In this document: one piece after another, positions 1-64,000 of the stretch
How positions within the stretch are numbered: the stretch's first letter is position 1
Layout: every line of letters starts with the position of its first letter
From: Xanthomarina maritima
GTDB taxonomy: Bacteria > Bacteroidota > Bacteroidia > Flavobacteriales > Flavobacteriaceae
Length of the DNA: 64,000 bases
Direction of reading: 5' to 3'
Assembly: GCF_008084905.1 (NCBI RefSeq)
Contig: NZ_VSFC01000052.1
Coordinates: 310,001-374,000 of the forward strand
Notes under the pieces: generated by a model
Databases searched by the model: none
The model's input: only the letters and a program-made list of their open reading frames with translations
Told to the model about the DNA's origin: nothing
Translations under genes and position numbers: made by a program

Positions 1-611
1 TTTCTACCAACTCCCATATAAGGTTGTCCAATTTTTGCAAAAGAAAAGTATTGAATGGCAGTTAAAAGAGTTTCAAAACGTATTAATTTATTTAGAAAAG
101 AATTCTTTATTTTAGAATACGCACCATAACCTATAACTATGGATTTTTTGTTGTTAAAACAAGCACTCATTTCTGAAATCCAATGTTTTGAAATTGGTTT
201 GCAGTCTGCATCAGTAAACAAAAGATGTTCGTGTTTTGCAGCTTTAATCCCTAGAGTTAAAGCGTATTTTTTATTTGCCCAAAAAGCTTCGTTATTTATT
301 ACGTTTACAATTTTGATGTTGTTATGCATACTGGCAAAATCTTCCATGATTTCTAAAGTATCGTCATAAGAAGCATCGTTAATTAATACAATTTGAAAAT
401 TTGGATAGTCTTGATGAATGATTGAAGGTAGAAATCTTTTCAAGTTTTCAGCTTCATTTTTTGCACATATAACAACCGAAATTGGAATATTATTTGTAGC
501 TGATTTGTTTTCTTTTAAGAATACAAATTTTCCAAAAATTAAAAGATAATATAACACTTGAGCACATACTACAAACAGAAAGGTGTAGAATACCAAATCA
601 AGTAAAACCAT
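1..611 (-). CDS. Family 2 glycosyltransferase, partial (C-terminus outside window)
   Basis: The reading frame opens at an ATG at 611 and runs off the left edge with no stop, so about 203 residues are visible. The first ~25 residues form a hydrophobic membrane segment. A GT-A fold glycosyltransferase domain follows, with the nucleotide-binding start ISVVICAKNEAENL and the acidic metal-binding motif TDADC. By family, such proteins transfer a sugar from a nucleotide donor at the cytoplasmic face of the membrane; donor and acceptor cannot be told. It follows the small membrane protein at 618-821 with a 6-bp gap on the same strand, so the two are probably cotranscribed. Confidence 0.85.
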   Translation of the reverse strand, partial: MVLLDLVFYTFLFVVCAQVLYYLLIFGKFVFLKENKSATNNIPISVVICAKNEAENLKRFLPSIIHQDYPNFQIVLINDASYDDTLEIMEDFASMHNNIKIVNVINNEAFWANKKYALTLGIKAAKHEHLLFTDADCKPISKHWISEMSACFNNKKSIVIGYGAYSKIKNSFLNKLIRFETLLTAIQYFSFAKIGQPYMGVGR

Positions 612-617
612 TAAATA

Positions 618-821
618 CTAGGAGTGTTTAGGTTCGTTACAATCGCTAAACTGGTCAGGCGTTTTACCACAAAAACCACATGCTTCACCATCTTTGTTAA
701 GCATTGGGTTTTGACTGGCACAAGTTCCTGCAAATTTACCATCTTTTTTAGCCCAAAGTTTAATAGCAATTCCAGCTATTGCTAAACCTAATAAAATTAA
801 AGTTATTAAAAGTAATTTCAT
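618..821 (-). CDS. Small single-pass membrane protein with four cysteines
   Basis: A 67-residue protein not recognised as a named family. Residues 1-22 are a hydrophobic anchor or uncleaved signal. The rest is a short polar tail with cysteines at 34, 48, 51 and 61, including a CGFC pair, which could bind a metal or form disulfides. It is the first gene after the terminator at 915-949 and lies 6 bp before the glycosyltransferase. The hydrophobic start, good codon use and tight spacing support a real gene; the function is unknown. Confidence 0.7.
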   Translation of the reverse strand: MKLLLITLILLGLAIAGIAIKLWAKKDGKFAGTCASQNPMLNKDGEACGFCGKTPDQFSDCNEPKHS

Positions 822-914
822 GTAATTATAATGCGTTTTGAAAGTGTATTTAAAGCCTAAATGGGCTTCGATTTATTTTTGCAAATTTACGATTTATAAA
901 TGAGAATAAAATAA

Positions 915-949
915 TAAAGCCTCACTTTATAAACTTAAGTGAGGCTTTA
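915..949 (-). terminator. Intrinsic terminator of the sigma/anti-sigma operon
   Basis: A perfect 13-bp stem (arms 915-927 and 937-949, 9-nt loop) lies just after the stop of the anti-sigma gene. It has A/T-rich flanks on both sides, so it can act for minus-strand transcripts. Confidence 0.8.
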
Positions 950-973
950 TAACTAATTAAGATTAATTAATTA

Positions 974-1771
974 TTAGTTATGCTTTTGTAGAGAAACTTC
1001 TGCAACAGCATTTTCTTTTGATGCACTATTATTACCACCTTTTGGTTCTATGGTTATACTTAAACCTAGAGCATTTTCTGTATATGGAATTTGTTTTAAC
1101 TCTCTATCTGTTTCGCTTAAAATACCAAGACTAACCATTTTGTCTTGAACTTCAGCCCAAATTTGATAGCATTGCTCTTCTGGGAGTTGTGGTAGAGAAA
1201 CCACATCTATCATAGAAGTTTTTTCCTTAGGATTTATGTAGGCAACAGTTTTTAAATTTTTAGCTCTATAATTTCCTTTAATAATATATTTCTCAGTTTC
1301 AGGATTATTAAGCTGTTTAAACTGTTGCATAATATCATCTAACTTACTGTTGTTAGACGTAATATCATCTCTTAAATCGTAAATTTCGTCTACAATTTTC
1401 TGGTTTTCAGTTTTTAAATTTTGATTTTGTATATAAAACACAAAAGAACTTCCAGCAAAAATTAATGCAGAAACGCTTGCAGCAATACTAAAACGATACC
1501 ATTTTTTATATCGTCTAGTTGGTTTTAACGTAACAACTGGAGTGTCATCAAGCGCATCTAAAATGTTATTTAGAATAGCTTTTGGAGCTTCAACAGCATT
1601 CTTTTTAGACACAATTTCTAAATTAGTTTGAATGGTGTTGTATGCTTTCTGTACTTCTGGGTATTTTGAAATGTAAGTTTCAACTGTTTCTGTTTCAGCA
1701 GAAGTAGTTTCACCTATAAGATATTTTTCTAATAGGTCAGAATTTAAAAATGTAGTTATTTTATCATTCAT
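974..1771 (-). CDS. RskA-type anti-sigma factor, membrane-spanning
   Basis: 265 residues. Residues 1-90 form a cytoplasmic N-terminal region resembling an anti-sigma domain. Residues ~91-112 are a transmembrane helix. A heptad-like, Asp/Glu/Lys-rich coiled coil (~113-150) follows, then an extracytoplasmic RskA C-terminal domain with the conserved-looking segment LPEEQCYQIWAEV. By family, it holds the partner sigma factor at the membrane and releases it on regulated proteolysis. It lies 8 bp downstream of the ECF sigma gene on the same strand, which identifies the partner. The inducing signal cannot be read from the sequence. Confidence 0.88.
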   Translation of the reverse strand: MNDKITTFLNSDLLEKYLIGETTSAETETVETYISKYPEVQKAYNTIQTNLEIVSKKNAVEAPKAILNNILDALDDTPVVTLKPTRRYKKWYRFSIAASVSALIFAGSSFVFYIQNQNLKTENQKIVDEIYDLRDDITSNNSKLDDIMQQFKQLNNPETEKYIIKGNYRAKNLKTVAYINPKEKTSMIDVVSLPQLPEEQCYQIWAEVQDKMVSLGILSETDRELKQIPYTENALGLSITIEPKGGNNSASKENAVAEVSLQKHN

Positions 1772-1779
1772 GACTTGTT

Positions 1780-2313
1780 TTATTCAGGATCGTAAATTTT
1801 TTTCAATTCACGTAATCCAATTTTTAATCTTGATTTAATAGTTCCAAGTGGAATTTCTAATTCATCACTTGCTTCTTGTTGTGTCATGCCTTCAAAAAAG
1901 AGAGCATTTATAACAATTTGATATTTTTTATCTATTGATTTTAGATGGGTTTTAATATCCATAACATCTTGGTTTAATCCTTCCGATGTTAACTTATATA
2001 CGTTTGAAGCTTCTATTTGGATTTCCTTTTGATCTTTATTTGATTTAGATCTTACTTTATCTATAGCTGTATTGTAAGCAATTCTATAAAGCCATGTAAA
2101 AAGTTTTGCTTTATCAGCATCATAAGATTTAGACTTTTTCCAAACTTTTATAAAGGTTTCTTGTAATGCGTCTTGAGCGAGTTCTTCGTTGTTTAACACC
2201 TTTAAAATAACGCCATACAACGTGTCTGCATAATTTTCATATAGCAAAGAAATGGCTTTTTTATCTCCTTTTTGAAGTAGCCTAACTATTTCCTTTTCGA
2301 TTGGTGTAGTCAA
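1780..2313 (-). CDS. ECF RNA polymerase sigma factor (SigK-like)
   Basis: 177 residues with sigma region 2 near residues 20-90 (LAQDALQETFIKVWKK) and region 4 near 120-175 (GMTQQEASDELEIPLGTIKS helix-turn-helix). The size and the lack of regions 1 and 3 are typical of extracytoplasmic function sigma factors. The downstream RskA-type anti-sigma gene points to a SigK/RskA-like module, which directs core polymerase to a small stress regulon. The promoter of this pair probably lies at 2314-2372, between it and murB, and may be autoregulated; no clear -7 box was picked out there. Confidence 0.9.
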   Translation of the reverse strand: MTTPIEKEIVRLLQKGDKKAISLLYENYADTLYGVILKVLNNEELAQDALQETFIKVWKKSKSYDADKAKLFTWLYRIAYNTAIDKVRSKSNKDQKEIQIEASNVYKLTSEGLNQDVMDIKTHLKSIDKKYQIVINALFFEGMTQQEASDELEIPLGTIKSRLKIGLRELKKIYDPE

Positions 2314-2372
2314 GGTTTGAGAATTAAATGTTTTAGTTGTCTATTATACCAAAGTTAGAGATTTCTTTTTAA

Positions 2373-3386
2373 TTAAAGAATATTTACTTCAGCTTCAATG
2401 GTTATATTAAAGATCTGTTTAATGGTATTTTGGATTAAAATAGATAATTCTAAAATATCAGAACCTTTTGCATTTCCATAATTAACTAGAACTAAAGCTT
2501 GTGCTTTATGAACGCCATAATTACCAAATTGTTTTCCTTTAAAACCAGCTTTTTCAATTAACCATCCTGCTGGAACTTTAATTTCGGTTTCTGAAACTGG
2601 ATAACCAGGAATGTCTTGAAAGTTTTCTTTCAATTTAGAATAAGCTGATTTTAAAATTACAGGGTTTTTAAAAAAACTTCCACTGTTACCTATTTTTTTT
2701 GGGTCAGGAAGTTTACTTTGTCTAATTTTAATAACAGCATTTGAAATATCTTGAATGGTTGGATTTGTAATATTCATTCCTGCTAATTCATCGGAAATGG
2801 AGCCATAAGATGTATGAAGAGTATGATTTTTCTTAGATAGTTTAAAAGTTACATTACAGATAATAAACTCGCCTTTCTCTTCCTGTTTGAAAACGGAATT
2901 TCTATAGTCGAATTTGCAGTCTGTTTTAGTAAAGGTTTTTAATGTTTTGGTAGCAATATGTAATGCTTCACAAGAAATAAAAGTATCTTTTAACTCAATG
3001 CCATAAGCGCCAATATTTTGAATTGGAGCAGTTCCTACATTTCCTGGAATAAGTGACAAGTTTTCAAGCCCACCAAAATCTTTTTCTAAACACCATAATA
3101 CAAATTCGTGCCAATTTTCTCCAGCATTCGCTTGGACTAAAACGGAATCTTCATTTTCTGAAAGAATTGAAATTCCTTTTAAATTAACATGTACAACTAG
3201 TGTTTCAATATCTTTGGTAAGTAGCATATTACTTCCACCACCTAATATAAAAATATTTGAATATTCTTCTAATGATATTACTTGTTTAAGGGCATCAATG
3301 TTTTCAATAGAAATAAAATGTTTTGCAAGAACATCTATGCCAAAAGTATTAAAAGGTTTTAAGGATATGTTTTGTTTTATTTGCAC
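2373..3386 (-). CDS. murB: UDP-N-acetylenolpyruvoylglucosamine reductase
   Basis: 337 residues, the length of type I MurB. It reduces UDP-GlcNAc-enolpyruvate to UDP-MurNAc with NADPH and FAD in cytoplasmic peptidoglycan precursor synthesis. Visible motifs are the FAD-binding GGGSNML (49-55), QNIGAYGIEL (123-132), DYRNSVFK (160-167), the catalytic-serine segment GNSGSFFKNP (233-242) and the C-terminal Glu near 333. The start is a GTG that shares its G with the TAG stop of the upstream aminotransferase (TAGTG), suggesting translational coupling. Confidence 0.96.
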   Translation of the reverse strand: MQIKQNISLKPFNTFGIDVLAKHFISIENIDALKQVISLEEYSNIFILGGGSNMLLTKDIETLVVHVNLKGISILSENEDSVLVQANAGENWHEFVLWCLEKDFGGLENLSLIPGNVGTAPIQNIGAYGIELKDTFISCEALHIATKTLKTFTKTDCKFDYRNSVFKQEEKGEFIICNVTFKLSKKNHTLHTSYGSISDELAGMNITNPTIQDISNAVIKIRQSKLPDPKKIGNSGSFFKNPVILKSAYSKLKENFQDIPGYPVSETEIKVPAGWLIEKAGFKGKQFGNYGVHKAQALVLVNYGNAKGSDILELSILIQNTIKQIFNITIEAEVNIL

Positions 3387-4576
3387 TAATCTTTATATAC
3401 TTTAAGAGCTTCTTTTAAAATGTTAACAGCCTTAACAAGACTATCTTTGTTTAGTACATAAGCTATTCTTATTTGATTTAAACCAACACCTGGAGTTGAA
3501 TAAAAACCAGCAGCAGGAGCAACCATAACAGTTTCGCCATTAATATCAAAACTTTCTAATAACCACTGTGCAAAATTGTCTGCATTTTTTATAGGTAATT
3601 CAACAATGCAGTAAAAAGCTCCTTTTGGTTTAGCTACTTTTATACCTTCAATTTTTTCTAATTCAGAAATCAAGATGTTTCTTCTTTCAACATATTCAAT
3701 AATTACATCGTCAAAATAACTTTGTGGTGTTTGTAAGGCAGCTTCACTTGCTATCTGTGCTAATGTAGGAGGACTTAATCTAGCTTGAGCAAATTTTAAG
3801 GCTGTAGAAATAACTTCTTTATTTTTTGATACTAAACAGCCTATTCTTGCGCCACACATACTATACCTTTTAGAAACAGAATCTATCATTATGGCATGCT
3901 CAGCTATTTCATCTTCTTGCATTATGGAATAGTGTTTTGCTCCATCATATGCAAATTCTCTATATACTTCATCCGAAATTAAAAATAAATTATGCTTTTT
4001 AACAATGCTAGCTAATTTTTTAATTTCTGCTTTAGAATATAAGTATCCAGTAGGATTTCCAGGGTTGCAAATTAAAATGGCTTTAGTTTTTGGAGTAATT
4101 AATTTTTCAAATTCCTCAATTGGAGGTAAAGCAAAATTATCTTCAATTTTAGAAATAACAGGAACAATATTTACACCTGAAGCTGTAGAGAATCCATTGT
4201 AATTAGCATAAAATGGTTCTGGAATAATAATTTCGTCATCTGTATCCATGATAGTTCCAAAAGCAAATAATAAAGCTTCACTACCACCAGTTGTAACAAT
4301 AATATCATCTTTTATAACATGTATGTCATGAATATTATAATAATTGGCAATTTTATTTCTATATTCATCAGATCCTTCAGATCTAGTATAAGCTAAAATA
4401 TCTAAAGAATGCACTTTAACAGCATCTAAAGCTATCTCTGGAGTTTTAATATCTGGCTGTCCAATGTTTAAATGATAAACGGTTTTACCCTGTTTGTATG
4501 CAGCTTCAGCATAAGGAACTAGCTTTCTAATTGGTGATTGTGGCATGTTAAGCCCTTTATTTGATATTCTTGGCAT
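3386..4576 (-). CDS. PLP-dependent class I/II aminotransferase
   Basis: 396 residues of the aspartate aminotransferase superfamily (fold type I). Motifs are NPGNPTG at 171-177, the PLP-contacting Asp202 and Tyr205, and the Schiff-base lysine K236 in SVSKRYSMCGARIG. A substrate-carboxylate Arg near 374 (NQIRIAYV) fits the family. It transfers amino groups between an amino acid and a 2-oxo acid; the exact substrate is not decided by sequence. It is first of a two-gene unit overlapping murB by one base. Confidence 0.9.
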   Translation of the reverse strand: MPRISNKGLNMPQSPIRKLVPYAEAAYKQGKTVYHLNIGQPDIKTPEIALDAVKVHSLDILAYTRSEGSDEYRNKIANYYNIHDIHVIKDDIIVTTGGSEALLFAFGTIMDTDDEIIIPEPFYANYNGFSTASGVNIVPVISKIEDNFALPPIEEFEKLITPKTKAILICNPGNPTGYLYSKAEIKKLASIVKKHNLFLISDEVYREFAYDGAKHYSIMQEDEIAEHAIMIDSVSKRYSMCGARIGCLVSKNKEVISTALKFAQARLSPPTLAQIASEAALQTPQSYFDDVIIEYVERRNILISELEKIEGIKVAKPKGAFYCIVELPIKNADNFAQWLLESFDINGETVMVAPAAGFYSTPGVGLNQIRIAYVLNKDSLVKAVNILKEALKVYKD

Positions 4577-4700
4577 GATACTATTATATTAAGTAGCAAA
4601 GTTCCGAAAATTATCTTAAAGTTTTTTTAAAATACTTGACTAAATATAAAAGGTAGACTAAAGTTTTGTAAATTGATTAAGAATGCCAATTCTGTTGTTA

Positions 4701-6044
4701 ATGAAAAAATATATCTGGATTATAATAATTTTTTTTTCTTTAAATAATCTAGGTTATTCACAAAGTAAATTTGTAATTCAGAACAAAAAAGGCTCTGATA
4801 AAATTCATTTTAAACTCATTAATAATTTAATTATAATTCCTGTTGAAATAAATGGTGTCGAGTTATCATTTCTATTAGATACTGGAGTTAATAAATCTAT
4901 CATTTTCAATTTTTTAAACATTACAGATACACTTCAAATAAAAGATACTGAAACTATTTATCTAAGAGGTCTAGGCGAAGGAGAAGCCATTAAAGCTTTA
5001 AAATCTAAAAATAATATTCTAAAAGTAGGAGATGCTATAAATATAAGCCAAGAACTATATGCAGTATATAACCCAAATTTAAATTTTGCGCCAAGATTAG
5101 GGGCTCCTTTGCATGGTATTATTGGATATGATTTATTTAAAGATTTTGTAGTTGAAGTTAATTATACCACTAAAAAATTAACATTAACAAACCCTAAGGA
5201 TTATATATATGAGAAGTGTAACTCTTGTGAAACTTTAAATATGCAATTTTATAAAAACAAACCTTATATCTATACAAATGTTAAAATAAATGATAAGCAT
5301 ATTCCAGTTAAAATGTTAATAGATTCTGGAGGGAGTGATGCTTTATGGCTATTTGAAGAAGATAGTCTTGGTATTCATCTAGATAACAAATATTTTGAAG
5401 ATTTTTTAGGACATGGTTTAACAGGAAGTGTTTATGGTAAAAGATCCAGAATAGAAGAATTTTCAATAAAAAACTTCACTCTTAAAAATGTGAATGTATC
5501 GTTTCCAGAACCAACTTCTTTAATTTATGTTAAACAACATAAAGAAAGGAATGGAAGTATAGCTGGGAATGTTTTAAAACGATTTAATTTAATTATTGAT
5601 TATCAAAACAGCTCAATTACTTTTGATAAAAATAGGATGTTTTCTGAGCCATTTAATTATAATAAAAGTGGTATAGAATTAGAGCAAGATGGAGTTAGGC
5701 TTGTTAGGCAAAAAGATTATAATTATGCAAATACTGGTGATTTTTTAGGAAGTGAAAGCAATACATCAAAAACAACTGTTGTTTTAAGTACTCAATATAA
5801 GTTAACTTTAAAACCTGCTTATTCAATAGTGGAATTAAGAAAAGACTCTCCAGCAGAAAAAGCAGGTTTGAAAGTTGGAGATTACCTGTTGTCTATAAAT
5901 AATAAATCTACTGATAGATATAGTCTTCAAGAAATTATGCAAATGTTTTATGAGGATAAAGATGAACGAATTAAGATAGTAATAGAAAGGGATGGTATTC
6001 CATTAACTTTTGTTTTTTATTTAGAAGATATTTTTAAACAATAA
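4701..6044 (+). CDS. Secreted retropepsin-like aspartyl protease with PDZ domain
   Basis: 447 residues from the ATG at 4701. An in-frame ATG at 4683 would put six residues before a classical signal peptide (MKKYIWIIIIFFSLNN), so 4701 is preferred. Two aspartyl-protease half-sites are present: LLDTG with Asp60 and LIDSG with Asp208, each followed by hydrophobic segments. A C-terminal PDZ domain (~365-445) carries DSPAEKAGLKVGDYLLSINN. Family knowledge suggests a periplasmic or surface peptidase; having both Asp motifs in one chain suggests an intramolecular active site. It stands alone and converges on the DUF1573 gene. Confidence 0.85.
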   Translation: MKKYIWIIIIFFSLNNLGYSQSKFVIQNKKGSDKIHFKLINNLIIIPVEINGVELSFLLDTGVNKSIIFNFLNITDTLQIKDTETIYLRGLGEGEAIKALKSKNNILKVGDAINISQELYAVYNPNLNFAPRLGAPLHGIIGYDLFKDFVVEVNYTTKKLTLTNPKDYIYEKCNSCETLNMQFYKNKPYIYTNVKINDKHIPVKMLIDSGGSDALWLFEEDSLGIHLDNKYFEDFLGHGLTGSVYGKRSRIEEFSIKNFTLKNVNVSFPEPTSLIYVKQHKERNGSIAGNVLKRFNLIIDYQNSSITFDKNRMFSEPFNYNKSGIELEQDGVRLVRQKDYNYANTGDFLGSESNTSKTTVVLSTQYKLTLKPAYSIVELRKDSPAEKAGLKVGDYLLSINNKSTDRYSLQEIMQMFYEDKDERIKIVIERDGIPLTFVFYLEDIFKQ

Positions 6045-6046
6045 AA

Positions 6047-6072
6047 AAGCCTTAAGAGTTTTCTTAAGGCTT
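6047..6072. terminator. Bidirectional terminator between convergent genes
   Basis: A perfect 11-bp stem (AAGCCTTAAGA at 6047-6057, TCTTAAGGCTT at 6062-6072, loop GTTT) sits 2 bp after the protease stop and before the convergent DUF1573 gene. An A-run lies on one side and an AT-rich tract on the other. Confidence 0.8.
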
Positions 6073-6096
6073 AAATATATTTGTTTAGAAAAATAA

Positions 6097-6522
6097 TTAT
6101 TGTTCCATAACACTTTCGCTCTTTTTCTCAAGAACACTAGTTTTACTAGGGTCAATGACTTCTCCTTTAATTTTTAAAGCTACAGTAGGTGTGTCAGCAT
6201 TAGAAATTACTGTAATTGTCTTTCTAATAGGATTTACTCTATTAGTGTCGTACTTAACTTCAATTTGACCAGTTTCACCTGGTTGGATAGGTCCTTCTGG
6301 TTTTTTAGGAACTGTACAACCACAACTTGAATTTACTTTTGAAATAATTAAAGGTGCATCACCTGTGTTTGTGAATTCAAAAACACGAACACCATCAGCT
6401 CCTTTTTCAATAATACCATAATCTATAGTATCAGTCTTAAATTCAATTTTAGCTACTTTTTCTTGAGCATTTACCGAAAAGCTTAATAATCCGATAAAAA
6501 ATACTACTACTAAATGTTTCAT
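6097..6522 (-). CDS. DUF1573 domain secreted protein
   Basis: 141 residues from the ATG at 6522. The longer frame to 6552 adds ten residues before the signal peptide MKHLVVVFFIGLLSFSVNAQ, so it is not preferred. After cleavage one immunoglobulin-like DUF1573 (ASH/MSP-like) beta domain follows, with typical motifs DYGIIEKGADG, FEFTNTGDAPLIISKV and NSSCGCTVPKKPEGPI. The CGC motif and the P-I-x-PGETG turn are hallmarks of the family in Bacteroidota. Its biochemical role is not established. It is monocistronic. Confidence 0.9.
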   Translation of the reverse strand: MKHLVVVFFIGLLSFSVNAQEKVAKIEFKTDTIDYGIIEKGADGVRVFEFTNTGDAPLIISKVNSSCGCTVPKKPEGPIQPGETGQIEVKYDTNRVNPIRKTITVISNADTPTVALKIKGEVIDPSKTSVLEKKSESVMEQ

Positions 6523-6670
6523 AATTTTATTATTTAATACGTTGGTAAACATACTTACTTTTTATTCATTTTGCAAAATTATTAGCTATAATACACTTTC
6601 AAAATAATATAAAACCTAATAAAATGTATATTATACGCTCATATAATTTTCCTTAAAAAAGAAATATAAG

Positions 6671-6678
6671 TACTTTTG
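6671..6678 (+). promoter_or_regulatory. -7 promoter box (TACTTTTG) of valS
   Basis: An exact TAnnTTTG box, the Bacteroidota housekeeping -7 element, lies 31 bp before the ATG at 6709. The in-frame ATG at 6679 touches this box and so would lie upstream of transcription start; this decides the valS start. The -33 element is weak (TTTT near 6647-6650). Confidence 0.65.
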
Positions 6679-6708
6679 CATGTTATATTTCAAAAACTAT
6701 TCCAAAGT

Positions 6709-9345
6709 ATGCAAATTCCATCAAAATATGATGCCAGTCAAGTAGAGAGTAAATGGTACAACTACTGGATGAAACACAATTATTTTCATTCAACACCAGA
6801 CGAAAGGGAACCATATACCATTGTTATTCCTCCGCCAAACGTAACTGGAGTCTTGCATATGGGACACATGCTTAACAATACCATACAGGATGTATTAATC
6901 CGTCGAGCACGTTTATTGGGTAAAAATGCTTGTTGGGTTCCTGGAACCGATCATGCTTCTATTGCTACAGAAGCTAAAGTAGTTGCTAAATTAAAGGAAC
7001 AAGGAATAGATAAAAATGACTTGACTCGTGATGAATTTTTAGCACACGCTTGGGAATGGACTGAAGAATATGGAGGCGTGATTTTAGAACAACTTAAAAA
7101 GCTAGGGTGTTCTTGTGATTGGGACAGAACCAAATTTACGATGGATGACGATATGTCTGAAGCTGTAATAAAAGTGTTTGTTGATTTATACGAAAAAGGA
7201 TTGATTTATAGAGGATATAGAATGGTAAACTGGGATCCTGAGGCAAAAACAACCCTTTCAGATGAAGAAGTTATTCATGAAGAACGTCAAGGAAATCTAT
7301 ATTATATCAATTATAAAATAAAAGGAAGTGATGAAACGTTAACAATTGCTACCACACGTCCAGAAACAATATTTGGAGATACAGCCATTTGTATTAACCC
7401 GAATGATGAGCGTTTTACGCATTTAAAAGGAAAAAATGCTATTGTGCCAATTTGTAATCGTGTGATACCTATCATAGAAGATGAATACGTAGATGTAGAG
7501 TTCGGAACGGGTTGCTTAAAAGTAACACCTGCACATGATGAAAACGATAAAAACCTTGGAGATAAGCATAAACTAGAAGTGATTGATATCTTTCATGAAG
7601 ATGCAAGTTTAAATAGCTTTGGAATGCAATTTGAAGGGCAAGACCGTTTTGAAGCAAGAAATAACGTAGCTAAAGAATTAGAAGCAACTGGTGTTTTAGT
7701 TAAAACCGAAACACATTTAAACAAAGTTGGTACTTCAGAACGTACCAAAGCAGTCATCGAGCCAAGATTAAGTGACCAGTGGTTTTTAAAAATGGATGAA
7801 TTGGTAAAACCTGCAATAAAGGCCGTTTTAGGTGAAGAAGCAGAAATTAAGTTGTTTCCTAAAAAATTCGAAAACACTTATAGACACTGGATGGAAAACA
7901 TTCGCGATTGGAATATTTCCAGACAATTACTTTGGGGACAGCAAATCCCTGCTTATTTCTATGGCGAAGGAAAAGAAGATTTTGTAGTTGCTGAAACTAT
8001 CGAGCAAGCCCTTAAACTTGCAAAAAAGAAAACCAACAACCAACAACTAACAGCCAACGACTTAAAACAAGATACTGATGCTCTTGATACTTGGTTCTCT
8101 TCTTGGTTATGGCCTATGAGCGTGTTTGATGGCATTCGTAATCCTGAGAATGAAGACATAAAATATTACTATCCAACCAACGATTTGGTAACTGGTCCAG
8201 ATATTCTATTCTTTTGGGTAGCACGTATGATTATAGCTGGTTATGAATACAAAGGTGAAAAACCATTTAACAATGTTTATTTAACTGGTTTGGTTCGTGA
8301 TAAGCAACGAAGAAAAATGAGTAAATCCTTAGGGAATTCACCAGATGCTTTAAAACTTATTGACGATTATAGTGCAGATGGTGTTCGTGTAGGTTTGTTG
8401 TTAAGTTCTGCTGCTGGAAACGATTTGATGTTTGATGAAGCCTTATGTAACCAAGGAAAAGGCTTTGGAAACAAAATTTGGAATGCATTCAACTTAACCA
8501 ACTTATGGGAAGTTAATGAAACTATTGAGCAACCACAGTCTAGTAAAATAGCCTTAGAATGGTATGAAGCCAAGTTTCAAGAAGCATTAGTAGAGATTGA
8601 TGATCATTTTAGTAAATACCGTTTAAGTGATGCTTTAATGAGTATCTATAAATTGATTTATAATGATTTCTGTGGCTGGTTATTAGAGATTGTGAAACCA
8701 GCTTACCAACAGCCTATCGATGCTAAAACATATCATTCTGTGATGGCTTGTTTTGAAAATAATTTAAAAATTCTTCATCCGTTTATGCCATTTTTAACTG
8801 AAGATATTTGGCAATATATTACTGAACGTACTCCAGAAGAAGCATTAATTATTGCTAAATGGCCTGAAGCGAAACCAATTAATAAAGATTTAATTTCTCA
8901 GTTTGAATTTGCTTCTGAAGTCATTTCAGGAATTAGAACATTTCGTAAAGAAAAGAACATTGCTTTTAAAGATGCTATTGGTTTTTCAGTAATAAATAAT
9001 GAAAATACGATTAAAACTTTTGATGCCGTTATTGCTAAACTAGGAAATCTTGAAAGTATTAATTATACATCAGAAGCTATAGAAGGTGCTTTAACTTTTA
9101 GAGTGAAATCTAATGAATATTTTATTCCAATGGCTGGAGCGATTGATGTTGAAGCAGAAATCACTAAAATTTCTGAAGAATTAAAATACACAGAAGGCTT
9201 TTTGAAATCTGTTCAAAAGAAATTATCAAACGAACGTTTTGTAGCAGGAGCTCCAGAACAGGTTATAGCTAACGAACGTAACAAAGAAGCCGATGCATTG
9301 GCTAAAATTGAAACTTTAAAAGCTAGTTTAGCTTCTTTAAAGTAG
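6709..9345 (+). CDS. valS: Valine--tRNA ligase
   Basis: 878 residues from the ATG at 6709, chosen because the earlier ATG adjoins the -7 box. It is a class I aminoacyl-tRNA synthetase that charges tRNA-Val with valine. It has the HIGH-type motif in PPNVTGVLHMGHM, an inserted CP1 editing domain with TTRPETIFGDTA, the KMSKS loop RRKMSKSLGNS, an anticodon-binding domain, and a C-terminal coiled coil (last ~65 residues) typical of ValRS. Near 8031-8060 a CAAC-rich stretch encodes KKTNNQQLTAND, a low-complexity segment in a variable loop. The stop is 1 bp before the nuclease gene. Confidence 0.97.
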   Translation: MQIPSKYDASQVESKWYNYWMKHNYFHSTPDEREPYTIVIPPPNVTGVLHMGHMLNNTIQDVLIRRARLLGKNACWVPGTDHASIATEAKVVAKLKEQGIDKNDLTRDEFLAHAWEWTEEYGGVILEQLKKLGCSCDWDRTKFTMDDDMSEAVIKVFVDLYEKGLIYRGYRMVNWDPEAKTTLSDEEVIHEERQGNLYYINYKIKGSDETLTIATTRPETIFGDTAICINPNDERFTHLKGKNAIVPICNRVIPIIEDEYVDVEFGTGCLKVTPAHDENDKNLGDKHKLEVIDIFHEDASLNSFGMQFEGQDRFEARNNVAKELEATGVLVKTETHLNKVGTSERTKAVIEPRLSDQWFLKMDELVKPAIKAVLGEEAEIKLFPKKFENTYRHWMENIRDWNISRQLLWGQQIPAYFYGEGKEDFVVAETIEQALKLAKKKTNNQQLTANDLKQDTDALDTWFSSWLWPMSVFDGIRNPENEDIKYYYPTNDLVTGPDILFFWVARMIIAGYEYKGEKPFNNVYLTGLVRDKQRRKMSKSLGNSPDALKLIDDYSADGVRVGLLLSSAAGNDLMFDEALCNQGKGFGNKIWNAFNLTNLWEVNETIEQPQSSKIALEWYEAKFQEALVEIDDHFSKYRLSDALMSIYKLIYNDFCGWLLEIVKPAYQQPIDAKTYHSVMACFENNLKILHPFMPFLTEDIWQYITERTPEEALIIAKWPEAKPINKDLISQFEFASEVISGIRTFRKEKNIAFKDAIGFSVINNENTIKTFDAVIAKLGNLESINYTSEAIEGALTFRVKSNEYFIPMAGAIDVEAEITKISEELKYTEGFLKSVQKKLSNERFVAGAPEQVIANERNKEADALAKIETLKASLASLK

Positions 9346-9346
9346 A

Positions 9347-10156
9347 ATGAAGAGAAAAACCCAATATATAATAATTGCAGTTTTGCTTATAGGAGGTATT
9401 TCTTTTTATGAGATTTATTTAGAGGACAAAGAACAACAAGTAGTTGTAGATTCTGGTAAAACAGTTAAAAGTAATACCAATGAATTCTTTTTACCAACAA
9501 GCACCACAGGACAAATTGTTCATCATAATAGCTATTCTTTGTCTTATAGTGAGCCACATGAACAGGCAGAATGGGTTGCTTACGAATTAAAAAAAGAACA
9601 TCTTTCAAATTCCAATTTTAAACGGCCTTATTTTGAAATAGATCCAGCTGTAAAAACTGGAGCTGCACATTGGCGAAATTATAAAAAGTCTGGTTTCGAT
9701 AGAGGACATTTATGTCCAGCAGCAGATAGAGCTTATAATCAAAATGCATATAATGAAACCTTTTTAACTAGTAATATCAGTCCTCAAAGACACGATTTTA
9801 ATTCAGGAATTTGGAATACTTTAGAGCAGAAAGTGAGATATTGGGCAGATAAATATAATGGTGTTTATGTTATTACAGGAGGTGTTTTGGAAGATGATTT
9901 AAAAACTATAGGTGAAGAAGAAGTTTCAGTTCCAAATCAGTTTTATAAAATACTGATAGAATACAATTCAGGAAAAACAAAAATGATTGCTTTTTTAATA
10001 CCTCATGAGAATTCTAGTTTTCCTTTATATGAATTTGTGGTTTCTGTAGATTCTATTGAAACACTTACTGGAATAGACTACTTTCCAGAATTAGAAGATA
10101 GTTTAGAAGATAAACTTGAAGCTTCCTCAGATTATAAAAATTGGAGTTTTAATTGA
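9347..10156 (+). CDS. Membrane-anchored DNA/RNA non-specific endonuclease (NUC1/EndoG family)
   Basis: 269 residues. An N-terminal hydrophobic helix (~7-22) anchors or exports the protein. A beta-beta-alpha-Me nuclease domain follows, with the active-site motif DRGH at 118-121 (His121 as general base) and metal-ligand asparagines near 143 and 152 in TSNISPQ and FNSGIW. The family cleaves double- and single-stranded nucleic acid using Mg2+ or Mn2+. The gene begins 1 bp after valS and is probably read through from it. Likely roles are extracellular nucleic acid turnover or nutrient use; no immunity gene is seen nearby. Confidence 0.9.
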   Translation: MKRKTQYIIIAVLLIGGISFYEIYLEDKEQQVVVDSGKTVKSNTNEFFLPTSTTGQIVHHNSYSLSYSEPHEQAEWVAYELKKEHLSNSNFKRPYFEIDPAVKTGAAHWRNYKKSGFDRGHLCPAADRAYNQNAYNETFLTSNISPQRHDFNSGIWNTLEQKVRYWADKYNGVYVITGGVLEDDLKTIGEEEVSVPNQFYKILIEYNSGKTKMIAFLIPHENSSFPLYEFVVSVDSIETLTGIDYFPELEDSLEDKLEASSDYKNWSFN

Positions 10157-10160
10157 CGAA

Positions 10161-10190
10161 GTCATTTCCACGAAGGTGGAAATCTCATCA
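10161..10190. repeat. Dispersed palindromic repeat, copy 1 (GTCATT...AATCTCA)
   Basis: A perfect 8-bp stem, ATTTCCAC (10164-10171) and GTGGAAAT (10176-10183) with loop GAAG, is bounded by GTC and CTCA. It lies between convergent genes and overlaps the stop codon of the glycosyltransferase at 10188. It shares ends with copies at 11586 and 33898 and probably also works as a terminator. Confidence 0.7.
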
Positions 10191-11036
10191 TTTAAATTTA
10201 AAAAAGATACCCTTCCAACGTAAATTCCTAATAAATTCACCCTGTTCTTCAGAAACTAAAAACGGAAGTTTTTCTTTTTTCGCTTTAAAAAAGCCAATCA
10301 TATAATCTTTAAATAAACCGAAACTTTCTTTTTTGTAAGCTAATTTTAAAGCTGAAATTAAAGTGATTATAAATCCATAACGCATTTTGTACATAGCTTC
10401 ACCTTGAAGGTGTTTAGATGCTTTATTATAACTGATTCCTGTAGGTTTCAGATGTTTTACTTGAAGAGATTCATCTGTTGTAATTTTCCAACCATAAAAT
10501 TTGGCTAGAAGCTCGTCAATGGTATCCCAACCCATGGATGGTTTAAGTTTGCCTATTTCAAGAAAGCATTCTTTTCTATAAGTTTTTAAAGCGCCTCGAA
10601 TATGGTCTTTTCTGGTCAAGTTTTCTAAAACCCATTCCTTGTTTTTTTCAATGTAGCAATACCCTGAAGCCATCCCAAGTTTATCATTTGCCTTAAAATG
10701 AAAAGCTAGCTTTTCTAAATAATTTGTCGGAAATATTAAGTCTGCATCAAACTTACAGATGACGTCATAGTCTTCATCTAAAATTTCAAATCCTTTATAA
10801 AAAGCATGGATAATTTTAGAGCCTGGTAAATGTGTATCTGATGAGGTGGTGTTTATTAAAGAAATCCATTCATATTTTGAAGTAAATTCTTCAACAATTT
10901 GCTTTGTCTTATCTGTAGAATTATCATTTACTACCACTACTTGTTTTGGTAATAAGGTTTGAGCAACCAAAGAATCTAAAGTCTGCTTGATGTAAGCTTC
11001 TTCGTTATGTGCAGGAATGATAATGTAGAAATTCAA
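10188..11036 (-). CDS. Family 2 glycosyltransferase
   Basis: 282 residues with a soluble GT-A domain: IIPAHNEEAYIKQTLDSL at the N-terminus, VVVNDNSTDKT for nucleotide binding, the acidic motif KFDADLIF, and a C-terminal acceptor region with GWDTIDELLAKFYGW. No membrane segment is obvious. It probably adds a sugar to a surface polysaccharide or glycolipid, but donor and acceptor are unknown. It is last in a same-strand run behind the methyltransferase (24-bp gap) and the KAS III-like gene. Its stop codon falls inside a dispersed palindrome. Confidence 0.88.
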   Translation of the reverse strand: MNFYIIIPAHNEEAYIKQTLDSLVAQTLLPKQVVVVNDNSTDKTKQIVEEFTSKYEWISLINTTSSDTHLPGSKIIHAFYKGFEILDEDYDVICKFDADLIFPTNYLEKLAFHFKANDKLGMASGYCYIEKNKEWVLENLTRKDHIRGALKTYRKECFLEIGKLKPSMGWDTIDELLAKFYGWKITTDESLQVKHLKPTGISYNKASKHLQGEAMYKMRYGFIITLISALKLAYKKESFGLFKDYMIGFFKAKKEKLPFLVSEEQGEFIRNLRWKGIFFKFK

Positions 11037-11060
11037 AGTTTAAAAGTTTAAAATTCAAAG

Positions 11061-11582
11061 TTAAACTCTTTCAGCGTAAACTATATAATATCTTGGCGTA
11101 AACCAACGTAGAATTGGTCGGAATCCAATTTTTTTTGTTGGATTGGTCCATTTTTGTCTATCTATTATTTTCCAACCAGATTTTTCTAAAAGCCAATCGA
11201 ATTGCCAGTCTTCAAATTCGTGATAATGTCTATCTAACATATCTGTTTTACTTCTATAAGCTGAGGAAAACCATAATTTTAATGGAATACTTGCAACAAG
11301 TTTATCAGCCTTAATAGATTTTAAAACAGTAAAAGGAGAGAGAAGATGTTCAAAAATTTCAAAAGCTGTAACAACATCAGCATTTGAATTTTTTATAGTT
11401 GTTGTATCTAAATCTAAATCTTCGCCTTTGGTGTTTTCAACATTAAAACCGTGTTGTTTCATGATTTTTGTAAAAGGATTTTCAACACCTAAATCTAAAA
11501 TTTTAGAATCTGTCGAAATATGCTTATTTAAAAATAGTGCTGTGTGTTTAAAGCGTTTATTTGGAAAAGTGTTTTCGTACAT
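11061..11582 (-). CDS. Class I SAM-dependent methyltransferase
   Basis: 173 residues, short for the family but with the Rossmann core: motif I-like ILDLGVENPF, acidic DLDLDTTTIKNSNADVV and the post-II segment TAFEIFEHLLSPF, as in Methyltransf_11/12-type enzymes. The usual GxGxG loop is reduced to DLGVENP, so cofactor binding is inferred from the overall pattern. It sits between a glycosyltransferase and a KAS III-like synthase on the same strand, which hints at modification of a lipid or surface glycan. A dispersed palindrome lies in its leader. Confidence 0.75.
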   Translation of the reverse strand: MYENTFPNKRFKHTALFLNKHISTDSKILDLGVENPFTKIMKQHGFNVENTKGEDLDLDTTTIKNSNADVVTAFEIFEHLLSPFTVLKSIKADKLVASIPLKLWFSSAYRSKTDMLDRHYHEFEDWQFDWLLEKSGWKIIDRQKWTNPTKKIGFRPILRWFTPRYYIVYAERV

Positions 11583-11585
11583 AAT

Positions 11586-11611
11586 ATTTCCTGCGAAAGC
11601 AGGAATCTCAG
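11586..11611. repeat. Dispersed palindromic repeat, copy 2
   Basis: A 7-bp stem TTCCTGC (11588-11594) and GCAGGAA (11599-11605) around loop GAAA is followed by TCTCAG. It lies immediately upstream of the methyltransferase ATG at 11582, between it and the KAS III-like gene. It has the same architecture as the copies at 10161 and 33898. Confidence 0.75.
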
Positions 11612-11643
11612 TTTAATATTCTATAATTACATCAAGCCTTACT

Positions 11644-12702
11644 TCAATATTTATAAATAATAGCATTGATGTTCATTCCAGCTCCAACACTAGCAAACAT
11701 AATCACATCACTTTTATTTATGATATGACCTTCAAGCTCGCCTTTTAAAATTAAATCGTATAAAGTTGGAACTGTTGCAACACTGGAGTTTCCTAACTTG
11801 TTTATAGTCATTGGCATAATATCTTCAGGCATTTTCATTTTGTAGAGTTTATAAAAACGTTGCACGATTGCTTCATCCATTTTCTCATTTGCTTGATGGA
11901 TAAGTATTTTCTTTAGATCGCTTATGTCATAGCCACTTTTATCTAAACAAGATTTCATAGCTGCTGGAACGTTATTTAAAGCAAATTCATAAATCTTTCT
12001 GCCATACATTTTAATGTATCGTCGCTGATCTGTTATTTCAGGATGATTCGTTTTACCGAAATATATAAAGTGAGCTTCATCTAAAGCATACGTAGCACTT
12101 TCATGAGCTATAATACCACCTTCTTCTGTAGATTCTTCAACAATTACTGCACCAGCTCCATCGCTATAAATCATAGAATCTCTATCATGTTTATCCACGA
12201 CACGAGATAAAGTTTCAGCACCAATAACTAAACATTTTTTAGCAATTCCAGATTTAATAAAAGCATTGGCTTGAATAACTCCTTCAATCCAGCCTGGACA
12301 ACCAAAAAGAATGTCGTATGCAACGCATTTAGGGTTTTTAATTCCAAGTAAATGCTTCACTCTTGAAGCTATGCTTGGAACTGTATCACTTTGTTCTGTA
12401 TTGTGTTTTACATCACCATAATTATGACCAACAATAATATAATCGAGATCTTCTTGATTTATCTTAGCATTTTCAATAGCGTTTTGTGCTGCATAAAAAG
12501 CAATATCGGAAGTGTTTAAATTGTTTTCTACATAGCGTCTTTCACCAATTCCAGTAATAGCTTTAAATTTCTCTATAATGACTTCATTATGATGATTTAT
12601 TGTTGAGCCATCTTCATTTAGAAATTCATGTTGATTAAAATCTTCATTCTTCTCTATATTGCTTGGAATATAACTGCCAGTTCCTGTAATTCTTATTGCC
12701 AT
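11644..12702 (-). CDS. 3-oxoacyl-ACP synthase III family protein (FabH-like)
   Basis: 352 residues of the KAS III thiolase fold. The catalytic triad is visible: Cys135 in LFGCPGWIEG, His269 in ILIHQAN and Asn305 in NKLGNSSVA. The family condenses an acyl-CoA starter with malonyl-ACP, or performs a related Claisen or acyl-transfer step. The Asn/Glu-rich insertion near residues 20-45 differs from housekeeping FabH, so a specialised lipid or secondary-metabolite role is possible. It leads the run with methyltransferase and glycosyltransferase. Confidence 0.85.
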   Translation of the reverse strand: MAIRITGTGSYIPSNIEKNEDFNQHEFLNEDGSTINHHNEVIIEKFKAITGIGERRYVENNLNTSDIAFYAAQNAIENAKINQEDLDYIIVGHNYGDVKHNTEQSDTVPSIASRVKHLLGIKNPKCVAYDILFGCPGWIEGVIQANAFIKSGIAKKCLVIGAETLSRVVDKHDRDSMIYSDGAGAVIVEESTEEGGIIAHESATYALDEAHFIYFGKTNHPEITDQRRYIKMYGRKIYEFALNNVPAAMKSCLDKSGYDISDLKKILIHQANEKMDEAIVQRFYKLYKMKMPEDIMPMTINKLGNSSVATVPTLYDLILKGELEGHIINKSDVIMFASVGAGMNINAIIYKY

Positions 12703-12836
12703 TAGGTTGCTATTAAATATTAGGCTAGTGCTAAATTAATCATTATAAAATTGTTTACGTATTCATTTTTAAAATATTAGCTATTATTTGTCAAATTCGT
12801 ATTATAAATTTAAAATATTAATAATTTAGCAATAAA

Positions 12837-12859
12837 AAAACCCTCATTTTGAGGGTTTT
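12837..12859 (-). terminator. Intrinsic terminator of gcvP
   Basis: A 10-bp stem AAAACCCTCA (12837-12846) and TGAGGGTTTT (12850-12859) with loop TTT. On the minus strand it ends in a run of T and lies 20 bp after the gcvP stop. Confidence 0.82.
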
Positions 12860-12878
12860 AAAATTTGTGAAAATATAA

Positions 12879-15728
12879 TTATGCATCCATATATTCTTCA
12901 ATAGGAGCACATGTACAAATTAAATTTCTATCTCCAAAGGCATCATCTACACGTCTAACACTAGGCCAGAATTTATTCTCTTTCACATATTCTAATGGAA
13001 ATGCTGCTGTTTCTCTAGTATAAGGCATCAACCATTCACTAGATGTTAGCATTTCTAGAGTATGAGGTGCATTTTTTAAGACATTATTTTCATCATCTTT
13101 TGAAGCCATATCAATTTCTTTTTTAATTGAAATCATTGCATCACAAAAACGATCCATTTCTGCTTTACTTTCGCTTTCTGTTGGTTCAATCATTAAAGTT
13201 CCAGCTACAGGAAACGATACTGTTGGTGCGTGAAAACCATAATCCATTAAACGTTTTGCTATATCAGTAACTTCAATACCATTGGCTTTAAAAGGTCTGC
13301 AATCAACAATCATTTCGTGAGCAGCACGACCACATTCTCCAGAATATAAGGTGTCGAACTGTCCTTGTAAACGATGTTTGATATAATTGGCATTTAATAT
13401 GGCAATTTTAGTAGATTGTGTTACGCCTTCAGCTCCTAACATTTTAATGTATGCATAAGAAATTAAACATACCAAAGCTGAGCCAAAAGGAGCCGCAGAA
13501 ATAGCTGAAATTGCTTGATCTCCTCCAGTTTTTATAATTGGGTTACCAGGTAAAAAAGGCACTAATTGTTTTGCCACACAAATTGGTCCAACTCCTGGTC
13601 CTCCTCCTCCATGAGGAATTGCAAAAGTTTTATGTAAATTTAAATGACAAACATCTGCTCCAATATTTCCAGGATTTGTTAATCCAACTTGGGCATTCAT
13701 ATTTGCTCCATCCATGTAAACTTGACCACCATTATCATGGATTATTTTTGTAATTTCTTTGATAGCAGATTCATAAACTCCATGAGTTGAAGGATATGTA
13801 ACCATGATACAAGACAGGTTGTCTTTGTGTAATTCGGCTTTTTCACGTAAATCTTCAACGTCTATATTTCCTTTTTCGGTAGATTTCGTCACAACCACTT
13901 TCATGCCAGCCATAACAGCACTAGCAGGATTTGTTCCATGAGCTGAAGAAGGTATTAAACAGATGTTTCTATGATGATCTCCTCGAGATTCATGGTACGC
14001 TTTAATAACCATTAATCCAGCATACTCACCTTGAGCTCCAGAATTTGGTTGTAAAGATGTAGCAGCAAATCCGGTAATTTCTGTTAATTGATCTTCAAGT
14101 TCTTTTAATATGGTTTGGTATCCTTGAGCTTGTTCTATAGGAACAAAAGGGTGAATACTTCCCCAATTTGGTGAACTTAATGGCAACATTTCGGCAGCTG
14201 CATTTAATTTCATTGTACAAGAACCTAAAGAAATCATGGAATGATTTAATGATAAATCTTTACGTTCTAATTTTTTAATGTAACGCATCAACTCTGTTTC
14301 AGAATGATGTGAATTAAAGATGTCTAAGGTTAAGAAATCTGAAGTTCTTTGAAGACTTTCAGAAATATGATTATCTTCAGAAACACTATTAATTTTAATA
14401 GTTTCTTTTCCTGCAGATTCAGCAAAAATGGCAACAATTTGATTCGCGTCTTTTAAATTAGTTGTTTCGTTGATAGAAATAGTAACTGTATTTACATCAG
14501 GATAAAAGAAATTGACTTGATGTTTTTCAGCAATTACTTTTATTTTTGATGCATTAGCTTTAACGCTTAACGTATCGAAATAAGATGTGTTTGTTTGTGT
14601 AAAACCTAACTTGCTTAAAGCATTTGACACAGTCGAAGCTGTGTTATGAACTTTATTTGCTATAAATTCTAATCCTTTAGGACCATGATACACAGCATAC
14701 ATTCCAGCCATAACAGCTAATAATACCTGAGCAGTACAAATATTTGAAGTTGCTTTGTCTCTTTTAATATGTTGTTCACGAGTTTGTAAAGCCATACGCA
14801 AAGCTCTATTGCCATTTACATCTTTAGTAACACCAATAATACGTCCTGGAATGTCTCTTTTATAGGCTTCTTTAGTGGCAAAATAGGCTGCATGTGGTCC
14901 ACCATAACCCATTGGAATTCCAAATCTTTGTGTGGTTCCAACGACAACATCTGCACCAAATTTCCCTGGAGCTTCAAGCTTAACTAGACTTAAAATATCT
15001 GCTGCAACTGCTACTTTAATTTGAGCGTTATTAGCTTTTTCAATAAATGATTTAATATCTGTTACTTGACCATTTTTTCCAGGATATTGAAGAATTGCTC
15101 CAAAATATTCAGAAGAAAAATCAAAAGACTCTTCATTACCAACCACTAATTCTATTCCAATTGGAGTAGATCTAGTTTGTAATAAAGAAAGAGTTTGAGG
15201 TAATATGTTTTCAGAAACAAAAAATTTATTGACATCATTTTTTTTCTGGTCACGTTCTCTAACTGCAAATAATAAGCTCATAGCTTCAGCAGCTGCTGTA
15301 CTTTCATCTAAAAGAGAGGCGTTGGCAATTTCCATTCCAGTTAAGTCAGTAACCATGGTTTGGAAATTTAATAAAGCTTCTAAACGTCCTTGAGCTATTT
15401 CAGCTTGATAAGGTGTGTAAGCAGTGTACCAACCTGGATTTTCCAAAATATTACGTTGAATAACTGGAGGTAAAATGGTTGGATGATACCCAAGGCCTAT
15501 ATATGTTTTGAAAGTTTTGTTTTGCTTAGAAAGCTCATGAATATGGGTTAAATATTCATATTCGCTCATTGGTTCATCCAAATCAAGTGGTATTTTTAGC
15601 TTGATATCATCTGGAAGCGTTTCATAGATTAGTTGGTCTAATGAGTCAACACCAATAGTTTTTAACATTTGGTTTTGGTCTTCTTCTCTAGGACCAATAT
15701 GGCGAAGTGCAAAATTAGTTGTGTTCAT
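12879..15728 (-). CDS. gcvP: Glycine dehydrogenase (aminomethyl-transferring), P-protein
   Basis: 949 residues, the full length of the fused single-chain P-protein. It decarboxylates glycine with PLP and passes the aminomethyl group to lipoyl-GcvH in the glycine cleavage system. The N-terminal half begins NFALRHIGPREEDQ, the usual start of the family. The catalytic half holds the PLP lysine (~698) in HLNLHKTFAIPHGGGGPG and the Cys/Ser-rich SLGSCTMKLN. No gcvT or gcvH is adjacent, and no glycine riboswitch fits in the short upstream spacer. Confidence 0.97.
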   Translation of the reverse strand: MNTTNFALRHIGPREEDQNQMLKTIGVDSLDQLIYETLPDDIKLKIPLDLDEPMSEYEYLTHIHELSKQNKTFKTYIGLGYHPTILPPVIQRNILENPGWYTAYTPYQAEIAQGRLEALLNFQTMVTDLTGMEIANASLLDESTAAAEAMSLLFAVRERDQKKNDVNKFFVSENILPQTLSLLQTRSTPIGIELVVGNEESFDFSSEYFGAILQYPGKNGQVTDIKSFIEKANNAQIKVAVAADILSLVKLEAPGKFGADVVVGTTQRFGIPMGYGGPHAAYFATKEAYKRDIPGRIIGVTKDVNGNRALRMALQTREQHIKRDKATSNICTAQVLLAVMAGMYAVYHGPKGLEFIANKVHNTASTVSNALSKLGFTQTNTSYFDTLSVKANASKIKVIAEKHQVNFFYPDVNTVTISINETTNLKDANQIVAIFAESAGKETIKINSVSEDNHISESLQRTSDFLTLDIFNSHHSETELMRYIKKLERKDLSLNHSMISLGSCTMKLNAAAEMLPLSSPNWGSIHPFVPIEQAQGYQTILKELEDQLTEITGFAATSLQPNSGAQGEYAGLMVIKAYHESRGDHHRNICLIPSSAHGTNPASAVMAGMKVVVTKSTEKGNIDVEDLREKAELHKDNLSCIMVTYPSTHGVYESAIKEITKIIHDNGGQVYMDGANMNAQVGLTNPGNIGADVCHLNLHKTFAIPHGGGGPGVGPICVAKQLVPFLPGNPIIKTGGDQAISAISAAPFGSALVCLISYAYIKMLGAEGVTQSTKIAILNANYIKHRLQGQFDTLYSGECGRAAHEMIVDCRPFKANGIEVTDIAKRLMDYGFHAPTVSFPVAGTLMIEPTESESKAEMDRFCDAMISIKKEIDMASKDDENNVLKNAPHTLEMLTSSEWLMPYTRETAAFPLEYVKENKFWPSVRRVDDAFGDRNLICTCAPIEEYMDA

Positions 15729-15754
15729 TAAATGTATTGTTGTGTTTTAAGGCG

Positions 15755-15762
15755 CAAAATTA
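15755..15762 (-). promoter_or_regulatory. -7 promoter box (TAATTTTG) of gcvP
   Basis: Minus-strand TAATTTTG matches TAnnTTTG and lies 27 bp upstream of the gcvP ATG. No good -33 TTG is seen at the usual spacing. Confidence 0.5.
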
Positions 15763-15836
15763 CGTAATAATTCACTTTATATTGTTAATGAAAACTAAAG
15801 TTTTTAACCAATTAAATGGGTTATTAACACTTTATG

Positions 15837-15844
15837 TACTTTTG
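15837..15844 (+). promoter_or_regulatory. -7 promoter box (TACTTTTG) of the UbiA-like gene
   Basis: An exact TAnnTTTG box lies only 4 bp before the ATG at 15849. The expected transcription start therefore falls at or beside the start codon, suggesting a leaderless or near-leaderless mRNA. The ATG at 15834 lies upstream of the box and is ruled out as the start from this promoter. Confidence 0.6.
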
Positions 15845-15848
15845 CTTT

Positions 15849-16682
15849 ATGGGTTTGTTAAAGAAGATATTAGATTTTTATCTGGATAGTAGTATTCATG
15901 TAGCTTTAGCTGTGTTTGCTTTTTCTTGGATGACACTTATTGAATTCAACATTCCTTTTGATGAAGAGATACTTTATTTTATTTTTTATGCATCAATTAT
16001 TGGCTATAATTTCGTGAAGTATTTTGGACTTACTAAATTTCATTATAGAAGTTTAACTACTTGGCTTAAGGTTATACAGATATTTTCATTGATATGCTTT
16101 ATTCTCATGTGTTATTATGCAATTCAATTAGAAATTATAACTTTAATTTACATTCTAGCTTTTGGGATTGTTACTTTTTTATATGCTTTTCCTTTTTTGC
16201 CAAGTAAAATGATTTACGACAGCAATAAGAATTTGAGAAATATTAGTGGTTTGAAAGTGTATATTATTGCTTTGGTTTGGGCTGGAGTAACTGTATTTTT
16301 ACCTTTAATAAATAATAATCACATAATAAACACTGATGTGATTCTTACGATATTTCAAAGATTTGTTCTTGTAATTGTTTTAATGTTTCCTTTTGAAATT
16401 AGAGATTTAAATTACGATAGTTTAAAACTAGCAACCATTCCACAACAAATAGGTATAAAACAAACTAAGATAATTGGAGCATTGTTGCTATTGGTTTTCT
16501 TTTTAATGGAATTTTTTAAAGATGAAATTAATGGCTTTAGTATTTTAGCAACACTTATAATAACAATTATAAGTTTACTGTTTTTAGTATTTTCAAAACA
16601 AAATCAAGGAAGATATTATAGTTCTTTTTGGGTTGAAGGAATCCCAATTTATTGGTTGCTTTTATTGATGTTGATTTTCTAG
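15849..16682 (+). CDS. Putative UbiA-like prenyltransferase-family membrane protein
   Basis: 277 residues from the ATG at 15849, with about eight or nine hydrophobic helices spread along the length. The segment FEIRDLNYDSLKLATIP resembles the second aspartate-rich motif of UbiA prenyltransferases (RDxxxD followed by TLP-like). The usual first motif NDxxD is not clear (YNFVKYFG in its place). UbiA enzymes move a prenyl chain to an aromatic or polar acceptor in the membrane; whether this one is active is open. It is monocistronic, and its 3' end overlaps the convergent gene at 16662 by 21 bp. Confidence 0.6.
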   Translation: MGLLKKILDFYLDSSIHVALAVFAFSWMTLIEFNIPFDEEILYFIFYASIIGYNFVKYFGLTKFHYRSLTTWLKVIQIFSLICFILMCYYAIQLEIITLIYILAFGIVTFLYAFPFLPSKMIYDSNKNLRNISGLKVYIIALVWAGVTVFLPLINNNHIINTDVILTIFQRFVLVIVLMFPFEIRDLNYDSLKLATIPQQIGIKQTKIIGALLLLVFFLMEFFKDEINGFSILATLIITIISLLFLVFSKQNQGRYYSSFWVEGIPIYWLLLLMLIF

Positions 16683-16925
16683 TTCTTCCTGAAAAACTTC
16701 TTTTAATTGCTGTTTTTCAGAATTTTTTAAGCAAGTGATTTTTGAAGATTTTACTGTTTTAGTTAGCTTCTTATTTCTATTAACATAAGTTCTGGTAATA
16801 TGACACCAAATATAGCGTAGATTTAATTTGAATTTCTCCCAAAAGGAAGCTTCATTATATTGTGCCTTATCACAAATATGTTTTGCTTCTTCGCATGAAA
16901 TAAATAAAAAAGATTTATTTTTCAT
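16662..16925 (-). CDS. Small Cys/His protein, possible degenerate zinc-finger anti-sigma factor
   Basis: 87 residues, no membrane segment, placed 2 bp after an ECF sigma gene on the same strand. The N-terminal pattern SCEEAKHICDKAQYNEASFW resembles cytosolic zinc anti-sigma (ZAS) proteins. However, the region where the family has H-x3-C-x2-C reads LRYIWCHITRTY, so only one of those three ligands is kept in register. The basic, Lys-rich C-terminus is unassigned. The gene order suggests control of the adjacent sigma factor; the missing ligands make zinc binding doubtful. Its end overlaps the convergent UbiA-like gene by 21 bp. Confidence 0.6.
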   Translation of the reverse strand: MKNKSFLFISCEEAKHICDKAQYNEASFWEKFKLNLRYIWCHITRTYVNRNKKLTKTVKSSKITCLKNSEKQQLKEVFQEELENQHQ

Positions 16926-16927
16926 TG

Positions 16928-17485
16928 TTATTTAAACCAGTTTTTTTCCATACACTCTGCCATTGCTATCCTTGCTCTGTGAATAATTACCCAAAGGTTA
17001 GACGCAGTGATACCTAATTCATTACAAATAGTTTCAGTTTCAAGTCCTTCTATAGTTTTCATTCTAAATACTGTGGCTTGTTTTTCTGGTAATTTTGCTA
17101 AACAATTATATATGGCTTCACCAAGTTCTTCATTTACTAAAGTGTCTTCAGCTGTTTTATATTGATGATCTGCCACTCGTTCTTCTAGCCAATTACTGTC
17201 ATTATCATCTTCAGTTTTAAAATCCATTCGAATTTCAGCTTTTCCTTTTTTCGAATTTATTTTTCTGTAATGATCAATTATTTTTCGTTTTAAAATTGAA
17301 ATAAGCCATGTACGTTCACTAGCTTCACCTTTAAAATTTTTCATTGATTTTAAACTTGCAAAAAAAGTGTCCTGAACCAAATCCTTAGCAACTTCCCTGT
17401 CATTAACACGAGTAATGGTGAAATTGTATAAATAGTCTGAATAACGATCAACCCACTTATTCGGATCTAATTGGTGTTTGGACAT
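16928..17485 (-). CDS. ECF RNA polymerase sigma factor
   Basis: 185 residues with sigma region 2 (YNFTITRVNDREVAKDLVQD, then RTWLISILKRKIIDHYRK) and region 4 (LPEKQATVFRMKTIEGLE followed by a helix-turn-helix ETICNELGITASNLWVI). It is distinct from the SigK-like factor at 1780 and is followed within 2 bp by the small Cys/His protein. It lies between that protein and the M3 peptidase (35 bp upstream), so it may be read with the peptidase. The regulon is unknown. Confidence 0.9.
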   Translation of the reverse strand: MSKHQLDPNKWVDRYSDYLYNFTITRVNDREVAKDLVQDTFFASLKSMKNFKGEASERTWLISILKRKIIDHYRKINSKKGKAEIRMDFKTEDDNDSNWLEERVADHQYKTAEDTLVNEELGEAIYNCLAKLPEKQATVFRMKTIEGLETETICNELGITASNLWVIIHRARIAMAECMEKNWFK

Positions 17486-17520
17486 TCTTTAACTAGCTTT
17501 TTTTTCAAAAATAAGTTAAA

Positions 17521-19560
17521 TTATTTGTTTTCTATTAAACCTGCACGTTTTAATAAGGCTTCAGGCTTTGGTTCTTGACCTCTAAAGCGTTTATAAAGTA
17601 CCATTGGGTCTTCAGTTCCACCTTGAGACAAAACATTGTTTTTAAATTTTGTAGCGACTTCTTTGTTAAAAATGCCTTTTTCTTTAAATAATTCAAAAGC
17701 ATCTGCATCTAAAACTTCAGCCCATTTATAACTATAATAACCAGATGAATATCCTCCTTGAAAAATATGTGAAAAAGACGTGCTCATACAGTTTTCTGCC
17801 ACATCTGGATATAATAGGGTGTTTTCGAAAGCTTCTTTTTCGTGCTCTTTTACATTTGTTATTGTCTCTGGAGAATCTCCAGAATGCCAACTCATATCAA
17901 GTAATCCAAAACTTATTTGACGTAAGGTTTGCATACCTTCATGAAAAGTTGAAGAAGCTTTTATTTTTTCAATTAAATCCATAGGAATCACTTCTCCTGT
18001 TTCATAATGAGTAGCAAATAATTCTAAAGCTTCTTTTTCGTAACACCAGTTCTCCAACACCTGACTTGGTAATTCTACAAAATCCCAAAACACACTAGTT
18101 CCTGATAAACTTGGATAGGTTGTGTTTGCTAACATGCCATGAAGTGCATGACCAAATTCATGAAACAAAGTAGTCACTTCATTAAAAGTTAATAAAGAGG
18201 GTTTGCTTTTTGTAGGTTTGGTGAAGTTGCAAACTATGGAAATATGTGGACGAGAGTTTTCCCCATTTTTAAGATATTGAGGTTTGTAAGATGTCATCCA
18301 AGCACCATTTCTTTTTCCTGGTCTTGGGAAAAAATCTGCATAAAAGATGGATACTAAATCACCTATATTGTTTGTTACTAGATAAGTTAATACATCTTCG
18401 TGGTATTTATCAATGGTTGAAATCTCTTCGAAATGCAAACCATATAGTTTTTCGGAAATATTAAAAACCCCTTGAATTACGTTTTCAAGTTTGAAATAAG
18501 GCTTTAGTTTTTCATCATCTAAATTGAATAATTTCTGCTTTAATTTTTCAGCATAATAAGATGCATCCCATTTTTGAAGTTGATCAATATGGTCTAATTC
18601 TTTAGCGAATGCTTCAAGTTCTTTAAATTCCTTTAATGCTGCAGGTTTTGCTTTCTCAAGAAGTTCGTTTAGAAAAGAATCTACTTTTTTAGGAGTTTTA
18701 GCCATGCGTTCTTCCAAAACAAAGTGAGCATGTGTTTTATAACCTAATAAATTGGCTCTTTGATAACGAAGTTTTGTAATTTTCAAAACGTTTTCCTGAT
18801 TGTCTAAAGCATCGTTATTAAAAGCTTTGGCTCCTGAAGCGATGGCTAGTTTTTTACGTAACTCTCGATTATCTGAATAAGTCATAAATGGAATATAACT
18901 TGGGTAATCTAAAGTAATTAACCAACCCTCTTTACCTTTAGATTCTGCTAATTGTTGTGCAGCTTCTTTGGCGCCTTCAGGTAATCCAGATAAATCTTCT
19001 TCATTGGTTAAAAGCATTTCAAACTTGTTAGTTTCTGCTAAAACATTTTCACCAAACTTTAATTTTAGTTTGCTTAATTCTTTATCGATTTCTCTTAATT
19101 TCTGTTTTTTATCTTCAGGCAGATTGGCACCATTTCTAGAAAAACTTTTATATTTTTTATCTAATAAGGTTTGTTGCTCTGTTGAAAGGTTCAATGAATT
19201 TCTGTCATTATAAACAGTTTTAATTCTTTTAAATAAATTTTCGTTTAAAGTTATATCATTACTGAATTCAGATAATAGAGGAGATACTTCTTGAGCAATT
19301 TTCTGTATTTCATCATTGGTTTCAGCTGAGTTTAAATTGAAAAAAATACTCGAGATTCTATCTAATTCTTCACCTGAAAAATCTAGAGCTTCAATCGTAT
19401 TTTCAAATGATGGTTTTTCAGAATTATTTGTAATGACTTCGATTTCTTTTTTTGCCTTTTCTATGGCTATTTTAAAAGCTGGAAAAAAGTTGTCGTTATT
19501 AATTTTAGAAAATGGTGCAGTTTGAAACTGAGTATCAAATGGTTTGTTAAGAATGTTCAT
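17521..19560 (-). CDS. M3 family zinc metallopeptidase (oligopeptidase A/Dcp-like)
   Basis: 679 residues, the normal length for M3 peptidases such as Dcp or PrlC. The zinc site HEFGH (about residues 467-471, in LFHEFGHALHGML) and the downstream zinc-ligand Glu in FVELPSQVLENW are present. The N-terminal all-helical lid region is rich in Lys and Glu. The start MNILNKPFDTQFQTAPFSKI lacks a signal peptide, so a cytoplasmic oligopeptide-degrading role is likely. Dcp versus OpdA type is not settled. It precedes the ECF sigma gene on the same strand. Confidence 0.93.
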   Translation of the reverse strand: MNILNKPFDTQFQTAPFSKINNDNFFPAFKIAIEKAKKEIEVITNNSEKPSFENTIEALDFSGEELDRISSIFFNLNSAETNDEIQKIAQEVSPLLSEFSNDITLNENLFKRIKTVYNDRNSLNLSTEQQTLLDKKYKSFSRNGANLPEDKKQKLREIDKELSKLKLKFGENVLAETNKFEMLLTNEEDLSGLPEGAKEAAQQLAESKGKEGWLITLDYPSYIPFMTYSDNRELRKKLAIASGAKAFNNDALDNQENVLKITKLRYQRANLLGYKTHAHFVLEERMAKTPKKVDSFLNELLEKAKPAALKEFKELEAFAKELDHIDQLQKWDASYYAEKLKQKLFNLDDEKLKPYFKLENVIQGVFNISEKLYGLHFEEISTIDKYHEDVLTYLVTNNIGDLVSIFYADFFPRPGKRNGAWMTSYKPQYLKNGENSRPHISIVCNFTKPTKSKPSLLTFNEVTTLFHEFGHALHGMLANTTYPSLSGTSVFWDFVELPSQVLENWCYEKEALELFATHYETGEVIPMDLIEKIKASSTFHEGMQTLRQISFGLLDMSWHSGDSPETITNVKEHEKEAFENTLLYPDVAENCMSTSFSHIFQGGYSSGYYSYKWAEVLDADAFELFKEKGIFNKEVATKFKNNVLSQGGTEDPMVLYKRFRGQEPKPEALLKRAGLIENK

Positions 19561-19664
19561 TTATAGTATGAGTGTATCTAAAAATCCGTGTCTTATTTTT
19601 CTTACTAAGAGATTGATTTTCTGATTATTAACTTTATTTTAAGAGTTTATTTGAATTTAAATTC

Positions 19665-19672
19665 TACTTTTG
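19665..19672 (+). promoter_or_regulatory. -7 box (TACTTTTG) with no gene downstream
   Basis: An exact plus-strand TAnnTTTG box followed by GCATC. No plus-strand gene follows: purE at 19758 is on the other strand. A hairpin and a terminator follow within 90 bp, so this may drive a small RNA. The -33 region is poor. Confidence 0.4.
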
Positions 19673-19677
19673 CATCA

Positions 19678-19760
19678 GATTTTTCATGAGAGTTTTAAGT
19701 GACTCTTTTAAATAATTGATTAATAGCGTTAAAACCTCGGCTCCAAGTCGAGGTTTTTTA
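19678..19760 (+). ncRNA. Candidate small RNA or leader-peptide unit
   Basis: An orphan unit: -7 box at 19665, a possible stem AGAGT/ACTCT (19689-19704 region), a nine-codon ORF MRVLSDSFK (19686-19715), and a 9-bp terminator stem at 19731-19757 ending in TTTTTT. No plus-strand gene follows. It could be a small RNA, or the hairpin may simply be the purE terminator with a chance upstream box. The exact 5' end is inferred from the box. Confidence 0.33.
19731..19757. terminator. Terminator hairpin beside purE
   Basis: AAAACCTCG (19731-19739) pairs with CGAGGTTTT (19749-19757) around a 9-nt loop. It abuts the purE stop at 19758 and can end purE on the minus strand. The stronger T-run (TTTTTT) is on the plus strand. 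Confidence 0.75.
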
Positions 19761-20240
19761 TTTTAAATCTTTTGCAGATTCAATAACTTTTGCTTTTAAT
19801 CCTTCTTTATAAAGAACAATTTTGTCTAAAACGCATGTGTCTGAACTACCAATTATTTGTGCTGCTAAAATGCCTGCATTTTTTGCTCCATTTAGCGCTA
19901 CTGTAGCTACAGGAACACCACCAGGCATTTGAAGTATTGATAAGATAGAATCCCAGCCATCTATAGAATTACTGCTTTTTACAGGAACTCCAATAACTGG
20001 AAGAGGAGATAAAGAGGCAATCATTCCTGGTAAATGTGCTGCTCCACCGGCTCCAGCAATAATTACTGAAAATCCACGAGTATGAGCATGTTTTCCATAA
20101 TCGAATAATTTTTCTGGTGTTCTATGTGCAGAAACAATATCTACTTCTATTTCTATGTCAAAACCAGTTAAAATATCTATGGCTTCTTGCATCACTGGTA
20201 GGTCGCTTTTGCTTCCCATAATAATTCCTACTTTGCTCAT
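19758..20240 (-). CDS. purE: N5-carboxyaminoimidazole ribonucleotide mutase
   Basis: 160 residues, class I PurE. It converts N5-CAIR made by PurK to CAIR in purine biosynthesis. The substrate loop MGSKSDLPVM, the catalytic-His motif SAHRTPEKL and the glycine-rich AGAGGAAHLPGM are all visible. It lies 2 bp downstream of purK, in the canonical pair. A terminator hairpin abuts its stop. Confidence 0.97.
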   Translation of the reverse strand: MSKVGIIMGSKSDLPVMQEAIDILTGFDIEIEVDIVSAHRTPEKLFDYGKHAHTRGFSVIIAGAGGAAHLPGMIASLSPLPVIGVPVKSSNSIDGWDSILSILQMPGGVPVATVALNGAKNAGILAAQIIGSSDTCVLDKIVLYKEGLKAKVIESAKDLK

Positions 20241-20242
20241 AA

Positions 20243-21397
20243 TTATTCGCTTATAACTTTAATTGTGTTTTTTACTTCTTCTGCAATCCGCCTGGCTTCG
20301 CTTAAATCTTTATTAACAATGGTTACATGTCCCATTTTTCGAAAGGGTCTGGTTTGTTTTTTGCCATAAATATGTGGAGTAACACCAGGCATTTTCATAA
20401 TATTCTCAATATTTTGATAAACGACATTTCCAGTATATCCTTCAGCACCAACCAAATTTACCATAATTCCTCCAACTTTACTATCTGTTTTTCCTAATGG
20501 TAAATTTAAAATGGCTCTTAAATGTTGTTCAAATTGAGATGTATAACTTGACTCAATAGTATGATGACCTGAGTTATGAGGTCTAGGTGCAACTTCATTA
20601 ACAAGTATATCATCATTTTTTGTCTGAAACATTTCAACTGCTAATAAACCAACATGGTTAAAGGCTTGAGACACTTTTAAAGCAATTTCTGTTGCTTTTT
20701 TAGCTACTTTTTCATCTATTCTGGCAGGACAAATTACATATTCAACTTGGTTAGCTTCCGGATGAAACTCCATTTCCACAACTGGATATGTTGCAACTTC
20801 ACCTTTAGAATTTCTTGCAACTATAACCGCTAATTCATTTTTAAAAGGAATCATGTCTTCTGCAATACATTCCACATTTGGTAAGCCTTCTAAATCGGCT
20901 TCCGTTCTAATAATTTTCACTCCTGTTCCATCATAACCAAATTGAGCACTTTTCCATACAAAAGGGAATTCCAATCCACCATTGTGTATTGCGTCTATAA
21001 TTTCTGAAGCATAAGCAAATCTTGAAAAATCTGCTGTTGGAATATCGTGATCTCTATAAAATAATTTTTGAGTAGCCTTATTTTGAATGGTTCTCAAAGT
21101 TTTAGCCGATGGATATACTTTAATACCTTCTTTTTCTAAAGCTTCAAGTGCTTTTGTATTGACGTTTTCAATTTCGAATGTAAGAACATCTACATGTTTG
21201 CCAAAGTTATAAACAGCATCGAAGTCCATTAAATCTCCCAAGTGAAATTCATTACATGCAATCTTACAAGGAGCTTCATCACTTGCGTCTAGAACAGAAG
21301 TGTAGATGTCAAATTTTCTGGTATCATTAAGTATCATTTTACCTAATTGTCCACCCCCAAGAATGCCTAGTTTAAATGTTGAAGAGAAAAAATTCAT
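20243..21397 (-). CDS. purK: N5-carboxyaminoimidazole ribonucleotide synthase
   Basis: 384 residues of the ATP-grasp family. It carboxylates AIR with bicarbonate and ATP to N5-CAIR for PurE. It has the N-terminal nucleotide motif GILGGGQLGKMI, the ATP-grasp segment FVWKSAQFGYDGTGVK and the metal-binding NEVAPRPHNSGHHT. It is first of the purK-purE operon and is divergent from hpt-adk, another purine gene, across a ~125-bp spacer. Confidence 0.96.
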   Translation of the reverse strand: MNFFSSTFKLGILGGGQLGKMILNDTRKFDIYTSVLDASDEAPCKIACNEFHLGDLMDFDAVYNFGKHVDVLTFEIENVNTKALEALEKEGIKVYPSAKTLRTIQNKATQKLFYRDHDIPTADFSRFAYASEIIDAIHNGGLEFPFVWKSAQFGYDGTGVKIIRTEADLEGLPNVECIAEDMIPFKNELAVIVARNSKGEVATYPVVEMEFHPEANQVEYVICPARIDEKVAKKATEIALKVSQAFNHVGLLAVEMFQTKNDDILVNEVAPRPHNSGHHTIESSYTSQFEQHLRAILNLPLGKTDSKVGGIMVNLVGAEGYTGNVVYQNIENIMKMPGVTPHIYGKKQTRPFRKMGHVTIVNKDLSEARRIAEEVKNTIKVISE

Positions 21398-21494
21398 TGA
21401 TTCAATTTTCTACAAAAGTACAAATCAAAACCCTTTGAAAAAACTAAAACCTAAACAATCTAAATTAGAATTCGTAAAACGATAATCAAATGAT

Positions 21495-21502
21495 TATCTT
21501 TG
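21495..21502 (+). promoter_or_regulatory. -7 promoter box (TATCTTTG) of hpt-adk
   Basis: An exact TAnnTTTG box. The upstream in-frame ATG at 21490 overlaps it, so translation should begin downstream, at the GTG at 21523. Confidence 0.62.
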
Positions 21503-21522
21503 CATTTCTAAAATTAAAACAA

Positions 21523-22632
21523 GTGGTAAAGCTACACGATTTACAATTTAAGCCTTTTATTTCTGAAGAAGAGATACAAAAGACGGTTCAACGTATGGCA
21601 AATGAGATTGCCAAAGAATTAAAAGATGAAGTTCCAGTATTTATTGGCATCTTAAATGGCTCTTTTATGTTTGTAAGCGATTTTGTTAAAAAGTATCCGA
21701 AACCTTGTGAAGTTACTTTTATAAAGTTAGCTTCTTACGAAGGAGTTAAATCTACCGAAGACATTCAACGTTTAATTGGTTTGACACAAGATTTAAGCGG
21801 AAGAACAGTAGTAATTTTAGAAGATATAATAGATTCTGGAAATACACTTGAAGAAGTTCATAGAATTTTTAAAAGTGAAAATGTAAAGCAACTCATTATT
21901 ACAACACTTTTTTACAAACCAGAAGCTTATAAAAAAGATTATAAATTACATTATGTAGGTATTGAAATTCCAGATAAATTCATTGTAGGCTATGGCTTAG
22001 ATTATAATGGTTTAGGAAGAGATTTGCCTTCAGTATATCAATTAAAAACAACACAACACATGACAAATTTAGTGCTATTTGGCCCTCCAGGAGCAGGTAA
22101 AGGAACACAAGCTAATTTTTTAAAAGAAAAGTATAACTTAATTCATATTTCAACAGGAGATGTGTTTCGTTTTAATATTAAAAATGAAACAGCTCTTGGT
22201 ATGATTGCTAAATCATACATGGATAAAGGCGAATTAGTTCCAGACCAAGTAACTATAGATATGTTAAATGCTGAAGTTGAAAAAAATGCTGATGCTAACG
22301 GATTTATCTTTGACGGTTTTCCAAGAACAAATGCTCAAGCTGATGCTTTAGATAAATTAATGAACTCTAAAGATTCTCAAATTAATGCTATGGTTGCTCT
22401 TGAAGTTGCCGATGAAGTATTGGTAGAGCGTTTGTTAGAAAGAGGAAAAACAAGTGGTCGTGCTGATGATGCAGACGAAAGTATAATTAGAAATAGAATT
22501 AAAGAATATTACACAAAAACAGCCATATTAAAAGATTATTATTCAGCTCAAAATAAATATTTTGGAGTAGATGGTGTTGGTAGTATTGAAGATATTACAA
22601 AACGCTTAAGTACTGTAATAGATAAAATTTAA
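21523..22632 (+). CDS. Fused hypoxanthine phosphoribosyltransferase-adenylate kinase
   Basis: 369 residues from GTG 21523 (the ATG at 21490 lies in the promoter box). Residues 1-178 are a type I phosphoribosyltransferase with the PRPP loop ILEDIIDSGNTLE (98-110) and the purine-binding VGYGLDYNGLGRD. Residues 181-369 are adenylate kinase with the P-loop GPPGAGKGTQ (187-196), NMP lid ISTGDVFR and GFPRTNAQAD. The kinase lacks the long zinc lid. The join is one continuous frame with no stop or shift. Domain order suggests linked salvage (hypoxanthine or guanine to nucleotide) and AMP phosphorylation. Genes for purine synthesis lie divergently upstream and obgE follows. Confidence 0.93.
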   Translation: MVKLHDLQFKPFISEEEIQKTVQRMANEIAKELKDEVPVFIGILNGSFMFVSDFVKKYPKPCEVTFIKLASYEGVKSTEDIQRLIGLTQDLSGRTVVILEDIIDSGNTLEEVHRIFKSENVKQLIITTLFYKPEAYKKDYKLHYVGIEIPDKFIVGYGLDYNGLGRDLPSVYQLKTTQHMTNLVLFGPPGAGKGTQANFLKEKYNLIHISTGDVFRFNIKNETALGMIAKSYMDKGELVPDQVTIDMLNAEVEKNADANGFIFDGFPRTNAQADALDKLMNSKDSQINAMVALEVADEVLVERLLERGKTSGRADDADESIIRNRIKEYYTKTAILKDYYSAQNKYFGVDGVGSIEDITKRLSTVIDKI

Positions 22633-22706
22633 ACATTATTCCTTTTAAACTGGAATCCAAGCAATAAGTTTCATTAAAAATAGTTCCACTTGAGTGGGAT
22701 ATAATT

Positions 22707-23705
22707 ATGACTGAGGGAAATTTTGTAGACTACGTAAAACTTCATGTGTCTTCTGGAAAAGGAGGTAAGGGTTCAATGCACTTACATCGTGAGAAATTTA
22801 TTGAAAAAGGTGGTCCAGATGGTGGAGATGGTGGACGTGGAGGTCATGTTATTATGAGAGGGAATTCTAATCTATGGACACTTTATACTTATAAATTTAA
22901 AAGACATTTTAGAGCTGGTCATGGTGAGCATGGAAGCAAAAGTAGAAGTACAGGAGCAGATGGAGAAGATGTTTATATGGATGTGCCTTTAGGGACTTTG
23001 GTAAGAGACAGAGAAACTAATGAGATTATCTTTGAAATAACAGAAGATGGTGAAGAAAAAATTATTGCTAAAGGTGGCATGGGAGGACGTGGTAATTGGC
23101 ACTTTAAAACTTCTACAAACCAAACACCTAGATATGCGCAACCTGGAACTCCTGGCGAAGAACTAGATATAGTTTTAGAACTTAAAGTATTGGCTGATGT
23201 TGGTCTAGTTGGATTCCCTAATGCTGGAAAATCTACGTTGCTATCAGTTGTTAGTGCTGCTAAACCAAAAATTGCAGATTACGAGTTTACAACCTTAAAA
23301 CCCAATTTAGGAATTGTAGAATATCGAGATTTTAAAACCTTTGTGATGGCAGATATTCCTGGTATTATAGAAGGAGCAGCAGAAGGAAAAGGTCTTGGTC
23401 ATTACTTTTTACGACATATTGAAAGGAATTCGGTTTTATTATTTTTAATTCCTGCAGATGCGCCAGATATTAGAAAACAATATGATATTCTTCTAGACGA
23501 ATTAAAGCGATATAATCCTGAGATTTTAGACAAGGAAAGATTGATTGCTATTTCTAAATGCGATATGCTTGATGATGAGTTAAAAGCCGAATTAAAAGCC
23601 GAGTTAGATAAAACTCTTCCAGTAAAATATATGTTTATATCGTCTGTTGCTCAACAAGGAATTACTGAGTTGAAAGACAAACTTTGGATGATGTTAAACG
23701 AATAA
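22707..23705 (+). CDS. obgE: Obg-family GTPase
   Basis: 332 residues: the glycine-rich Obg fold at 1-160 ([14 protein letters not shown]) and a G domain with P-loop GFPNAGKST (169-177), [16 protein letters not shown] (G3) and ISKCDM (G4 variant of NKxD). The Obg C-terminal domain found in some homologues is absent, as in other Bacteroidota. It is a ribosome-associated GTPase linked to 50S assembly and growth control. It lies 74 bp after hpt-adk, likely in the same transcript. Confidence 0.95.
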
Positions 23706-23756
23706 TTCTTTCAAAAAATATGTAAGAATGTCATTTTTCATATCTTTAAAAGAAAA

Positions 23757-24272
23757 ATGAAAAAGTTAGCCTCAATATTTTTTCTGTTATTTTGTTTATC
23801 CTGTGGAGTAACCGTGAATTACGATTACGAGAAAAACACCGATTTTTCTAAGTACAAGTCATATAGTTATTTTACCAATATGAATCTAGGATTGAGCGAA
23901 TTGGATACCAACCGATTTTTTAATGCCTTGGATGAGACCATGTCCTTAAAAGGATTTGTACTTGCTGAAGATTCCGATTTTATTATCGACATTGAAAGTT
24001 CTACTTATCAAGAAGTACAAAGTGGATCTTCTGTTGGAGTAGGCGTTGGTGGAGGCAATGTTGGAGGAGGAGTTTCTGTTGGAATTCCTATTGGTCAAGC
24101 TAATATAACTAGGCAAATAAAATTCGATTTTGTAGATGCCAAAACCAACAAATTATTTTGGCAAGCCATTAGTAGCGAATCAGATGTTCTAACAGATAAT
24201 CCTAGCGAACGTGAAGAACAGTTTAAAGCTGTGGTAACTAAAGTTCTTGAAGGATTTCCTCCGAAAAAATAA
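23757..24272 (+). CDS. DUF4136 lipoprotein
   Basis: 171 residues. A lipoprotein signal ends in LSCG with the acylated Cys at 16. The mature part starts VNYDYEKNTDFSKYKSYSYF, the typical DUF4136 opening. A Gly/Val-rich stretch (SVGVGVGGGNVGGGVSVGIP) sits mid-protein, followed by a beta-strand region. The likely location is the outer membrane or periplasmic face; the function is unknown. Confidence 0.85.
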   Translation: MKKLASIFFLLFCLSCGVTVNYDYEKNTDFSKYKSYSYFTNMNLGLSELDTNRFFNALDETMSLKGFVLAEDSDFIIDIESSTYQEVQSGSSVGVGVGGGNVGGGVSVGIPIGQANITRQIKFDFVDAKTNKLFWQAISSESDVLTDNPSEREEQFKAVVTKVLEGFPPKK

Positions 24273-24371
24273 AAATCTCCTAAAATATTATTGTATCGTT
24301 AACTCTCTGTTAAATAATATTGAGCTATGATTTTCTTTACTTTAATTTGATAAAACTAAAACCAATTAAAA

Positions 24372-24932
24372 ATGAGAACATTAGCAAAAATACTTGCCTT
24401 AATTATTGTTTCTATTACTACTCACGCTCAAAACATGATTGGTCCACAAGAAGGATTTTCTCCAGAAATTGGGACTATGGTTTCTATGCTTAACGATTTA
24501 AGCAATAGAGTAGAATACACAGTTAAAGATCTTGATGTCGAAAAATTAGACTTTTTAATGGATGATAAAGCCAATAGAATTGGTTCTTTAATTATGCATT
24601 TGGCTGCAACAGAAGCTTTTTACCAAGTGTATACGTTTGAAAATAGAGAATTTAACAAAGAAGAAAAAGCACAATGGAAAGTTGCTATGGGACTTGGAGA
24701 TGAGGCTAGAGAAGAATACCAAGGACTTGATGTAAACTACTATTTAGACATTTATAAAGGAGTTCGTGAAAAAACAATTGCTTTGCTAAAAGAAAAAGAC
24801 GATGCTTGGTTTCAAAGTGTTCCAAAAGGTTATAATATGAATAATCATTGGGCTTGGTTTCATGTAATGGAACATCAATCCAGTCATTTAGGACAAATAC
24901 TATTAATTAAAAAACGACTTCCTGTTGAATAA
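24372..24932 (+). CDS. Secreted DinB-like four-helix protein
   Basis: 186 residues. The N-terminal signal MRTLAKILALIIVSITTHAQ is followed by a DinB/YfiT-type four-helix bundle. The three putative metal ligands are His near LIMHLAATEAF and the pair in FHVMEHQSSHLGQ. The DinB superfamily includes metal-dependent thiol transferases. A signal peptide is unusual for these usually cytosolic proteins. It is monocistronic with a strong terminator. Confidence 0.8.
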   Translation: MRTLAKILALIIVSITTHAQNMIGPQEGFSPEIGTMVSMLNDLSNRVEYTVKDLDVEKLDFLMDDKANRIGSLIMHLAATEAFYQVYTFENREFNKEEKAQWKVAMGLGDEAREEYQGLDVNYYLDIYKGVREKTIALLKEKDDAWFQSVPKGYNMNNHWAWFHVMEHQSSHLGQILLIKKRLPVE

Positions 24933-24933
24933 A

Positions 24934-24957
24934 AAAAGAGGCTAGTTAGCCTCTTTT
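24934..24957 (+). terminator. Intrinsic terminator of the DinB-like gene
   Basis: AAAAGAGGC (24934-24942) pairs with GCCTCTTTT (24949-24957) around TAGTTA, followed by more T, directly after the stop codon. Confidence 0.87.
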
Positions 24958-25051
24958 TTTTATAAAATATGTATGTAATTATTGGAGCAGTATTTTATAC
25001 TTATTCAATAAGTATATGTTTTTTGTCGTATTATTATCCAAATACTAACAA

Positions 25052-28000
25052 CTAATCATTATTAACTTGAATTCTAACCCCTTCACTATGACTACTAAAT
25101 TCTGGAGCATACATGCTTTGAATGGTTGTTATACCATTACTCATAGTTCCAGCATTGCTTACACGTAAATCGTATTCAAAAACATATACTCCTTTTGGTA
25201 AATAGTCGAAAAAGAAATTGGTGGCAGCATCTTTGGTGCTTTCATAATAACCCAAACCATCTTGCCATTTGTATTGAGATAATACGTTAACTGGTTCCAA
25301 GCCACTGGCTCTCATGTCTTTCATATGAAGGAATTCCATATTTCTATCGCTTGTTAATTCTATACGAACACGTACTAAATCGCCAATGTTTAATTGGGTT
25401 TCAGAGGTTATTTCTGAAATCTCTTCACCTAAATCTGTATTGGTTTTTAAGAAGAGTTTTTTCTTAAGAGTTAATGGCGTTTCAGCTGAAGTAATCTTAT
25501 CTAAATCTTCAAAATACTGCCAGTATAAAGCTCCCCAAGCAATGCCTTCACCTTTTTTAGTTAAAGTAACTTCTGCCATCTCTGGTTTGATATCTCCTCC
25601 AGTCCAAGCAGTTTTATAATAACCTGTTCCAGCTTCTACTTTTACATCTTCCAGTTTAGAAGCTTCTATTTTGTTTTCTCCTATTACTACATCTACCATG
25701 TCTGTAACAGAAAGCCAATCACTACCTTGAAGTAACAAGGCATAAACAGCTTTAGTAGTTGCTTTGGTTGTGCTCCAACGATTGGTTTGCTTGTTTTTTA
25801 ATAACCAGATTTTTAAATTATCAATAACTTTGAGATTCTTCGCTTCACTCTGAATAACAGTTCCAACCTCTGCAAAAGATTCAATCATCAATGCTTGGGT
25901 TTCTATAGGAGCCTGATACCAATACCAAGAAGCGGTGTTTTCTTTCCAATACATGCCTAATTCATCATTAGTAATACTATTTTCTTTTAAAGATTTTAAG
26001 ATTTTTGATGCTGTTACGTCATCATTAGCTCTAAGAGACACCAAAGCCATCAAGCCTTTCGAGTACAGGTTACGAGATTTCCAATATTTTTGAATTTGCG
26101 TTTGATAGTAAGCAATAATATTTTCAACTTCTTCCGATTTTTTAATCTCTGGAAAAAAACTTCGCATGTATAAATAATGCAGTTGTATGTGTCTTAAATG
26201 GTCTGAGTTTAAATCTACTTTTTCGTTATATTTAGTAATGTCTTTGTATGTATCTACAAACTCCTTATCTAAATAGGAAATAGCACTTTTAATCATAGAT
26301 TCCTCACTGTCGTTCGGAATGACATTCAGTTTATCCAAATGTCCAAACCCAGAAATAATATGTTGTGTGATGTAACGATTTGGTCCACCACCTTGAAACC
26401 AAGCCCAAGACCCATTACCCATTTGGTTTTGTTCTAGTTTTCTAATATTAGCTTGTAGTTCGTTGCTCATTTTATTTAAATCGAAAAGCAAACCAATACG
26501 CTTCTTTTGTTCGGTTTCACTTTCAGCATCTCGTAACCAAGGTGTTTCTTCAATAAGAATGGATTTTAATTCTTGATTCTTTTCTAAATTTGAAAGAAGC
26601 GCATCTGTGTTTTTCCACTGATTAAAAACCTCCTGAATTTTTGGATTCGAATTGGCTATATGGCTTGCCAAAGCATTCGCATAATATCTACTAAATATCT
26701 GCTCATTACACTCGTAAGGATACTCCATTAAATAAGGTAACGCTTGAACAGCATACCAAGCTGGATTGGACGTCATTTCCAATGTTAGTTTATGGTGTTT
26801 TAAAGTGGTTGAAGTATTTGTCTTCAGTTTGTCTAAAGTAAAGGTTCTGGTTTCGTTAGAACGTATCCACATAGGCAAGGTTTCAGTTACTAACATTCTG
26901 TTAGATAATACAGGAAGCGCATTTTGCTCGCCATCGCTATAATCTCCTGCTTTAGCAATTATTTTATACTGAACGGCATCTATATGATCTGGAATGGATA
27001 AGCTCCAGGAGACTTCGGTGTTTCCTTTTTCTACAACTGTAAAAGCCTTGGTGTTTTTAATGTTATTTAATACAGTGTCAATAGGTTTTCCGTTTATCGC
27101 ATCAAACAATTGTAAAACGGCTTGTCCAGAAAGATCTTTTTTGCTCAGATTAGAAATCTTAGAACTAATAGTTATTTGGTCTCCTTGACGTAAAAAACGT
27201 GGTACATTTGGAATGACCATCAATTCTTTTTGGGTAACAGTTTCCAACGTAGTTGTTGCAGATTCCAAAGTTTTGGTATGAGCTAACAATTGCAATTTCC
27301 ATTTGGTTAAGGCTTCTGGTGTGGTGAAACTAAAACTAACATGCCCTTTTTCGTCTGTTTGTAACTGTGGAAAGAAAAATGCTGTTTCCTGAAGGTTTTT
27401 ACGAATTTTAACTTGGGAGAAGTCTTCTTTTTTAATATTAGTTACCTCTCCATTTTCACCGATAACCTCTTCATTTTCCAAAGCATCCATTTCTGCACTT
27501 TCAGATTTTGAAACAGCATAACCGATGGCTTGTCTGTCTCTCTTAATTCCCATTGCAGTAATCACAACTTCATCAATAGCAGCTTGGTCTGGAAACATAT
27601 TAAAATTAAGAACATTGTCTTTACCAATTAAAATCTCTTTTCGAATATATCCAACAAAGCTAAAAGATAAAACATCTCCTTTATTTACTTTAATTTCAAA
27701 GTTGCCTTCAAAATCTGTTTGAGTGCCATTTATAGCTCCTCTTTCTGAGATATTAACTCCAGGCAAAGGCAAACCATTTTCATCAGTGACTTTACCTTTA
27801 ATAAGTCCCTTTTCCAAAGAAGCATCATAGAAATAAGATTCTTTTGACTTTTTTTTGTTTAAATATTGGACTCTAATCCAAGGATTAAATAAATTGAATC
27901 CAAACCAATCTATATTATCATAATCCCTATCATAATAAAAGCCATAATATATTTTTAAATTATTAACTTTAAAAGCTTCACTTGAAAAACTCTTACTTCC

Positions 28001-31000
28001 ATATTTTCTATTATAAGCACCATAAGTATTTTTATTAATTGGATCAAACCTCCAATTACGTAATTTAAACTGGTCTAAAGACATATCGTACATGCTTGCC
28101 AATAACTCGGCAGTCACTTGTTCGCCTTTTGGACCTTTAATTTTAAAGCTCCAAGTCTCCTCTTGTCCTGGTTGCAATTTGTCTCTAAACGTCGTGGTTT
28201 CAATCTCTAAATCGGTTTTAGGATAAGGTACTGAAATAAGTTTCGTGCCAGACTCAAAACTATTTTGGTAAGCAAAACTATAATGGACTGCAAAACCTCC
28301 TAAATCTGCTTTAGTTACAGGAATGCTTAGGGTTTTCTTATTGTTGTTTAATTGAATGATGTAGGTGTTTACAGTTTCTATGTTCTTTTCTATTTCAACA
28401 GTAACTGTTATATGTTCTGCTGAAGCCCCTAAAGTCAACTCTGCCGTGTCGTTAATAAAGTAATCTTCTTTGTTTGTTTCGATACTAAAAAGCTGGTTGT
28501 CTGCGAGTGTTTTATCTGTATTACTATACAAAGTAGTTCTGGCTTCGTCTTTCACTTCCTGCCCAAATTTATCTTTGCTTTCCAAGACAACCACGTACTG
28601 TCCAGATTCCCATTTCTTGATGTTTCCCAATTCAAGTTCTTTAGACTTTTCCGTATTAAAGGATTTTTCTAAAACAAGCTCGCCTTGTTTCCAATTATTT
28701 GGGTTGTTTTCATTAGTATAAGCTTCAAATGGAAACTTACTTTTAAATTCAGATTCAGGGATTACTTGATAATCTGGCGCTTCCCATGATCTTGGTCGTA
28801 ATACATATTCTGGTGCTTGAAGCTTGTATATTTTGATGCTTCCTTGGGCTGGAACAAATTCACCATTCAGGTTTTTTGTGTCTATTTTTATTGTGTGGTC
28901 TTTCTTTAATTTGTCCAAACTTGCATCTACAGACACACTTGCAATTAAAGCATGATACCCAATATGTACAGTAGTTGTTGCTGAACGTGTTTCGCCATTT
29001 AAATCGGTGACATCTGCAGTTATTTCATATAGAAAATTTGGTAAAAAGTTTTTGTTAACACTAGTGTCTGGGATGGCTTTAAAAGTGATTTCAAATTCGC
29101 CTTTCTCGTTTGTGGTAGCTTCACCATGTGAGATTTCCTGAATTTCCCTATATGTATAAGGTCTATACCAATAATACCAATGTGGAAATTGCACCATTCT
29201 ATATACACGGTAAACCACTTTGGCATGGGTAATGTTGCTTCCTGCATATGCTAAAGCATTCCCTTTTACAGTAACAGAATCGTTTACCTTGTAGGTGTCT
29301 GTTACTGGTTTAAATTGGACTTCAAACTTAGGACGTTTGTATTCTTCTACGGAAAAGTAAGTTCTTGCTTTTAAAGAAATATTATTAGTATTGGACGATA
29401 TTTCAATTCGGTATTGTCCATTTAATCCTGAATTAGGAAGAATAAATTCTCCAGAAACAGAGCCAAACTCATTTGTAACTAATTCTATTTTTTTAACTTC
29501 TTCATAATTCACATTGTATAAAACTGCTGAAACTTTATGATTTGCGAGAACCTCCGTTTTATTATCAATTGTTTGAGTGACAATCCCTTTAAAATATACT
29601 GTTTGACCAGGTCTGTAGATACTTCTGTCTGTAAATAAAAATCCTTTATATGTTTCTTTGTAACTATTTTGCTTGTAAAATTTATTGATACGATATTCAC
29701 CAAAATAGGCATGGTCGTTTTGGTATGTTACTTCAAAATTGGCTCTAGAAGATTTATTTACGTCTTTTTTTATTTCTATTTCTCCAAAGTTGTTTGTGGT
29801 AAAATGCTTTTTGTAATTAATTACAGGTATATTTTTTAATGGAGATCCAGAGAGTCTATCAATAAACTGATATAAATATCGTTGTTCTTCCCATTTCTCA
29901 ACCACTGCTATGTTGGTTACTTGAAAGTTACTGTAAGCATAGGTGTTTTCTTTGTTCTTAACTTTTGCAACTATTAAGTATCTGCCATTATCTAATTTTG
30001 GCAAGAGGAGCTCAGTGCTGTGTTGTTGAAAATCTAAAATGTTTTTTAATTCACTATTCCAAGTTGCAGTAGCTTTTAGTTTATTAATAAAATGAAGTTT
30101 CTCATCGTTTTTATGTGTTTCATTGAAAAAATGAAATTGTTTTTCTGATAATTTATAAATGCTAAAATCCAATGCGCTTATGTTCTTATAAGTCAATAAT
30201 ACTTTAGCATCTTTTTGAATAGGAATGTAAGTTTCAGCAAGAATATTTAAGGACTCTTGATAGATTTGTTTTAATAGAATCTCGCATTTTTCTGCAGCGA
30301 TACTTTTAGGGAAATATTTAATAATGCTTTTACAAAGTAATTCCGCATCTTTTATTTTCCAACGATTCTGTTCATTTGTTATTGGCTGATAATCCTGCCC
30401 TTGTTGAAAATATAAGTCTGCAATTTCAAACGTATATAAACCAGAAACTTCATGTGTTTGTATACGTGCAGCTTCTGTTTGATACGCTTGTATTAATAAA
30501 CTGTCCTTGTTTTGGAACGTTGCATGTTCTTTTACAAAGTTGTATCGTAAAATATTAACATCTGTTAAGGCGTCCGAATTGTTGTCTTTTAAATGAAACT
30601 GTATTAAATCCTGATACACTTTTAAAGCTTGTAATTCCAAAGAAGTCGAATCTTTAGATTCAATGTTTAAATTAGAAAACCTCTTGGAATCACTTAAATA
30701 AATCTCATCATCTATTTCAAATTTATAAGCAGGTTTGGTAATGCTGTTTTCAGTTGTTTGATAAAACTCCAAAGCATTATGGGCTAGTAAATCATATAAA
30801 GTAGGTCTGTATATTTTAGAGTTTTTTTGTTCATTTAATATACTGGAATAAGAGTTTAAATCTTCCTTTTGAAGCAACTCTTTGTTCTTTAAGGAATTCT
30901 CATAATGTAATTGGATTTCATTAAAAAGAGTTTGTAAGTCCCAAGTTCTAAAATCGGTTGCAACCGTTTTGTCTTCAACTTTGGTTCTGTTGTAAAATTT

Positions 31001-31363
31001 ATATCTGTTTTTCTGAAAATATTGCCAGTATATAGTGGCTAGCATATTTTCTATCACATTTTTTATGGGAGCTTCGTTTTTTGAAATAGCAGCTTTAAAG
31101 TCGTTTATAATCTTTAGCTGCGCATTTTCCTCTAAAATTAAAGCAAACTTGCTTTTAAAAAGCAGCGTTTTTATTTGCTGAGGTTTGTTTTGTTCTCTTA
31201 TTGCCAAAGCTTCAATTTGTTCTACAACCTTTAAAGCCGATTTCGGCAAGTCATCCATTTCAAGAACTTCCACTTGTTTCCAAAGTGTTTCATAATCCGT
31301 ATTTTGAGCTTCAGAGAATTGAGCGTACAGTAAAACCATCAATAGGGTAGCGTAGTATTTCAT
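25052..31363 (-). CDS. Alpha-2-macroglobulin family protein with SusC-like insert
   Basis: 2103 residues. A signal peptide (MKYYATLLMVLLYAQFSEAQ) is followed by an alpha-helical repeat-like region and MG-type beta domains with TDRSIYRPGQTVYFKG (MG2). A SusC-like module (~1180-1290) contains a carboxypeptidase-regulatory-like fold (GKVTDENGLPLPGVN) and the plug-preceding signature VIDEVVITAMGIKRD. The A2M core then follows with a thioester motif CNEQ (~1550) in PYECNEQIF. Family members trap proteases by thioester-coupled conformational change. Two dispersed palindromes are read in frame (see repeats). No Cys lipobox is present, so it may be soluble or otherwise anchored. Confidence 0.92.
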   Translation of the reverse strand: MKYYATLLMVLLYAQFSEAQNTDYETLWKQVEVLEMDDLPKSALKVVEQIEALAIREQNKPQQIKTLLFKSKFALILEENAQLKIINDFKAAISKNEAPIKNVIENMLATIYWQYFQKNRYKFYNRTKVEDKTVATDFRTWDLQTLFNEIQLHYENSLKNKELLQKEDLNSYSSILNEQKNSKIYRPTLYDLLAHNALEFYQTTENSITKPAYKFEIDDEIYLSDSKRFSNLNIESKDSTSLELQALKVYQDLIQFHLKDNNSDALTDVNILRYNFVKEHATFQNKDSLLIQAYQTEAARIQTHEVSGLYTFEIADLYFQQGQDYQPITNEQNRWKIKDAELLCKSIIKYFPKSIAAEKCEILLKQIYQESLNILAETYIPIQKDAKVLLTYKNISALDFSIYKLSEKQFHFFNETHKNDEKLHFINKLKATATWNSELKNILDFQQHSTELLLPKLDNGRYLIVAKVKNKENTYAYSNFQVTNIAVVEKWEEQRYLYQFIDRLSGSPLKNIPVINYKKHFTTNNFGEIEIKKDVNKSSRANFEVTYQNDHAYFGEYRINKFYKQNSYKETYKGFLFTDRSIYRPGQTVYFKGIVTQTIDNKTEVLANHKVSAVLYNVNYEEVKKIELVTNEFGSVSGEFILPNSGLNGQYRIEISSNTNNISLKARTYFSVEEYKRPKFEVQFKPVTDTYKVNDSVTVKGNALAYAGSNITHAKVVYRVYRMVQFPHWYYWYRPYTYREIQEISHGEATTNEKGEFEITFKAIPDTSVNKNFLPNFLYEITADVTDLNGETRSATTTVHIGYHALIASVSVDASLDKLKKDHTIKIDTKNLNGEFVPAQGSIKIYKLQAPEYVLRPRSWEAPDYQVIPESEFKSKFPFEAYTNENNPNNWKQGELVLEKSFNTEKSKELELGNIKKWESGQYVVVLESKDKFGQEVKDEARTTLYSNTDKTLADNQLFSIETNKEDYFINDTAELTLGASAEHITVTVEIEKNIETVNTYIIQLNNNKKTLSIPVTKADLGGFAVHYSFAYQNSFESGTKLISVPYPKTDLEIETTTFRDKLQPGQEETWSFKIKGPKGEQVTAELLASMYDMSLDQFKLRNWRFDPINKNTYGAYNRKYGSKSFSSEAFKVNNLKIYYGFYYDRDYDNIDWFGFNLFNPWIRVQYLNKKKSKESYFYDASLEKGLIKGKVTDENGLPLPGVNISERGAINGTQTDFEGNFEIKVNKGDVLSFSFVGYIRKEILIGKDNVLNFNMFPDQAAIDEVVITAMGIKRDRQAIGYAVSKSESAEMDALENEEVIGENGEVTNIKKEDFSQVKIRKNLQETAFFFPQLQTDEKGHVSFSFTTPEALTKWKLQLLAHTKTLESATTTLETVTQKELMVIPNVPRFLRQGDQITISSKISNLSKKDLSGQAVLQLFDAINGKPIDTVLNNIKNTKAFTVVEKGNTEVSWSLSIPDHIDAVQYKIIAKAGDYSDGEQNALPVLSNRMLVTETLPMWIRSNETRTFTLDKLKTNTSTTLKHHKLTLEMTSNPAWYAVQALPYLMEYPYECNEQIFSRYYANALASHIANSNPKIQEVFNQWKNTDALLSNLEKNQELKSILIEETPWLRDAESETEQKKRIGLLFDLNKMSNELQANIRKLEQNQMGNGSWAWFQGGGPNRYITQHIISGFGHLDKLNVIPNDSEESMIKSAISYLDKEFVDTYKDITKYNEKVDLNSDHLRHIQLHYLYMRSFFPEIKKSEEVENIIAYYQTQIQKYWKSRNLYSKGLMALVSLRANDDVTASKILKSLKENSITNDELGMYWKENTASWYWYQAPIETQALMIESFAEVGTVIQSEAKNLKVIDNLKIWLLKNKQTNRWSTTKATTKAVYALLLQGSDWLSVTDMVDVVIGENKIEASKLEDVKVEAGTGYYKTAWTGGDIKPEMAEVTLTKKGEGIAWGALYWQYFEDLDKITSAETPLTLKKKLFLKTNTDLGEEISEITSETQLNIGDLVRVRIELTSDRNMEFLHMKDMRASGLEPVNVLSQYKWQDGLGYYESTKDAATNFFFDYLPKGVYVFEYDLRVSNAGTMSNGITTIQSMYAPEFSSHSEGVRIQVNND
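25831..25860 (-). repeat. Dispersed palindrome relic inside the alpha-2-macroglobulin gene (1)
   Basis: On the minus strand the segment reads like GTCATTC-AGAGTGAAGCGAAGAATCTC with one change. It encodes VIQSEAKNL in the gene's own frame. The ends match the intergenic palindromes at 10161, 11586 and 33898. Confidence 0.6.
26297..26330 (-). repeat. Dispersed palindrome relic inside the alpha-2-macroglobulin gene (2)
   Basis: On the minus strand GTCATTCC and GGAATCT bracket a short centre. It encodes NVIPNDSEESM in frame, between the thioester and the C-terminal domains. The ends match the intergenic family. Confidence 0.65.
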
Positions 31364-31476
31364 TTGTAAAAATTTGTATCAGTAGCAAATCAAAAGCTGT
31401 TCCAAAAAAATATACAGAAACAAAATTTGCAATTCCTTAGGTGAAAATAGACATTTTTTAAGTCAATAAGAAAGGT

Positions 31477-31484
31477 TACTTTTG
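31477..31484 (+). promoter_or_regulatory. -7 promoter box (TACTTTTG) of the TPR gene
   Basis: An exact TAnnTTTG box 19 bp upstream of the ATG at 31504, with TTTT near the -33 position. Confidence 0.55.
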
Positions 31485-31503
31485 TTATTCAGACAAATAT
31501 GCC

Positions 31504-32457
31504 ATGAAAAAGTTGGTTTTACTTTTATTGCTCCCTTTGTGGAGCTTTTCTCAAACATCTCACCAAGAACTGGAATGGTTGTTAGAGCAAAAAAACTATG
31601 CCAAAGCCGAGAAATCTGCAGCCATGTTTGTGACTAATAATCCAACCGATTTAAAAGCCATTGAGTTGTTGGGAGATGCTTATGGTTATCAAGAAAAGTG
31701 GGATGAAGCCATGGCGCAATACAAAAAGCTGGTAGATTTTAAACCAAAAGTAGCTAACTATCATTACAAATATGGTGGTGCTTTAGGTATGAAAGCTCTT
31801 TCTGTAAATAAACTTTCGGCATTAACCTATTTAGGCGATTTAAAAGATGCTTTTTTAACTGCAGCAAGATTAGACAAAAACCATATTGAAACCCGTTGGG
31901 CTTTGGTAGAATTGTACATGCAATTACCTGCCATAGTAGGAGGAAGTAAAAATACCTCTTTAAAATATGCTAATGAATTGGAACAACTCTCTCAGGTAGA
32001 TGGTTATTTGGCAAAAGGTTATATTTACGAATATGATGACGAGCCAGAGCTTGCCGAGTTATATTATAAAAAAGCCATTACCATAGGAGGTTCTCTAACC
32101 TGTTATACCAAACTAACGGAGTTTTATGAAAAACAAAAAAAACCTGAAAAAGCGATTTCAAATATAGAAGAAGCCCAAGATAAACTACAACGCAATGCCT
32201 TGCATTATCAGCTTGGTAAAGTCTCAGCCGAATATAATATGCAGCTGGAAAAAGGGGAAGCCTGTTTAAAAAACTACATCAAAAATTATTCGCCAGAAGA
32301 TGGCGTTCCCATTGCTTGGGCAAATTATAGATTGGCTCAAATTTACAGGCACAAAAACAATAAAACAGAAGCTTTTAAGTATATAAACCTTGCAATTAAA
32401 GAGCTACCAGAAATTAAAGTGTTTCAAGAAGAAAAGGAGCTTATTTCTAATCGCTAA
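31504..32457 (+). CDS. Secreted tetratricopeptide repeat protein
   Basis: 317 residues with a signal peptide (MKKLVLLLLLPLWSFSQ). Several 34-residue helical pairs follow, for example NPTDLKAIELLGDAYGYQEK and KPKVANYHYKYGGALGMKAL, indicating TPR repeats for protein contacts. It is divergent from the alpha-2-macroglobulin gene across a ~140-bp spacer and close to mpl. A periplasmic scaffolding role is inferred; no enzyme motif is seen. Confidence 0.85.
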   Translation: MKKLVLLLLLPLWSFSQTSHQELEWLLEQKNYAKAEKSAAMFVTNNPTDLKAIELLGDAYGYQEKWDEAMAQYKKLVDFKPKVANYHYKYGGALGMKALSVNKLSALTYLGDLKDAFLTAARLDKNHIETRWALVELYMQLPAIVGGSKNTSLKYANELEQLSQVDGYLAKGYIYEYDDEPELAELYYKKAITIGGSLTCYTKLTEFYEKQKKPEKAISNIEEAQDKLQRNALHYQLGKVSAEYNMQLEKGEACLKNYIKNYSPEDGVPIAWANYRLAQIYRHKNNKTEAFKYINLAIKELPEIKVFQEEKELISNR

Positions 32458-32507
32458 TTTGTAGAAGCTTTTCTATTAAATCATTCTTGAGTTTCTTTCA
32501 AAAAAAG

Positions 32508-32515
32508 TATCTTTG
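32508..32515 (+). promoter_or_regulatory. -7 promoter box (TATCTTTG) of mpl
   Basis: An exact TAnnTTTG box with a TTG 18 bp upstream (32487-32489). A possible TTG start at 32513 lies inside the box, so the ATG at 32537 is the start. Confidence 0.65.
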
Positions 32516-32536
32516 AAACCTTTACAATTCACGACT

Positions 32537-33892
32537 ATGAACGTACATTTTATAGCTATTGGTGGTTCTGCTATGCATAATCTGGCTTTAGCTTTACACA
32601 ATAAAGGATACAAAGTAACAGGAAGCGACGATACTATTTTCGAACCTTCAAAATCTAGATTACAAGTTAAAGGGTTACTACCAGAAACCTTTGGTTGGTT
32701 TCCAGAAAAGATAACAACCAATCAAGATGCTATTGTGCTGGGTATGCATGCCAAAGCAGACAATCCAGAACTTTTAAAAGCTCAGGAATTAGGACTTAAA
32801 ATATACAGCTATCCAGAGTTTTTGTACGAACAATCTAAAAACAAAACACGAGTAGTCATTGGTGGAAGTCATGGAAAGACTACCATAACCTCTATGATTC
32901 TTCATGTTATGCATTATCACAATCGCGATGTGGATTATATGGTTGGAGCCCAATTAGAAGGTTTTGATGTCATGGTAAAACTAACAGAAGACAACGACTT
33001 TATGGTTCTTGAAGGCGACGAATATTTAAGCTCTCCCATAGATAGACGGCCAAAATTTCATCTCTACAAACCAAACATCGCTTTATTAAGTGGCATTGCT
33101 TGGGACCATATCAATGTGTTTCCAACTTACGAAGGCTATGTGGAGCAGTTCCGTATTTTTATAGATAGTATTGTAAGGGGTGGAAGCATTACTTATAATG
33201 AAGAAGATCGCGAAGTGGCTAGAGTGGTAGAGGCCAGCGAAAACACCATTAGAAAACTGCCTTACCACACACCAGAATATACGGTTGAAAATGGACAAAC
33301 CCTTTTGGAAACACCTGAAGGACCTTTACCAATAGAAGTATTTGGAAAACACAATCTAAACAACTTGGCAGGAGCCAAGTGGATTTGTCAGCATATGGGA
33401 ATTGATGAAGACGATTTCTACGAAGCCATTGCTACCTTTAAAGGAGCCAGTAAACGCTTAGAAAAGATTGCCGAAAGTAAGCATAGTGTGGCTTATAAAG
33501 ATTTTGCCCACTCACCTTCTAAAGTGGAAGCAACTACTAAGGCCGTAAAAGAGCAATACCAAAACCGAACTCTGGTGGCCTGTTTGGAACTACACACCTA
33601 TAGCAGCTTGAATGCCGAATTTTTAAAAGAATACAAAGGCGCTTTAGATGCAGCCGATGTGGCTATGGTTTTTTATTCACCACAGGCTGTGGAAATTAAA
33701 AAGTTAGAGGAAGTCACGCATGAACAAATTGCCAATGCCTTTCAACGTGACGATTTAATTATCTACACCAATCCAGACGATTTTAAAAACTTTCTCTTTT
33801 CGCAAGATTTTAAAAACAAAGCCTTATTGCTTATGAGTTCTGGAAACTATGGAGGTTTGGATTTTGATGCCGTGAAAGGGTTGATTAAATAA
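32537..33892 (+). CDS. mpl: Mpl-type UDP-N-acetylmuramate:tripeptide ligase
   Basis: 451 residues from ATG 32537 (MNVHFIAIGGSAMHNLALAL). It belongs to the Mur ligase superfamily: Rossmann-like N-domain, central ATPase with the P-loop GGSHGKTTITS, and SGIAWDHINVFP. The C-terminal domain has ACLELHTYSSLNAEF. Mpl ligases recycle peptidoglycan tripeptide onto UDP-MurNAc. MurC is the alternative, but the start IAIGGSAM and the GIAWDH segment fit Mpl better. It follows the TPR gene by 79 bp with its own promoter. Confidence 0.88.
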   Translation: MNVHFIAIGGSAMHNLALALHNKGYKVTGSDDTIFEPSKSRLQVKGLLPETFGWFPEKITTNQDAIVLGMHAKADNPELLKAQELGLKIYSYPEFLYEQSKNKTRVVIGGSHGKTTITSMILHVMHYHNRDVDYMVGAQLEGFDVMVKLTEDNDFMVLEGDEYLSSPIDRRPKFHLYKPNIALLSGIAWDHINVFPTYEGYVEQFRIFIDSIVRGGSITYNEEDREVARVVEASENTIRKLPYHTPEYTVENGQTLLETPEGPLPIEVFGKHNLNNLAGAKWICQHMGIDEDDFYEAIATFKGASKRLEKIAESKHSVAYKDFAHSPSKVEATTKAVKEQYQNRTLVACLELHTYSSLNAEFLKEYKGALDAADVAMVFYSPQAVEIKKLEEVTHEQIANAFQRDDLIIYTNPDDFKNFLFSQDFKNKALLLMSSGNYGGLDFDAVKGLIK

Positions 33893-33897
33893 TTACT

Positions 33898-33922
33898 GTC
33901 ATTCCTGCGTAAGCAGGAATCT
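33898..33922. repeat. Dispersed palindromic repeat, copy 3
   Basis: GTC, then an 8-bp stem ATTCCTGC (33901-33908) and GCAGGAAT (33913-33920) with loop GTAA, then CT. It lies 5 bp after the mpl stop, between convergent genes, and may act as its terminator. Confidence 0.78.
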
Positions 33923-33970
33923 GTTTGAGGCTTTTACTTTCATTTGTTTTATATGTTAGAAAACAACTTG

Positions 33971-34681
33971 TTATTCTCTAATACTCCATATTTCATGAAT
34001 AGGGTCTCCTTTACTAGACAGACCTGAGTGATGCCATTTGCCATCAATTAATTCGTAATTAAATTGCAAACTAAGTCCTGCTTTAGAATCGTCTCTTGAG
34101 AAGAATTCAATGTTTTCAGTGTATTTGCCATCTTTGGTAGTATAGGTACCACCACCAGTTCCCATAAATTGTTTGGTTTCTGCATTATAGGCTATCCATT
34201 GAAATCGCGTGCCAGACAATACTTTCATGGTTTTTCTTGGGCCACTGGTGTCACGCAATTGTTCTTTTCCATCTCTTATTCTACCAGACATTAACCAAGC
34301 TCCTTGAAGTTTACCTGGTTTGCCAGAGTCTATTCTTTTAAATTTTAAATGACTATCAACAATTTCAATGTCGTTATCAGTAATTCGTACTTGATAACTT
34401 ATTTCAGTACCTACAAGCTCAGGAGAGCTAGTATTAAACTCTACCTTTTCTGTCATGGTATCGCCATCTAATTTCCAGCTGCCACCATTGGTATGTATCC
34501 ATTTGCCAGAGCTTGCGTGATAACTACTTAATACCTGATAGCCATCAGCCAAAATAAGTACATTTCTTTGTGGCTCTCCCTGTTCGGAAGTAGTAATAGC
34601 TTCCCAAGCACCTATAAGGTTTTGCGCTTTGATAGTAAAAGATAAAATTGTGCAGAAGAATAAAATAAGATATTTTAACAT
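33971..34681 (-). CDS. Secreted protein with two lipocalin-like repeats (unrecognised family)
   Basis: 236 residues. A signal peptide (MLKYLILFFCTILSFTIKAQ) precedes two similar beta-rich halves, each opening with a Gly-Ala-Trp motif (NLIGAWEAITTSEQGEPQRN and KLQGAWLMSGRIRDGKEQLR). A Gly-rich turn (GGSWKLDGDT, GGGTYTTKDGKY) follows in each. This points to a duplicated lipocalin-like barrel of unknown ligand. The upstream spacer is the repeat-filled region at 34682-35228, which may hold its promoter. Confidence 0.75.
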   Translation of the reverse strand: MLKYLILFFCTILSFTIKAQNLIGAWEAITTSEQGEPQRNVLILADGYQVLSSYHASSGKWIHTNGGSWKLDGDTMTEKVEFNTSSPELVGTEISYQVRITDNDIEIVDSHLKFKRIDSGKPGKLQGAWLMSGRIRDGKEQLRDTSGPRKTMKVLSGTRFQWIAYNAETKQFMGTGGGTYTTKDGKYTENIEFFSRDDSKAGLSLQFNYELIDGKWHHSGLSSKGDPIHEIWSIRE

Positions 34682-34804
34682 GAAATTATTTATTACTGTT
34701 GTTCAATATTTTTGGTGACAACTATGGCTAGCTATGTGTTTTTTAACTCAGTTTAATACTAAAGTAATATATTTTTAGCTTCTTGACACAGGTTTTTTAA
34801 GTAT

Positions 34805-34826
34805 GCTTCGAGAATTCTTCGAGAAC
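34805..34826. repeat. Two copies of an 11-bp unit containing CTTCGAGAA
   Basis: GCTTCGAGAAT and TCTTCGAGAAC repeat with an 11-bp period. The core TTCGAGAA is the reverse complement of TTCTCGAA, which occurs at the start of the next array. Confidence 0.75.
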
Positions 34827-34868
34827 CTCCCCTAAAAACTCCATTTTTAAAACATACAGCAAAGTTTT

Positions 34869-34901
34869 TCTCGAACAAGTCTCGAACAAGTCTCGAACAA
34901 A
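34869..34901. repeat. Three tandem copies of TCTCGAACAAG
   Basis: Eleven-bp units at 34869-34879, 34880-34890 and 34891-34901, the last ending in A rather than G. Confidence 0.9.
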
Positions 34902-34920
34902 ACCCCCTAAAAATGGCCTT

Positions 34921-34980
34921 CGTGTTTCAAATTGTTTCAATCTGTTTCAAATTGTTTCAATCTGTTTCAATTTGTTTCAC
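34921..34980. repeat. Six tandem copies of a 10-bp unit NNTGTTTCAA
   Basis: Six exact 10-bp steps; the first (34921) begins CG, the next four alternate AT and TC, giving two copies of a 20-bp unit, and the last ends in C. T-tracts recur every helical turn, so curved DNA is possible. Confidence 0.9.
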
Positions 34981-35113
34981 AGATGCCTAATTATGATATT
35001 TTTTGCTAATTTTAATATGGCAGAAGTTAAAAGATTGTATAATGAGATATCAGGATTTAGTTAATTATCTGTATAGTATTTTAGGACGAGTCATACTAAA
35101 GAGCTACTGTATA

Positions 35114-35157
35114 GCTTAAGTATGGCTTAAGTATAGATAGTGTATGGATAGTGTATG
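35114..35157. repeat. Two pairs of 11-bp tandem units
   Basis: GCTTAAGTATG and GCTTAAGTATA (35114-35135), then GATAGTGTATG twice (35136-35157): 44 bp in a strict 11-bp frame. Confidence 0.88.
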
Positions 35158-35228
35158 GGAGCAAGCGATTTTTCTTACAAAAGATGAAATCACCTTTCAT
35201 CAGCATGTTTTTATTAAAAAACACCCTC

Positions 35229-35825
35229 TTAAAACACCTTATCTAAAAATGCTCTTATGTTTTCTTGGTTGGACCGAATCAGTTCAGCTTTGGCATTCTC
35301 CTTATCTTGTGGCTTTTTGTCCTGCGAGAGCTTAAATTTCCCTTCCCAATGCGTAATGGTAATTTCGAACATTTTAATGTAATTAAGATTTGCTACCATT
35401 CTAGGGTTATCAGCATCTAAAACATATTTATGGGCTGGTTTTTCCAAAAACTCTGTCATAATAATTAAAGATTGCTTTAAAGCCTCTTTACTTTCAATAG
35501 CTTCTACAGTAGCTTGTAGATGGACTTTAATATAATTCCAGGTAGGTAATTGTGTTGTGGTGTAAATACTTGGTGAGATATAGCATTGTGGCCCTGAGAA
35601 AATCACTGTCAGCTGATTATTGTCTTTTAATAAATTAGCTTGTGGATTATAAATATCTATATGTCCAATAAGCTTTCCATCTTCTTCTCTATAAATTAAA
35701 GGTAGATGTGTAATAAGTGGTTTATTATCTGTTACCGAAATAATAGTAGCAAGTGGATAATTTTTAATAACTTCAATCATATGGAGTTTGTCATTATCTT
35801 GGTGAAGTTTTGGAGGATAGTTCAA
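35229..35825 (-). CDS. PaiB-family FMN-binding regulator-like protein
   Basis: 198 residues. The split-barrel flavin-binding fold has the PaiB-like opening MNYPPKLHQDNDKLHMIEVI, the core SVTDNKPLITHLPLI and GHIDIYNPQ, and the strand motif VIFSGPQCYISPSIY with WNYIKVHLQATVEA. PaiB of Bacillus was named a negative regulator of protease and sporulation genes. Here the name reflects homology only; an FMN-dependent oxidoreductase is also possible. It stands alone. Confidence 0.85.
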   Translation of the reverse strand: MNYPPKLHQDNDKLHMIEVIKNYPLATIISVTDNKPLITHLPLIYREEDGKLIGHIDIYNPQANLLKDNNQLTVIFSGPQCYISPSIYTTTQLPTWNYIKVHLQATVEAIESKEALKQSLIIMTEFLEKPAHKYVLDADNPRMVANLNYIKMFEITITHWEGKFKLSQDKKPQDKENAKAELIRSNQENIRAFLDKVF

Positions 35826-35889
35826 TGTATTTATAGAATTTAGATAAATGATTATTGATTTATAAAATTACAATATTTATATTTACTAG

Positions 35890-36588
35890 ATGCAGGAAAA
35901 ATCACCATCATTTTCTATTAAAAACTGGAATCAAATAGATCAGCCTAGAGAAAAACTTCGAGACAAGGGGAAATCTAGTTTAAGTGATGCTGAATTGGTT
36001 GCTATTCTTATTGGTTCTGGGAACAGGAATGAAAGTGCTGTAGATTTAAGCAAACGTATTTTAGCAAGCGTCAACAACAATTTAAATGCTTTAGGGAAAT
36101 TATCTTTAAAACAATTAATGGCATTTAAAGGTATAGGTGAAGCTAAAGCAATAACTATTGTAGCAGCTCTAGAATTAGGAAGAAGAAGAGGAGGTGAAGA
36201 AGTTGTCGAGAAAATAAAGATTACCTCTAGCCAATTGGTTTTTCAAGTTATGCAACCTATTCTTGGAGAATTGCCTCACGAAGAATTTTGGATTTTATAC
36301 CTAAATAATTCAAATAAAATTGTTCAAAAAAACCAATTGAGCAAAGGTGGCATAACAGGTACTATGGTAGATGTTAGGTTAGTACTTAAAAATGCATTAG
36401 AAGTTGGGGCTACAGGATTCATTTTAGTTCATAATCACCCATCTGGAACTTTAAAACCTAGTGAGGCAGACAAACAAATTACCCAAAAATTAAAACAAGC
36501 AGGAGAAAGTTTGGACATTAAGGTTCTGGATCATTTAATCGTAACAGAAAAAGCCTACTTTAGCTTTGCTGATGAAAACATCTTATAA
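35890..36588 (+). CDS. radC: RadC-family JAB domain protein
   Basis: 232 residues with a helix-hairpin-helix-like N-terminus (LSDAELVAILIGSGNRNESA; LMAFKGIGEAKA) and a JAMM metal-binding domain with the motif HNHPSGTLKPSEAD (H-x-H-x10-D). The family is called DNA repair protein RadC, but that role is doubtful; the JAB domain suggests a metalloprotease or nuclease-like activity. The stop is directly followed by the GTG start of the next gene, so they are likely cotranscribed. Confidence 0.92.
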   Translation: MQEKSPSFSIKNWNQIDQPREKLRDKGKSSLSDAELVAILIGSGNRNESAVDLSKRILASVNNNLNALGKLSLKQLMAFKGIGEAKAITIVAALELGRRRGGEEVVEKIKITSSQLVFQVMQPILGELPHEEFWILYLNNSNKIVQKNQLSKGGITGTMVDVRLVLKNALEVGATGFILVHNHPSGTLKPSEADKQITQKLKQAGESLDIKVLDHLIVTEKAYFSFADENIL

Positions 36589-37890
36589 GTGCTTCTAGTT
36601 TATACTCATAAAATATCACCTCGATTAAAATATGCTTTTAAACATATCTTTACAAGAATATTAGGTATTCCGGTCGATTTTACAACCACTATTGAAGATT
36701 TTATTGCTCATGATAGTATAAAGATGTCTTATACCAAACAACCATTAAGTAATGAAATTTTTGTAAGAAGTCATGATATTTTATATGAACAAGGCCTATC
36801 AGATATAGAATTAAACGTTCAAGATTGGGAAGAAACAAAATGTTTCTTTTCAAGTGGAGATAAAAGCGCTATTCCATTCGATATATTTTCAGCCACATTC
36901 TATTTGTTAAGTAGATACGAAGAATATTTACCACATGTTAAAGACGAATATGGCAGATTTACAGCTCAAGAGAGTATTGCTTTTAAACACAACTTTCTAC
37001 ATCAGCCTGTAGTAGATATTTGGGCTTATAAAATGAAAAAAGTATTTCAGGAAAATTTTCCAGAATTTATATTTCCTTTAAAATCGTATTCAATAAAACC
37101 AATTATTGATGTGCCTTCTGCCTATAATTTCAAATTAAAAGGAATTATGAGAACATTTGGAGGAACTGTTAAAGATATCTTTAGTTTTAATTTCAAAAAG
37201 TTATACTACAGATACATGGTTCTTTTTGGGTTTAAACGCGATACTTACGATACCTTTAAATACATTATAAATAAACAAAAACACAGTGATTTTAAATTTC
37301 TGTTCTTCTTTTTAATTGGTGATTACTCAACATACGATAAAGGCATAGATGCTCAAAAAAAGAAACTAATTACTTTAATAAAACAAGTGGCAGATTATTG
37401 TCAAGTTGGTTTAAAAGCGTCATATTTTGCTTTAGAAGACATCTTGGTTTTAAAGAAAGAGAAGCTTAGAATGGAGTCTATTTTAAACACCTCATTAACA
37501 GCTTCAAGGCAATCTTTTTCAAAATTAAATCTACCAGAATCTTATAGAAATTTGGTTGAATTGGAAATTTTAGAAGATTATACTATGGGTTATGTAAATC
37601 ATGCAGGATTTAGAGCAGGAACCTGTACACCATTTTTTTTCTACGATTTAGATTATGAAATACAAACGCCTCTAAAGATATGTTCTTATCATTTATTAGA
37701 TTATTCTTTATTAAAATACCATTCACTCTTAGATAAAAAGAAAGAATTAAAGGAAATTATGAATCAAGTAAAAAAAGTAAATGGCGAATTTATACCTGTT
37801 TTTCATAATTATACGTTTAGTGAAGTAGATAGATGGAAAGGATATAAAGAATTATTTAATATGATTTTAGAATCAGCTCATGAAAATTAA
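36589..37890 (+). CDS. Polysaccharide deacetylase-like protein (DUF7033-type N-terminus)
   Basis: 433 residues from a GTG placed directly after the radC stop. The N-terminal ~180 residues resemble the region found before polysaccharide-deacetylase-like domains in flavobacteria (PFDIFSATFYLLSRYEEYLP). The C-terminal NodB-like part has PIIDVPSAYNFK, GYVNHAGFRAGTCTPFFF and a late His in IPVFHNYTFS. Catalytic metal-binding residues are not all identifiable, so activity is uncertain. It overlaps the HAD gene by 11 bp, in an operon with radC. Confidence 0.72.
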   Translation: MLLVYTHKISPRLKYAFKHIFTRILGIPVDFTTTIEDFIAHDSIKMSYTKQPLSNEIFVRSHDILYEQGLSDIELNVQDWEETKCFFSSGDKSAIPFDIFSATFYLLSRYEEYLPHVKDEYGRFTAQESIAFKHNFLHQPVVDIWAYKMKKVFQENFPEFIFPLKSYSIKPIIDVPSAYNFKLKGIMRTFGGTVKDIFSFNFKKLYYRYMVLFGFKRDTYDTFKYIINKQKHSDFKFLFFFLIGDYSTYDKGIDAQKKKLITLIKQVADYCQVGLKASYFALEDILVLKKEKLRMESILNTSLTASRQSFSKLNLPESYRNLVELEILEDYTMGYVNHAGFRAGTCTPFFFYDLDYEIQTPLKICSYHLLDYSLLKYHSLLDKKKELKEIMNQVKKVNGEFIPVFHNYTFSEVDRWKGYKELFNMILESAHEN

Positions 37891-38569
37891 GGGAATAAAA
37901 GATGTTTTTTTTGATTTAGATCATACCCTTTGGGATTTTGATAAAAATTCAGCTTTAACTTTTAATAAAATATTTAAAATGCATGATGTGGCTGTAGATT
38001 TGAACGAATTTTTAAGCCATTACGAACCTATAAACCTAGATTATTGGAAGCTTTATAGAGAAGAAAAAATTGATAAGGCTTCATTAAGGTATAATCGTTT
38101 AAACGATACATTTAATAAAATATCATTTCGAGCAGATAGTACATTAATAGATAAATTATCAATTGATTATATAGCGTATTTAACGTCATTTAATCATTTA
38201 TTTGATGACACTTTAGAAGTATTAAATTATTTAAAACCTAAGTATAATTTGCACATTATAACAAATGGTTTTCAAGAAGTTCAAGAAAGTAAATTAAAGA
38301 ATTCTAACATTCATCATTTTTTCAAATCGGTTACAGATTCTGAACAAGTTGGAGTTAAGAAGCCAAATCCAAAAATCTTTAATCATGCTTTAAAAAAAGT
38401 CAATGCCAATCCAAAAACTAGTATAATGATTGGAGATAATTTAGAGGCAGATATTTTTGGGGCTTTAGGAATAGGAATGGAAGCTATATATTTTAATTAT
38501 CTTAAAGACCCTACCCAGCAACAAGTGAATCAAATAAATAATTTAAATGAATTAAAATTATTTTTATAA
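37880..38569 (+). CDS. YjjG-family HAD nucleotidase
   Basis: 229 residues of the haloacid dehalogenase superfamily. Motif I FFDLDHTLWDFDKN, motif II ITNGFQE, motif III Lys in VGVKKPNPKIF, and motif IV MIGDNLEADIFGA are all present. YjjG-type enzymes remove phosphate from non-canonical pyrimidine nucleotides. It overlaps the deacetylase-like gene by 11 bp (ATGAAAATTAA), so the two are translationally linked. Confidence 0.9.
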   Translation: MKIKGIKDVFFDLDHTLWDFDKNSALTFNKIFKMHDVAVDLNEFLSHYEPINLDYWKLYREEKIDKASLRYNRLNDTFNKISFRADSTLIDKLSIDYIAYLTSFNHLFDDTLEVLNYLKPKYNLHIITNGFQEVQESKLKNSNIHHFFKSVTDSEQVGVKKPNPKIFNHALKKVNANPKTSIMIGDNLEADIFGALGIGMEAIYFNYLKDPTQQQVNQINNLNELKLFL

Positions 38570-38607
38570 ATCTTACCTATCTTTACAAGAATTTAAAAGT
38601 CTCACAA

Positions 38608-39465
38608 ATGTTTAATAAATTTCTAATAATTACCATTCTGTTAGTTTCTAGTTTTACTATGTTTTCTCAGAATAGTGTTAACAATTATAAATATGTTATA
38701 GTTCCTGATAAGTATGATTTTTTAGATGAAGAGGACCAATTTAGACTAAATTCCTTATCTCAATTTTTATTCAATAAACATGGCTTTAATGCTTTTATGG
38801 AAGATGAAACCTTTCCAGAAGATTTATTGTATAATCCCTGTTTAGCATTAAAAGCAGATGTAATAGATGACTCTGGGTCTTTTAAAACAAAACTAAAGAT
38901 TGAATTAAAAAATTGTAAAGACGAACTGGTATTTGTTTCAGAAATGGGAGAGAGTTTCGAAAAAATATATGAAGTTGCTTATAATAAAGCATTAAGAGAC
39001 GCATTTACCTACGTAGCAGCCATAAAATATCAGTACGAACCTAGTGAAGAAATACTTGCTGAAAGTAGAGATACACGAGATGAAGCAAATCAAGAAATAG
39101 AGCAGCTTAAAGAAGAAATTGCTGCCTTAAAACAGGAAAAAGAAACTACTAAAGTAGTAGAAACTCCTGTAGCCGAAACTACCATTGCTGCTACTATAGA
39201 ATCTGTTGCCACTAAAATAGATAACGAATTAATAGAATCTATTGAAAATGAAGAAACTGTTTTATATGCTCAAAAAACTGATAATGGTTATCAGTTAGTT
39301 GATAGTTCTCCAAAAGTAGTTATGGTTTTATTAAAAACTAAAAACCCAGAAGTGTATATGGTTCAGGGTAAAAACGCTATGGTTATAAAAGAAGATGGTT
39401 TTTGGTATTTATCAGAAAATGATGGAAGCCAAGTAATTGATACCAGACTAAATATTAAATTTTAA
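38608..39465 (+). CDS. Secreted coiled-coil protein of unknown function
   Basis: 285 residues. A signal peptide (MFNKFLIITILLVSSFTMFSQ) leads a beta-rich domain (~22-150). A charged coiled coil (~155-185, NQEIEQLKEEIAALKQEKE), a Thr/Ala/Val-rich linker and a small C-terminal beta domain (VVMVLLKTKNPEVYMVQG) follow. No enzyme motif is seen. It lies 38 bp after the HAD gene, with a near-consensus box TATCTTTA at 38578, and its stop overlaps that of rarA by 4 bp. Confidence 0.75.
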   Translation: MFNKFLIITILLVSSFTMFSQNSVNNYKYVIVPDKYDFLDEEDQFRLNSLSQFLFNKHGFNAFMEDETFPEDLLYNPCLALKADVIDDSGSFKTKLKIELKNCKDELVFVSEMGESFEKIYEVAYNKALRDAFTYVAAIKYQYEPSEEILAESRDTRDEANQEIEQLKEEIAALKQEKETTKVVETPVAETTIAATIESVATKIDNELIESIENEETVLYAQKTDNGYQLVDSSPKVVMVLLKTKNPEVYMVQGKNAMVIKEDGFWYLSENDGSQVIDTRLNIKF

Positions 39466-40739
39466 TACTTGTATTTATCTTTCCAACGTTGTTTTAAAAA
39501 ATCTCTTTGCACTTTTTCTCTAGAGTTATTTCCAGGATTATAAAATGTTGTGTTTTTTATTTCTTCAGGTAGAAATTCTTGTTCAGCAAAATTATTTTCA
39601 TAACTATGTGCATATTTATAATCCTCTCCATAGCCTAGCTCTTTCATCAATTTTGTTGGAGCATTTCTAATATGAAGTGGGACAGTTAAATCTCCAGTAG
39701 TTTTAACTAATTGTTGAGCTTTATTAATAGCGTCATATGAAGCATTACTTTTTGGTGAACATGCTAAATAGGTAGTACATTGACTTAGTATAATTCTCGA
39801 TTCAGGATGCCCAATAGTTGAAACTGCTTGAAATGTATTATTTGCCATTATTAATGCAGTAGGATTGGCATTACCAATGTCTTCACTAGCAAGAATCAAT
39901 AATCTTCTTGCAATAAATTTTACTTCTTCTCCACCTTCAATCATTCTTGCCAACCAATAAACAGCAGCATTTGGGTCGCTTCCTCTAATAGATTTTATAA
40001 AAGCTGAAATAATATCATAATGTTGTTCACCAGTTTTATCATATCGAACTGTATTATTTTGAACTTTCTGTAAAACAGCTTCATTTGTTATAGTAATATT
40101 ATCTGAAGTTTCAGAATTTACAATCAATTCAAAAATATTCAATAATTTTCTGGCATCTCCACCAGAAAGGCGTAATAAAGCTTCAGTTTCTTTTAGCTTC
40201 ACCTTTTTTTTAGATATAGCCTCATCTTTTTCAATTGCACGCCTTAAAAGGGCTTCTAAATCGTTTTTACTAAAAGAATTTAAAATATAAACCTGACATC
40301 TAGATAATAAAGCAGGTATTACTTCAAAACTAGGGTTTTCAGTAGTTGCTCCAATTAACGTAACCCAACCTTTTTCAACTGCTTGTAATAATGAATCTTG
40401 TTGCGATTTACTAAACCTATGAATTTCATCAATAAATAGAATTGGATTTTTTGTAGTAAACAATCCACCACTTGTTTTTGCTTTTTCTATTACATCTCTA
40501 ACATCTTTTACTCCAGAACTAATTGCGCTCAACGTATAAAATGGTCTGCCAGATTCCGAAGCTATAATATTGGCTAAAGTTGTTTTGCCAATGCCTGGAG
40601 GACCCCAAAATATCATAGAAGGAATTAAGCCTTGCTTTATTTGCTTTGTCAAAGCACCATTTTTTCCAACCAGATGTGTTTGGCTGATATAGTCATCTAA
40701 GTTCTTTGGACGTAATCGTTCTGCTAAGGGTTCATTCAT
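39462..40739 (-). CDS. rarA: Replication-associated recombination protein A (AAA+ ATPase)
   Basis: 425 residues of the RarA/MgsA/WRNIP1 family. N-terminal AAA+ module with Walker A GPPGIGKTT, Walker B ILFIDEIHRF and sensor-1 GATTENPSF; C-terminal tetramerisation domain with RRLLILASEDIGNANP and ATP-dependent clamp-loader-like architecture. It acts at stalled replication forks. The gene is convergent with the coiled-coil gene and divergent from the rhomboid gene. Confidence 0.94.
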   Translation of the reverse strand: MNEPLAERLRPKNLDDYISQTHLVGKNGALTKQIKQGLIPSMIFWGPPGIGKTTLANIIASESGRPFYTLSAISSGVKDVRDVIEKAKTSGGLFTTKNPILFIDEIHRFSKSQQDSLLQAVEKGWVTLIGATTENPSFEVIPALLSRCQVYILNSFSKNDLEALLRRAIEKDEAISKKKVKLKETEALLRLSGGDARKLLNIFELIVNSETSDNITITNEAVLQKVQNNTVRYDKTGEQHYDIISAFIKSIRGSDPNAAVYWLARMIEGGEEVKFIARRLLILASEDIGNANPTALIMANNTFQAVSTIGHPESRIILSQCTTYLACSPKSNASYDAINKAQQLVKTTGDLTVPLHIRNAPTKLMKELGYGEDYKYAHSYENNFAEQEFLPEEIKNTTFYNPGNNSREKVQRDFLKQRWKDKYKY

Positions 40740-40867
40740 ATTGTAAAATTACTATATTCCATTGAAGAGAGATATTTTATTCTTTATAAATTTAGTATTC
40801 AAACTGACAATTTATCACGAATTTTAAATATGGTTATGTATTTGCAATAAAAATTTTAAATTTAATT

Positions 40868-41596
40868 ATGAAAACAAAAGAAGAATTTCAATTTTCTAAT
40901 GGAGTTATATTATTTCCTATATTTTTTGTTTTGTTTATATGGATAGTTTTTTGGATTGAAATTCGTTTCGGAATAGACTTTACAACATATGGTATATACC
41001 CACAAACCTTAAAAGGATTACGAGGCGTATTGTTTAGCCCTTTTATTCACTCTGGGATTACACATCTTTATCATAATACTATTCCTTTATTTGTATTAAC
41101 AGCTGCCATATTTTATTTCTATAAACCCATCGCCTGGAAAGTATTGATTTTCGGAATTTTATTATCAGGTCTAATTACATGGAGTATAGGTAGACCATCA
41201 TATCATATTGGAGCTAGTGGACTAATTTATGTATTAGTAAGCTTTACTTTTTTTAAAGGTATTCTAGCAAAGCATTATAGATTGATTGCTTTGTCATTAC
41301 TTGTGGTATTTTTATATGGAAGTATGATTTGGTATGTATTGCCAATAAAAGAAGGAGTATCATGGGAAGGACATACAGCAGGTTTAATAACAGGAATGTT
41401 ATTCGCAATAATTTTTAAAAAAGAAATTGCTAAACCAAAAAAATATAATTGGGAAGAAGAAGGTTTTAAAGAAGAAGAAGATCCATTTTTAAAACATTTC
41501 GATGAACATGGAAACTTTATCGAGTATAAAGAAATAGAGGAGGAGCAACCTACAATCCATTATACTTTTAAACCTAAAAGTAAAGATGAAGAATAA
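40868..41596 (+). CDS. Rhomboid-family intramembrane serine protease
   Basis: 242 residues with six hydrophobic helices. The catalytic Ser is in IGASGLIYVLVSF and the catalytic His in GHTAGLITGM; HLYHNTIPLF carries the conserved His/Asn near the oxyanion site. A charged cytoplasmic tail (FKEEEDPFLKHFDEHGNF) ends the protein. Rhomboids cleave within or near membrane helices of substrate proteins. Its target is unknown. It is monocistronic and converges on the rlmB-like gene with a 9-bp gap. Confidence 0.9.
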   Translation: MKTKEEFQFSNGVILFPIFFVLFIWIVFWIEIRFGIDFTTYGIYPQTLKGLRGVLFSPFIHSGITHLYHNTIPLFVLTAAIFYFYKPIAWKVLIFGILLSGLITWSIGRPSYHIGASGLIYVLVSFTFFKGILAKHYRLIALSLLVVFLYGSMIWYVLPIKEGVSWEGHTAGLITGMLFAIIFKKEIAKPKKYNWEEEGFKEEEDPFLKHFDEHGNFIEYKEIEEEQPTIHYTFKPKSKDEE

Positions 41597-41605
41597 TCAA
41601 TCTAT

Positions 41606-42340
41606 TTAAAGTCTTTGCCTTAAAGCTTCATATAATATTGCACCACAGGCAACAGATACATTTAAAGATTCAATCTCACCTAATAAAGGGAGTTTAGCCT
41701 TATCATCTACTAATTTTAAAACGGACGGATTTATACCTCTACCTTCAGAACCCATAATAATAGCGCAAGGTTCTTTAAAAGAGACATCGTATATGGTATT
41801 ATCTGTTTTTTCAGTTGCAGCAATAACTTTAATTCCTGAAGCTTGTAAATAGAACATGGCATCTTTAATATGGTCTACTTTACAAATAGGGACTTTAAAT
41901 ACTGCACCAGCACTAGTTTTTATAGTATCTCCATTAACTGGAGCACCCCCTTTTTTTTGTATAATAATACCATCAACACCTGTGCATTCAGCAGTTCTAA
42001 TTATGGCACCAAAATTTCTAACATCACTTAACTGATCTAATAAAACAAATAATGGTGTTTTACCAGATTCCATAACATTCAAGACAAGATCTTCAATATT
42101 GTGAAATTCAATTGGCGAAATTTGAGCAACTGCACCTTGATGGTTTTTATTAGTTAATCTGTTTAACTTTTCAACAGGAACATAAGAGCTATTTACTTTT
42201 TCTTTTCTAATTAATGTTTCTAACTCATTAAATAAATCTCCTTTTAATCCTTTTTGTAGAAATACTTTTTCTATAGTTTCATTAGAATTAATGGCTTCTA
42301 TTATTGCTCTTAACCCAAATATTTGTGTGCTATTTTCCAT
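41606..42340 (-). CDS. rlmB: 23S rRNA 2'-O-ribose methyltransferase (RlmB/TrmH family)
   Basis: 244 residues of the SPOUT/TrmH class. An N-terminal substrate-binding domain (FGLRAIIEAINSNETIEKVF) precedes the knotted catalytic domain with DVRNFGAIIRTAE, IMGSEGRGINPSV and LNVSVACGAILYEALRQ. RlmB methylates G2251 of 23S rRNA. The close family makes the exact target inferred. A terminator lies upstream, from the SusC operon. Confidence 0.9.
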   Translation of the reverse strand: MENSTQIFGLRAIIEAINSNETIEKVFLQKGLKGDLFNELETLIRKEKVNSSYVPVEKLNRLTNKNHQGAVAQISPIEFHNIEDLVLNVMESGKTPLFVLLDQLSDVRNFGAIIRTAECTGVDGIIIQKKGGAPVNGDTIKTSAGAVFKVPICKVDHIKDAMFYLQASGIKVIAATEKTDNTIYDVSFKEPCAIIMGSEGRGINPSVLKLVDDKAKLPLLGEIESLNVSVACGAILYEALRQRL

Positions 42341-42357
42341 TGAGACAAATGTATAAA

Positions 42358-42385
42358 AAAAACCATCTCAAAAGAGATGGTTTTT
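42358..42385 (-). terminator. Intrinsic terminator of the SusCD operon
   Basis: A 12-bp stem (AAAAACCATCTC at 42358-42369, GAGATGGTTTTT at 42374-42385) with loop AAAA, placed after the last lipoprotein gene of the SusCD operon. Confidence 0.83.
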
Positions 42386-42409
42386 ATTTTTAATATATTA
42401 TTACTTTTT

Positions 42410-43279
42410 TTAGAAAGGAGTAATAGTATAGTTATAACCGTTAACTACTTCTATATAAGCAACAGCAATAGCACCACCAGTATCTTCAGTATTAAAACCA
42501 GGAGATACTAACTCTCCATCACTAAAAGCTTCTTGATGCCAAGACATTGTAATTGGTAATGGCTGATTAGTACCTAATCCAGCAAAAGGATTATCATATA
42601 ATTCAGCTATAACAATGTAAGTTCCATCAGCTAAACCGTCTAATTCTCCATGTTCTGGACAATCTGCAGTACCAGCAATGTAACCAAGGATGTTTCCAGC
42701 AGCATCAGCTAGTGGGAAATCCATATCTATATCACAAAAGTCTATAGTTACTTCAGCTGGAATTCCAGCATTATAAGTATATGTACCAGACCAATCGAAA
42801 GTTAATTCTAATAAGTCATTAATATAGTCATCATTAATTGTTACATTTAATGTAAAAGGACTAACATTTGCATTAGCAATATTATCTCCTTCTCCAATAG
42901 TTAAGGTATCTGTACCTTCAGCATAGCCATTTCTATTAATTGTAACATATGCCATTGCAGATGTGTGACCAGCAGTAATGATTATTGTACCAGCACTAAA
43001 ATCGTCTGAATCTGCAGTACCACCAGTTTGTACTAATGGAATATGTAAATCAGCGAATACAGGCTCAGCAATAGTTGCAGTTACAGCTATATTATAACCT
43101 AAATCTGGGTCAATCATACTTTCGTCAACAACAACATCGTTACTAGCTGTAGATAGAGTTACTGTAGGACTCGTATAGTTTATCATACTAGCTCCTGTGT
43201 GGTCGTCTTCGCTACAAGAGGTAGCTAATACTCCTGCAGAAAGAGCAAGTAAGAATATAGATTTTAATTTATTTTTCAT
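42410..43279 (-). CDS. Putative surface lipoprotein with Calx-beta-like domain
   Basis: 289 residues. A lipoprotein signal ends LATSCSEDD with Cys22. Residues ~35-150 resemble a Calx-beta/Ig-like beta domain (GTIIITAGHTSAMAYVTINR, TDTLTIGEGDN). The C-terminal half is a second, unrecognised beta domain rich in Gly and Asp. It is last of the SusC-SusD-lipoprotein-lipoprotein operon and is likely displayed with SusCD at the cell surface, possibly for substrate binding. Confidence 0.78.
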   Translation of the reverse strand: MKNKLKSIFLLALSAGVLATSCSEDDHTGASMINYTSPTVTLSTASNDVVVDESMIDPDLGYNIAVTATIAEPVFADLHIPLVQTGGTADSDDFSAGTIIITAGHTSAMAYVTINRNGYAEGTDTLTIGEGDNIANANVSPFTLNVTINDDYINDLLELTFDWSGTYTYNAGIPAEVTIDFCDIDMDFPLADAAGNILGYIAGTADCPEHGELDGLADGTYIVIAELYDNPFAGLGTNQPLPITMSWHQEAFSDGELVSPGFNTEDTGGAIAVAYIEVVNGYNYTITPF

Positions 43280-43300
43280 CTTTAAAAATTTAGTCGATTA

Positions 43301-44146
43301 TTATTGTTTAACGTAAACATTTTGGTACGTTCTGTTTCCAGAGCTAAATGCAATACCATAGTTAATAATTAAGTTACCATTAGCTAAAACAGTACCATCA
43401 TCTCCAGGTGTTACATCATTTGAGTAGTAACCTTGAGCTAAATCTTGTGGTGGAACTGTTAATGTACTACACGTATCATTAAAGTTATAACCTTGGTCAG
43501 GAGCTATGGCACCAAAGGCCCATAATCCTGTTGTTTTAGCTTTATAATACCCTGGAGAAACTTCAATAATAGGTTCAATTCCATGGTTTACAGAAGCACC
43601 ATCATCTCTAGTAGCAGTAACTTGATAGTTTCCAATTAAATTAGAAGCACAGTTAACTACAACAGAAAACTCACCCATATTTGGAGCGAAGTAGTATAAA
43701 TCGCCATCTGCTTGATATAATTTTACTTTAAAAGTAAATACATCACCAATTCTTAAATCAGAAGCATCAACACCTAATCCAGCTACATACTCTTCAATAG
43801 TTGAATAAACAACATTAAAAGGCATCGTTTCAGACTCAGCAATAAAAGCTTCATCACCATTATTTAAAGTTTTAACTAACTCAAATTTAGAAACATTATT
43901 ATAGTTTCCTAAAGAAAGTAAAGCTGAAAAATCTAAGTCCACATCAGCATTATTAAATGCAATTTCAGTGTTTTCAAGATCATTCGCATCAAGAGGTGTT
44001 CCTAAGACTTTACCACTTGAATCGTCAACTGTTATAACTAATCCACCTTCGTCAGCGACAGGAGCATTGTTATCTGGGTCTGTATCGCAACCAACAAAAA
44101 GTGTTAGTGCGAAAAACATTGTCAATAAATAATTTAATTTTTTCAT
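43301..44146 (-). CDS. Putative surface lipoprotein of SusCD operon
   Basis: 281 residues. A lipoprotein signal (LTLFVGCDTDPDN) anchors Cys20. The mature protein has a predicted Ig-like N-terminal domain with GKVLGTPLDANDLEN and a C-terminal domain with Cys pairs near CASNLIG and NDTCSTL. It is not recognised as a named family. It lies 12 bp after the SusD-like gene and 21 bp before the next lipoprotein, so it is an accessory of this uptake system, by context a surface ligand-binding protein. Confidence 0.75.
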   Translation of the reverse strand: MKKLNYLLTMFFALTLFVGCDTDPDNNAPVADEGGLVITVDDSSGKVLGTPLDANDLENTEIAFNNADVDLDFSALLSLGNYNNVSKFELVKTLNNGDEAFIAESETMPFNVVYSTIEEYVAGLGVDASDLRIGDVFTFKVKLYQADGDLYYFAPNMGEFSVVVNCASNLIGNYQVTATRDDGASVNHGIEPIIEVSPGYYKAKTTGLWAFGAIAPDQGYNFNDTCSTLTVPPQDLAQGYYSNDVTPGDDGTVLANGNLIINYGIAFSSGNRTYQNVYVKQ

Positions 44147-44158
44147 TTTTCTTTTTTT

Positions 44159-45595
44159 TTAGTTCATCCACCAAACTGGTGAAGTTAAAGTATCTCCTCC
44201 CATAGCAGCTGCAGCATCGGCATAATTAGCAGCATTTAAAGACTGCTCGATTACAGGATACCTTAGTCTAGAAGGAATTTCGTTAATATAAGGATCTATA
44301 GCAAGAGGTAATACTGGGTAACCAGTTCTTCTCCACTCTGTCCAAGCTTCAAAACCTTGACCATAAAGAGCTATCCATTTTTGAGTTGCAATTTGCTCTA
44401 AAGCATTATTAGGAATATAACTAACAACACCTGAATAATAACCTCCCATAGATGCTCCATCATTATCTGCAAAACTAGAAGCAATACCTGCTTGATAATA
44501 AGCAGAAGCAGCAGAATCACCACCATTAATGTAGCCTTTTTTAGCAGCTTCAGCTAATAAAAATTGTAATTCTGTATAGCTTAAAAAGATAGCAGGTGCT
44601 TCAGGTAAAAGATAGAATTCTCCAAGAGGTGATACATTAGCATAACTGTATTCATTACTTGGCACATCAGCAATTCCTGAAGGTTTTCCTCTATAGTCTC
44701 CATCTGCATTAGGTTGAGCCATTACAGCTAATCTGCTATCTAGAGGTAAAGACATAGTTCCATCCATTCTTTCTACAACTTGGCTATTAATTTTCCACTC
44801 ACCTCTTGTTCCAAAAACAACACTTTCGTATACTGGATTTGCATTAGGTGCAGCAGATAAATAAACTAATTTAGCATCATCTGCACTAGAAGAGAATAAT
44901 AAACCACTATTTACTAAAGATTGCATTTCACTTGCTCTTAAGTCTTTTGCAGACATTCTCATTAATGCTCTAAATTTCATAGTTGCAGCAAATTTTCTCC
45001 ATTTAGAAACATCACCACCATATATAATATCTTGGTTTGGATCTAAATCTCCATTTGATGGATTTAACTTAGCGATAGCATTGTCTAAAATAGTAATACA
45101 ACCACTATAAACATCAGCTTGTGAATCGTAAACAGGAGAAATATTAACTGCTCCTTGTAAAGCTTCATTAAATGGAATATTTCCATATAAATCTGTTAAA
45201 AGTAAGAAGGCATAAGCTTGCATAGTTAGAGCTACACCTTGAGAAATTTCATTCTCTTCAGTAACAGCAAGATTATACATTGCATCAGCATCTGCAGCAA
45301 CACTTTCATATAAAGTAGCCCAAACATTAGTTATAGAACTTTCTCTTGGCTCATATCTTGCTTCATCATTATATTGAACTTTTGCCCAATGTTGTGCCCA
45401 GCATTCTCCCATATCTCCACCATTAAAAGTGCTATACATAACATTTCCGGTAGATCTAATCATACTACCTAAAAGTAATTCTGATGGAATTGAGGTAGGA
45501 TCGTTAGGGTTCGAGTTTAATTCATCAAAGTCTTTATCACAGCTTACAAAAACTAAGCCTATGAATAATAAGACAATTAAATTTATTTTTTTCAT
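44159..45595 (-). CDS. SusD/RagB-type nutrient-binding lipoprotein (SusD-like type 2)
   Basis: 478 residues. The lipoprotein signal ends FVSCDKDFD with Cys19. The fold is an all-helical, TPR-based SusD with FAATMKFRALMRMS and the C-terminal EAWTEWRRTGYPVLP motif typical of the SusD-like 2 (PF12771-type) group. It sits over the TonB-dependent SusC channel and delivers ligand. The stop-to-start spacing to SusC is 17 bp. No carbohydrate enzymes are nearby, so the ligand is uncertain. Confidence 0.92.
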   Translation of the reverse strand: MKKINLIVLLFIGLVFVSCDKDFDELNSNPNDPTSIPSELLLGSMIRSTGNVMYSTFNGGDMGECWAQHWAKVQYNDEARYEPRESSITNVWATLYESVAADADAMYNLAVTEENEISQGVALTMQAYAFLLLTDLYGNIPFNEALQGAVNISPVYDSQADVYSGCITILDNAIAKLNPSNGDLDPNQDIIYGGDVSKWRKFAATMKFRALMRMSAKDLRASEMQSLVNSGLLFSSSADDAKLVYLSAAPNANPVYESVVFGTRGEWKINSQVVERMDGTMSLPLDSRLAVMAQPNADGDYRGKPSGIADVPSNEYSYANVSPLGEFYLLPEAPAIFLSYTELQFLLAEAAKKGYINGGDSAASAYYQAGIASSFADNDGASMGGYYSGVVSYIPNNALEQIATQKWIALYGQGFEAWTEWRRTGYPVLPLAIDPYINEIPSRLRYPVIEQSLNAANYADAAAAMGGDTLTSPVWWMN

Positions 45596-45612
45596 AATCT
45601 ATTTTTTTATTA

Positions 45613-48600
45613 TTAGAATCTTAGGTTAACGTTAAAAGATATACTTCTAGCAGAAGGAAGTTGACCAAATTCTTGTCCTTGTTCTCCATTTGCATTACTA
45701 AATGCTGATTCTGGATCGATGTGTGGAACTTTCTTATATAAGAATGCTAAGTTTCTTCCAACAAGAGAGAAATTAACATCATCTAAAGCGATATTCTCTA
45801 ACCATTTTTTAGGGAATGTATATGTTAAACCTACTTGTCTTAACTTAATATAAGAAGCATCAAATACTGAACTTTCTGCAATACTGTTAGAAAAAGCACG
45901 CTTATTGAAATCTTCAGCAGAAACAATTACATTATTAGGCACATATTCTGGGTTTGCACTAGTACCAATATTCATAGTACCTTGACCAACTACACCAGTT
46001 TCACGACCTTGCATTGTTTCATCTAATACACCAGCATATCTACCCCAAGAAGTTGTCATAGAATAAATGTCTCCACCCATTTTACCATCAACTAAAGCGT
46101 CTAATCTAAAGTTTTTGTAAGATACTATTAAATTAACACCACCTGTCCAGTCTGGAGTAACATTACCTAGAGGTTTACTTCCAGAAATTACTGGTAACCC
46201 ATTTTCATAAAGGATATCTCCATTAGGAGCTCTAGCAAAAGAAGGACCTACAATAGTTCCGTAAGCTTCTCCAACTCTAGCTTCTACAGTTGTACTCCAT
46301 TGTCCACCTAAAACTAATGTTTCTAAGTCTCCTAAAGATACAACTTCGTTTTCGTTCTTAGCCCAGTTAATTTCTAAGTCAACTTGCCAGTCATCATTTT
46401 TAACTAATGTACCACCTAATTGAACTTCCCATCCTTTATTTCTCATTTCACCAACGTTCTGTAATGAAGAACCACTACCAGTACTTGATGATAATTGAAC
46501 GTCAACAATTAAATCTTCAGATGTTTGATCGTAATAAGTTACATCTAAACGTAATCTGTTTTCAAACAATCTTGCATCTAAACCAAACTCATAACCACTT
46601 GTTGTTTCAGGTCCAATTTCAGGATTGTTAATAGCTGAAGGTAAAAATAAGAAGTTAGTACCATCCCAACCATCTGTTGCGAATTGATAAGTATCTTCTA
46701 ATCTATAAGCGCCTAAAGCACCAGTACTACCTACTTTAGACCAACCACCTCTTAGTTTTAATAAAGAAACAGTAGATTTATCCATTTCAAAAATATCACT
46801 TAATACTGCACTTAAAGTTACAGAAGGATAAAAGAATGAATTGTTATCTAATGGTAATAAACTAGACCAATCATTTCTAGCTGTTACATCTAAAAATAAC
46901 ATATTTTGATATGCTAATTGACCGAAAGCAAATAAAGAGTTGATTTTTTGCTCTGCATAAGTAGCACCTTGAATTGGGTCTACACCAGTTTTAACGTTAC
47001 TTACGTTATATAAACCAGGTAATTCTAATTGAGGAGCCGCAGCATGAATTAAGTCATTTCTTCTATACATAGTGTTACCACCAGCATTAAGAGAGTAAGT
47101 TAAATCATCAATAATGTTTCCAGCAGAAGATAATAGTACTTCACTGTTGACCTCATTAAATGTTCTGTCAATAACTCTGTAGTATCCTTCAGGAGCATTA
47201 TTAGATCCTTTAGCCTTTCTTTCAGTAGTTTGAGATTTCCAGTAATCAACTCCAGTTTTAGCTTGTAAAGATAACCATTTAGTAATTTCAAAATTTAAAT
47301 TAACACCACCAATTATACGGTCTTTATTATAACCATTTAAGTTCGTGTCTAATACCCAGAATGGGTTGTTTTGGAAAACTGTATTCCAGTTTAATGGAGT
47401 ACCTTCAGCAGCTGTACCTACAGCAGCAAGAGGTAAATTTTCCCAATCTCTAAGAGCATTGAAGTCTACGTTACGACCAGACCAAATCATTTGTTGAACT
47501 GGGTTTTCATTATCATAACCAACAGTAACTAAGTTGTCTGCTTCAGATTTGATATATTTAGCATTTAAAGATACATTTATCATATCACTAACTTGAAGAT
47601 TTGTAACACCTCCAATATTATATCTTCTAAAATCTGTATTAGGCACCATTCCTTCTTGGTCTAACAAACTTAATGAAAGTCTAAAGTTTGCTTTATCAGA
47701 ACCACCTGAAAAAGAAAGGTTATTATTTAAAGTAATACCAGTTTCGTAGAAATCTTTAATGTTATCTGGTTGAGATACCCATGGAAGAGGTGCACCATCA
47801 ACTGTATAAGAATTCCATTGTACGAATTCATATCCAACATCTAGAGCAGGACCCCAACTTTCATCAATACCACCATCTCCAGATTGACCATCGATAAACT
47901 CAAAATAGAAAGGATTACCACCTTGTCCATAAGAGTTTTGAAAATCTGGTAATAATAATGGATTTTCGAAAGAAACAGCAGAGTTAAAAGTAATTCCTAA
48001 TTTGTCTTTAGATGTAGATCCTTTTTTTGTAGTAATAACAATTACACCATTAGATGCACGTAAACCATATAATGCAGCTGCATTAGGCCCTTTAAGCACA
48101 GTAACAGTTTCAATGTCATCAGGATTAATGTCGGCAGCACCATTTGGCAAATCAAAACCACCACCATCTCCAGCAGTACCATAATTTGAGTTGTCAACAG
48201 GAATTCCGTCAATTACAAATAAAGGTTGGTTGTTACCAGTAATACTTGATGCACCTCTTAATATAATTCTAGAAGAAGAACCAGTAGCACCAGAACTGTT
48301 AGTAACTTGAACACCAGCAACTTTACCTGAAAGTGAATTTACTATATTCGTTTCATTTGATTCAGCAATGTCTTCACCTTTAACAGATTGAACGGCATAA
48401 CCAATTGCTTTTTCCTCTTTCTTAATACCAAATGCTGTAATAACAACCTCGTCGATTGCTTGTACATCTGGAGCCATACTAAAACTAATGTTGTTAGAAG
48501 CTCCAACAGTCATTTCTTTTTTAGTATAACCTACAAAAGAGTAAGATAAAACATCACCAGTACTTGCAGATATGGAGTAATTTCCATCAAAATCTGTTTG

Positions 48601-48759
48601 TGTACCATTTGTCGTACCTTTTACAATAATATTAACTCCAGGAAGGGGTAACCCGTTTTCATCGGACACAGTTCCTGAAATTGTTTTTTCTTGTGCAAAC
48701 GTAAATTGCACAACAAACGCTAGGAATAGCGTTAAAATTCCACTAAACTTTGTTTTCAT
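45613..48759 (-). CDS. SusC/RagA-family TonB-dependent outer membrane transporter
   Basis: 1048 residues. A signal peptide (~1-22) is followed by a carboxypeptidase-regulatory-like domain (ISGTVSDENGLPLPGVN), the plug-preceding motif IDEVVITAFGIKKEE, a plug domain with NPDDIETVTVLKGPNAAALY, and a 22-strand barrel ending in the OMP signature ISFNVNLRF. It imports ligand from the SusD lid across the outer membrane using TonB energy. It heads the operon SusC-SusD-two lipoproteins. Confidence 0.95.
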   Translation of the reverse strand: MKTKFSGILTLFLAFVVQFTFAQEKTISGTVSDENGLPLPGVNIIVKGTTNGTQTDFDGNYSISASTGDVLSYSFVGYTKKEMTVGASNNISFSMAPDVQAIDEVVITAFGIKKEEKAIGYAVQSVKGEDIAESNETNIVNSLSGKVAGVQVTNSSGATGSSSRIILRGASSITGNNQPLFVIDGIPVDNSNYGTAGDGGGFDLPNGAADINPDDIETVTVLKGPNAAALYGLRASNGVIVITTKKGSTSKDKLGITFNSAVSFENPLLLPDFQNSYGQGGNPFYFEFIDGQSGDGGIDESWGPALDVGYEFVQWNSYTVDGAPLPWVSQPDNIKDFYETGITLNNNLSFSGGSDKANFRLSLSLLDQEGMVPNTDFRRYNIGGVTNLQVSDMINVSLNAKYIKSEADNLVTVGYDNENPVQQMIWSGRNVDFNALRDWENLPLAAVGTAAEGTPLNWNTVFQNNPFWVLDTNLNGYNKDRIIGGVNLNFEITKWLSLQAKTGVDYWKSQTTERKAKGSNNAPEGYYRVIDRTFNEVNSEVLLSSAGNIIDDLTYSLNAGGNTMYRRNDLIHAAAPQLELPGLYNVSNVKTGVDPIQGATYAEQKINSLFAFGQLAYQNMLFLDVTARNDWSSLLPLDNNSFFYPSVTLSAVLSDIFEMDKSTVSLLKLRGGWSKVGSTGALGAYRLEDTYQFATDGWDGTNFLFLPSAINNPEIGPETTSGYEFGLDARLFENRLRLDVTYYDQTSEDLIVDVQLSSSTGSGSSLQNVGEMRNKGWEVQLGGTLVKNDDWQVDLEINWAKNENEVVSLGDLETLVLGGQWSTTVEARVGEAYGTIVGPSFARAPNGDILYENGLPVISGSKPLGNVTPDWTGGVNLIVSYKNFRLDALVDGKMGGDIYSMTTSWGRYAGVLDETMQGRETGVVGQGTMNIGTSANPEYVPNNVIVSAEDFNKRAFSNSIAESSVFDASYIKLRQVGLTYTFPKKWLENIALDDVNFSLVGRNLAFLYKKVPHIDPESAFSNANGEQGQEFGQLPSARSISFNVNLRF

Positions 48760-48787
48760 TTTATATTTTATTTGAATTAGTCTACGC

Positions 48788-48818
48788 CAAAAATCATAAT
48801 AAAAAGTTAATTAAACAA
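48788..48818 (-). promoter_or_regulatory. Likely promoter of the SusC operon
   Basis: Minus strand: TTG at 48818-48816, a 20-bp spacer, then GATTTTTG (7 of 8 to TAnnTTTG) at 48795-48788. It lies about 30 bp upstream of the susC-like ATG at 48759. Confidence 0.5.
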
Positions 48819-48879
48819 TATTTAAGGGTTAAAATTTTAATTTTTTTTAAAAATAGCCTCATTTTTAGTTAATATTCCC

Positions 48880-50577
48880 TTAAAAAAATGCTGTTAAGCT
48901 TAAATGGACTTGAGAATTTGAGAATTTAAAGGATTGATTTTCTGTTTTCCCATTCGCAAAATTGAATTTTAATAGGCCAGCTTTGGTAACTAACCCAAAA
49001 CCAAACCCAAAACCATAAAGCTTTTCTTTTTGATCTGTTATTTTGTTTTCAAAATAAGCAGCATCTATAATTGTATGGACATAAATACTATTATTAAACA
49101 TATACCTATATTCAGTGTTTATTAGTCCGTAAAGAGTAGCAGATAGACTGTTTTCTTCAAACCCTCTTAATGAATTAATTCCACCAAAATAAATCAATTC
49201 ATTCTCAAGATAATTGTCTGAAAATAACCCATTGCTATTTACTCTTAAATAAATACTGTTTTTAGGATTTAGATTAAATATATGAAAAGCATCAATATAA
49301 TACTGATACTGTTTTGTTGAGTTGTTTTCGTAGTCGCGAGAACCAGTTTCAACTTGAAAATCTAATAACGAGTTTGTTATAAATAACACACTCTCCTTTT
49401 GTCGTTTAATATATTGATACCTTACATTGTAAAATAAGGTTGAGTAGTCTTTAATTAATGGATTACTGTAAATGGAATCCAATAAATCATTAGATTGGAC
49501 AGATCTAATGCCAGCAAAGACTTTATTCCTAGAGTTTATTTGATAAAATAGTTTAACATTTTGATTTACTGTTGTAAAAGATGAATCTCTTTTTAGTAAT
49601 CCTAATTCTAATTCAGTTCCTAAAGGCGTTCCAAATAAATAAGGTAAATTCAAATTCACATTAAATGTTTTCTGCTCATTTTCGTCACTTTTATAAATAA
49701 TTCTAAAAGATTCTCCATAATTTAAGTTATTGTTTAATTCTAAATTTAAGTATCCACTAAATTCTATTTTATTTGTTTCTTCATTTGTTCCAAATCCAAT
49801 AAATCCATCAAAGTTATTGTTTTTGGTTTTGTTTATAAATAAATAGATTGTTGTCGAATCTTTGCTAAATAGTATTTCAGGGTCTTTAATTTGGTTAGCA
49901 AAAGGTAATTCATTTAATGTTTTAATTTGGTTTTTAATTTCAGATAAATTAAAAACATCCCCCTCTTTTATTTTTATATAATACTTCAAATAAGATTTTG
50001 GAAATTTTTCGTAACCTTTAATAATAATCTTATTTATATGTCTAATCAATAACTTATCAGATACTATTAAAGTAGCATTAATTTTATTATCGTTTTTTAT
50101 ACTAATATCAGAAAGTTTTAAAGTGCTAAACGGATCGCCTAATTCTGATAGTTTTAAATTTAAAGTATTTAGAGCTTTTTCGGTGCCTTGAATTGGAATA
50201 GTAAAATATGTGTCTGTAATTTTATTTGTAACAAACTGAATTATTTTTTTTGGTATTAAGCTGTCATTATAGTATATATTAATGAGATCAAACTTTCTAT
50301 TTAAACCTATATTCAAAATTAATGAAGAATCATTCAATTTTTTTATTGGAGAAATATTACTCTCAATGTAGCCTATGTTGTTAAGAGTCTTTTTAAAATT
50401 AGTAACCTCATTTATAACAGAGTTGTAATCTTTATGTTCTTTTAAATATTTTATAGAATCTATAACTCTGTTTTCTGAGCTATCCTTACCTTTTATATTT
50501 AAATGTAAAGTTTGGCTGCTAGCATCTATAGAAAAAAGACAATTAACAATAAGTAGTAAGGTAAGTATTCTAATCAC
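48880..50577 (-). CDS. BamA/TamA-like outer membrane barrel protein
   Basis: 565 residues from GTG 50577 (a TTG at 50595 is an alternative start). A signal peptide (IRILTLLLIVNCLFSIDASS) precedes POTRA-like repeats (~180-260, LIRHINKIIIKGYEKFPKSY). A C-terminal surface-antigen barrel follows with GFIGFGTNEETNKIEFSGYL and INSLRGFEENSLSATLYG. It is smaller than BamA, more like TamA or a lipid/protein translocation homologue, and the exact role is open. It is divergent from rpsL. Confidence 0.85.
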   Translation of the reverse strand: MIRILTLLLIVNCLFSIDASSQTLHLNIKGKDSSENRVIDSIKYLKEHKDYNSVINEVTNFKKTLNNIGYIESNISPIKKLNDSSLILNIGLNRKFDLINIYYNDSLIPKKIIQFVTNKITDTYFTIPIQGTEKALNTLNLKLSELGDPFSTLKLSDISIKNDNKINATLIVSDKLLIRHINKIIIKGYEKFPKSYLKYYIKIKEGDVFNLSEIKNQIKTLNELPFANQIKDPEILFSKDSTTIYLFINKTKNNNFDGFIGFGTNEETNKIEFSGYLNLELNNNLNYGESFRIIYKSDENEQKTFNVNLNLPYLFGTPLGTELELGLLKRDSSFTTVNQNVKLFYQINSRNKVFAGIRSVQSNDLLDSIYSNPLIKDYSTLFYNVRYQYIKRQKESVLFITNSLLDFQVETGSRDYENNSTKQYQYYIDAFHIFNLNPKNSIYLRVNSNGLFSDNYLENELIYFGGINSLRGFEENSLSATLYGLINTEYRYMFNNSIYVHTIIDAAYFENKITDQKEKLYGFGFGFGLVTKAGLLKFNFANGKTENQSFKFSNSQVHLSLTAFF

Positions 50578-50595
50578 GTTTATAATATATACCAA

Positions 50596-50820
50596 TTTGA
50601 ATTGTAAAACTAACGTAAAAAGCAGACTTAATTATATACTAGAATCTATAATTTAAAAAATCTTTTTAAATCATAATACTTTTAAAAAGTATAAACTAAA
50701 ATATATAAATGAATGAAAGGGTATCTCTCATGCTTAAAGGTGTTAACTGTGTGGTTTTAAGCAATAGCATCAAAAGAAATAAAAAAATATAGGCTCTCAA
50801 GTGAAAATTAATTAATTAAC
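50596..50820. other. Intergenic region upstream of the rpsL promoter
   Basis: Part of a ~300-bp AT-rich spacer between the divergent barrel gene and rpsL. A weak stem TGCTTAAA/TTTAAGCA brackets about 16 nt near 50730-50762. No ORF or RNA gene was recognised. The promoters of both genes should lie here or just downstream. Confidence 0.55.
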
Positions 50821-50821
50821 G

Positions 50822-50852
50822 TTTGAAAAATTAAAATATATTTCTACCTTTG
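50822..50852 (+). promoter_or_regulatory. Ribosomal operon promoter (TTTG-N19-TACCTTTG)
   Basis: A -33 TTTG at 50822-50825, a 19-bp spacer and a -7 TACCTTTG at 50845-50852 match the Bacteroidota consensus. A short 5-bp hairpin CCTCT/AGAGG (50857-50870) begins the leader of rpsL. This is the best promoter in the window. Confidence 0.82.
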
Positions 50853-50896
50853 CAGCCCTCTAATAAGAGGTATTTGTAAAATATTATAGAAAATAT

Positions 50897-51271
50897 ATGC
50901 CAACAATTTCACAATTAGTACGAAAAGGAAGAGCCAAAATAACCAAGAAGAGTAAATCGGCTGCTTTAGATTCGTGTCCACAAAGACGTGGAGTGTGTAC
51001 TCGTGTTTACACCACAACACCTAAGAAACCTAACTCTGCAATGCGTAAAGTAGCAAGGGTAAGGTTGACTAATGGTAAAGAGGTGAACGCATACATTCCA
51101 GGAGAAGGACACAATTTACAAGAGCACTCGATAGTATTGGTTAGAGGTGGAAGGGTAAAAGATTTGCCAGGAGTTAGATATCACATCGTTCGTGGAGCCT
51201 TAGACACAGCAGGTGTTGCAGGTAGAACACAACGTAGATCTAAATATGGTGCAAAACGCCCTAAGAAGTAA
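50897..51271 (+). CDS. rpsL: 30S ribosomal protein S12
   Basis: 124 residues, full length. The decoding-centre loops [10 protein letters not shown] and [14 protein letters not shown] keep the lysines whose mutation gives streptomycin resistance, so the allele looks wild type. It heads the str-S10-spc superoperon and is separated from rpsG by 23 bp. The leader holds a short hairpin after a strong promoter. Confidence 0.98.
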
Positions 51272-51294
51272 TTAAAAAACTTTAAGAAGAAGAC

Positions 51295-51771
51295 ATGAGA
51301 AAAAGACAAGCGAAAAAAAGACCGCTTTTACCAGATCCACGTTTTAATGATCAGTTAGTAACTAGATTTGTTAACATGATGATGTGGGACGGTAAAAAGT
51401 CTGTAGCTTTTAAAGTGTTTTACGATGCTATTGATATCGTAGACACAAAGAAAACAGATGAAGAAAAAACTGCTTTAGAATTATGGAAAGATGCTTTATC
51501 TAACGTTATGCCTCACGTAGAAGTACGTAGTCGTAGGGTTGGTGGTGCTACATTCCAAATTCCAATGCAAATTCGTCCAGATAGAAAAGTTTCTACTGCA
51601 ATGAAGTGGTTAATTAGTTATTCTCGTAAAAGAAACGAGAAATCTATGGCACAACGTTTAGCATCAGAAATTCTAGCAGCAGCTAAAGAAGAAGGAGCAG
51701 CAGTTAAAAAACGTGTGGATACGCACAAAATGGCTGAAGCAAATAAAGCATTCTCACACTTTAGATTTTAA
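51295..51771 (+). CDS. rpsG: 30S ribosomal protein S7
   Basis: 158 residues, normal for S7. It nucleates the 30S head and contacts the E-site tRNA. It begins [18 protein letters not shown] and keeps the conserved YDAIDIVD and [17 protein letters not shown] segments. It is cotranscribed between rpsL and fusA (6-bp gap to fusA), the usual str operon order. Confidence 0.98.
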
Positions 51772-51777
51772 TATATA

Positions 51778-53904
51778 ATGGCAAGAGATTTAAAACTTAC
51801 TAGAAATATTGGTATTGCAGCACATATTGATGCTGGTAAAACCACTACAACAGAACGTATCTTGTTTTATACAGGTGTGTCTCACAAAATTGGTGAAGTG
51901 CATGATGGTGCTGCAACTATGGACTGGATGGAGCAAGAGCAAGAAAGAGGTATTACAATTACTTCTGCTGCAACAACTTGTACTTGGCAGTTTCCTTTAG
52001 AAAATGCACAACCAACTCCTGAGACTCAGGGATATCACTTTAATATTATTGACACTCCTGGTCACGTAGATTTTACGGTTGAAGTAAACCGTTCTTTACG
52101 TGTATTAGATGGATTGGTGTTTTTGTTTAGTGCAGTAGATGGTGTTGAGCCACAATCTGAAACTAACTGGAGATTAGCAGATAACTATAAAGTTCCTAGA
52201 ATTGGTTTTGTTAACAAAATGGACCGTCAAGGATCTAACTTTTTAGCAGTATGTCAACAAGTTAAAGATATGTTGAAGTCTAATGCTGTGCCAATTGTTT
52301 TAAATATTGGTGATGAAATTGACTTTAAAGGAATAGTTGATTTAGTAAAAAATAGAGCCATCGTATGGCATGATGATACTCAAGGGGCAACTTTTGATGT
52401 AATTGAAATTCCAGACGAATTAAAAGAAGAAGCTAGAAAATATAGAGCACTTCTAATTGAAGAAGTAGCTACTTATGATGAAAACCTATTAGAAAAATTC
52501 ATGGAAGATGAAGATTCTATTACAGAAGAAGAAGTGCATGCTGCTCTTCGTGCTGCAGTAATGGATATGGCTATCATTCCTATGATTTGTGGTTCTTCAT
52601 TCAAAAATAAAGGAGTTCAGTTTTTATTAGACGCTGTATGTCGTTACTTACCTTCACCTCTTGATAGAGATAATATTGTAGGAATTAACCCAGAAACTGA
52701 AAAACAAGAAACTCGTAAGCCAGATGTCAATGCGCCTTTTTCTGCATTAGCATTTAAAATTGCTACAGACCCTTTTGTTGGCCGTTTAGCATTCTTTAGA
52801 GCTTATTCAGGTCGTTTAGATGCAGGTTCTTACATTTTGAACAATCGTTCAGGAAAAAAAGAACGTATCTCTCGTATCTACCAAATGCACTCTAATAAAC
52901 AAAATGCTATCGATTTTATAGAAGCAGGAGATATTGGAGCAGCAGTTGGATTTAAAGACATTAAGACTGGTGATACTATGTCTGATGAGAAACATCCTAT
53001 TGTTTTAGAATCTATGAACTTCCCTGACCCAGTTATTGGTATTGCAGTGGAGCCTAAGACTAAAGCAGATGTTGATAAATTAGGAATGGCTTTATCTAAA
53101 TTAGCTGAAGAAGATCCAACATTTACAGTAAGAACAGACGAAGCTTCGGGACAGACAATTATTTCTGGAATGGGTGAGCTTCACTTAGATATTATAGTTG
53201 ATCGTTTACGTCGCGAATTCAAAGTTGAAGTAAATCAAGGTCAACCACAAGTAGAGTATAAAGAAGCAATTACAAGAAAAGCTGAGCATAGAGAGGTTTA
53301 TAAAAAACAATCTGGTGGTCGTGGTAAATTTGCTGATATTGTATTTACGCTTGAACCAGCTGAAGAAGGAAAAGTAGGTCTTCAATTTGAATCTATCATT
53401 AAAGGTGGTAACGTTCCTAAAGAATTTATCCCTTCTATTGAAAAAGGATTCAAACAAGCAATGGTTAATGGCCCTTTAGCAGGATACGAAGTAGATGCTA
53501 TGAAAGTAACACTATCTGATGGTTCTTACCATGATGTGGATTCAGATCAATTATCTTTCGAATTAGCTGCTAAATTAGGGTTTAAAGCTGCTGCAAAAGC
53601 TGCTAAAGCTGTAATTATGGAACCTATTATGAAACTTGAGGTTATTACACCTGAAGAAAATATGGGTGATATTGTAGGAGATTTAAATCGTCGTAGAGGT
53701 CAAGTAAATGATATGGGAGACAGAGCTGGAGCTAAAACAGTAAAAGCAACTGTGCCATTATCAGAAATGTTTGGATATGTTACAACATTAAGAACATTAT
53801 CTTCAGGACGTGCAACATCAACAATGGAATTTTCTCACTATGCTGAAACTCCTTCAAATATATCTGAAGAAGTAATCAAAGCAGCTAAAGGTGTAGAAGC
53901 TTAA
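51778..53904 (+). CDS. fusA: Elongation factor G
   Basis: 708 residues. A translational GTPase that drives tRNA/mRNA translocation. G1 [13 protein letters not shown]3 [13 protein letters not shown]4 NKMDRQG and switch [12 protein letters not shown] are all intact. A short insertion before G3 ([11 protein letters not shown]) is typical of this phylum. It lies between rpsG and rpsJ with no tuf gene in between, so the str and S10 operons are joined. Confidence 0.98.
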
Positions 53905-53916
53905 TATCTTAAGAAA

Positions 53917-54222
53917 ATGAGTCAAAAAATCAGAATAAAATTAAAATCTTACGATCACAATTTAGTAGACAAGTCTGCTGACAAGATTGTAAAAACAGTA
54001 AAAAGTACTGGAGCTGTAGTAACTGGACCAATTCCATTACCAACTCATAAGAAAATTTTCACTGTATTACGTTCACCACACGTAAATAAGAAGTCAAGAG
54101 AACAATTTCAATTAAGCTCTTATAAGAGATTATTAGATATCTACTCTTCATCTTCAAAAACAATTGACGCTTTAATGAAACTTGAATTACCAAGTGGTGT
54201 TGAAGTAGAGATTAAGGTGTAA
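53917..54222 (+). CDS. rpsJ: 30S ribosomal protein S10
   Basis: 101 residues, full length, with [15 protein letters not shown], the loop [15 protein letters not shown] and the [13 protein letters not shown] segment. It is an assembly protein of the 30S head and a partner of NusB in antitermination. It follows fusA by 12 bp; a 124-bp spacer with two hairpins separates it from rplC, the largest gap in the ribosomal gene run. Confidence 0.97.
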
Positions 54223-54238
54223 GTAAGATCAAACATGT

Positions 54239-54305
54239 CCTTAACGATGGTTAAGGAAAAACGGAAAGATACAATTCAAGGCTGAAACGTATTTTTCAGC
54301 CTTGA
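54239..54305 (+). promoter_or_regulatory. Two hairpins between rpsJ and rplC
   Basis: First a 7-bp stem CCTTAAC/GTTAAGG (54239-54245, 54250-54256). Then a perfect 12-bp stem TCAAGGCTGAAA/TTTCAGCCTTGA (54276-54287, 54294-54305) with a 6-nt loop, followed by GTTTTAAT. This could be an attenuator, processing site or r-protein binding site inside the operon. The short T-run makes it a weak terminator. Confidence 0.65.
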
Positions 54306-54346
54306 GTTTTAATAAATAGAATAGTAATAATTAATAATTAATAAAT

Positions 54347-54964
54347 ATGTCTGGGTTAATAGGAAAAAAAATCGGTATGACCAGCATCTTCGATGAAAAT
54401 GGAAAAAACATTCCATGTACAGTAATCGAAGCTGGACCATGTATCGTTACCCAAGTCAGAACTGAAGAAGTTGATGGTTATAATGCTATCCAACTTGGTT
54501 TCGATGACGCGACAGAAAAAAGTGCTACTAAAGCTGACTTAGGTCATGCTAAAAAAGCAGGAACTTCTGTAAAACGTAAAATCGCTGAGTTTAAAGGTTT
54601 TGATAAGGAGTACAAATTAGGTGATGCAATCACTGTTGAACACTTTATTGAAGGAGAATTCGTAGATATCTCTGGAGTTTCAAAAGGTAAAGGATTTCAA
54701 GGGGTTGTAAAACGTCACGGTTTTGGTGGTGTAGGTCAAGCTACTCACGGACAACACAACCGTTTAAGAGCACCAGGTTCTATTGGAGCTGCATCATATC
54801 CTGCAAGAGTATTTAAAGGAATGAAAATGGCAGGAAGAATGGGAACTGATAAAGTGAAAGTTGAAAATTTAAGAGTTTTAAAAGTAGTTACTGAAAAGAA
54901 TCTACTTGTGGTTAAAGGATGTGTTCCTGGTCATAAAAACTCTTATGTAATTATTCAAAAATAA
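54347..54964 (+). CDS. rplC: 50S ribosomal protein L3
   Basis: 205 residues, full length, with the loop [20 protein letters not shown] and [19 protein letters not shown]. It is an early 50S assembly protein near the peptidyl transferase centre. It overlaps rplD by one base (TAATG). It lies downstream of the hairpin pair, which could regulate the genes from here on. Confidence 0.97.
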
Positions 54965-55593
54965 TGAAAGTAGCAGTTTTAGATATAAACGGAAAAGAAA
55001 CTGGTAGAAAGGCAGACCTTTCTGATGCAGTTTTTGCTATCGAGCCTAACAATCATGCAGTGTATTTGGATGTTAAACAATATTTAGCAAACCAAAGACA
55101 AGGAACTCACAAATCGAAAGAAAGAGCTGAGATTTCTGGTAGTACACGTAAGATTAAAAAGCAAAAAGGAACAGGTACAGCTAGAGCTGGATCTATTAAG
55201 TCTGGTGTTTTTAGAGGTGGTGGACGTATGTTTGGTCCAACACCAAGAAATTACGGTTTCAAATTAAATAAAAACTTAAAGCGTTTAGCACGTAAATCTG
55301 CCTTTAGTATTAAAGCAGGTGAAAAATCTATTGTAGTATTAGAAGACTTTAATTTTGATGCTCCAAAGACTAAAAATTTCACTGCAGTTTTAAAGGCTTT
55401 AGACTTAGAAAACAAAAAATCTCTCTTTGTGTTGGGTGCTTCAAATATTAATGTATATTTGTCGTCACGCAATTTAAAAGGCTCTGAAGTTATAACTAGC
55501 TCAGAATTAAGTACTTATAAGATTTTGAATGCAAATCAAGTAGTGCTTTTAGAGAGTTCTTTAGAAGGAATTGAATCGAATTTAAGTAAATAA
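54964..55593 (+). CDS. rplD: 50S ribosomal protein L4
   Basis: 209 residues with the extended loop [20 protein letters not shown] that lines the exit tunnel. In E. coli L4 represses the S10 operon by binding the leader upstream of rpsJ; whether the local hairpins before rplC do that here is an inference. Its start overlaps the rplC stop by one base. Confidence 0.97.
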
Positions 55594-55600
55594 GAAGCAG

Positions 55601-55891
55601 ATGAACATCTTAATTAAACCTATAATCACAGAAAAAGCGACTGCAGATAGCGAGTTAAGAAACTGCTATACGTTCGCAGTGAATACAAAGGCGAACAAGG
55701 TAGAAATCAAGAAAGCAGTGGAAGCTGCTTACGGAGTTTCTGTTGAAAAAGTTCGTACCATAAATGTCCGTCCAGATAGAAAAACCAAGTTTACAAAAAC
55801 TGGTATTCAACATGGTAAAACAAATGCTGTTAAAAAAGCAATTGTACAACTGGCGGAAGGTGAAATGATTGATTTATACAGTAACATGTAA
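55601..55891 (+). CDS. rplW: 50S ribosomal protein L23
   Basis: 96 residues. NILIKPIITEKATADSE and YTFAVNTKANKVEIKKAVE are typical of L23, which sits at the tunnel exit and binds trigger factor and SRP. Spacing to rplD is 7 bp and to rplB 10 bp. Confidence 0.96.
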   Translation: MNILIKPIITEKATADSELRNCYTFAVNTKANKVEIKKAVEAAYGVSVEKVRTINVRPDRKTKFTKTGIQHGKTNAVKKAIVQLAEGEMIDLYSNM

Positions 55892-55901
55892 TTAAAGACA
55901 A

Positions 55902-56726
55902 ATGTCAGTAAGAAAATTAAAACCAATCACACCAGGACAGCGATTTAGAGTAGTAAATGGGTATGACGCCATAACTACTGATAAGCCGGAGAAAAGTTTA
56001 TTAGCTCCGAAGAAAAGGTCTGGTGGTAGAAACAGTCAAGGAAAAATGACCATGCGCTATGTAGGTGGCGGTCATAAGAAAAGGTATCGTGTTATCGATT
56101 TTAAACGTAACAAAACTGGAATACCAGCTGAAGTTAAGTCTATCGAGTACGATCCAAATAGAACAGCTTTTATTGCTTTATTGAATTATCAAGATGGCGA
56201 AAAAGCATACATCATTGCTCAAAATGGCTTACAAGTAGGTCAGACTGTAGTATCCGGTGAAACTGCAACTCCAGAAATTGGAAATGCAATGCTTTTAAGT
56301 CAAATTCCTTTAGGAACTATTATCTCTTGTGTAGAGTTACGTCCTGGTCAAGGAGCTGTAATGGCAAGAAGTGCTGGTACGTTTGCTCAGTTAATGGCAA
56401 GAGATGGTAAATTTGCAACTATTAAATTGCCTTCAGGAGAAACACGTTTAGTGTTAGTAACATGTATGGCTACAATAGGTGTAGTTTCCAATTCAGATCA
56501 TCAATTACTTGTATCAGGTAAAGCTGGTAGAACAAGATGGTTAGGAAGAAGACCTCGTACTAGACCAGTAGTAATGAATCCAGTAGATCATCCAATGGGT
56601 GGTGGAGAAGGAAAATCATCTGGTGGTCATCCACGTTCTAGAAATGGTATACCTGCTAAAGGTTATAGAACCCGTTCTAAAACAAAAGCGAGTAATAAAT
56701 ATATTGTAGAACGTAGAAAGAAATAA
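55902..56726 (+). CDS. rplB: 50S ribosomal protein L2
   Basis: 274 residues, full length. It keeps the central RNA-binding fold and the C-terminal [19 protein letters not shown] loop with the conserved His near the peptidyl transferase centre. It is a primary 23S binder and part of the inter-subunit bridge. It lies in the S10 cluster between rplW and rpsS. Confidence 0.98.
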
Positions 56727-56729
56727 GAT

Positions 56730-57008
56730 ATGTCAAGATCATTAAAAAAAGGACCTTACGTTCATTATAAATTAGAGAAAAAAGTGACTGAAAATGTTGA
56801 GTCTAACAAAAAAACAGTTATTAAAACTTGGTCAAGAGCAAGTATGATAACTCCAGATTTTGTTGGACAAACAATAGCAGTACATAATGGCCGCCAATTT
56901 GTTCCAGTTTATGTAACTGAAAACATGGTAGGACATAAGTTAGGAGAATTTTCACCAACAAGATCTTTTAGAGGTCATGCAGGTGCTAAAAATAAAGGTA
57001 AAAAGTAG
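56730..57008 (+). CDS. rpsS: 30S ribosomal protein S19
   Basis: 92 residues, full length, with [18 protein letters not shown] at the N-terminus and [15 protein letters not shown] near the C-terminus. It is a 30S head protein partnering S13. It lies 3 bp after rplB and 6 bp before rplV. Confidence 0.97.
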
Positions 57009-57014
57009 TAAGCT

Positions 57015-57422
57015 ATGGGAAGTCGTAAAAAACAAATGGCAGACGCTATTAAGGAAGCAAAAAAGGAAATCGCTTTTGCAAAACTTAATAACTGTCCTAC
57101 ATCACCGAGAAAAATGCGTTTAGTAGCCGATTTAGTAAGAGGCGAACGCGTAGAGAAAGCGCTTAATATTTTAAAATTTAGCCAAAAAGAAGCGTCTAAC
57201 CGTTTAGAAACTTTGTTATTGTCTGCAATTGCAAACTGGCAAGCTAAAAACGAAGATGCAAGTATTGAAGAAGCTGAATTATTTGTTAAGGAGATTCGTG
57301 TAGATGGTGGATCAATGTTAAAAAGATTGCGTCCAGCACCTCAAGGTCGTGCACACAGAATTAGAAAACGTTCAAATCACGTAACATTAGTGGTTGGAGC
57401 TAACAATAACACACAAAGTTAA
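57015..57422 (+). CDS. rplV: 50S ribosomal protein L22
   Basis: 135 residues, slightly longer than the E. coli protein at the N-terminus. It has the core [19 protein letters not shown] and the tunnel-loop tip [19 protein letters not shown]. It binds 23S rRNA and lines the exit tunnel. It precedes rpsC by 9 bp. Confidence 0.96.
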
Positions 57423-57431
57423 GATAGAAGT

Positions 57432-58160
57432 ATGGGACAAAAAACAAATCCAATCGGAAATCGCTTAGGAATTATCAGAGGATGGGAATCAAACTGGTAC
57501 GGAGGAAACGATTATGGCGACAAACTTGCCGAAGACGATAAGATCAGAAAGTACGTACATGCACGTCTATCTAAAGCTAGTGTTTCAAGAGTAATTATCG
57601 AAAGAACTCTTAAACTTGTAACCGTTACTATCACTACTGCTAGACCTGGTATTATTATCGGAAAAGGTGGACAAGAGGTAGACAAGTTAAAAGAAGAGCT
57701 TAAGAAAATTACAGGTAAAGAAGTTCAAATAAACATATTTGAAATTAAAAGACCTGAACTTGATGCGCAATTAGTAGCAGCAAGTGTTGCTCGTCAAATT
57801 GAAAATCGTATTTCATATAGACGTGCAATCAAAATGGCAATCGCTGCAACTATGCGAATGAATGCAGAAGGAATAAAAATTCAAATTAGTGGACGTTTAA
57901 ATGGTGCTGAAATGGCACGTAGCGAACACTACAAAGAAGGACGTATTCCATTATCAACATTCAGAGCCGATATTGATTATGCTTTAGTTGAGGCCCACAC
58001 TACTTACGGTAGATTAGGGATTAAAGTATGGATCATGAAAGGTGAAGTATATGGTAAAAGAGAACTTTCTCCACTTGTTGGATTATCTAAGAAGCAAGGA
58101 AAAGGTGGAGCCGGAGGACGTGGTGGAAACAATAATAGTAAACCTCGTCGTAGAAAGTAA
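57432..58160 (+). CDS. rpsC: 30S ribosomal protein S3
   Basis: 242 residues. The KH domain has [18 protein letters not shown], and the C-terminal domain ends in a Gly/Arg/Lys-rich tail ([20 protein letters not shown]). S3 lies at the mRNA entry tunnel and acts in the helicase activity of the ribosome. Order and spacing follow the usual S10 layout. Confidence 0.98.
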
Positions 58161-58180
58161 TTTTTTAAAGAACAAGAAAA

Positions 58181-58600
58181 ATGTTACAGCCTAAAAAAAC
58201 AAAATTTCGTAAGCAACAAAAAGGACGCATGAAAGGTAATGCTGGAAGAGGTCACCGTTTATCGAGTGGTACTTTTGGTATTAAATCATTAGATTCTAGT
58301 TTTGTTACTGCACGTCAAATAGAAGCTGCGCGTATTGCTGCTACTCGTTATATGAAAAGAGAAGGTTCATTATGGATTAAAATATTTCCAGATAAGCCTA
58401 TTACAAAGAAACCTCTTGAAGTACGTATGGGTAAAGGTAAAGGTGCTGTAGAATACTGGGTAGCAATTGTGCAACCAGGTAGAATATTATTTGAAGTAGG
58501 AGGAGTGCCATTAGACGTTGCAAAAGAAGCACTACGTTTAGCAGCACAAAAACTACCAGTTAAAACTAAGTTTATAATTGCTCGAGATTACGAAGCATAA
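58181..58600 (+). CDS. rplP: 50S ribosomal protein L16
   Basis: 139 residues, full length, with [36 protein letters not shown] and [17 protein letters not shown]. It is close to the A and P sites of the 50S subunit. The stop is 13 bp before the start of rpmC. Confidence 0.97.
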
Positions 58601-58613
58601 TTTATTTGATATT

Positions 58614-58805
58614 ATGAAACAATCAGAAATTAAAGAATTATCTGTTGCTGAGTTACAAGAGAAACTTAGTGAAACTAAAAAGAGTTATTTAGATTTAAAA
58701 ATGGCTCACACAATTTCTCCTTTAGAGAATCCAATTCAATTACGTTCTGTAAGAAGAGACGTAGCTAGAATTGCAACTGAATTAACTAAAAGAGATTTAC
58801 AATAA
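58614..58805 (+). CDS. rpmC: 50S ribosomal protein L29
   Basis: 63 residues from ATG 58614 ([18 protein letters not shown]); an earlier in-frame codon at 58578 lies inside rplP and is not preferred. It is a two-helix tunnel-exit protein, with the usual [19 protein letters not shown] helix. It is followed by rpsQ at 10 bp. Confidence 0.92.
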
Positions 58806-58815
58806 TTCTGCCAAA

Positions 58816-59076
58816 ATGATGGAAACAAGAAATTTAAGAAAAGAACGTATAGGAATAGTTACTAGTAACAAAATGCAGAAATCTATTGTAGTTTCTGAAG
58901 TTAAAAAAGTAAAACACCCTATGTATGGAAAGTTCGTGTTAAAAACTAAGAAATATGTGGCGCACGACGAAACAAACGATTGTAACATTGGAGATACTGT
59001 AAAGATCATGGAAACAAGACCTATGAGTAAATCTAAATGTTGGAGATTAGTTGAAATAATTGAAAGAGCTAAGTAA
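58816..59076 (+). CDS. rpsQ: 30S ribosomal protein S17
   Basis: 86 residues with two possible starts (adjacent Met codons, [13 protein letters not shown]). OB-fold core [19 protein letters not shown] and [15 protein letters not shown] are conserved. It binds 16S rRNA helices of the platform. It lies 2 bp before rplN. Confidence 0.95.
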
Positions 59077-59078
59077 TT

Positions 59079-59447
59079 ATGATACAAACAGAATCAAGAT
59101 TAAAAGTAGCTGATAACACTGGAGCAAAAGAAGTATTAACAATACGTGTTCTAGGTGGTACTAAAAGAAGATACGCATCTGTAGGAGATAAAATTGTTGT
59201 TACAGTTAAAGATGCAACACCTAATGGAAACATTAAAAAAGGTGCTGTTTCTACTGCAGTAGTTGTACGTACTAGAAAAGAAGTAAGAAGACCAGACGGA
59301 TCTTATATTAGATTTGATGATAATGCATGTGTTTTATTGAACCCTACAGGTGAAATGAGAGGAACTCGTGTATTTGGTCCTGTTGCTAGAGAACTTCGTG
59401 ATAAACAATTCATGAAAATTGTATCATTAGCACCTGAAGTGCTTTAA
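59079..59447 (+). CDS. rplN: 50S ribosomal protein L14
   Basis: 122 residues, full length, with [32 protein letters not shown]-like [16 protein letters not shown] and [19 protein letters not shown]. It forms an inter-subunit bridge with 16S rRNA. Its TAA stop overlaps a possible rplX start (TAATG at 59447). Confidence 0.97.
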
Positions 59448-59458
59448 TGCAAAATAAA

Positions 59459-59770
59459 ATGACAAAGCTTAAAATTAAATCAGGAGATACTGTAAAAGTT
59501 ATATCTGGAGACCATAAAGGATCTGAAGGTAAAGTACTTCAAGTATTAATAGATAAGAACAAAGCGATCGTTGAGGGAATTAACTTGGTGAAAAAACATA
59601 CAAAACCAAGTGCTCAAAATCCTCAAGGTGGAATCGTAGAAAAAGAAGCAGCTATTCAAATTTCTAACTTATCCTTGTTAACTTCAAAAGGAGAAACAAC
59701 AAGAGTTGGATATAGAATGGAAGGCGATAAAAAAGTAAGATTTTCAAAAAAATCAAACGAAGTAATATAG
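59459..59770 (+). CDS. rplX: 50S ribosomal protein L24
   Basis: 103 residues from ATG 59459 ([20 protein letters not shown]), the usual family start. The ATG at 59447, overlapping the rplN stop, would add MQNK and cannot be excluded. KOW motif [20 protein letters not shown] is at the start. It initiates 50S assembly. Confidence 0.93.
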
Positions 59771-59772
59771 TT

Positions 59773-60324
59773 ATGGCATATATACCTAGACTTAAAGAAG
59801 AGTACAAAAGCAGAGTAACTGCAGCTCTAAGAGACGAATTTGGTTATAAAAATATCATGCAAGTGCCTAAACTTCAAAAGATAGTATTATCTAAAGGAGT
59901 TGGAGCTGCAGTTGCAGATAAAAAGTTAATAGATCATGCAATTGATGAATTAACAACTATAACTGGACAAAAGACGGTTGCAACTATTTCTAAAAAAGAC
60001 GTTGCATCATTCAAATTACGTAAAGGAATGCCAATTGGCGCAAAAGTAACTTTACGTGGAGAAAGAATGTACGAATTTTTAGATCGTTTAATAACTTCTG
60101 CCTTACCTCGTGTAAGAGATTTTAATGGAATTAAAGCGACTGGATTTGATGGTAGAGGTAATTACAATTTAGGTATTACTGAACAAATTATTTTCCCTGA
60201 AATCGATATCGATAAGGTAAATAAAATTTCAGGAATGGATATTACATTTGTAACTACTGCTGCAACAGATAAAGAAGCAAAATCATTATTAACAGAATTA
60301 GGATTACCTTTTCAAAAGAATTAA
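59773..60324 (+). CDS. rplE: 50S ribosomal protein L5
   Basis: 183 residues, full length, with [37 protein letters not shown] and [18 protein letters not shown]. It binds 5S rRNA in the central protuberance. It lies 2 bp after rplX and 3 bp before rpsN. Confidence 0.97.
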
Positions 60325-60327
60325 GAT

Positions 60328-60597
60328 ATGGCTAAAGAATCAATGAAAGCCCGTGAGGTAAAAAGAGCAAAAACAGTAGCTAAATATGCTGAAAAACGTA
60401 AAGCTTTAAAAGAAGCTGGAGATTATGAGGCATTACAAAAGTTACCTAAAAATGCTTCTCCTGTAAGAATGCACAATCGTTGCAAACTTACTGGAAGACC
60501 TAGAGGTTATATGAGAACTTTTGGTATTTCTCGTGTTACATTCAGAGAAATGGCTAATCAAGGTTTAATACCAGGAGTTAGAAAAGCTAGCTGGTAA
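60328..60597 (+). CDS. rpsN: 30S ribosomal protein S14
   Basis: 89 residues, the long zinc-independent type: the C-terminal [18 protein letters not shown] lacks the four-Cys zinc knuckle of the short form. It is a 30S head protein. A 72-bp spacer with a weak stem (GGTTTAAC/GTTAAAAACC) separates it from rpsH. Confidence 0.96.
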
Positions 60598-60669
60598 ACA
60601 TTAAAAGAATTATAAACTGGATTTAGGTTTAACAAAAAAGTTAAAAACCGATTCCGAAATTTAATAACT

Positions 60670-61068
60670 ATGAATACAGATCCAATAGCGGATTATTTAA
60701 CTAGAATTAGAAATGCTGTGCGTGCTAACCACAGAGTGGTAGAAATTCCTGCTTCTAATTTAAAAAAGGAAATTACTAAAATATTATTCGAACAAGGATA
60801 TATTTTAAGTTACAAATTCGAAGATAATGCTGTTCAAGGAACAATTAAAATTGCTCTTAAGTACAACAAAGAAACAAAAGAATCTGTAATTAAAAAGATT
60901 CAGAGAATAAGTAAACCAGGTTTACGTAAGTATGCAAGTTCAAAAGAACTACCTAGAATTTTAAATGGTCTTGGTATTGCCATTGTTTCTACGTCTCATG
61001 GCGTAATGACAGGTAAACAAGCTCAAAGAGAAAATGTAGGTGGAGAAGTACTTTGTTACGTTTACTAA
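60670..61068 (+). CDS. rpsH: 30S ribosomal protein S8
   Basis: 132 residues, full length, with [20 protein letters not shown] and [20 protein letters not shown]. In E. coli S8 represses the spc operon at the rplE leader; such a site is not evident here. It is 17 bp before rplF. Confidence 0.97.
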
Positions 61069-61085
61069 TTAAAAGCGAATAAGAA

Positions 61086-61628
61086 ATGTCAAGAATAGGT
61101 AATAACCCAGTAGCAATTCCAACAGGAGTTACGGTTGATATTAAAGATAATGTTGTTTCAGTAAAAGGAAAGTTAGGAGAATTAACTCAAAATTTTGATG
61201 CTGTAGCGATAAAAGTAGAAGATGGTAATGTATTTGTAGAGCGTCCTTCAGATTCTAAAGAACACAAAGCAAAACATGGACTTTATAGATCCCTAATCAA
61301 TAACATGATTAATGGCGTATCTAAAGGATGGACAAAACAATTAGAACTGGTTGGTGTAGGTTATAGAGCATCAAATCAAGGACAAAAATTAGATTTAGCC
61401 TTAGGATTTTCTCACAATATTATATTAGATATTGCTTCAGAAGTACAAGTGGAAACAATTTCAGAAAAAGGAAAAAATCCGATAGTAAAATTAACATCTT
61501 CAGACAAACAATTAGTTGGTCAAGTAGCAGCTAAAATTCGTGGTTTCAGACCACCAGAGCCTTATAAAGGTAAAGGAATTAAGTTTGTTGGAGAAGTATT
61601 AAGAAGAAAAGCAGGTAAATCAGCTTAA
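61086..61628 (+). CDS. rplF: 50S ribosomal protein L6
   Basis: 180 residues, full length, with SRIGNNPVAIPTGVTVDIKD and the C-terminal segment FRPPEPYKGKGIKFVGEVLR. It lies near the sarcin-ricin loop. Spacing to rplR is 10 bp. Confidence 0.97.
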   Translation: MSRIGNNPVAIPTGVTVDIKDNVVSVKGKLGELTQNFDAVAIKVEDGNVFVERPSDSKEHKAKHGLYRSLINNMINGVSKGWTKQLELVGVGYRASNQGQKLDLALGFSHNIILDIASEVQVETISEKGKNPIVKLTSSDKQLVGQVAAKIRGFRPPEPYKGKGIKFVGEVLRRKAGKSA

Positions 61629-61638
61629 TAATTAAGTT

Positions 61639-61995
61639 ATGGCATTAACAAAGAACGAAAAACGATTAAGAATTAAAAGCAGAATTCGTAAAATAGTTTC
61701 AGGTACTGAAGCTAGACCTAGACTTTCTGTTTTTAGAAGTAATAAAGAAATTTATGCTCAAGTAATAGATGATGTGTCTGGTAAAACTATCAGTGCAGCA
61801 TCTTCTAGAGATAAAGACATTAGTTCTGCAAAAGGTACAAAATCAGAAATAGCTACTTTAGTAGGAAAAGCTGTAGCTGAAAAGGCCCTTAAAGCAGGTG
61901 TAGATACTATCTCTTTTGATAGAGGTGGATACCAATACCATGGAAGAGTAAAATCATTAGCCGAAGGAGCTAGAGAAGCAGGACTTAAATTCTAA
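61639..61995 (+). CDS. rplR: 50S ribosomal protein L18
   Basis: 118 residues, full length, with [20 protein letters not shown] and [20 protein letters not shown]. It binds 5S rRNA with L5. The stop is 6 bp before rpsE. Confidence 0.96.
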
Positions 61996-62001
61996 GAAAT
62001 T

Positions 62002-62526
62002 ATGTATCAGAAATACAAAAGCGCAGAGTTAGTAAAACCAAGTGGATTAGATCTTAAAGATCGTTTAGTTGGTGTTCAAAGAGTTACAAAAGTAACTAAA
62101 GGTGGTAGAGCATTCGGATTTTCAGCAATTGTTGTTGTAGGAGATGAAGCAGGTGTTGTTGGTCACGGTTTAGGAAAATCTAAAGACGTAGCAAGTGCAA
62201 TTGCAAAAGCTGTGGAAGATGCTAAGAAAAATTTAGTACGTATTCCATTAATGAAAGGAACTTTACCTCACGAACAAAAAGGAAAATACGGAGGAGCAAG
62301 AGTAAATATTATTCCTGCTGCACCTGGAACAGGAGTTATTGCTGGTGGTGCTGTAAGAACAGTACTTGAAGCAGTTGGAGTACACGATGTATTATCAAAA
62401 TCTCAAGGTTCTTCAAACCCTCACAACGTTGTAAAAGCTACTTTCGATGCATTATTGCAATTAAGAAGTGCTAAAACTATAGCTCGTGATAGAGGAATAT
62501 CTCTAGAAAAAGTTTATAAAGGTTAA
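62002..62526 (+). CDS. rpsE: 30S ribosomal protein S5
   Basis: 174 residues, full length. The dsRNA-binding part has [18 protein letters not shown] and the C-terminal domain has [20 protein letters not shown]. It is involved in decoding fidelity. It precedes rpmD by 12 bp. Confidence 0.97.
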
Positions 62527-62538
62527 TAAAGGATAACG

Positions 62539-62721
62539 ATGGCAAAGATTAAAGTAAAAAAAGTAAAAAGCGCAATCAATCGTACGCTAAGACAAAAAAG
62601 AACTCTTGAAGCTCTTGGTCTTAGAAAGATTGGACAAGTCGTAGAACACGATGCCACGCCAAACATCCTTGGTATGGTTAATAAAGTTAAACATTTAGTT
62701 TCTGTAGAAGAAACAAAATAA
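62539..62721 (+). CDS. rpmD: 50S ribosomal protein L30
   Basis: 60 residues, normal length, with AKIKVKKVKSAINRTLRQKR and LGLRKIGQVVEHDATPN. It is a small 50S protein between rpsE and rplO, with 12-bp gaps on both sides. Confidence 0.96.
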   Translation: MAKIKVKKVKSAINRTLRQKRTLEALGLRKIGQVVEHDATPNILGMVNKVKHLVSVEETK

Positions 62722-62733
62722 TAAGATACTGAA

Positions 62734-63186
62734 ATGGATTTAAGTAATTTAAAACCTGCAGAAGGTTCAGTTAAAGGTCAAGGAAAACGTATAGGTCGTG
62801 GTCAAGGTTCTGGAAAAGGTGGCACTGCAACAAGAGGTCATAAAGGAGCGAAATCTCGTTCTGGATATTCTAAGAAAATTGGTTTTGAAGGTGGTCAAAT
62901 GCCTCTTCAAAGACGTGTGCCAAAGTTTGGCTTTACTAACATAAATCGTAAAGAATATCAAGGAATCAATCTTGATACATTACAACAATTAGTAGACGAA
63001 AAGAAAATTAAAGATACTTTAGATTTTGAAACACTTGTTGCTTTAAGATTAGCTGGAAAAAACGATCTAGTTAAAATTTTAGGAAGAGGAGAGTTAAAAG
63101 CTAAATTAAATGTATCTGCTCATAAGTTTACCGCTTCAGCAAAAGCTGCGATTGAAGCTGCAGGAGGAGAAACTGTAACTTTATAA
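62734..63186 (+). CDS. rplO: 50S ribosomal protein L15
   Basis: 150 residues, full length, with the Gly/Lys-rich N-terminal loop GRGQGSGKGGTATRGHKGAK and the C-terminal fold with LVKILGRGELKAKLNV. It is a late 50S assembly protein. It is 14 bp before secY. Confidence 0.97.
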   Translation: MDLSNLKPAEGSVKGQGKRIGRGQGSGKGGTATRGHKGAKSRSGYSKKIGFEGGQMPLQRRVPKFGFTNINRKEYQGINLDTLQQLVDEKKIKDTLDFETLVALRLAGKNDLVKILGRGELKAKLNVSAHKFTASAKAAIEAAGGETVTL

Positions 63187-63200
63187 TCACAAACAAGCGC

Positions 63201-64000
63201 ATGAAATTTATAGAGACACTAAAGAATGTTTGGAAAATAGAGGAATTAAGAAACAGAATCATTGTAACACTTGGTCTGTTATTAGTTTATCGTTTTGGCG
63301 CACAAGTTGTTTTACCTGGTATTGATGCAGCTCAATTAGAGAATTTGCAAAGCAATACAGAATCAGGTTTATTAGGCTTACTAAACGCATTTACAGGAGG
63401 AGCATTTGCTAATGCTTCGGTATTTGCATTAGGTATTATGCCTTACATCTCAGCTTCTATTGTAGTTCAATTAATGGGAATAGCGATTCCTTATTTACAG
63501 AAATTACAAAAAGAAGGAGCTAGTGGTCAAAAGAAAATAACACAAATCACACGTTGGTTGACCATTGCAATTTGTATGGTTCAAGCACCAGGTTATTTAG
63601 CAAGTTTACCAACAGCATTTGGAATACCTCAAAGTGCCTTTTTATTAGGAACTGGAGGATTATTCTATTTTTCATCTATAATTATATTAGTTACAGGCTG
63701 TATTTTTGCCATGTGGTTAGGAGAGAAAATTACTGATAAAGGTATTGGTAATGGAATCTCATTATTAATTATGGTAGGTATTATTGCTACATTACCAAAG
63801 GCATTTTTACAGAATGCATCTTCTAGATTAGAAGGAAATAACGTCATGTTAATTCTTTTCGAATTGGTAATTTGGCTTGTTATTATATTAGCATCTATTA
63901 TGCTTGTAATGGCAGTTAGAAAAATTGCAGTTCAATATGCAAGAAGAACAGCTTCTGGAGGTTACGAGAAAAATGTTATGGGATCTAGACAGTTTTTACC
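63201..64000 (+). CDS. secY: Preprotein translocase subunit SecY, partial
   Basis: ATG at 63201; the frame is open to the right edge, giving 266 residues. It has the SecY N-terminal helices (RNRIIVTLGLLLVYRFGAQ), the plug region, and GIMPYISASIVVQLM. The membrane channel of the Sec translocon. It follows rplO as in the usual spc cluster; the C-terminus lies beyond the window. Confidence 0.96.
   Translation, partial: MKFIETLKNVWKIEELRNRIIVTLGLLLVYRFGAQVVLPGIDAAQLENLQSNTESGLLGLLNAFTGGAFANASVFALGIMPYISASIVVQLMGIAIPYLQKLQKEGASGQKKITQITRWLTIAICMVQAPGYLASLPTAFGIPQSAFLLGTGGLFYFSSIIILVTGCIFAMWLGEKITDKGIGNGISLLIMVGIIATLPKAFLQNASSRLEGNNVMLILFELVIWLVIILASIMLVMAVRKIAVQYARRTASGGYEKNVMGSRQFL

Follow-up and report, generated by a model that had tools for sequence, protein, structure and literature searches.

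Why should one short intergenic spacer hold several tandem arrays of different sequence, all repeating every 10-11 bp? The question arises in the window analysed here, a stretch of 64,000 nucleotides from a contig of Xanthomarina maritima, in which the arrays lie within a spacer of 547 bp (34682-35228) that has a DUF4488 gene on one side and an FMN_bind_2 (PaiB-like) gene on the other, both on the minus strand. A sequence-only reading of this DNA had listed five unrelated repeat families and had offered two explanations for them, either a site at which short helical-turn duplications arise repeatedly or a protein-binding array selected for one face of the helix. We consider both here, together with several other explanations that the locus and its relatives bring into play.

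The spacer and its arrays

The arrays in the spacer are real and far above chance. The 547-bp spacer scores 29.5, 21.5 and 34.5 at lags 10, 11 and 20; in 1000 first-order Markov shuffles of the same sequence, the highest score at any lag from 5 to 30 had a median of 8 and never went above 16. Coordinates and periods, checked in the sequence and with TRF, are as first described, but the families are fewer and more closely related: the first two, taken to be unrelated, are reverse-complement kin (TTCGAGA / TCTCGAA) that together make up one inverted array, each supplying an arm, and what was split into "2 + 2" units on the right is a single unbroken array of five. These two mergers leave three array classes (A, B and C) in place of five unrelated families (Table 1). 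What the spacer carries is a dispersed intergenic element, named AB here and present as a solo copy, along with the relic of an insertion sequence (IS) end and the C array, which is of another kind.

Table 1. Features of the spacer and its neighbours in the window
Feature	Position	Strand	Basis or remark
DUF4488 gene	33971..34681	-	Pfam PF14869; spacer lies 5' of this gene
AB element, whole	34792..34979	-	78% identity over 188 bp with G000:C1:28222-28409
A array, arm 1 of inverted pair: 2 x CTTCGAGAA, period 11	34806..34825	+	Sequence; core is the reverse complement of arm 2
AT-rich middle between A arms, with AAAAACTCCATTTTTAAAA	34826..34868	no strand	Sequence; like the middles in other AB copies
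A array, arm 2: TCTCGAACAAG x2.9, period 11 (TTCGAGACTTG on - strand)	34869..34900	-	TRF score 64, 100% matches
Junction with AGGGGGTTTTG-like motif	34901..34922	no strand	Window copy has TG at -32
B array, period 10: TTGAAACANN on - (TGTTTCAA on +)	34923..34979	-	TRF 5.7 copies; score 86 at period 10, 107 at period 20
Possible DUF6266 start-region relic, unproven (ATGGCAGAAGTT)	35017..35028	+	Position only
IS3-type end relic (...TTTTAGGACGAGTCA)	35054..35093	+	88% over ~40 bp with G000:C27:1-41 and C28:1-40
C array: five GTATRG cores, period 11	35109..35158	+	TRF; linkers CTTAA, CTTAA, ATAGT, ATAGT
FMN_bind_2 (PaiB-like) gene	35229..35825	-	Pfam PF04299; spacer lies 3' of this gene

Read on the minus strand, the AB copy of the window runs from the B array through the junction and the forward A array to the AT-rich middle and the inverse A array, and its first TTCGAG begins 33 bp after the start of the last B core (TTG). 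An ATG at 35017 has the place and the orientation of the DUF6266 start in other AB copies. It is a possible relic of such a gene, since the position fits, but the sequence gives no proof, and a protein search found no DUF6266 match in the window's contig. An IS related to the IS-end relic, at C6:1-1692, codes for an rve / IS3 transposase fragment. The stretch 34737-34753 has a 17-bp identity with a repeat found at the ends of contigs C1, C15 and C20 and inside C22 of the same genome (G000), and is probably another dispersed repeat.

Helical-period arrays in other spacers

A periodicity scan was run over 798 kb, or 26% of the genome, made up of contigs C27 and C18 and the window and containing 345 spacers of at least 40 bp (54.5 kb); the shuffled expectation was about one segment per lag for the whole set, and an N-run artefact at C18:185832 was excluded. 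Five segments scored at least 13 at lag 10 or 11, three of them in the window spacer and two in an element at the end of C27 that bears A and C arrays, and the other 343 spacers had no such segment. Generic hot spots of helical-turn duplication were rejected on this result, as scores of this size among the 345 spacers are found solely at A/B/C loci, and the idea that such duplications arise repeatedly finds no support as a general process. Weaker stretches of two to three copies with a period of 10 or 11 do occur, with TRF scores of up to 37 elsewhere in the window and of 40-42 at three AT-rich places in C27. There is also a weaker sign of a local tendency to helical-period arrays near array-bearing loci, where, of 31 further arrays with other sequences, 13 have a period of 10, 11, 20 or 22 bp (12 of 53 in the control), with the limits that three of the 13 are A- or C-type variants (one at L008, two at L004) and that the control set includes the C27 element.

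An ordinary conserved regulatory site between mpl and paiB was likewise rejected. In 37 relatives with both genes (two of them with a 5-bp gap) the mpl-paiB interval has no such array, the maximum scores being 8 at lag 10 and 10 at lag 11 vs 29.5 and 21.5 in the window spacer. None of 85 paiB loci had DUF4488. The sequence-only reading had named two outcomes that would speak against it, the absence of the period elsewhere and the conservation of the arrays between species as a regulatory site. The period does occur elsewhere, at a second A/C locus of the same genome and in other genomes, and at this locus the arrays are not conserved in that way.

At one locus in a congener (G002:C24, L255), 1.5 kb of sequence contains AB, C arrays, a DUF6266 gene that is broken, and arrays of TTCGGGTCTAC and of GTCCGTAGATA. 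It is a second multi-family spacer, with a long 11-bp TTCGGGTCTAC array at 5180-5340 and an 11-bp GTCCGTAGATA array at 5591-5635. Near paiB in a Lacinutrix genome there are two 10-bp TTCGCAGAGA arrays (L077:5930-5998 and 6057-6114), which are unlike B in sequence.

A dispersed element of marine flavobacteria

AB consists of inverted 11-bp A arrays (core TTCGAG/CTCGAA) and a 10-bp B array (core TTGA) about 33 bp away, and its parts follow in the order 10-bp array, junction with GGGGTTTTG at its end, (TTCGAGACTTG)n array of 11-bp units, AT-rich middle and inverse 11-bp array. In the window's own genome (3.04 Mb, 62 contigs), blastn found relatives of the left part of the spacer at C1:28222, C20:4137, C6:104489, C27:164 and C6:135474, and matches to the C array or the IS end, which make up its right part, at contig ends of C6, C14, C27, C28 and C29 and inside C50. 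As a blastn query, the C1 copy was matched in only 8 of 149 genomes, which include its own and, as a weak match without arrays, G045, and AB is therefore accessory. The A pattern TTCGRGNNTTGTTCGRG gave 71 matches in 30 of 397 Flavobacteriaceae genomes (own included) vs 10 matches of the reversed control; outside the family there were 13 matches in 12 of 354 genomes vs 9 in the control, which is not clearly above chance (controls counted by eye in both cases).

The similarity of B regions is 0.77 for 11 pairs from one genome and 0.54 for 220 pairs from different genomes, a difference that none of 2000 label permutations reached, although the pairs are not independent. In two genera (G000:C20:4137 and G031:C2:2257577), a solo AB copy lies directly 3' of the same gene pair, named by eye as ECF sigma/anti-sigma-like. 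Literature searches over titles and the starts of abstracts, with few subscription papers or preprints covered, gave no description of AB among the matches listed. A scattered element of marine flavobacteria, with no description found in the literature searched, mostly accounts for the cluster in the window. An origin in phages or plasmids was considered and rejected, as the exact AB pattern is unmatched in viral contigs, in which one distant DUF6266 was found, and the C1 copy has no blastn match in plasmids.

Phase of the 10-bp lattice to the 11-bp array

The two arrays of AB stand in a near-fixed phase. In an ungapped alignment on the first A unit, the on-lattice positions (-32, -42 ... -122) have a mean of 11.6 TG each vs 1.46 off the lattice; this count kept 30 of 52 arrays, 22 being dropped by a rule on flanks, and includes several genomes repeatedly. 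Because some of these loci came from a query that included B, the phase was retested with the A pattern alone on 29 loci, one per genome and with the own genome left out. Upstream identity exceeded that of shuffles at lag 10 (z=16), lag 20 (z=15.3) and lag 30 (z=11.9), and at lag 11 there was no excess (z=-2.2). Of the 29 loci, 8 have the TG at -32, 6 at -31 and 3 at -33, which places the junction at 33 bp +/- 1.

At least four of the seven TG lattice steps are present at A arrays in 21 genomes from 16 genera (own included), a level reached by 0.18% of 20000 random non-coding points. This survey has 77 rows of A arrays, some of which are one element met in two loci, and its other rows are A arrays without the lattice or chance matches to the pattern. 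Unit cores vary by species (TGAC, TGGC, TGTC, TGCA) and the lattice is kept, so that over the 21 genomes the same architecture recurs with different unit sequences.

Core, linker and turnover

Copies within one genome differ little in the core of the B unit and freely in the linker. The core is mismatched at 2 of 45 T, 0 of 45 G and 2 of 42 A positions (4 of 132 for TGA in total) and at 7 of 42 C positions, whereas the six linker positions have 83 mismatches in 252, in a comparison of five same-genome pairs that were aligned without gaps, the G000, G031, G199 and G001 pairs being left out. Slippage alone would make the linkers uniform too, and uniform cores with diverse linkers hence point to selection on core and pitch; unequal exchange among units that share a core would also produce like cores. 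Turnover of the B array is fast. Two G031 copies (88% identity over 633 bp) differ in 36 of 130 columns within B, unit number included, and in 40 of 503 columns outside it, and so 36 of their 76 differences fall in the B array.

This turnover is also what neutral minisatellites would display, that is, arrays produced by slippage or unequal exchange and spread by chance or hitch-hiking, in which the period is simply the length of the founding unit. The extra arrays of other sequence at some array-bearing loci agree with such an origin as well. However, pitches of 10 and 11 bp and a junction of ~33 bp persist over 16 genera despite different units, the 343 other spacers are without a comparably strong array, and the core and linker of a neutral minisatellite are expected to evolve alike, which the mismatch counts above contradict, cores being kept and linkers free between same-genome copies. 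We regard a purely neutral history as rather improbable.

Genes linked to AB

AB lies directly upstream of a DUF6266 gene (Pfam PF19781) at 12 loci, and at 10 of these a small HTH_17 gene is convergent to DUF6266. The 12 include a locus in G002 with a broken DUF6266 gene, where no HTH_17 gene was found, a locus in G220 with a short flank and no HTH_17 match, and one in G009 with a degraded lattice (3 of 7 steps); in G046 the HTH_17 open frame is short and probably damaged. The search profile was itself built from four of the ten HTH_17 proteins, which leaves six independent matches, each with E=1.2e-6 or better. With the same profile, no match was found in 733 kb of the own genome, which served as a control, or within 3 kb of the four DUF6266 genes at which an A array stands alone, with no B lattice (L247, L256, L364, L375).

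In its sequence, the HTH_17 protein resembles an excisionase. Pfam HTH_17 is matched by all three proteins tested and the PHROG 66 excisionase family by two of two, while TIGR01764 (excisionase) gives scores of 31.6, 25.8 and 23.9 vs a cut-off of 28.8, one of three lying above it. For two of three proteins the best NCBIfam E-value belongs to the defence-system protein MAD1, far under the MAD1 cut-off. A sequence search of the PDB with the HTH_17 profile returned no Xis or BldC chain, and DUF6266 matched nothing among solved structures better than E=0.41. Among the ORFs within 3.5 kb of 15 loci, five of which are master loci (DUF6266/HTH_17), no integrase was noticed by eye. No paper naming the DUF6266 family was among the matches listed in the literature searched.

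The window copy is solo, with no adjacent HTH_17 gene. At least two AB loci were seen in seven genomes, and exactly one copy is DUF6266-linked in six of them (G000, G001, G046, G199, G220, G310); the seventh, G031, has three AB copies and none that is DUF6266-linked. By eye, short 11-bp tandems like CAAGTCCGTAC-CAAGTCCGAA can be seen ~25-45 bp ahead of the start codon in many DUF6266 genes that lack AB (L221, L224, L225, L227, L229-L232 and L234), and these tandems are perhaps related to the A array.

The inverted arrays as a possible hairpin

A single linked copy among several in six of the seven multi-copy genomes recalls a REPIN-like, non-autonomous mobile element, in which the inverted A arrays would form the hairpin, DUF6266/HTH_17 the master and the solo copies the progeny. 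The likeness of same-genome copies is in keeping with this, as are the 37 mpl-paiB intervals of relatives that have no arrays and the folding of the hairpin, with z below -2 in 7 of 10 folds, and REPIN/RAYT, as presented in the part of the paper covered, offers a precedent (PMC3116915). Against such mobility stand the three G031 copies without a DUF6266 link, one of which brings along host sequence (the end of an anti-sigma gene) in the manner of a segmental duplication. Moreover, DUF6266 and HTH_17 are not known transposases, neither clear ends nor a target duplication was found, and covariation is seen in 1 of 12 pairs of the hairpin. We consider this origin unlikely.

The inverted arrays could also act in RNA, by folding into a hairpin within the leader of DUF6266 or by serving as a terminator or attenuator. 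The 7 of 10 single-strand folds that beat shuffles would suit an RNA element, including that of the plus strand of the window (z=-3.8), but L243 and L299 fold little or no better than shuffles. The covariation term is -0.19 kcal/mol, with one compensatory pair among 12 in 13 sequences, and no terminator-like site was found in 34601-35300. Rfam gave no family at gathering score and one sub-threshold match, to the Fst antitoxin, outside the spacer. An RNA structure was rejected as weak on these points, and we give an RNA element very little chance.

A probable phased protein-binding platform

The copies share an inverted 11-bp array (TTCGAG) and, joined to it at ~33 bp (+/-1), a 10-bp array with TTGAC/TTGAA or a species variant of these. 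In each unit a short core is constrained and the linker is nearly free, which implies that length and core are selected and that the rest drifts or is homogenised. Judged by these patterns, AB is likely to be a selected protein-binding platform. The sequence-only reading had put forward a protein-binding array, and the phased lattice across genera, the constrained cores and the free linkers favour that part of it; its "one face of the helix" can hold only locally. Pitches of 10 and 11 bp drift against the 10.5 bp of a DNA turn over many units. As an array with either pitch leaves one face within ten units, protein-protein contacts, and not the facing of the DNA alone, would set the pitch.

For the binding protein itself, HTH_17 is a tentative candidate put forward by analogy, and the odds are somewhat against it. 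At a master locus, this Xis/BldC-like protein would bind the 10-bp array head-to-tail with one subunit per unit, and the bound protein may bend or coat the DNA and thereby control the DUF6266 promoter; solo AB copies such as that of the window would be additional binding sites spread through the genome. What weighs against HTH_17 as the reader is the pitch, which is 9 bp for BldC, 10 in B and 11 in A; a single protein would need to accommodate both AB pitches unless a second protein is involved. We put the probability of the whole explanation, a dispersed AB that acts as a phased nucleoprotein platform, is read by HTH_17 and has its solo copies as further sites, at roughly one half.

Several known systems bear comparison with this platform, each of them as described in the part of the source covered. 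The sites of recombination directionality factors (RDFs) consist of direct repeats spaced by one helix turn, on which the proteins bind head-to-tail (PMC7498355), and RdfS is a filament former (PMC11963761). Like the operators of lambda Xis, phage 186 Apl and Cox, AB has tandem direct repeats at about one helix turn (periods 10 and 11); these operators are bound cooperatively and head-to-tail by small proteins with a relaxed sequence preference (PMC7498355), and AB has an excisionase-like HTH_17 gene at many of its DUF6266-bearing copies. Unlike them, AB often has more units, combines two pitches in near-fixed phase and is dispersed in intergenic regions, and the AB loci read by eye showed neither an integrase nor an att site. 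The operators of BldC in Streptomyces have direct repeats that vary in number, as do those of AB, with a consensus of AATTXXXX(C), 9 bp per subunit and one MerR-like subunit per repeat (PMC5859096). The consensus is, as it happens, fitted by AATTGTTTC of the window's B array, whereas the AB pitch is 10 or 11, several of the species variants are without AATT, and the phylum is another.

Two dispersed elements come nearest to AB. BrickBuilt, a MITE/minisatellite of Porphyromonas gingivalis (Bacteroidetes), is also dispersed and intergenic with tandem units inside, and both have conserved and variable parts of the unit, leader/tail segments and a variable number of units (PMC4596501). BrickBuilt has a single 23-nt unit, is reported from one species and has small inverted-repeat ends, whereas AB has units of 10 and 11 bp, its inverted arrays are internal, and no end repeats are evident by eye; the BrickBuilt text covered has no DUF6266/HTH_17 linkage (PMC4596501). 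Like REPIN / RAYT (PMC3116915), AB has dispersed inverted doublets with a linked gene locus, but its linked genes are DUF6266 and HTH_17 and not a tyrosine transposase, and in place of single palindromes it has tandem arrays of helical period in few copies per genome. To the extent that these sources cover them, AB is without defining features of both BrickBuilt and REPINs (PMC4596501; PMC3116915).

A further-reaching proposal would make AB a new class of dispersed element, in which the DUF6266/HTH_17 master locus keeps and spreads the solo arrays, a filament-forming HTH_17 reads 10 and 11 bp at a 33-bp phase, and unit sequences change in step among the copies of a genome. We hold this to be doubtful; if true, the class would parallel, in bacteria, the fast-evolving satellites and the proteins that bind them. 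If the platform reading is right, AB arrays are a natural set of tracks, spread across the family, on which a helical nucleoprotein filament would form. Their unit lengths and the phase of their two pitches would be set and their linkers free, which would allow direct tests of how filament proteins read DNA. DUF6266 would gain a genomic context and a candidate regulator, and genome annotation in Flavobacteriaceae would have one more type of dispersed repeat to record.

C arrays and IS3-type ends

Triplets of GTATRG-N5, the unit of the C array, number 94 (overlapping registers counted) in 23 of 299 genomes of the family, own included, vs 7 in the control (by eye). Of 32 C arrays, 3 of them cut by a contig end, 9 have an IS-end-like motif no more than 120 bp away; control sequence of 504 kb contains the motif 31 times. 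These nine arrays, and the IS relic that sits between B and C in the window, raise the question of whether period arrays are insertion targets of IS3-family elements, with the cluster in the spacer resulting from repeated IS activity. IS elements directed to dispersed repeats are on record and provide a precedent, in the part of the source covered (PMC1525189). However, the remaining 23 of the 32 C arrays have no such motif nearby and the AB architecture is independent of IS, and we find IS targeting very unlikely as the explanation. In G209, an array like TTCACCCGNGG, with a period of 11/22 bp, is present both by an A element (L295:1200-1251) and by a C element (L343:1430-1484).
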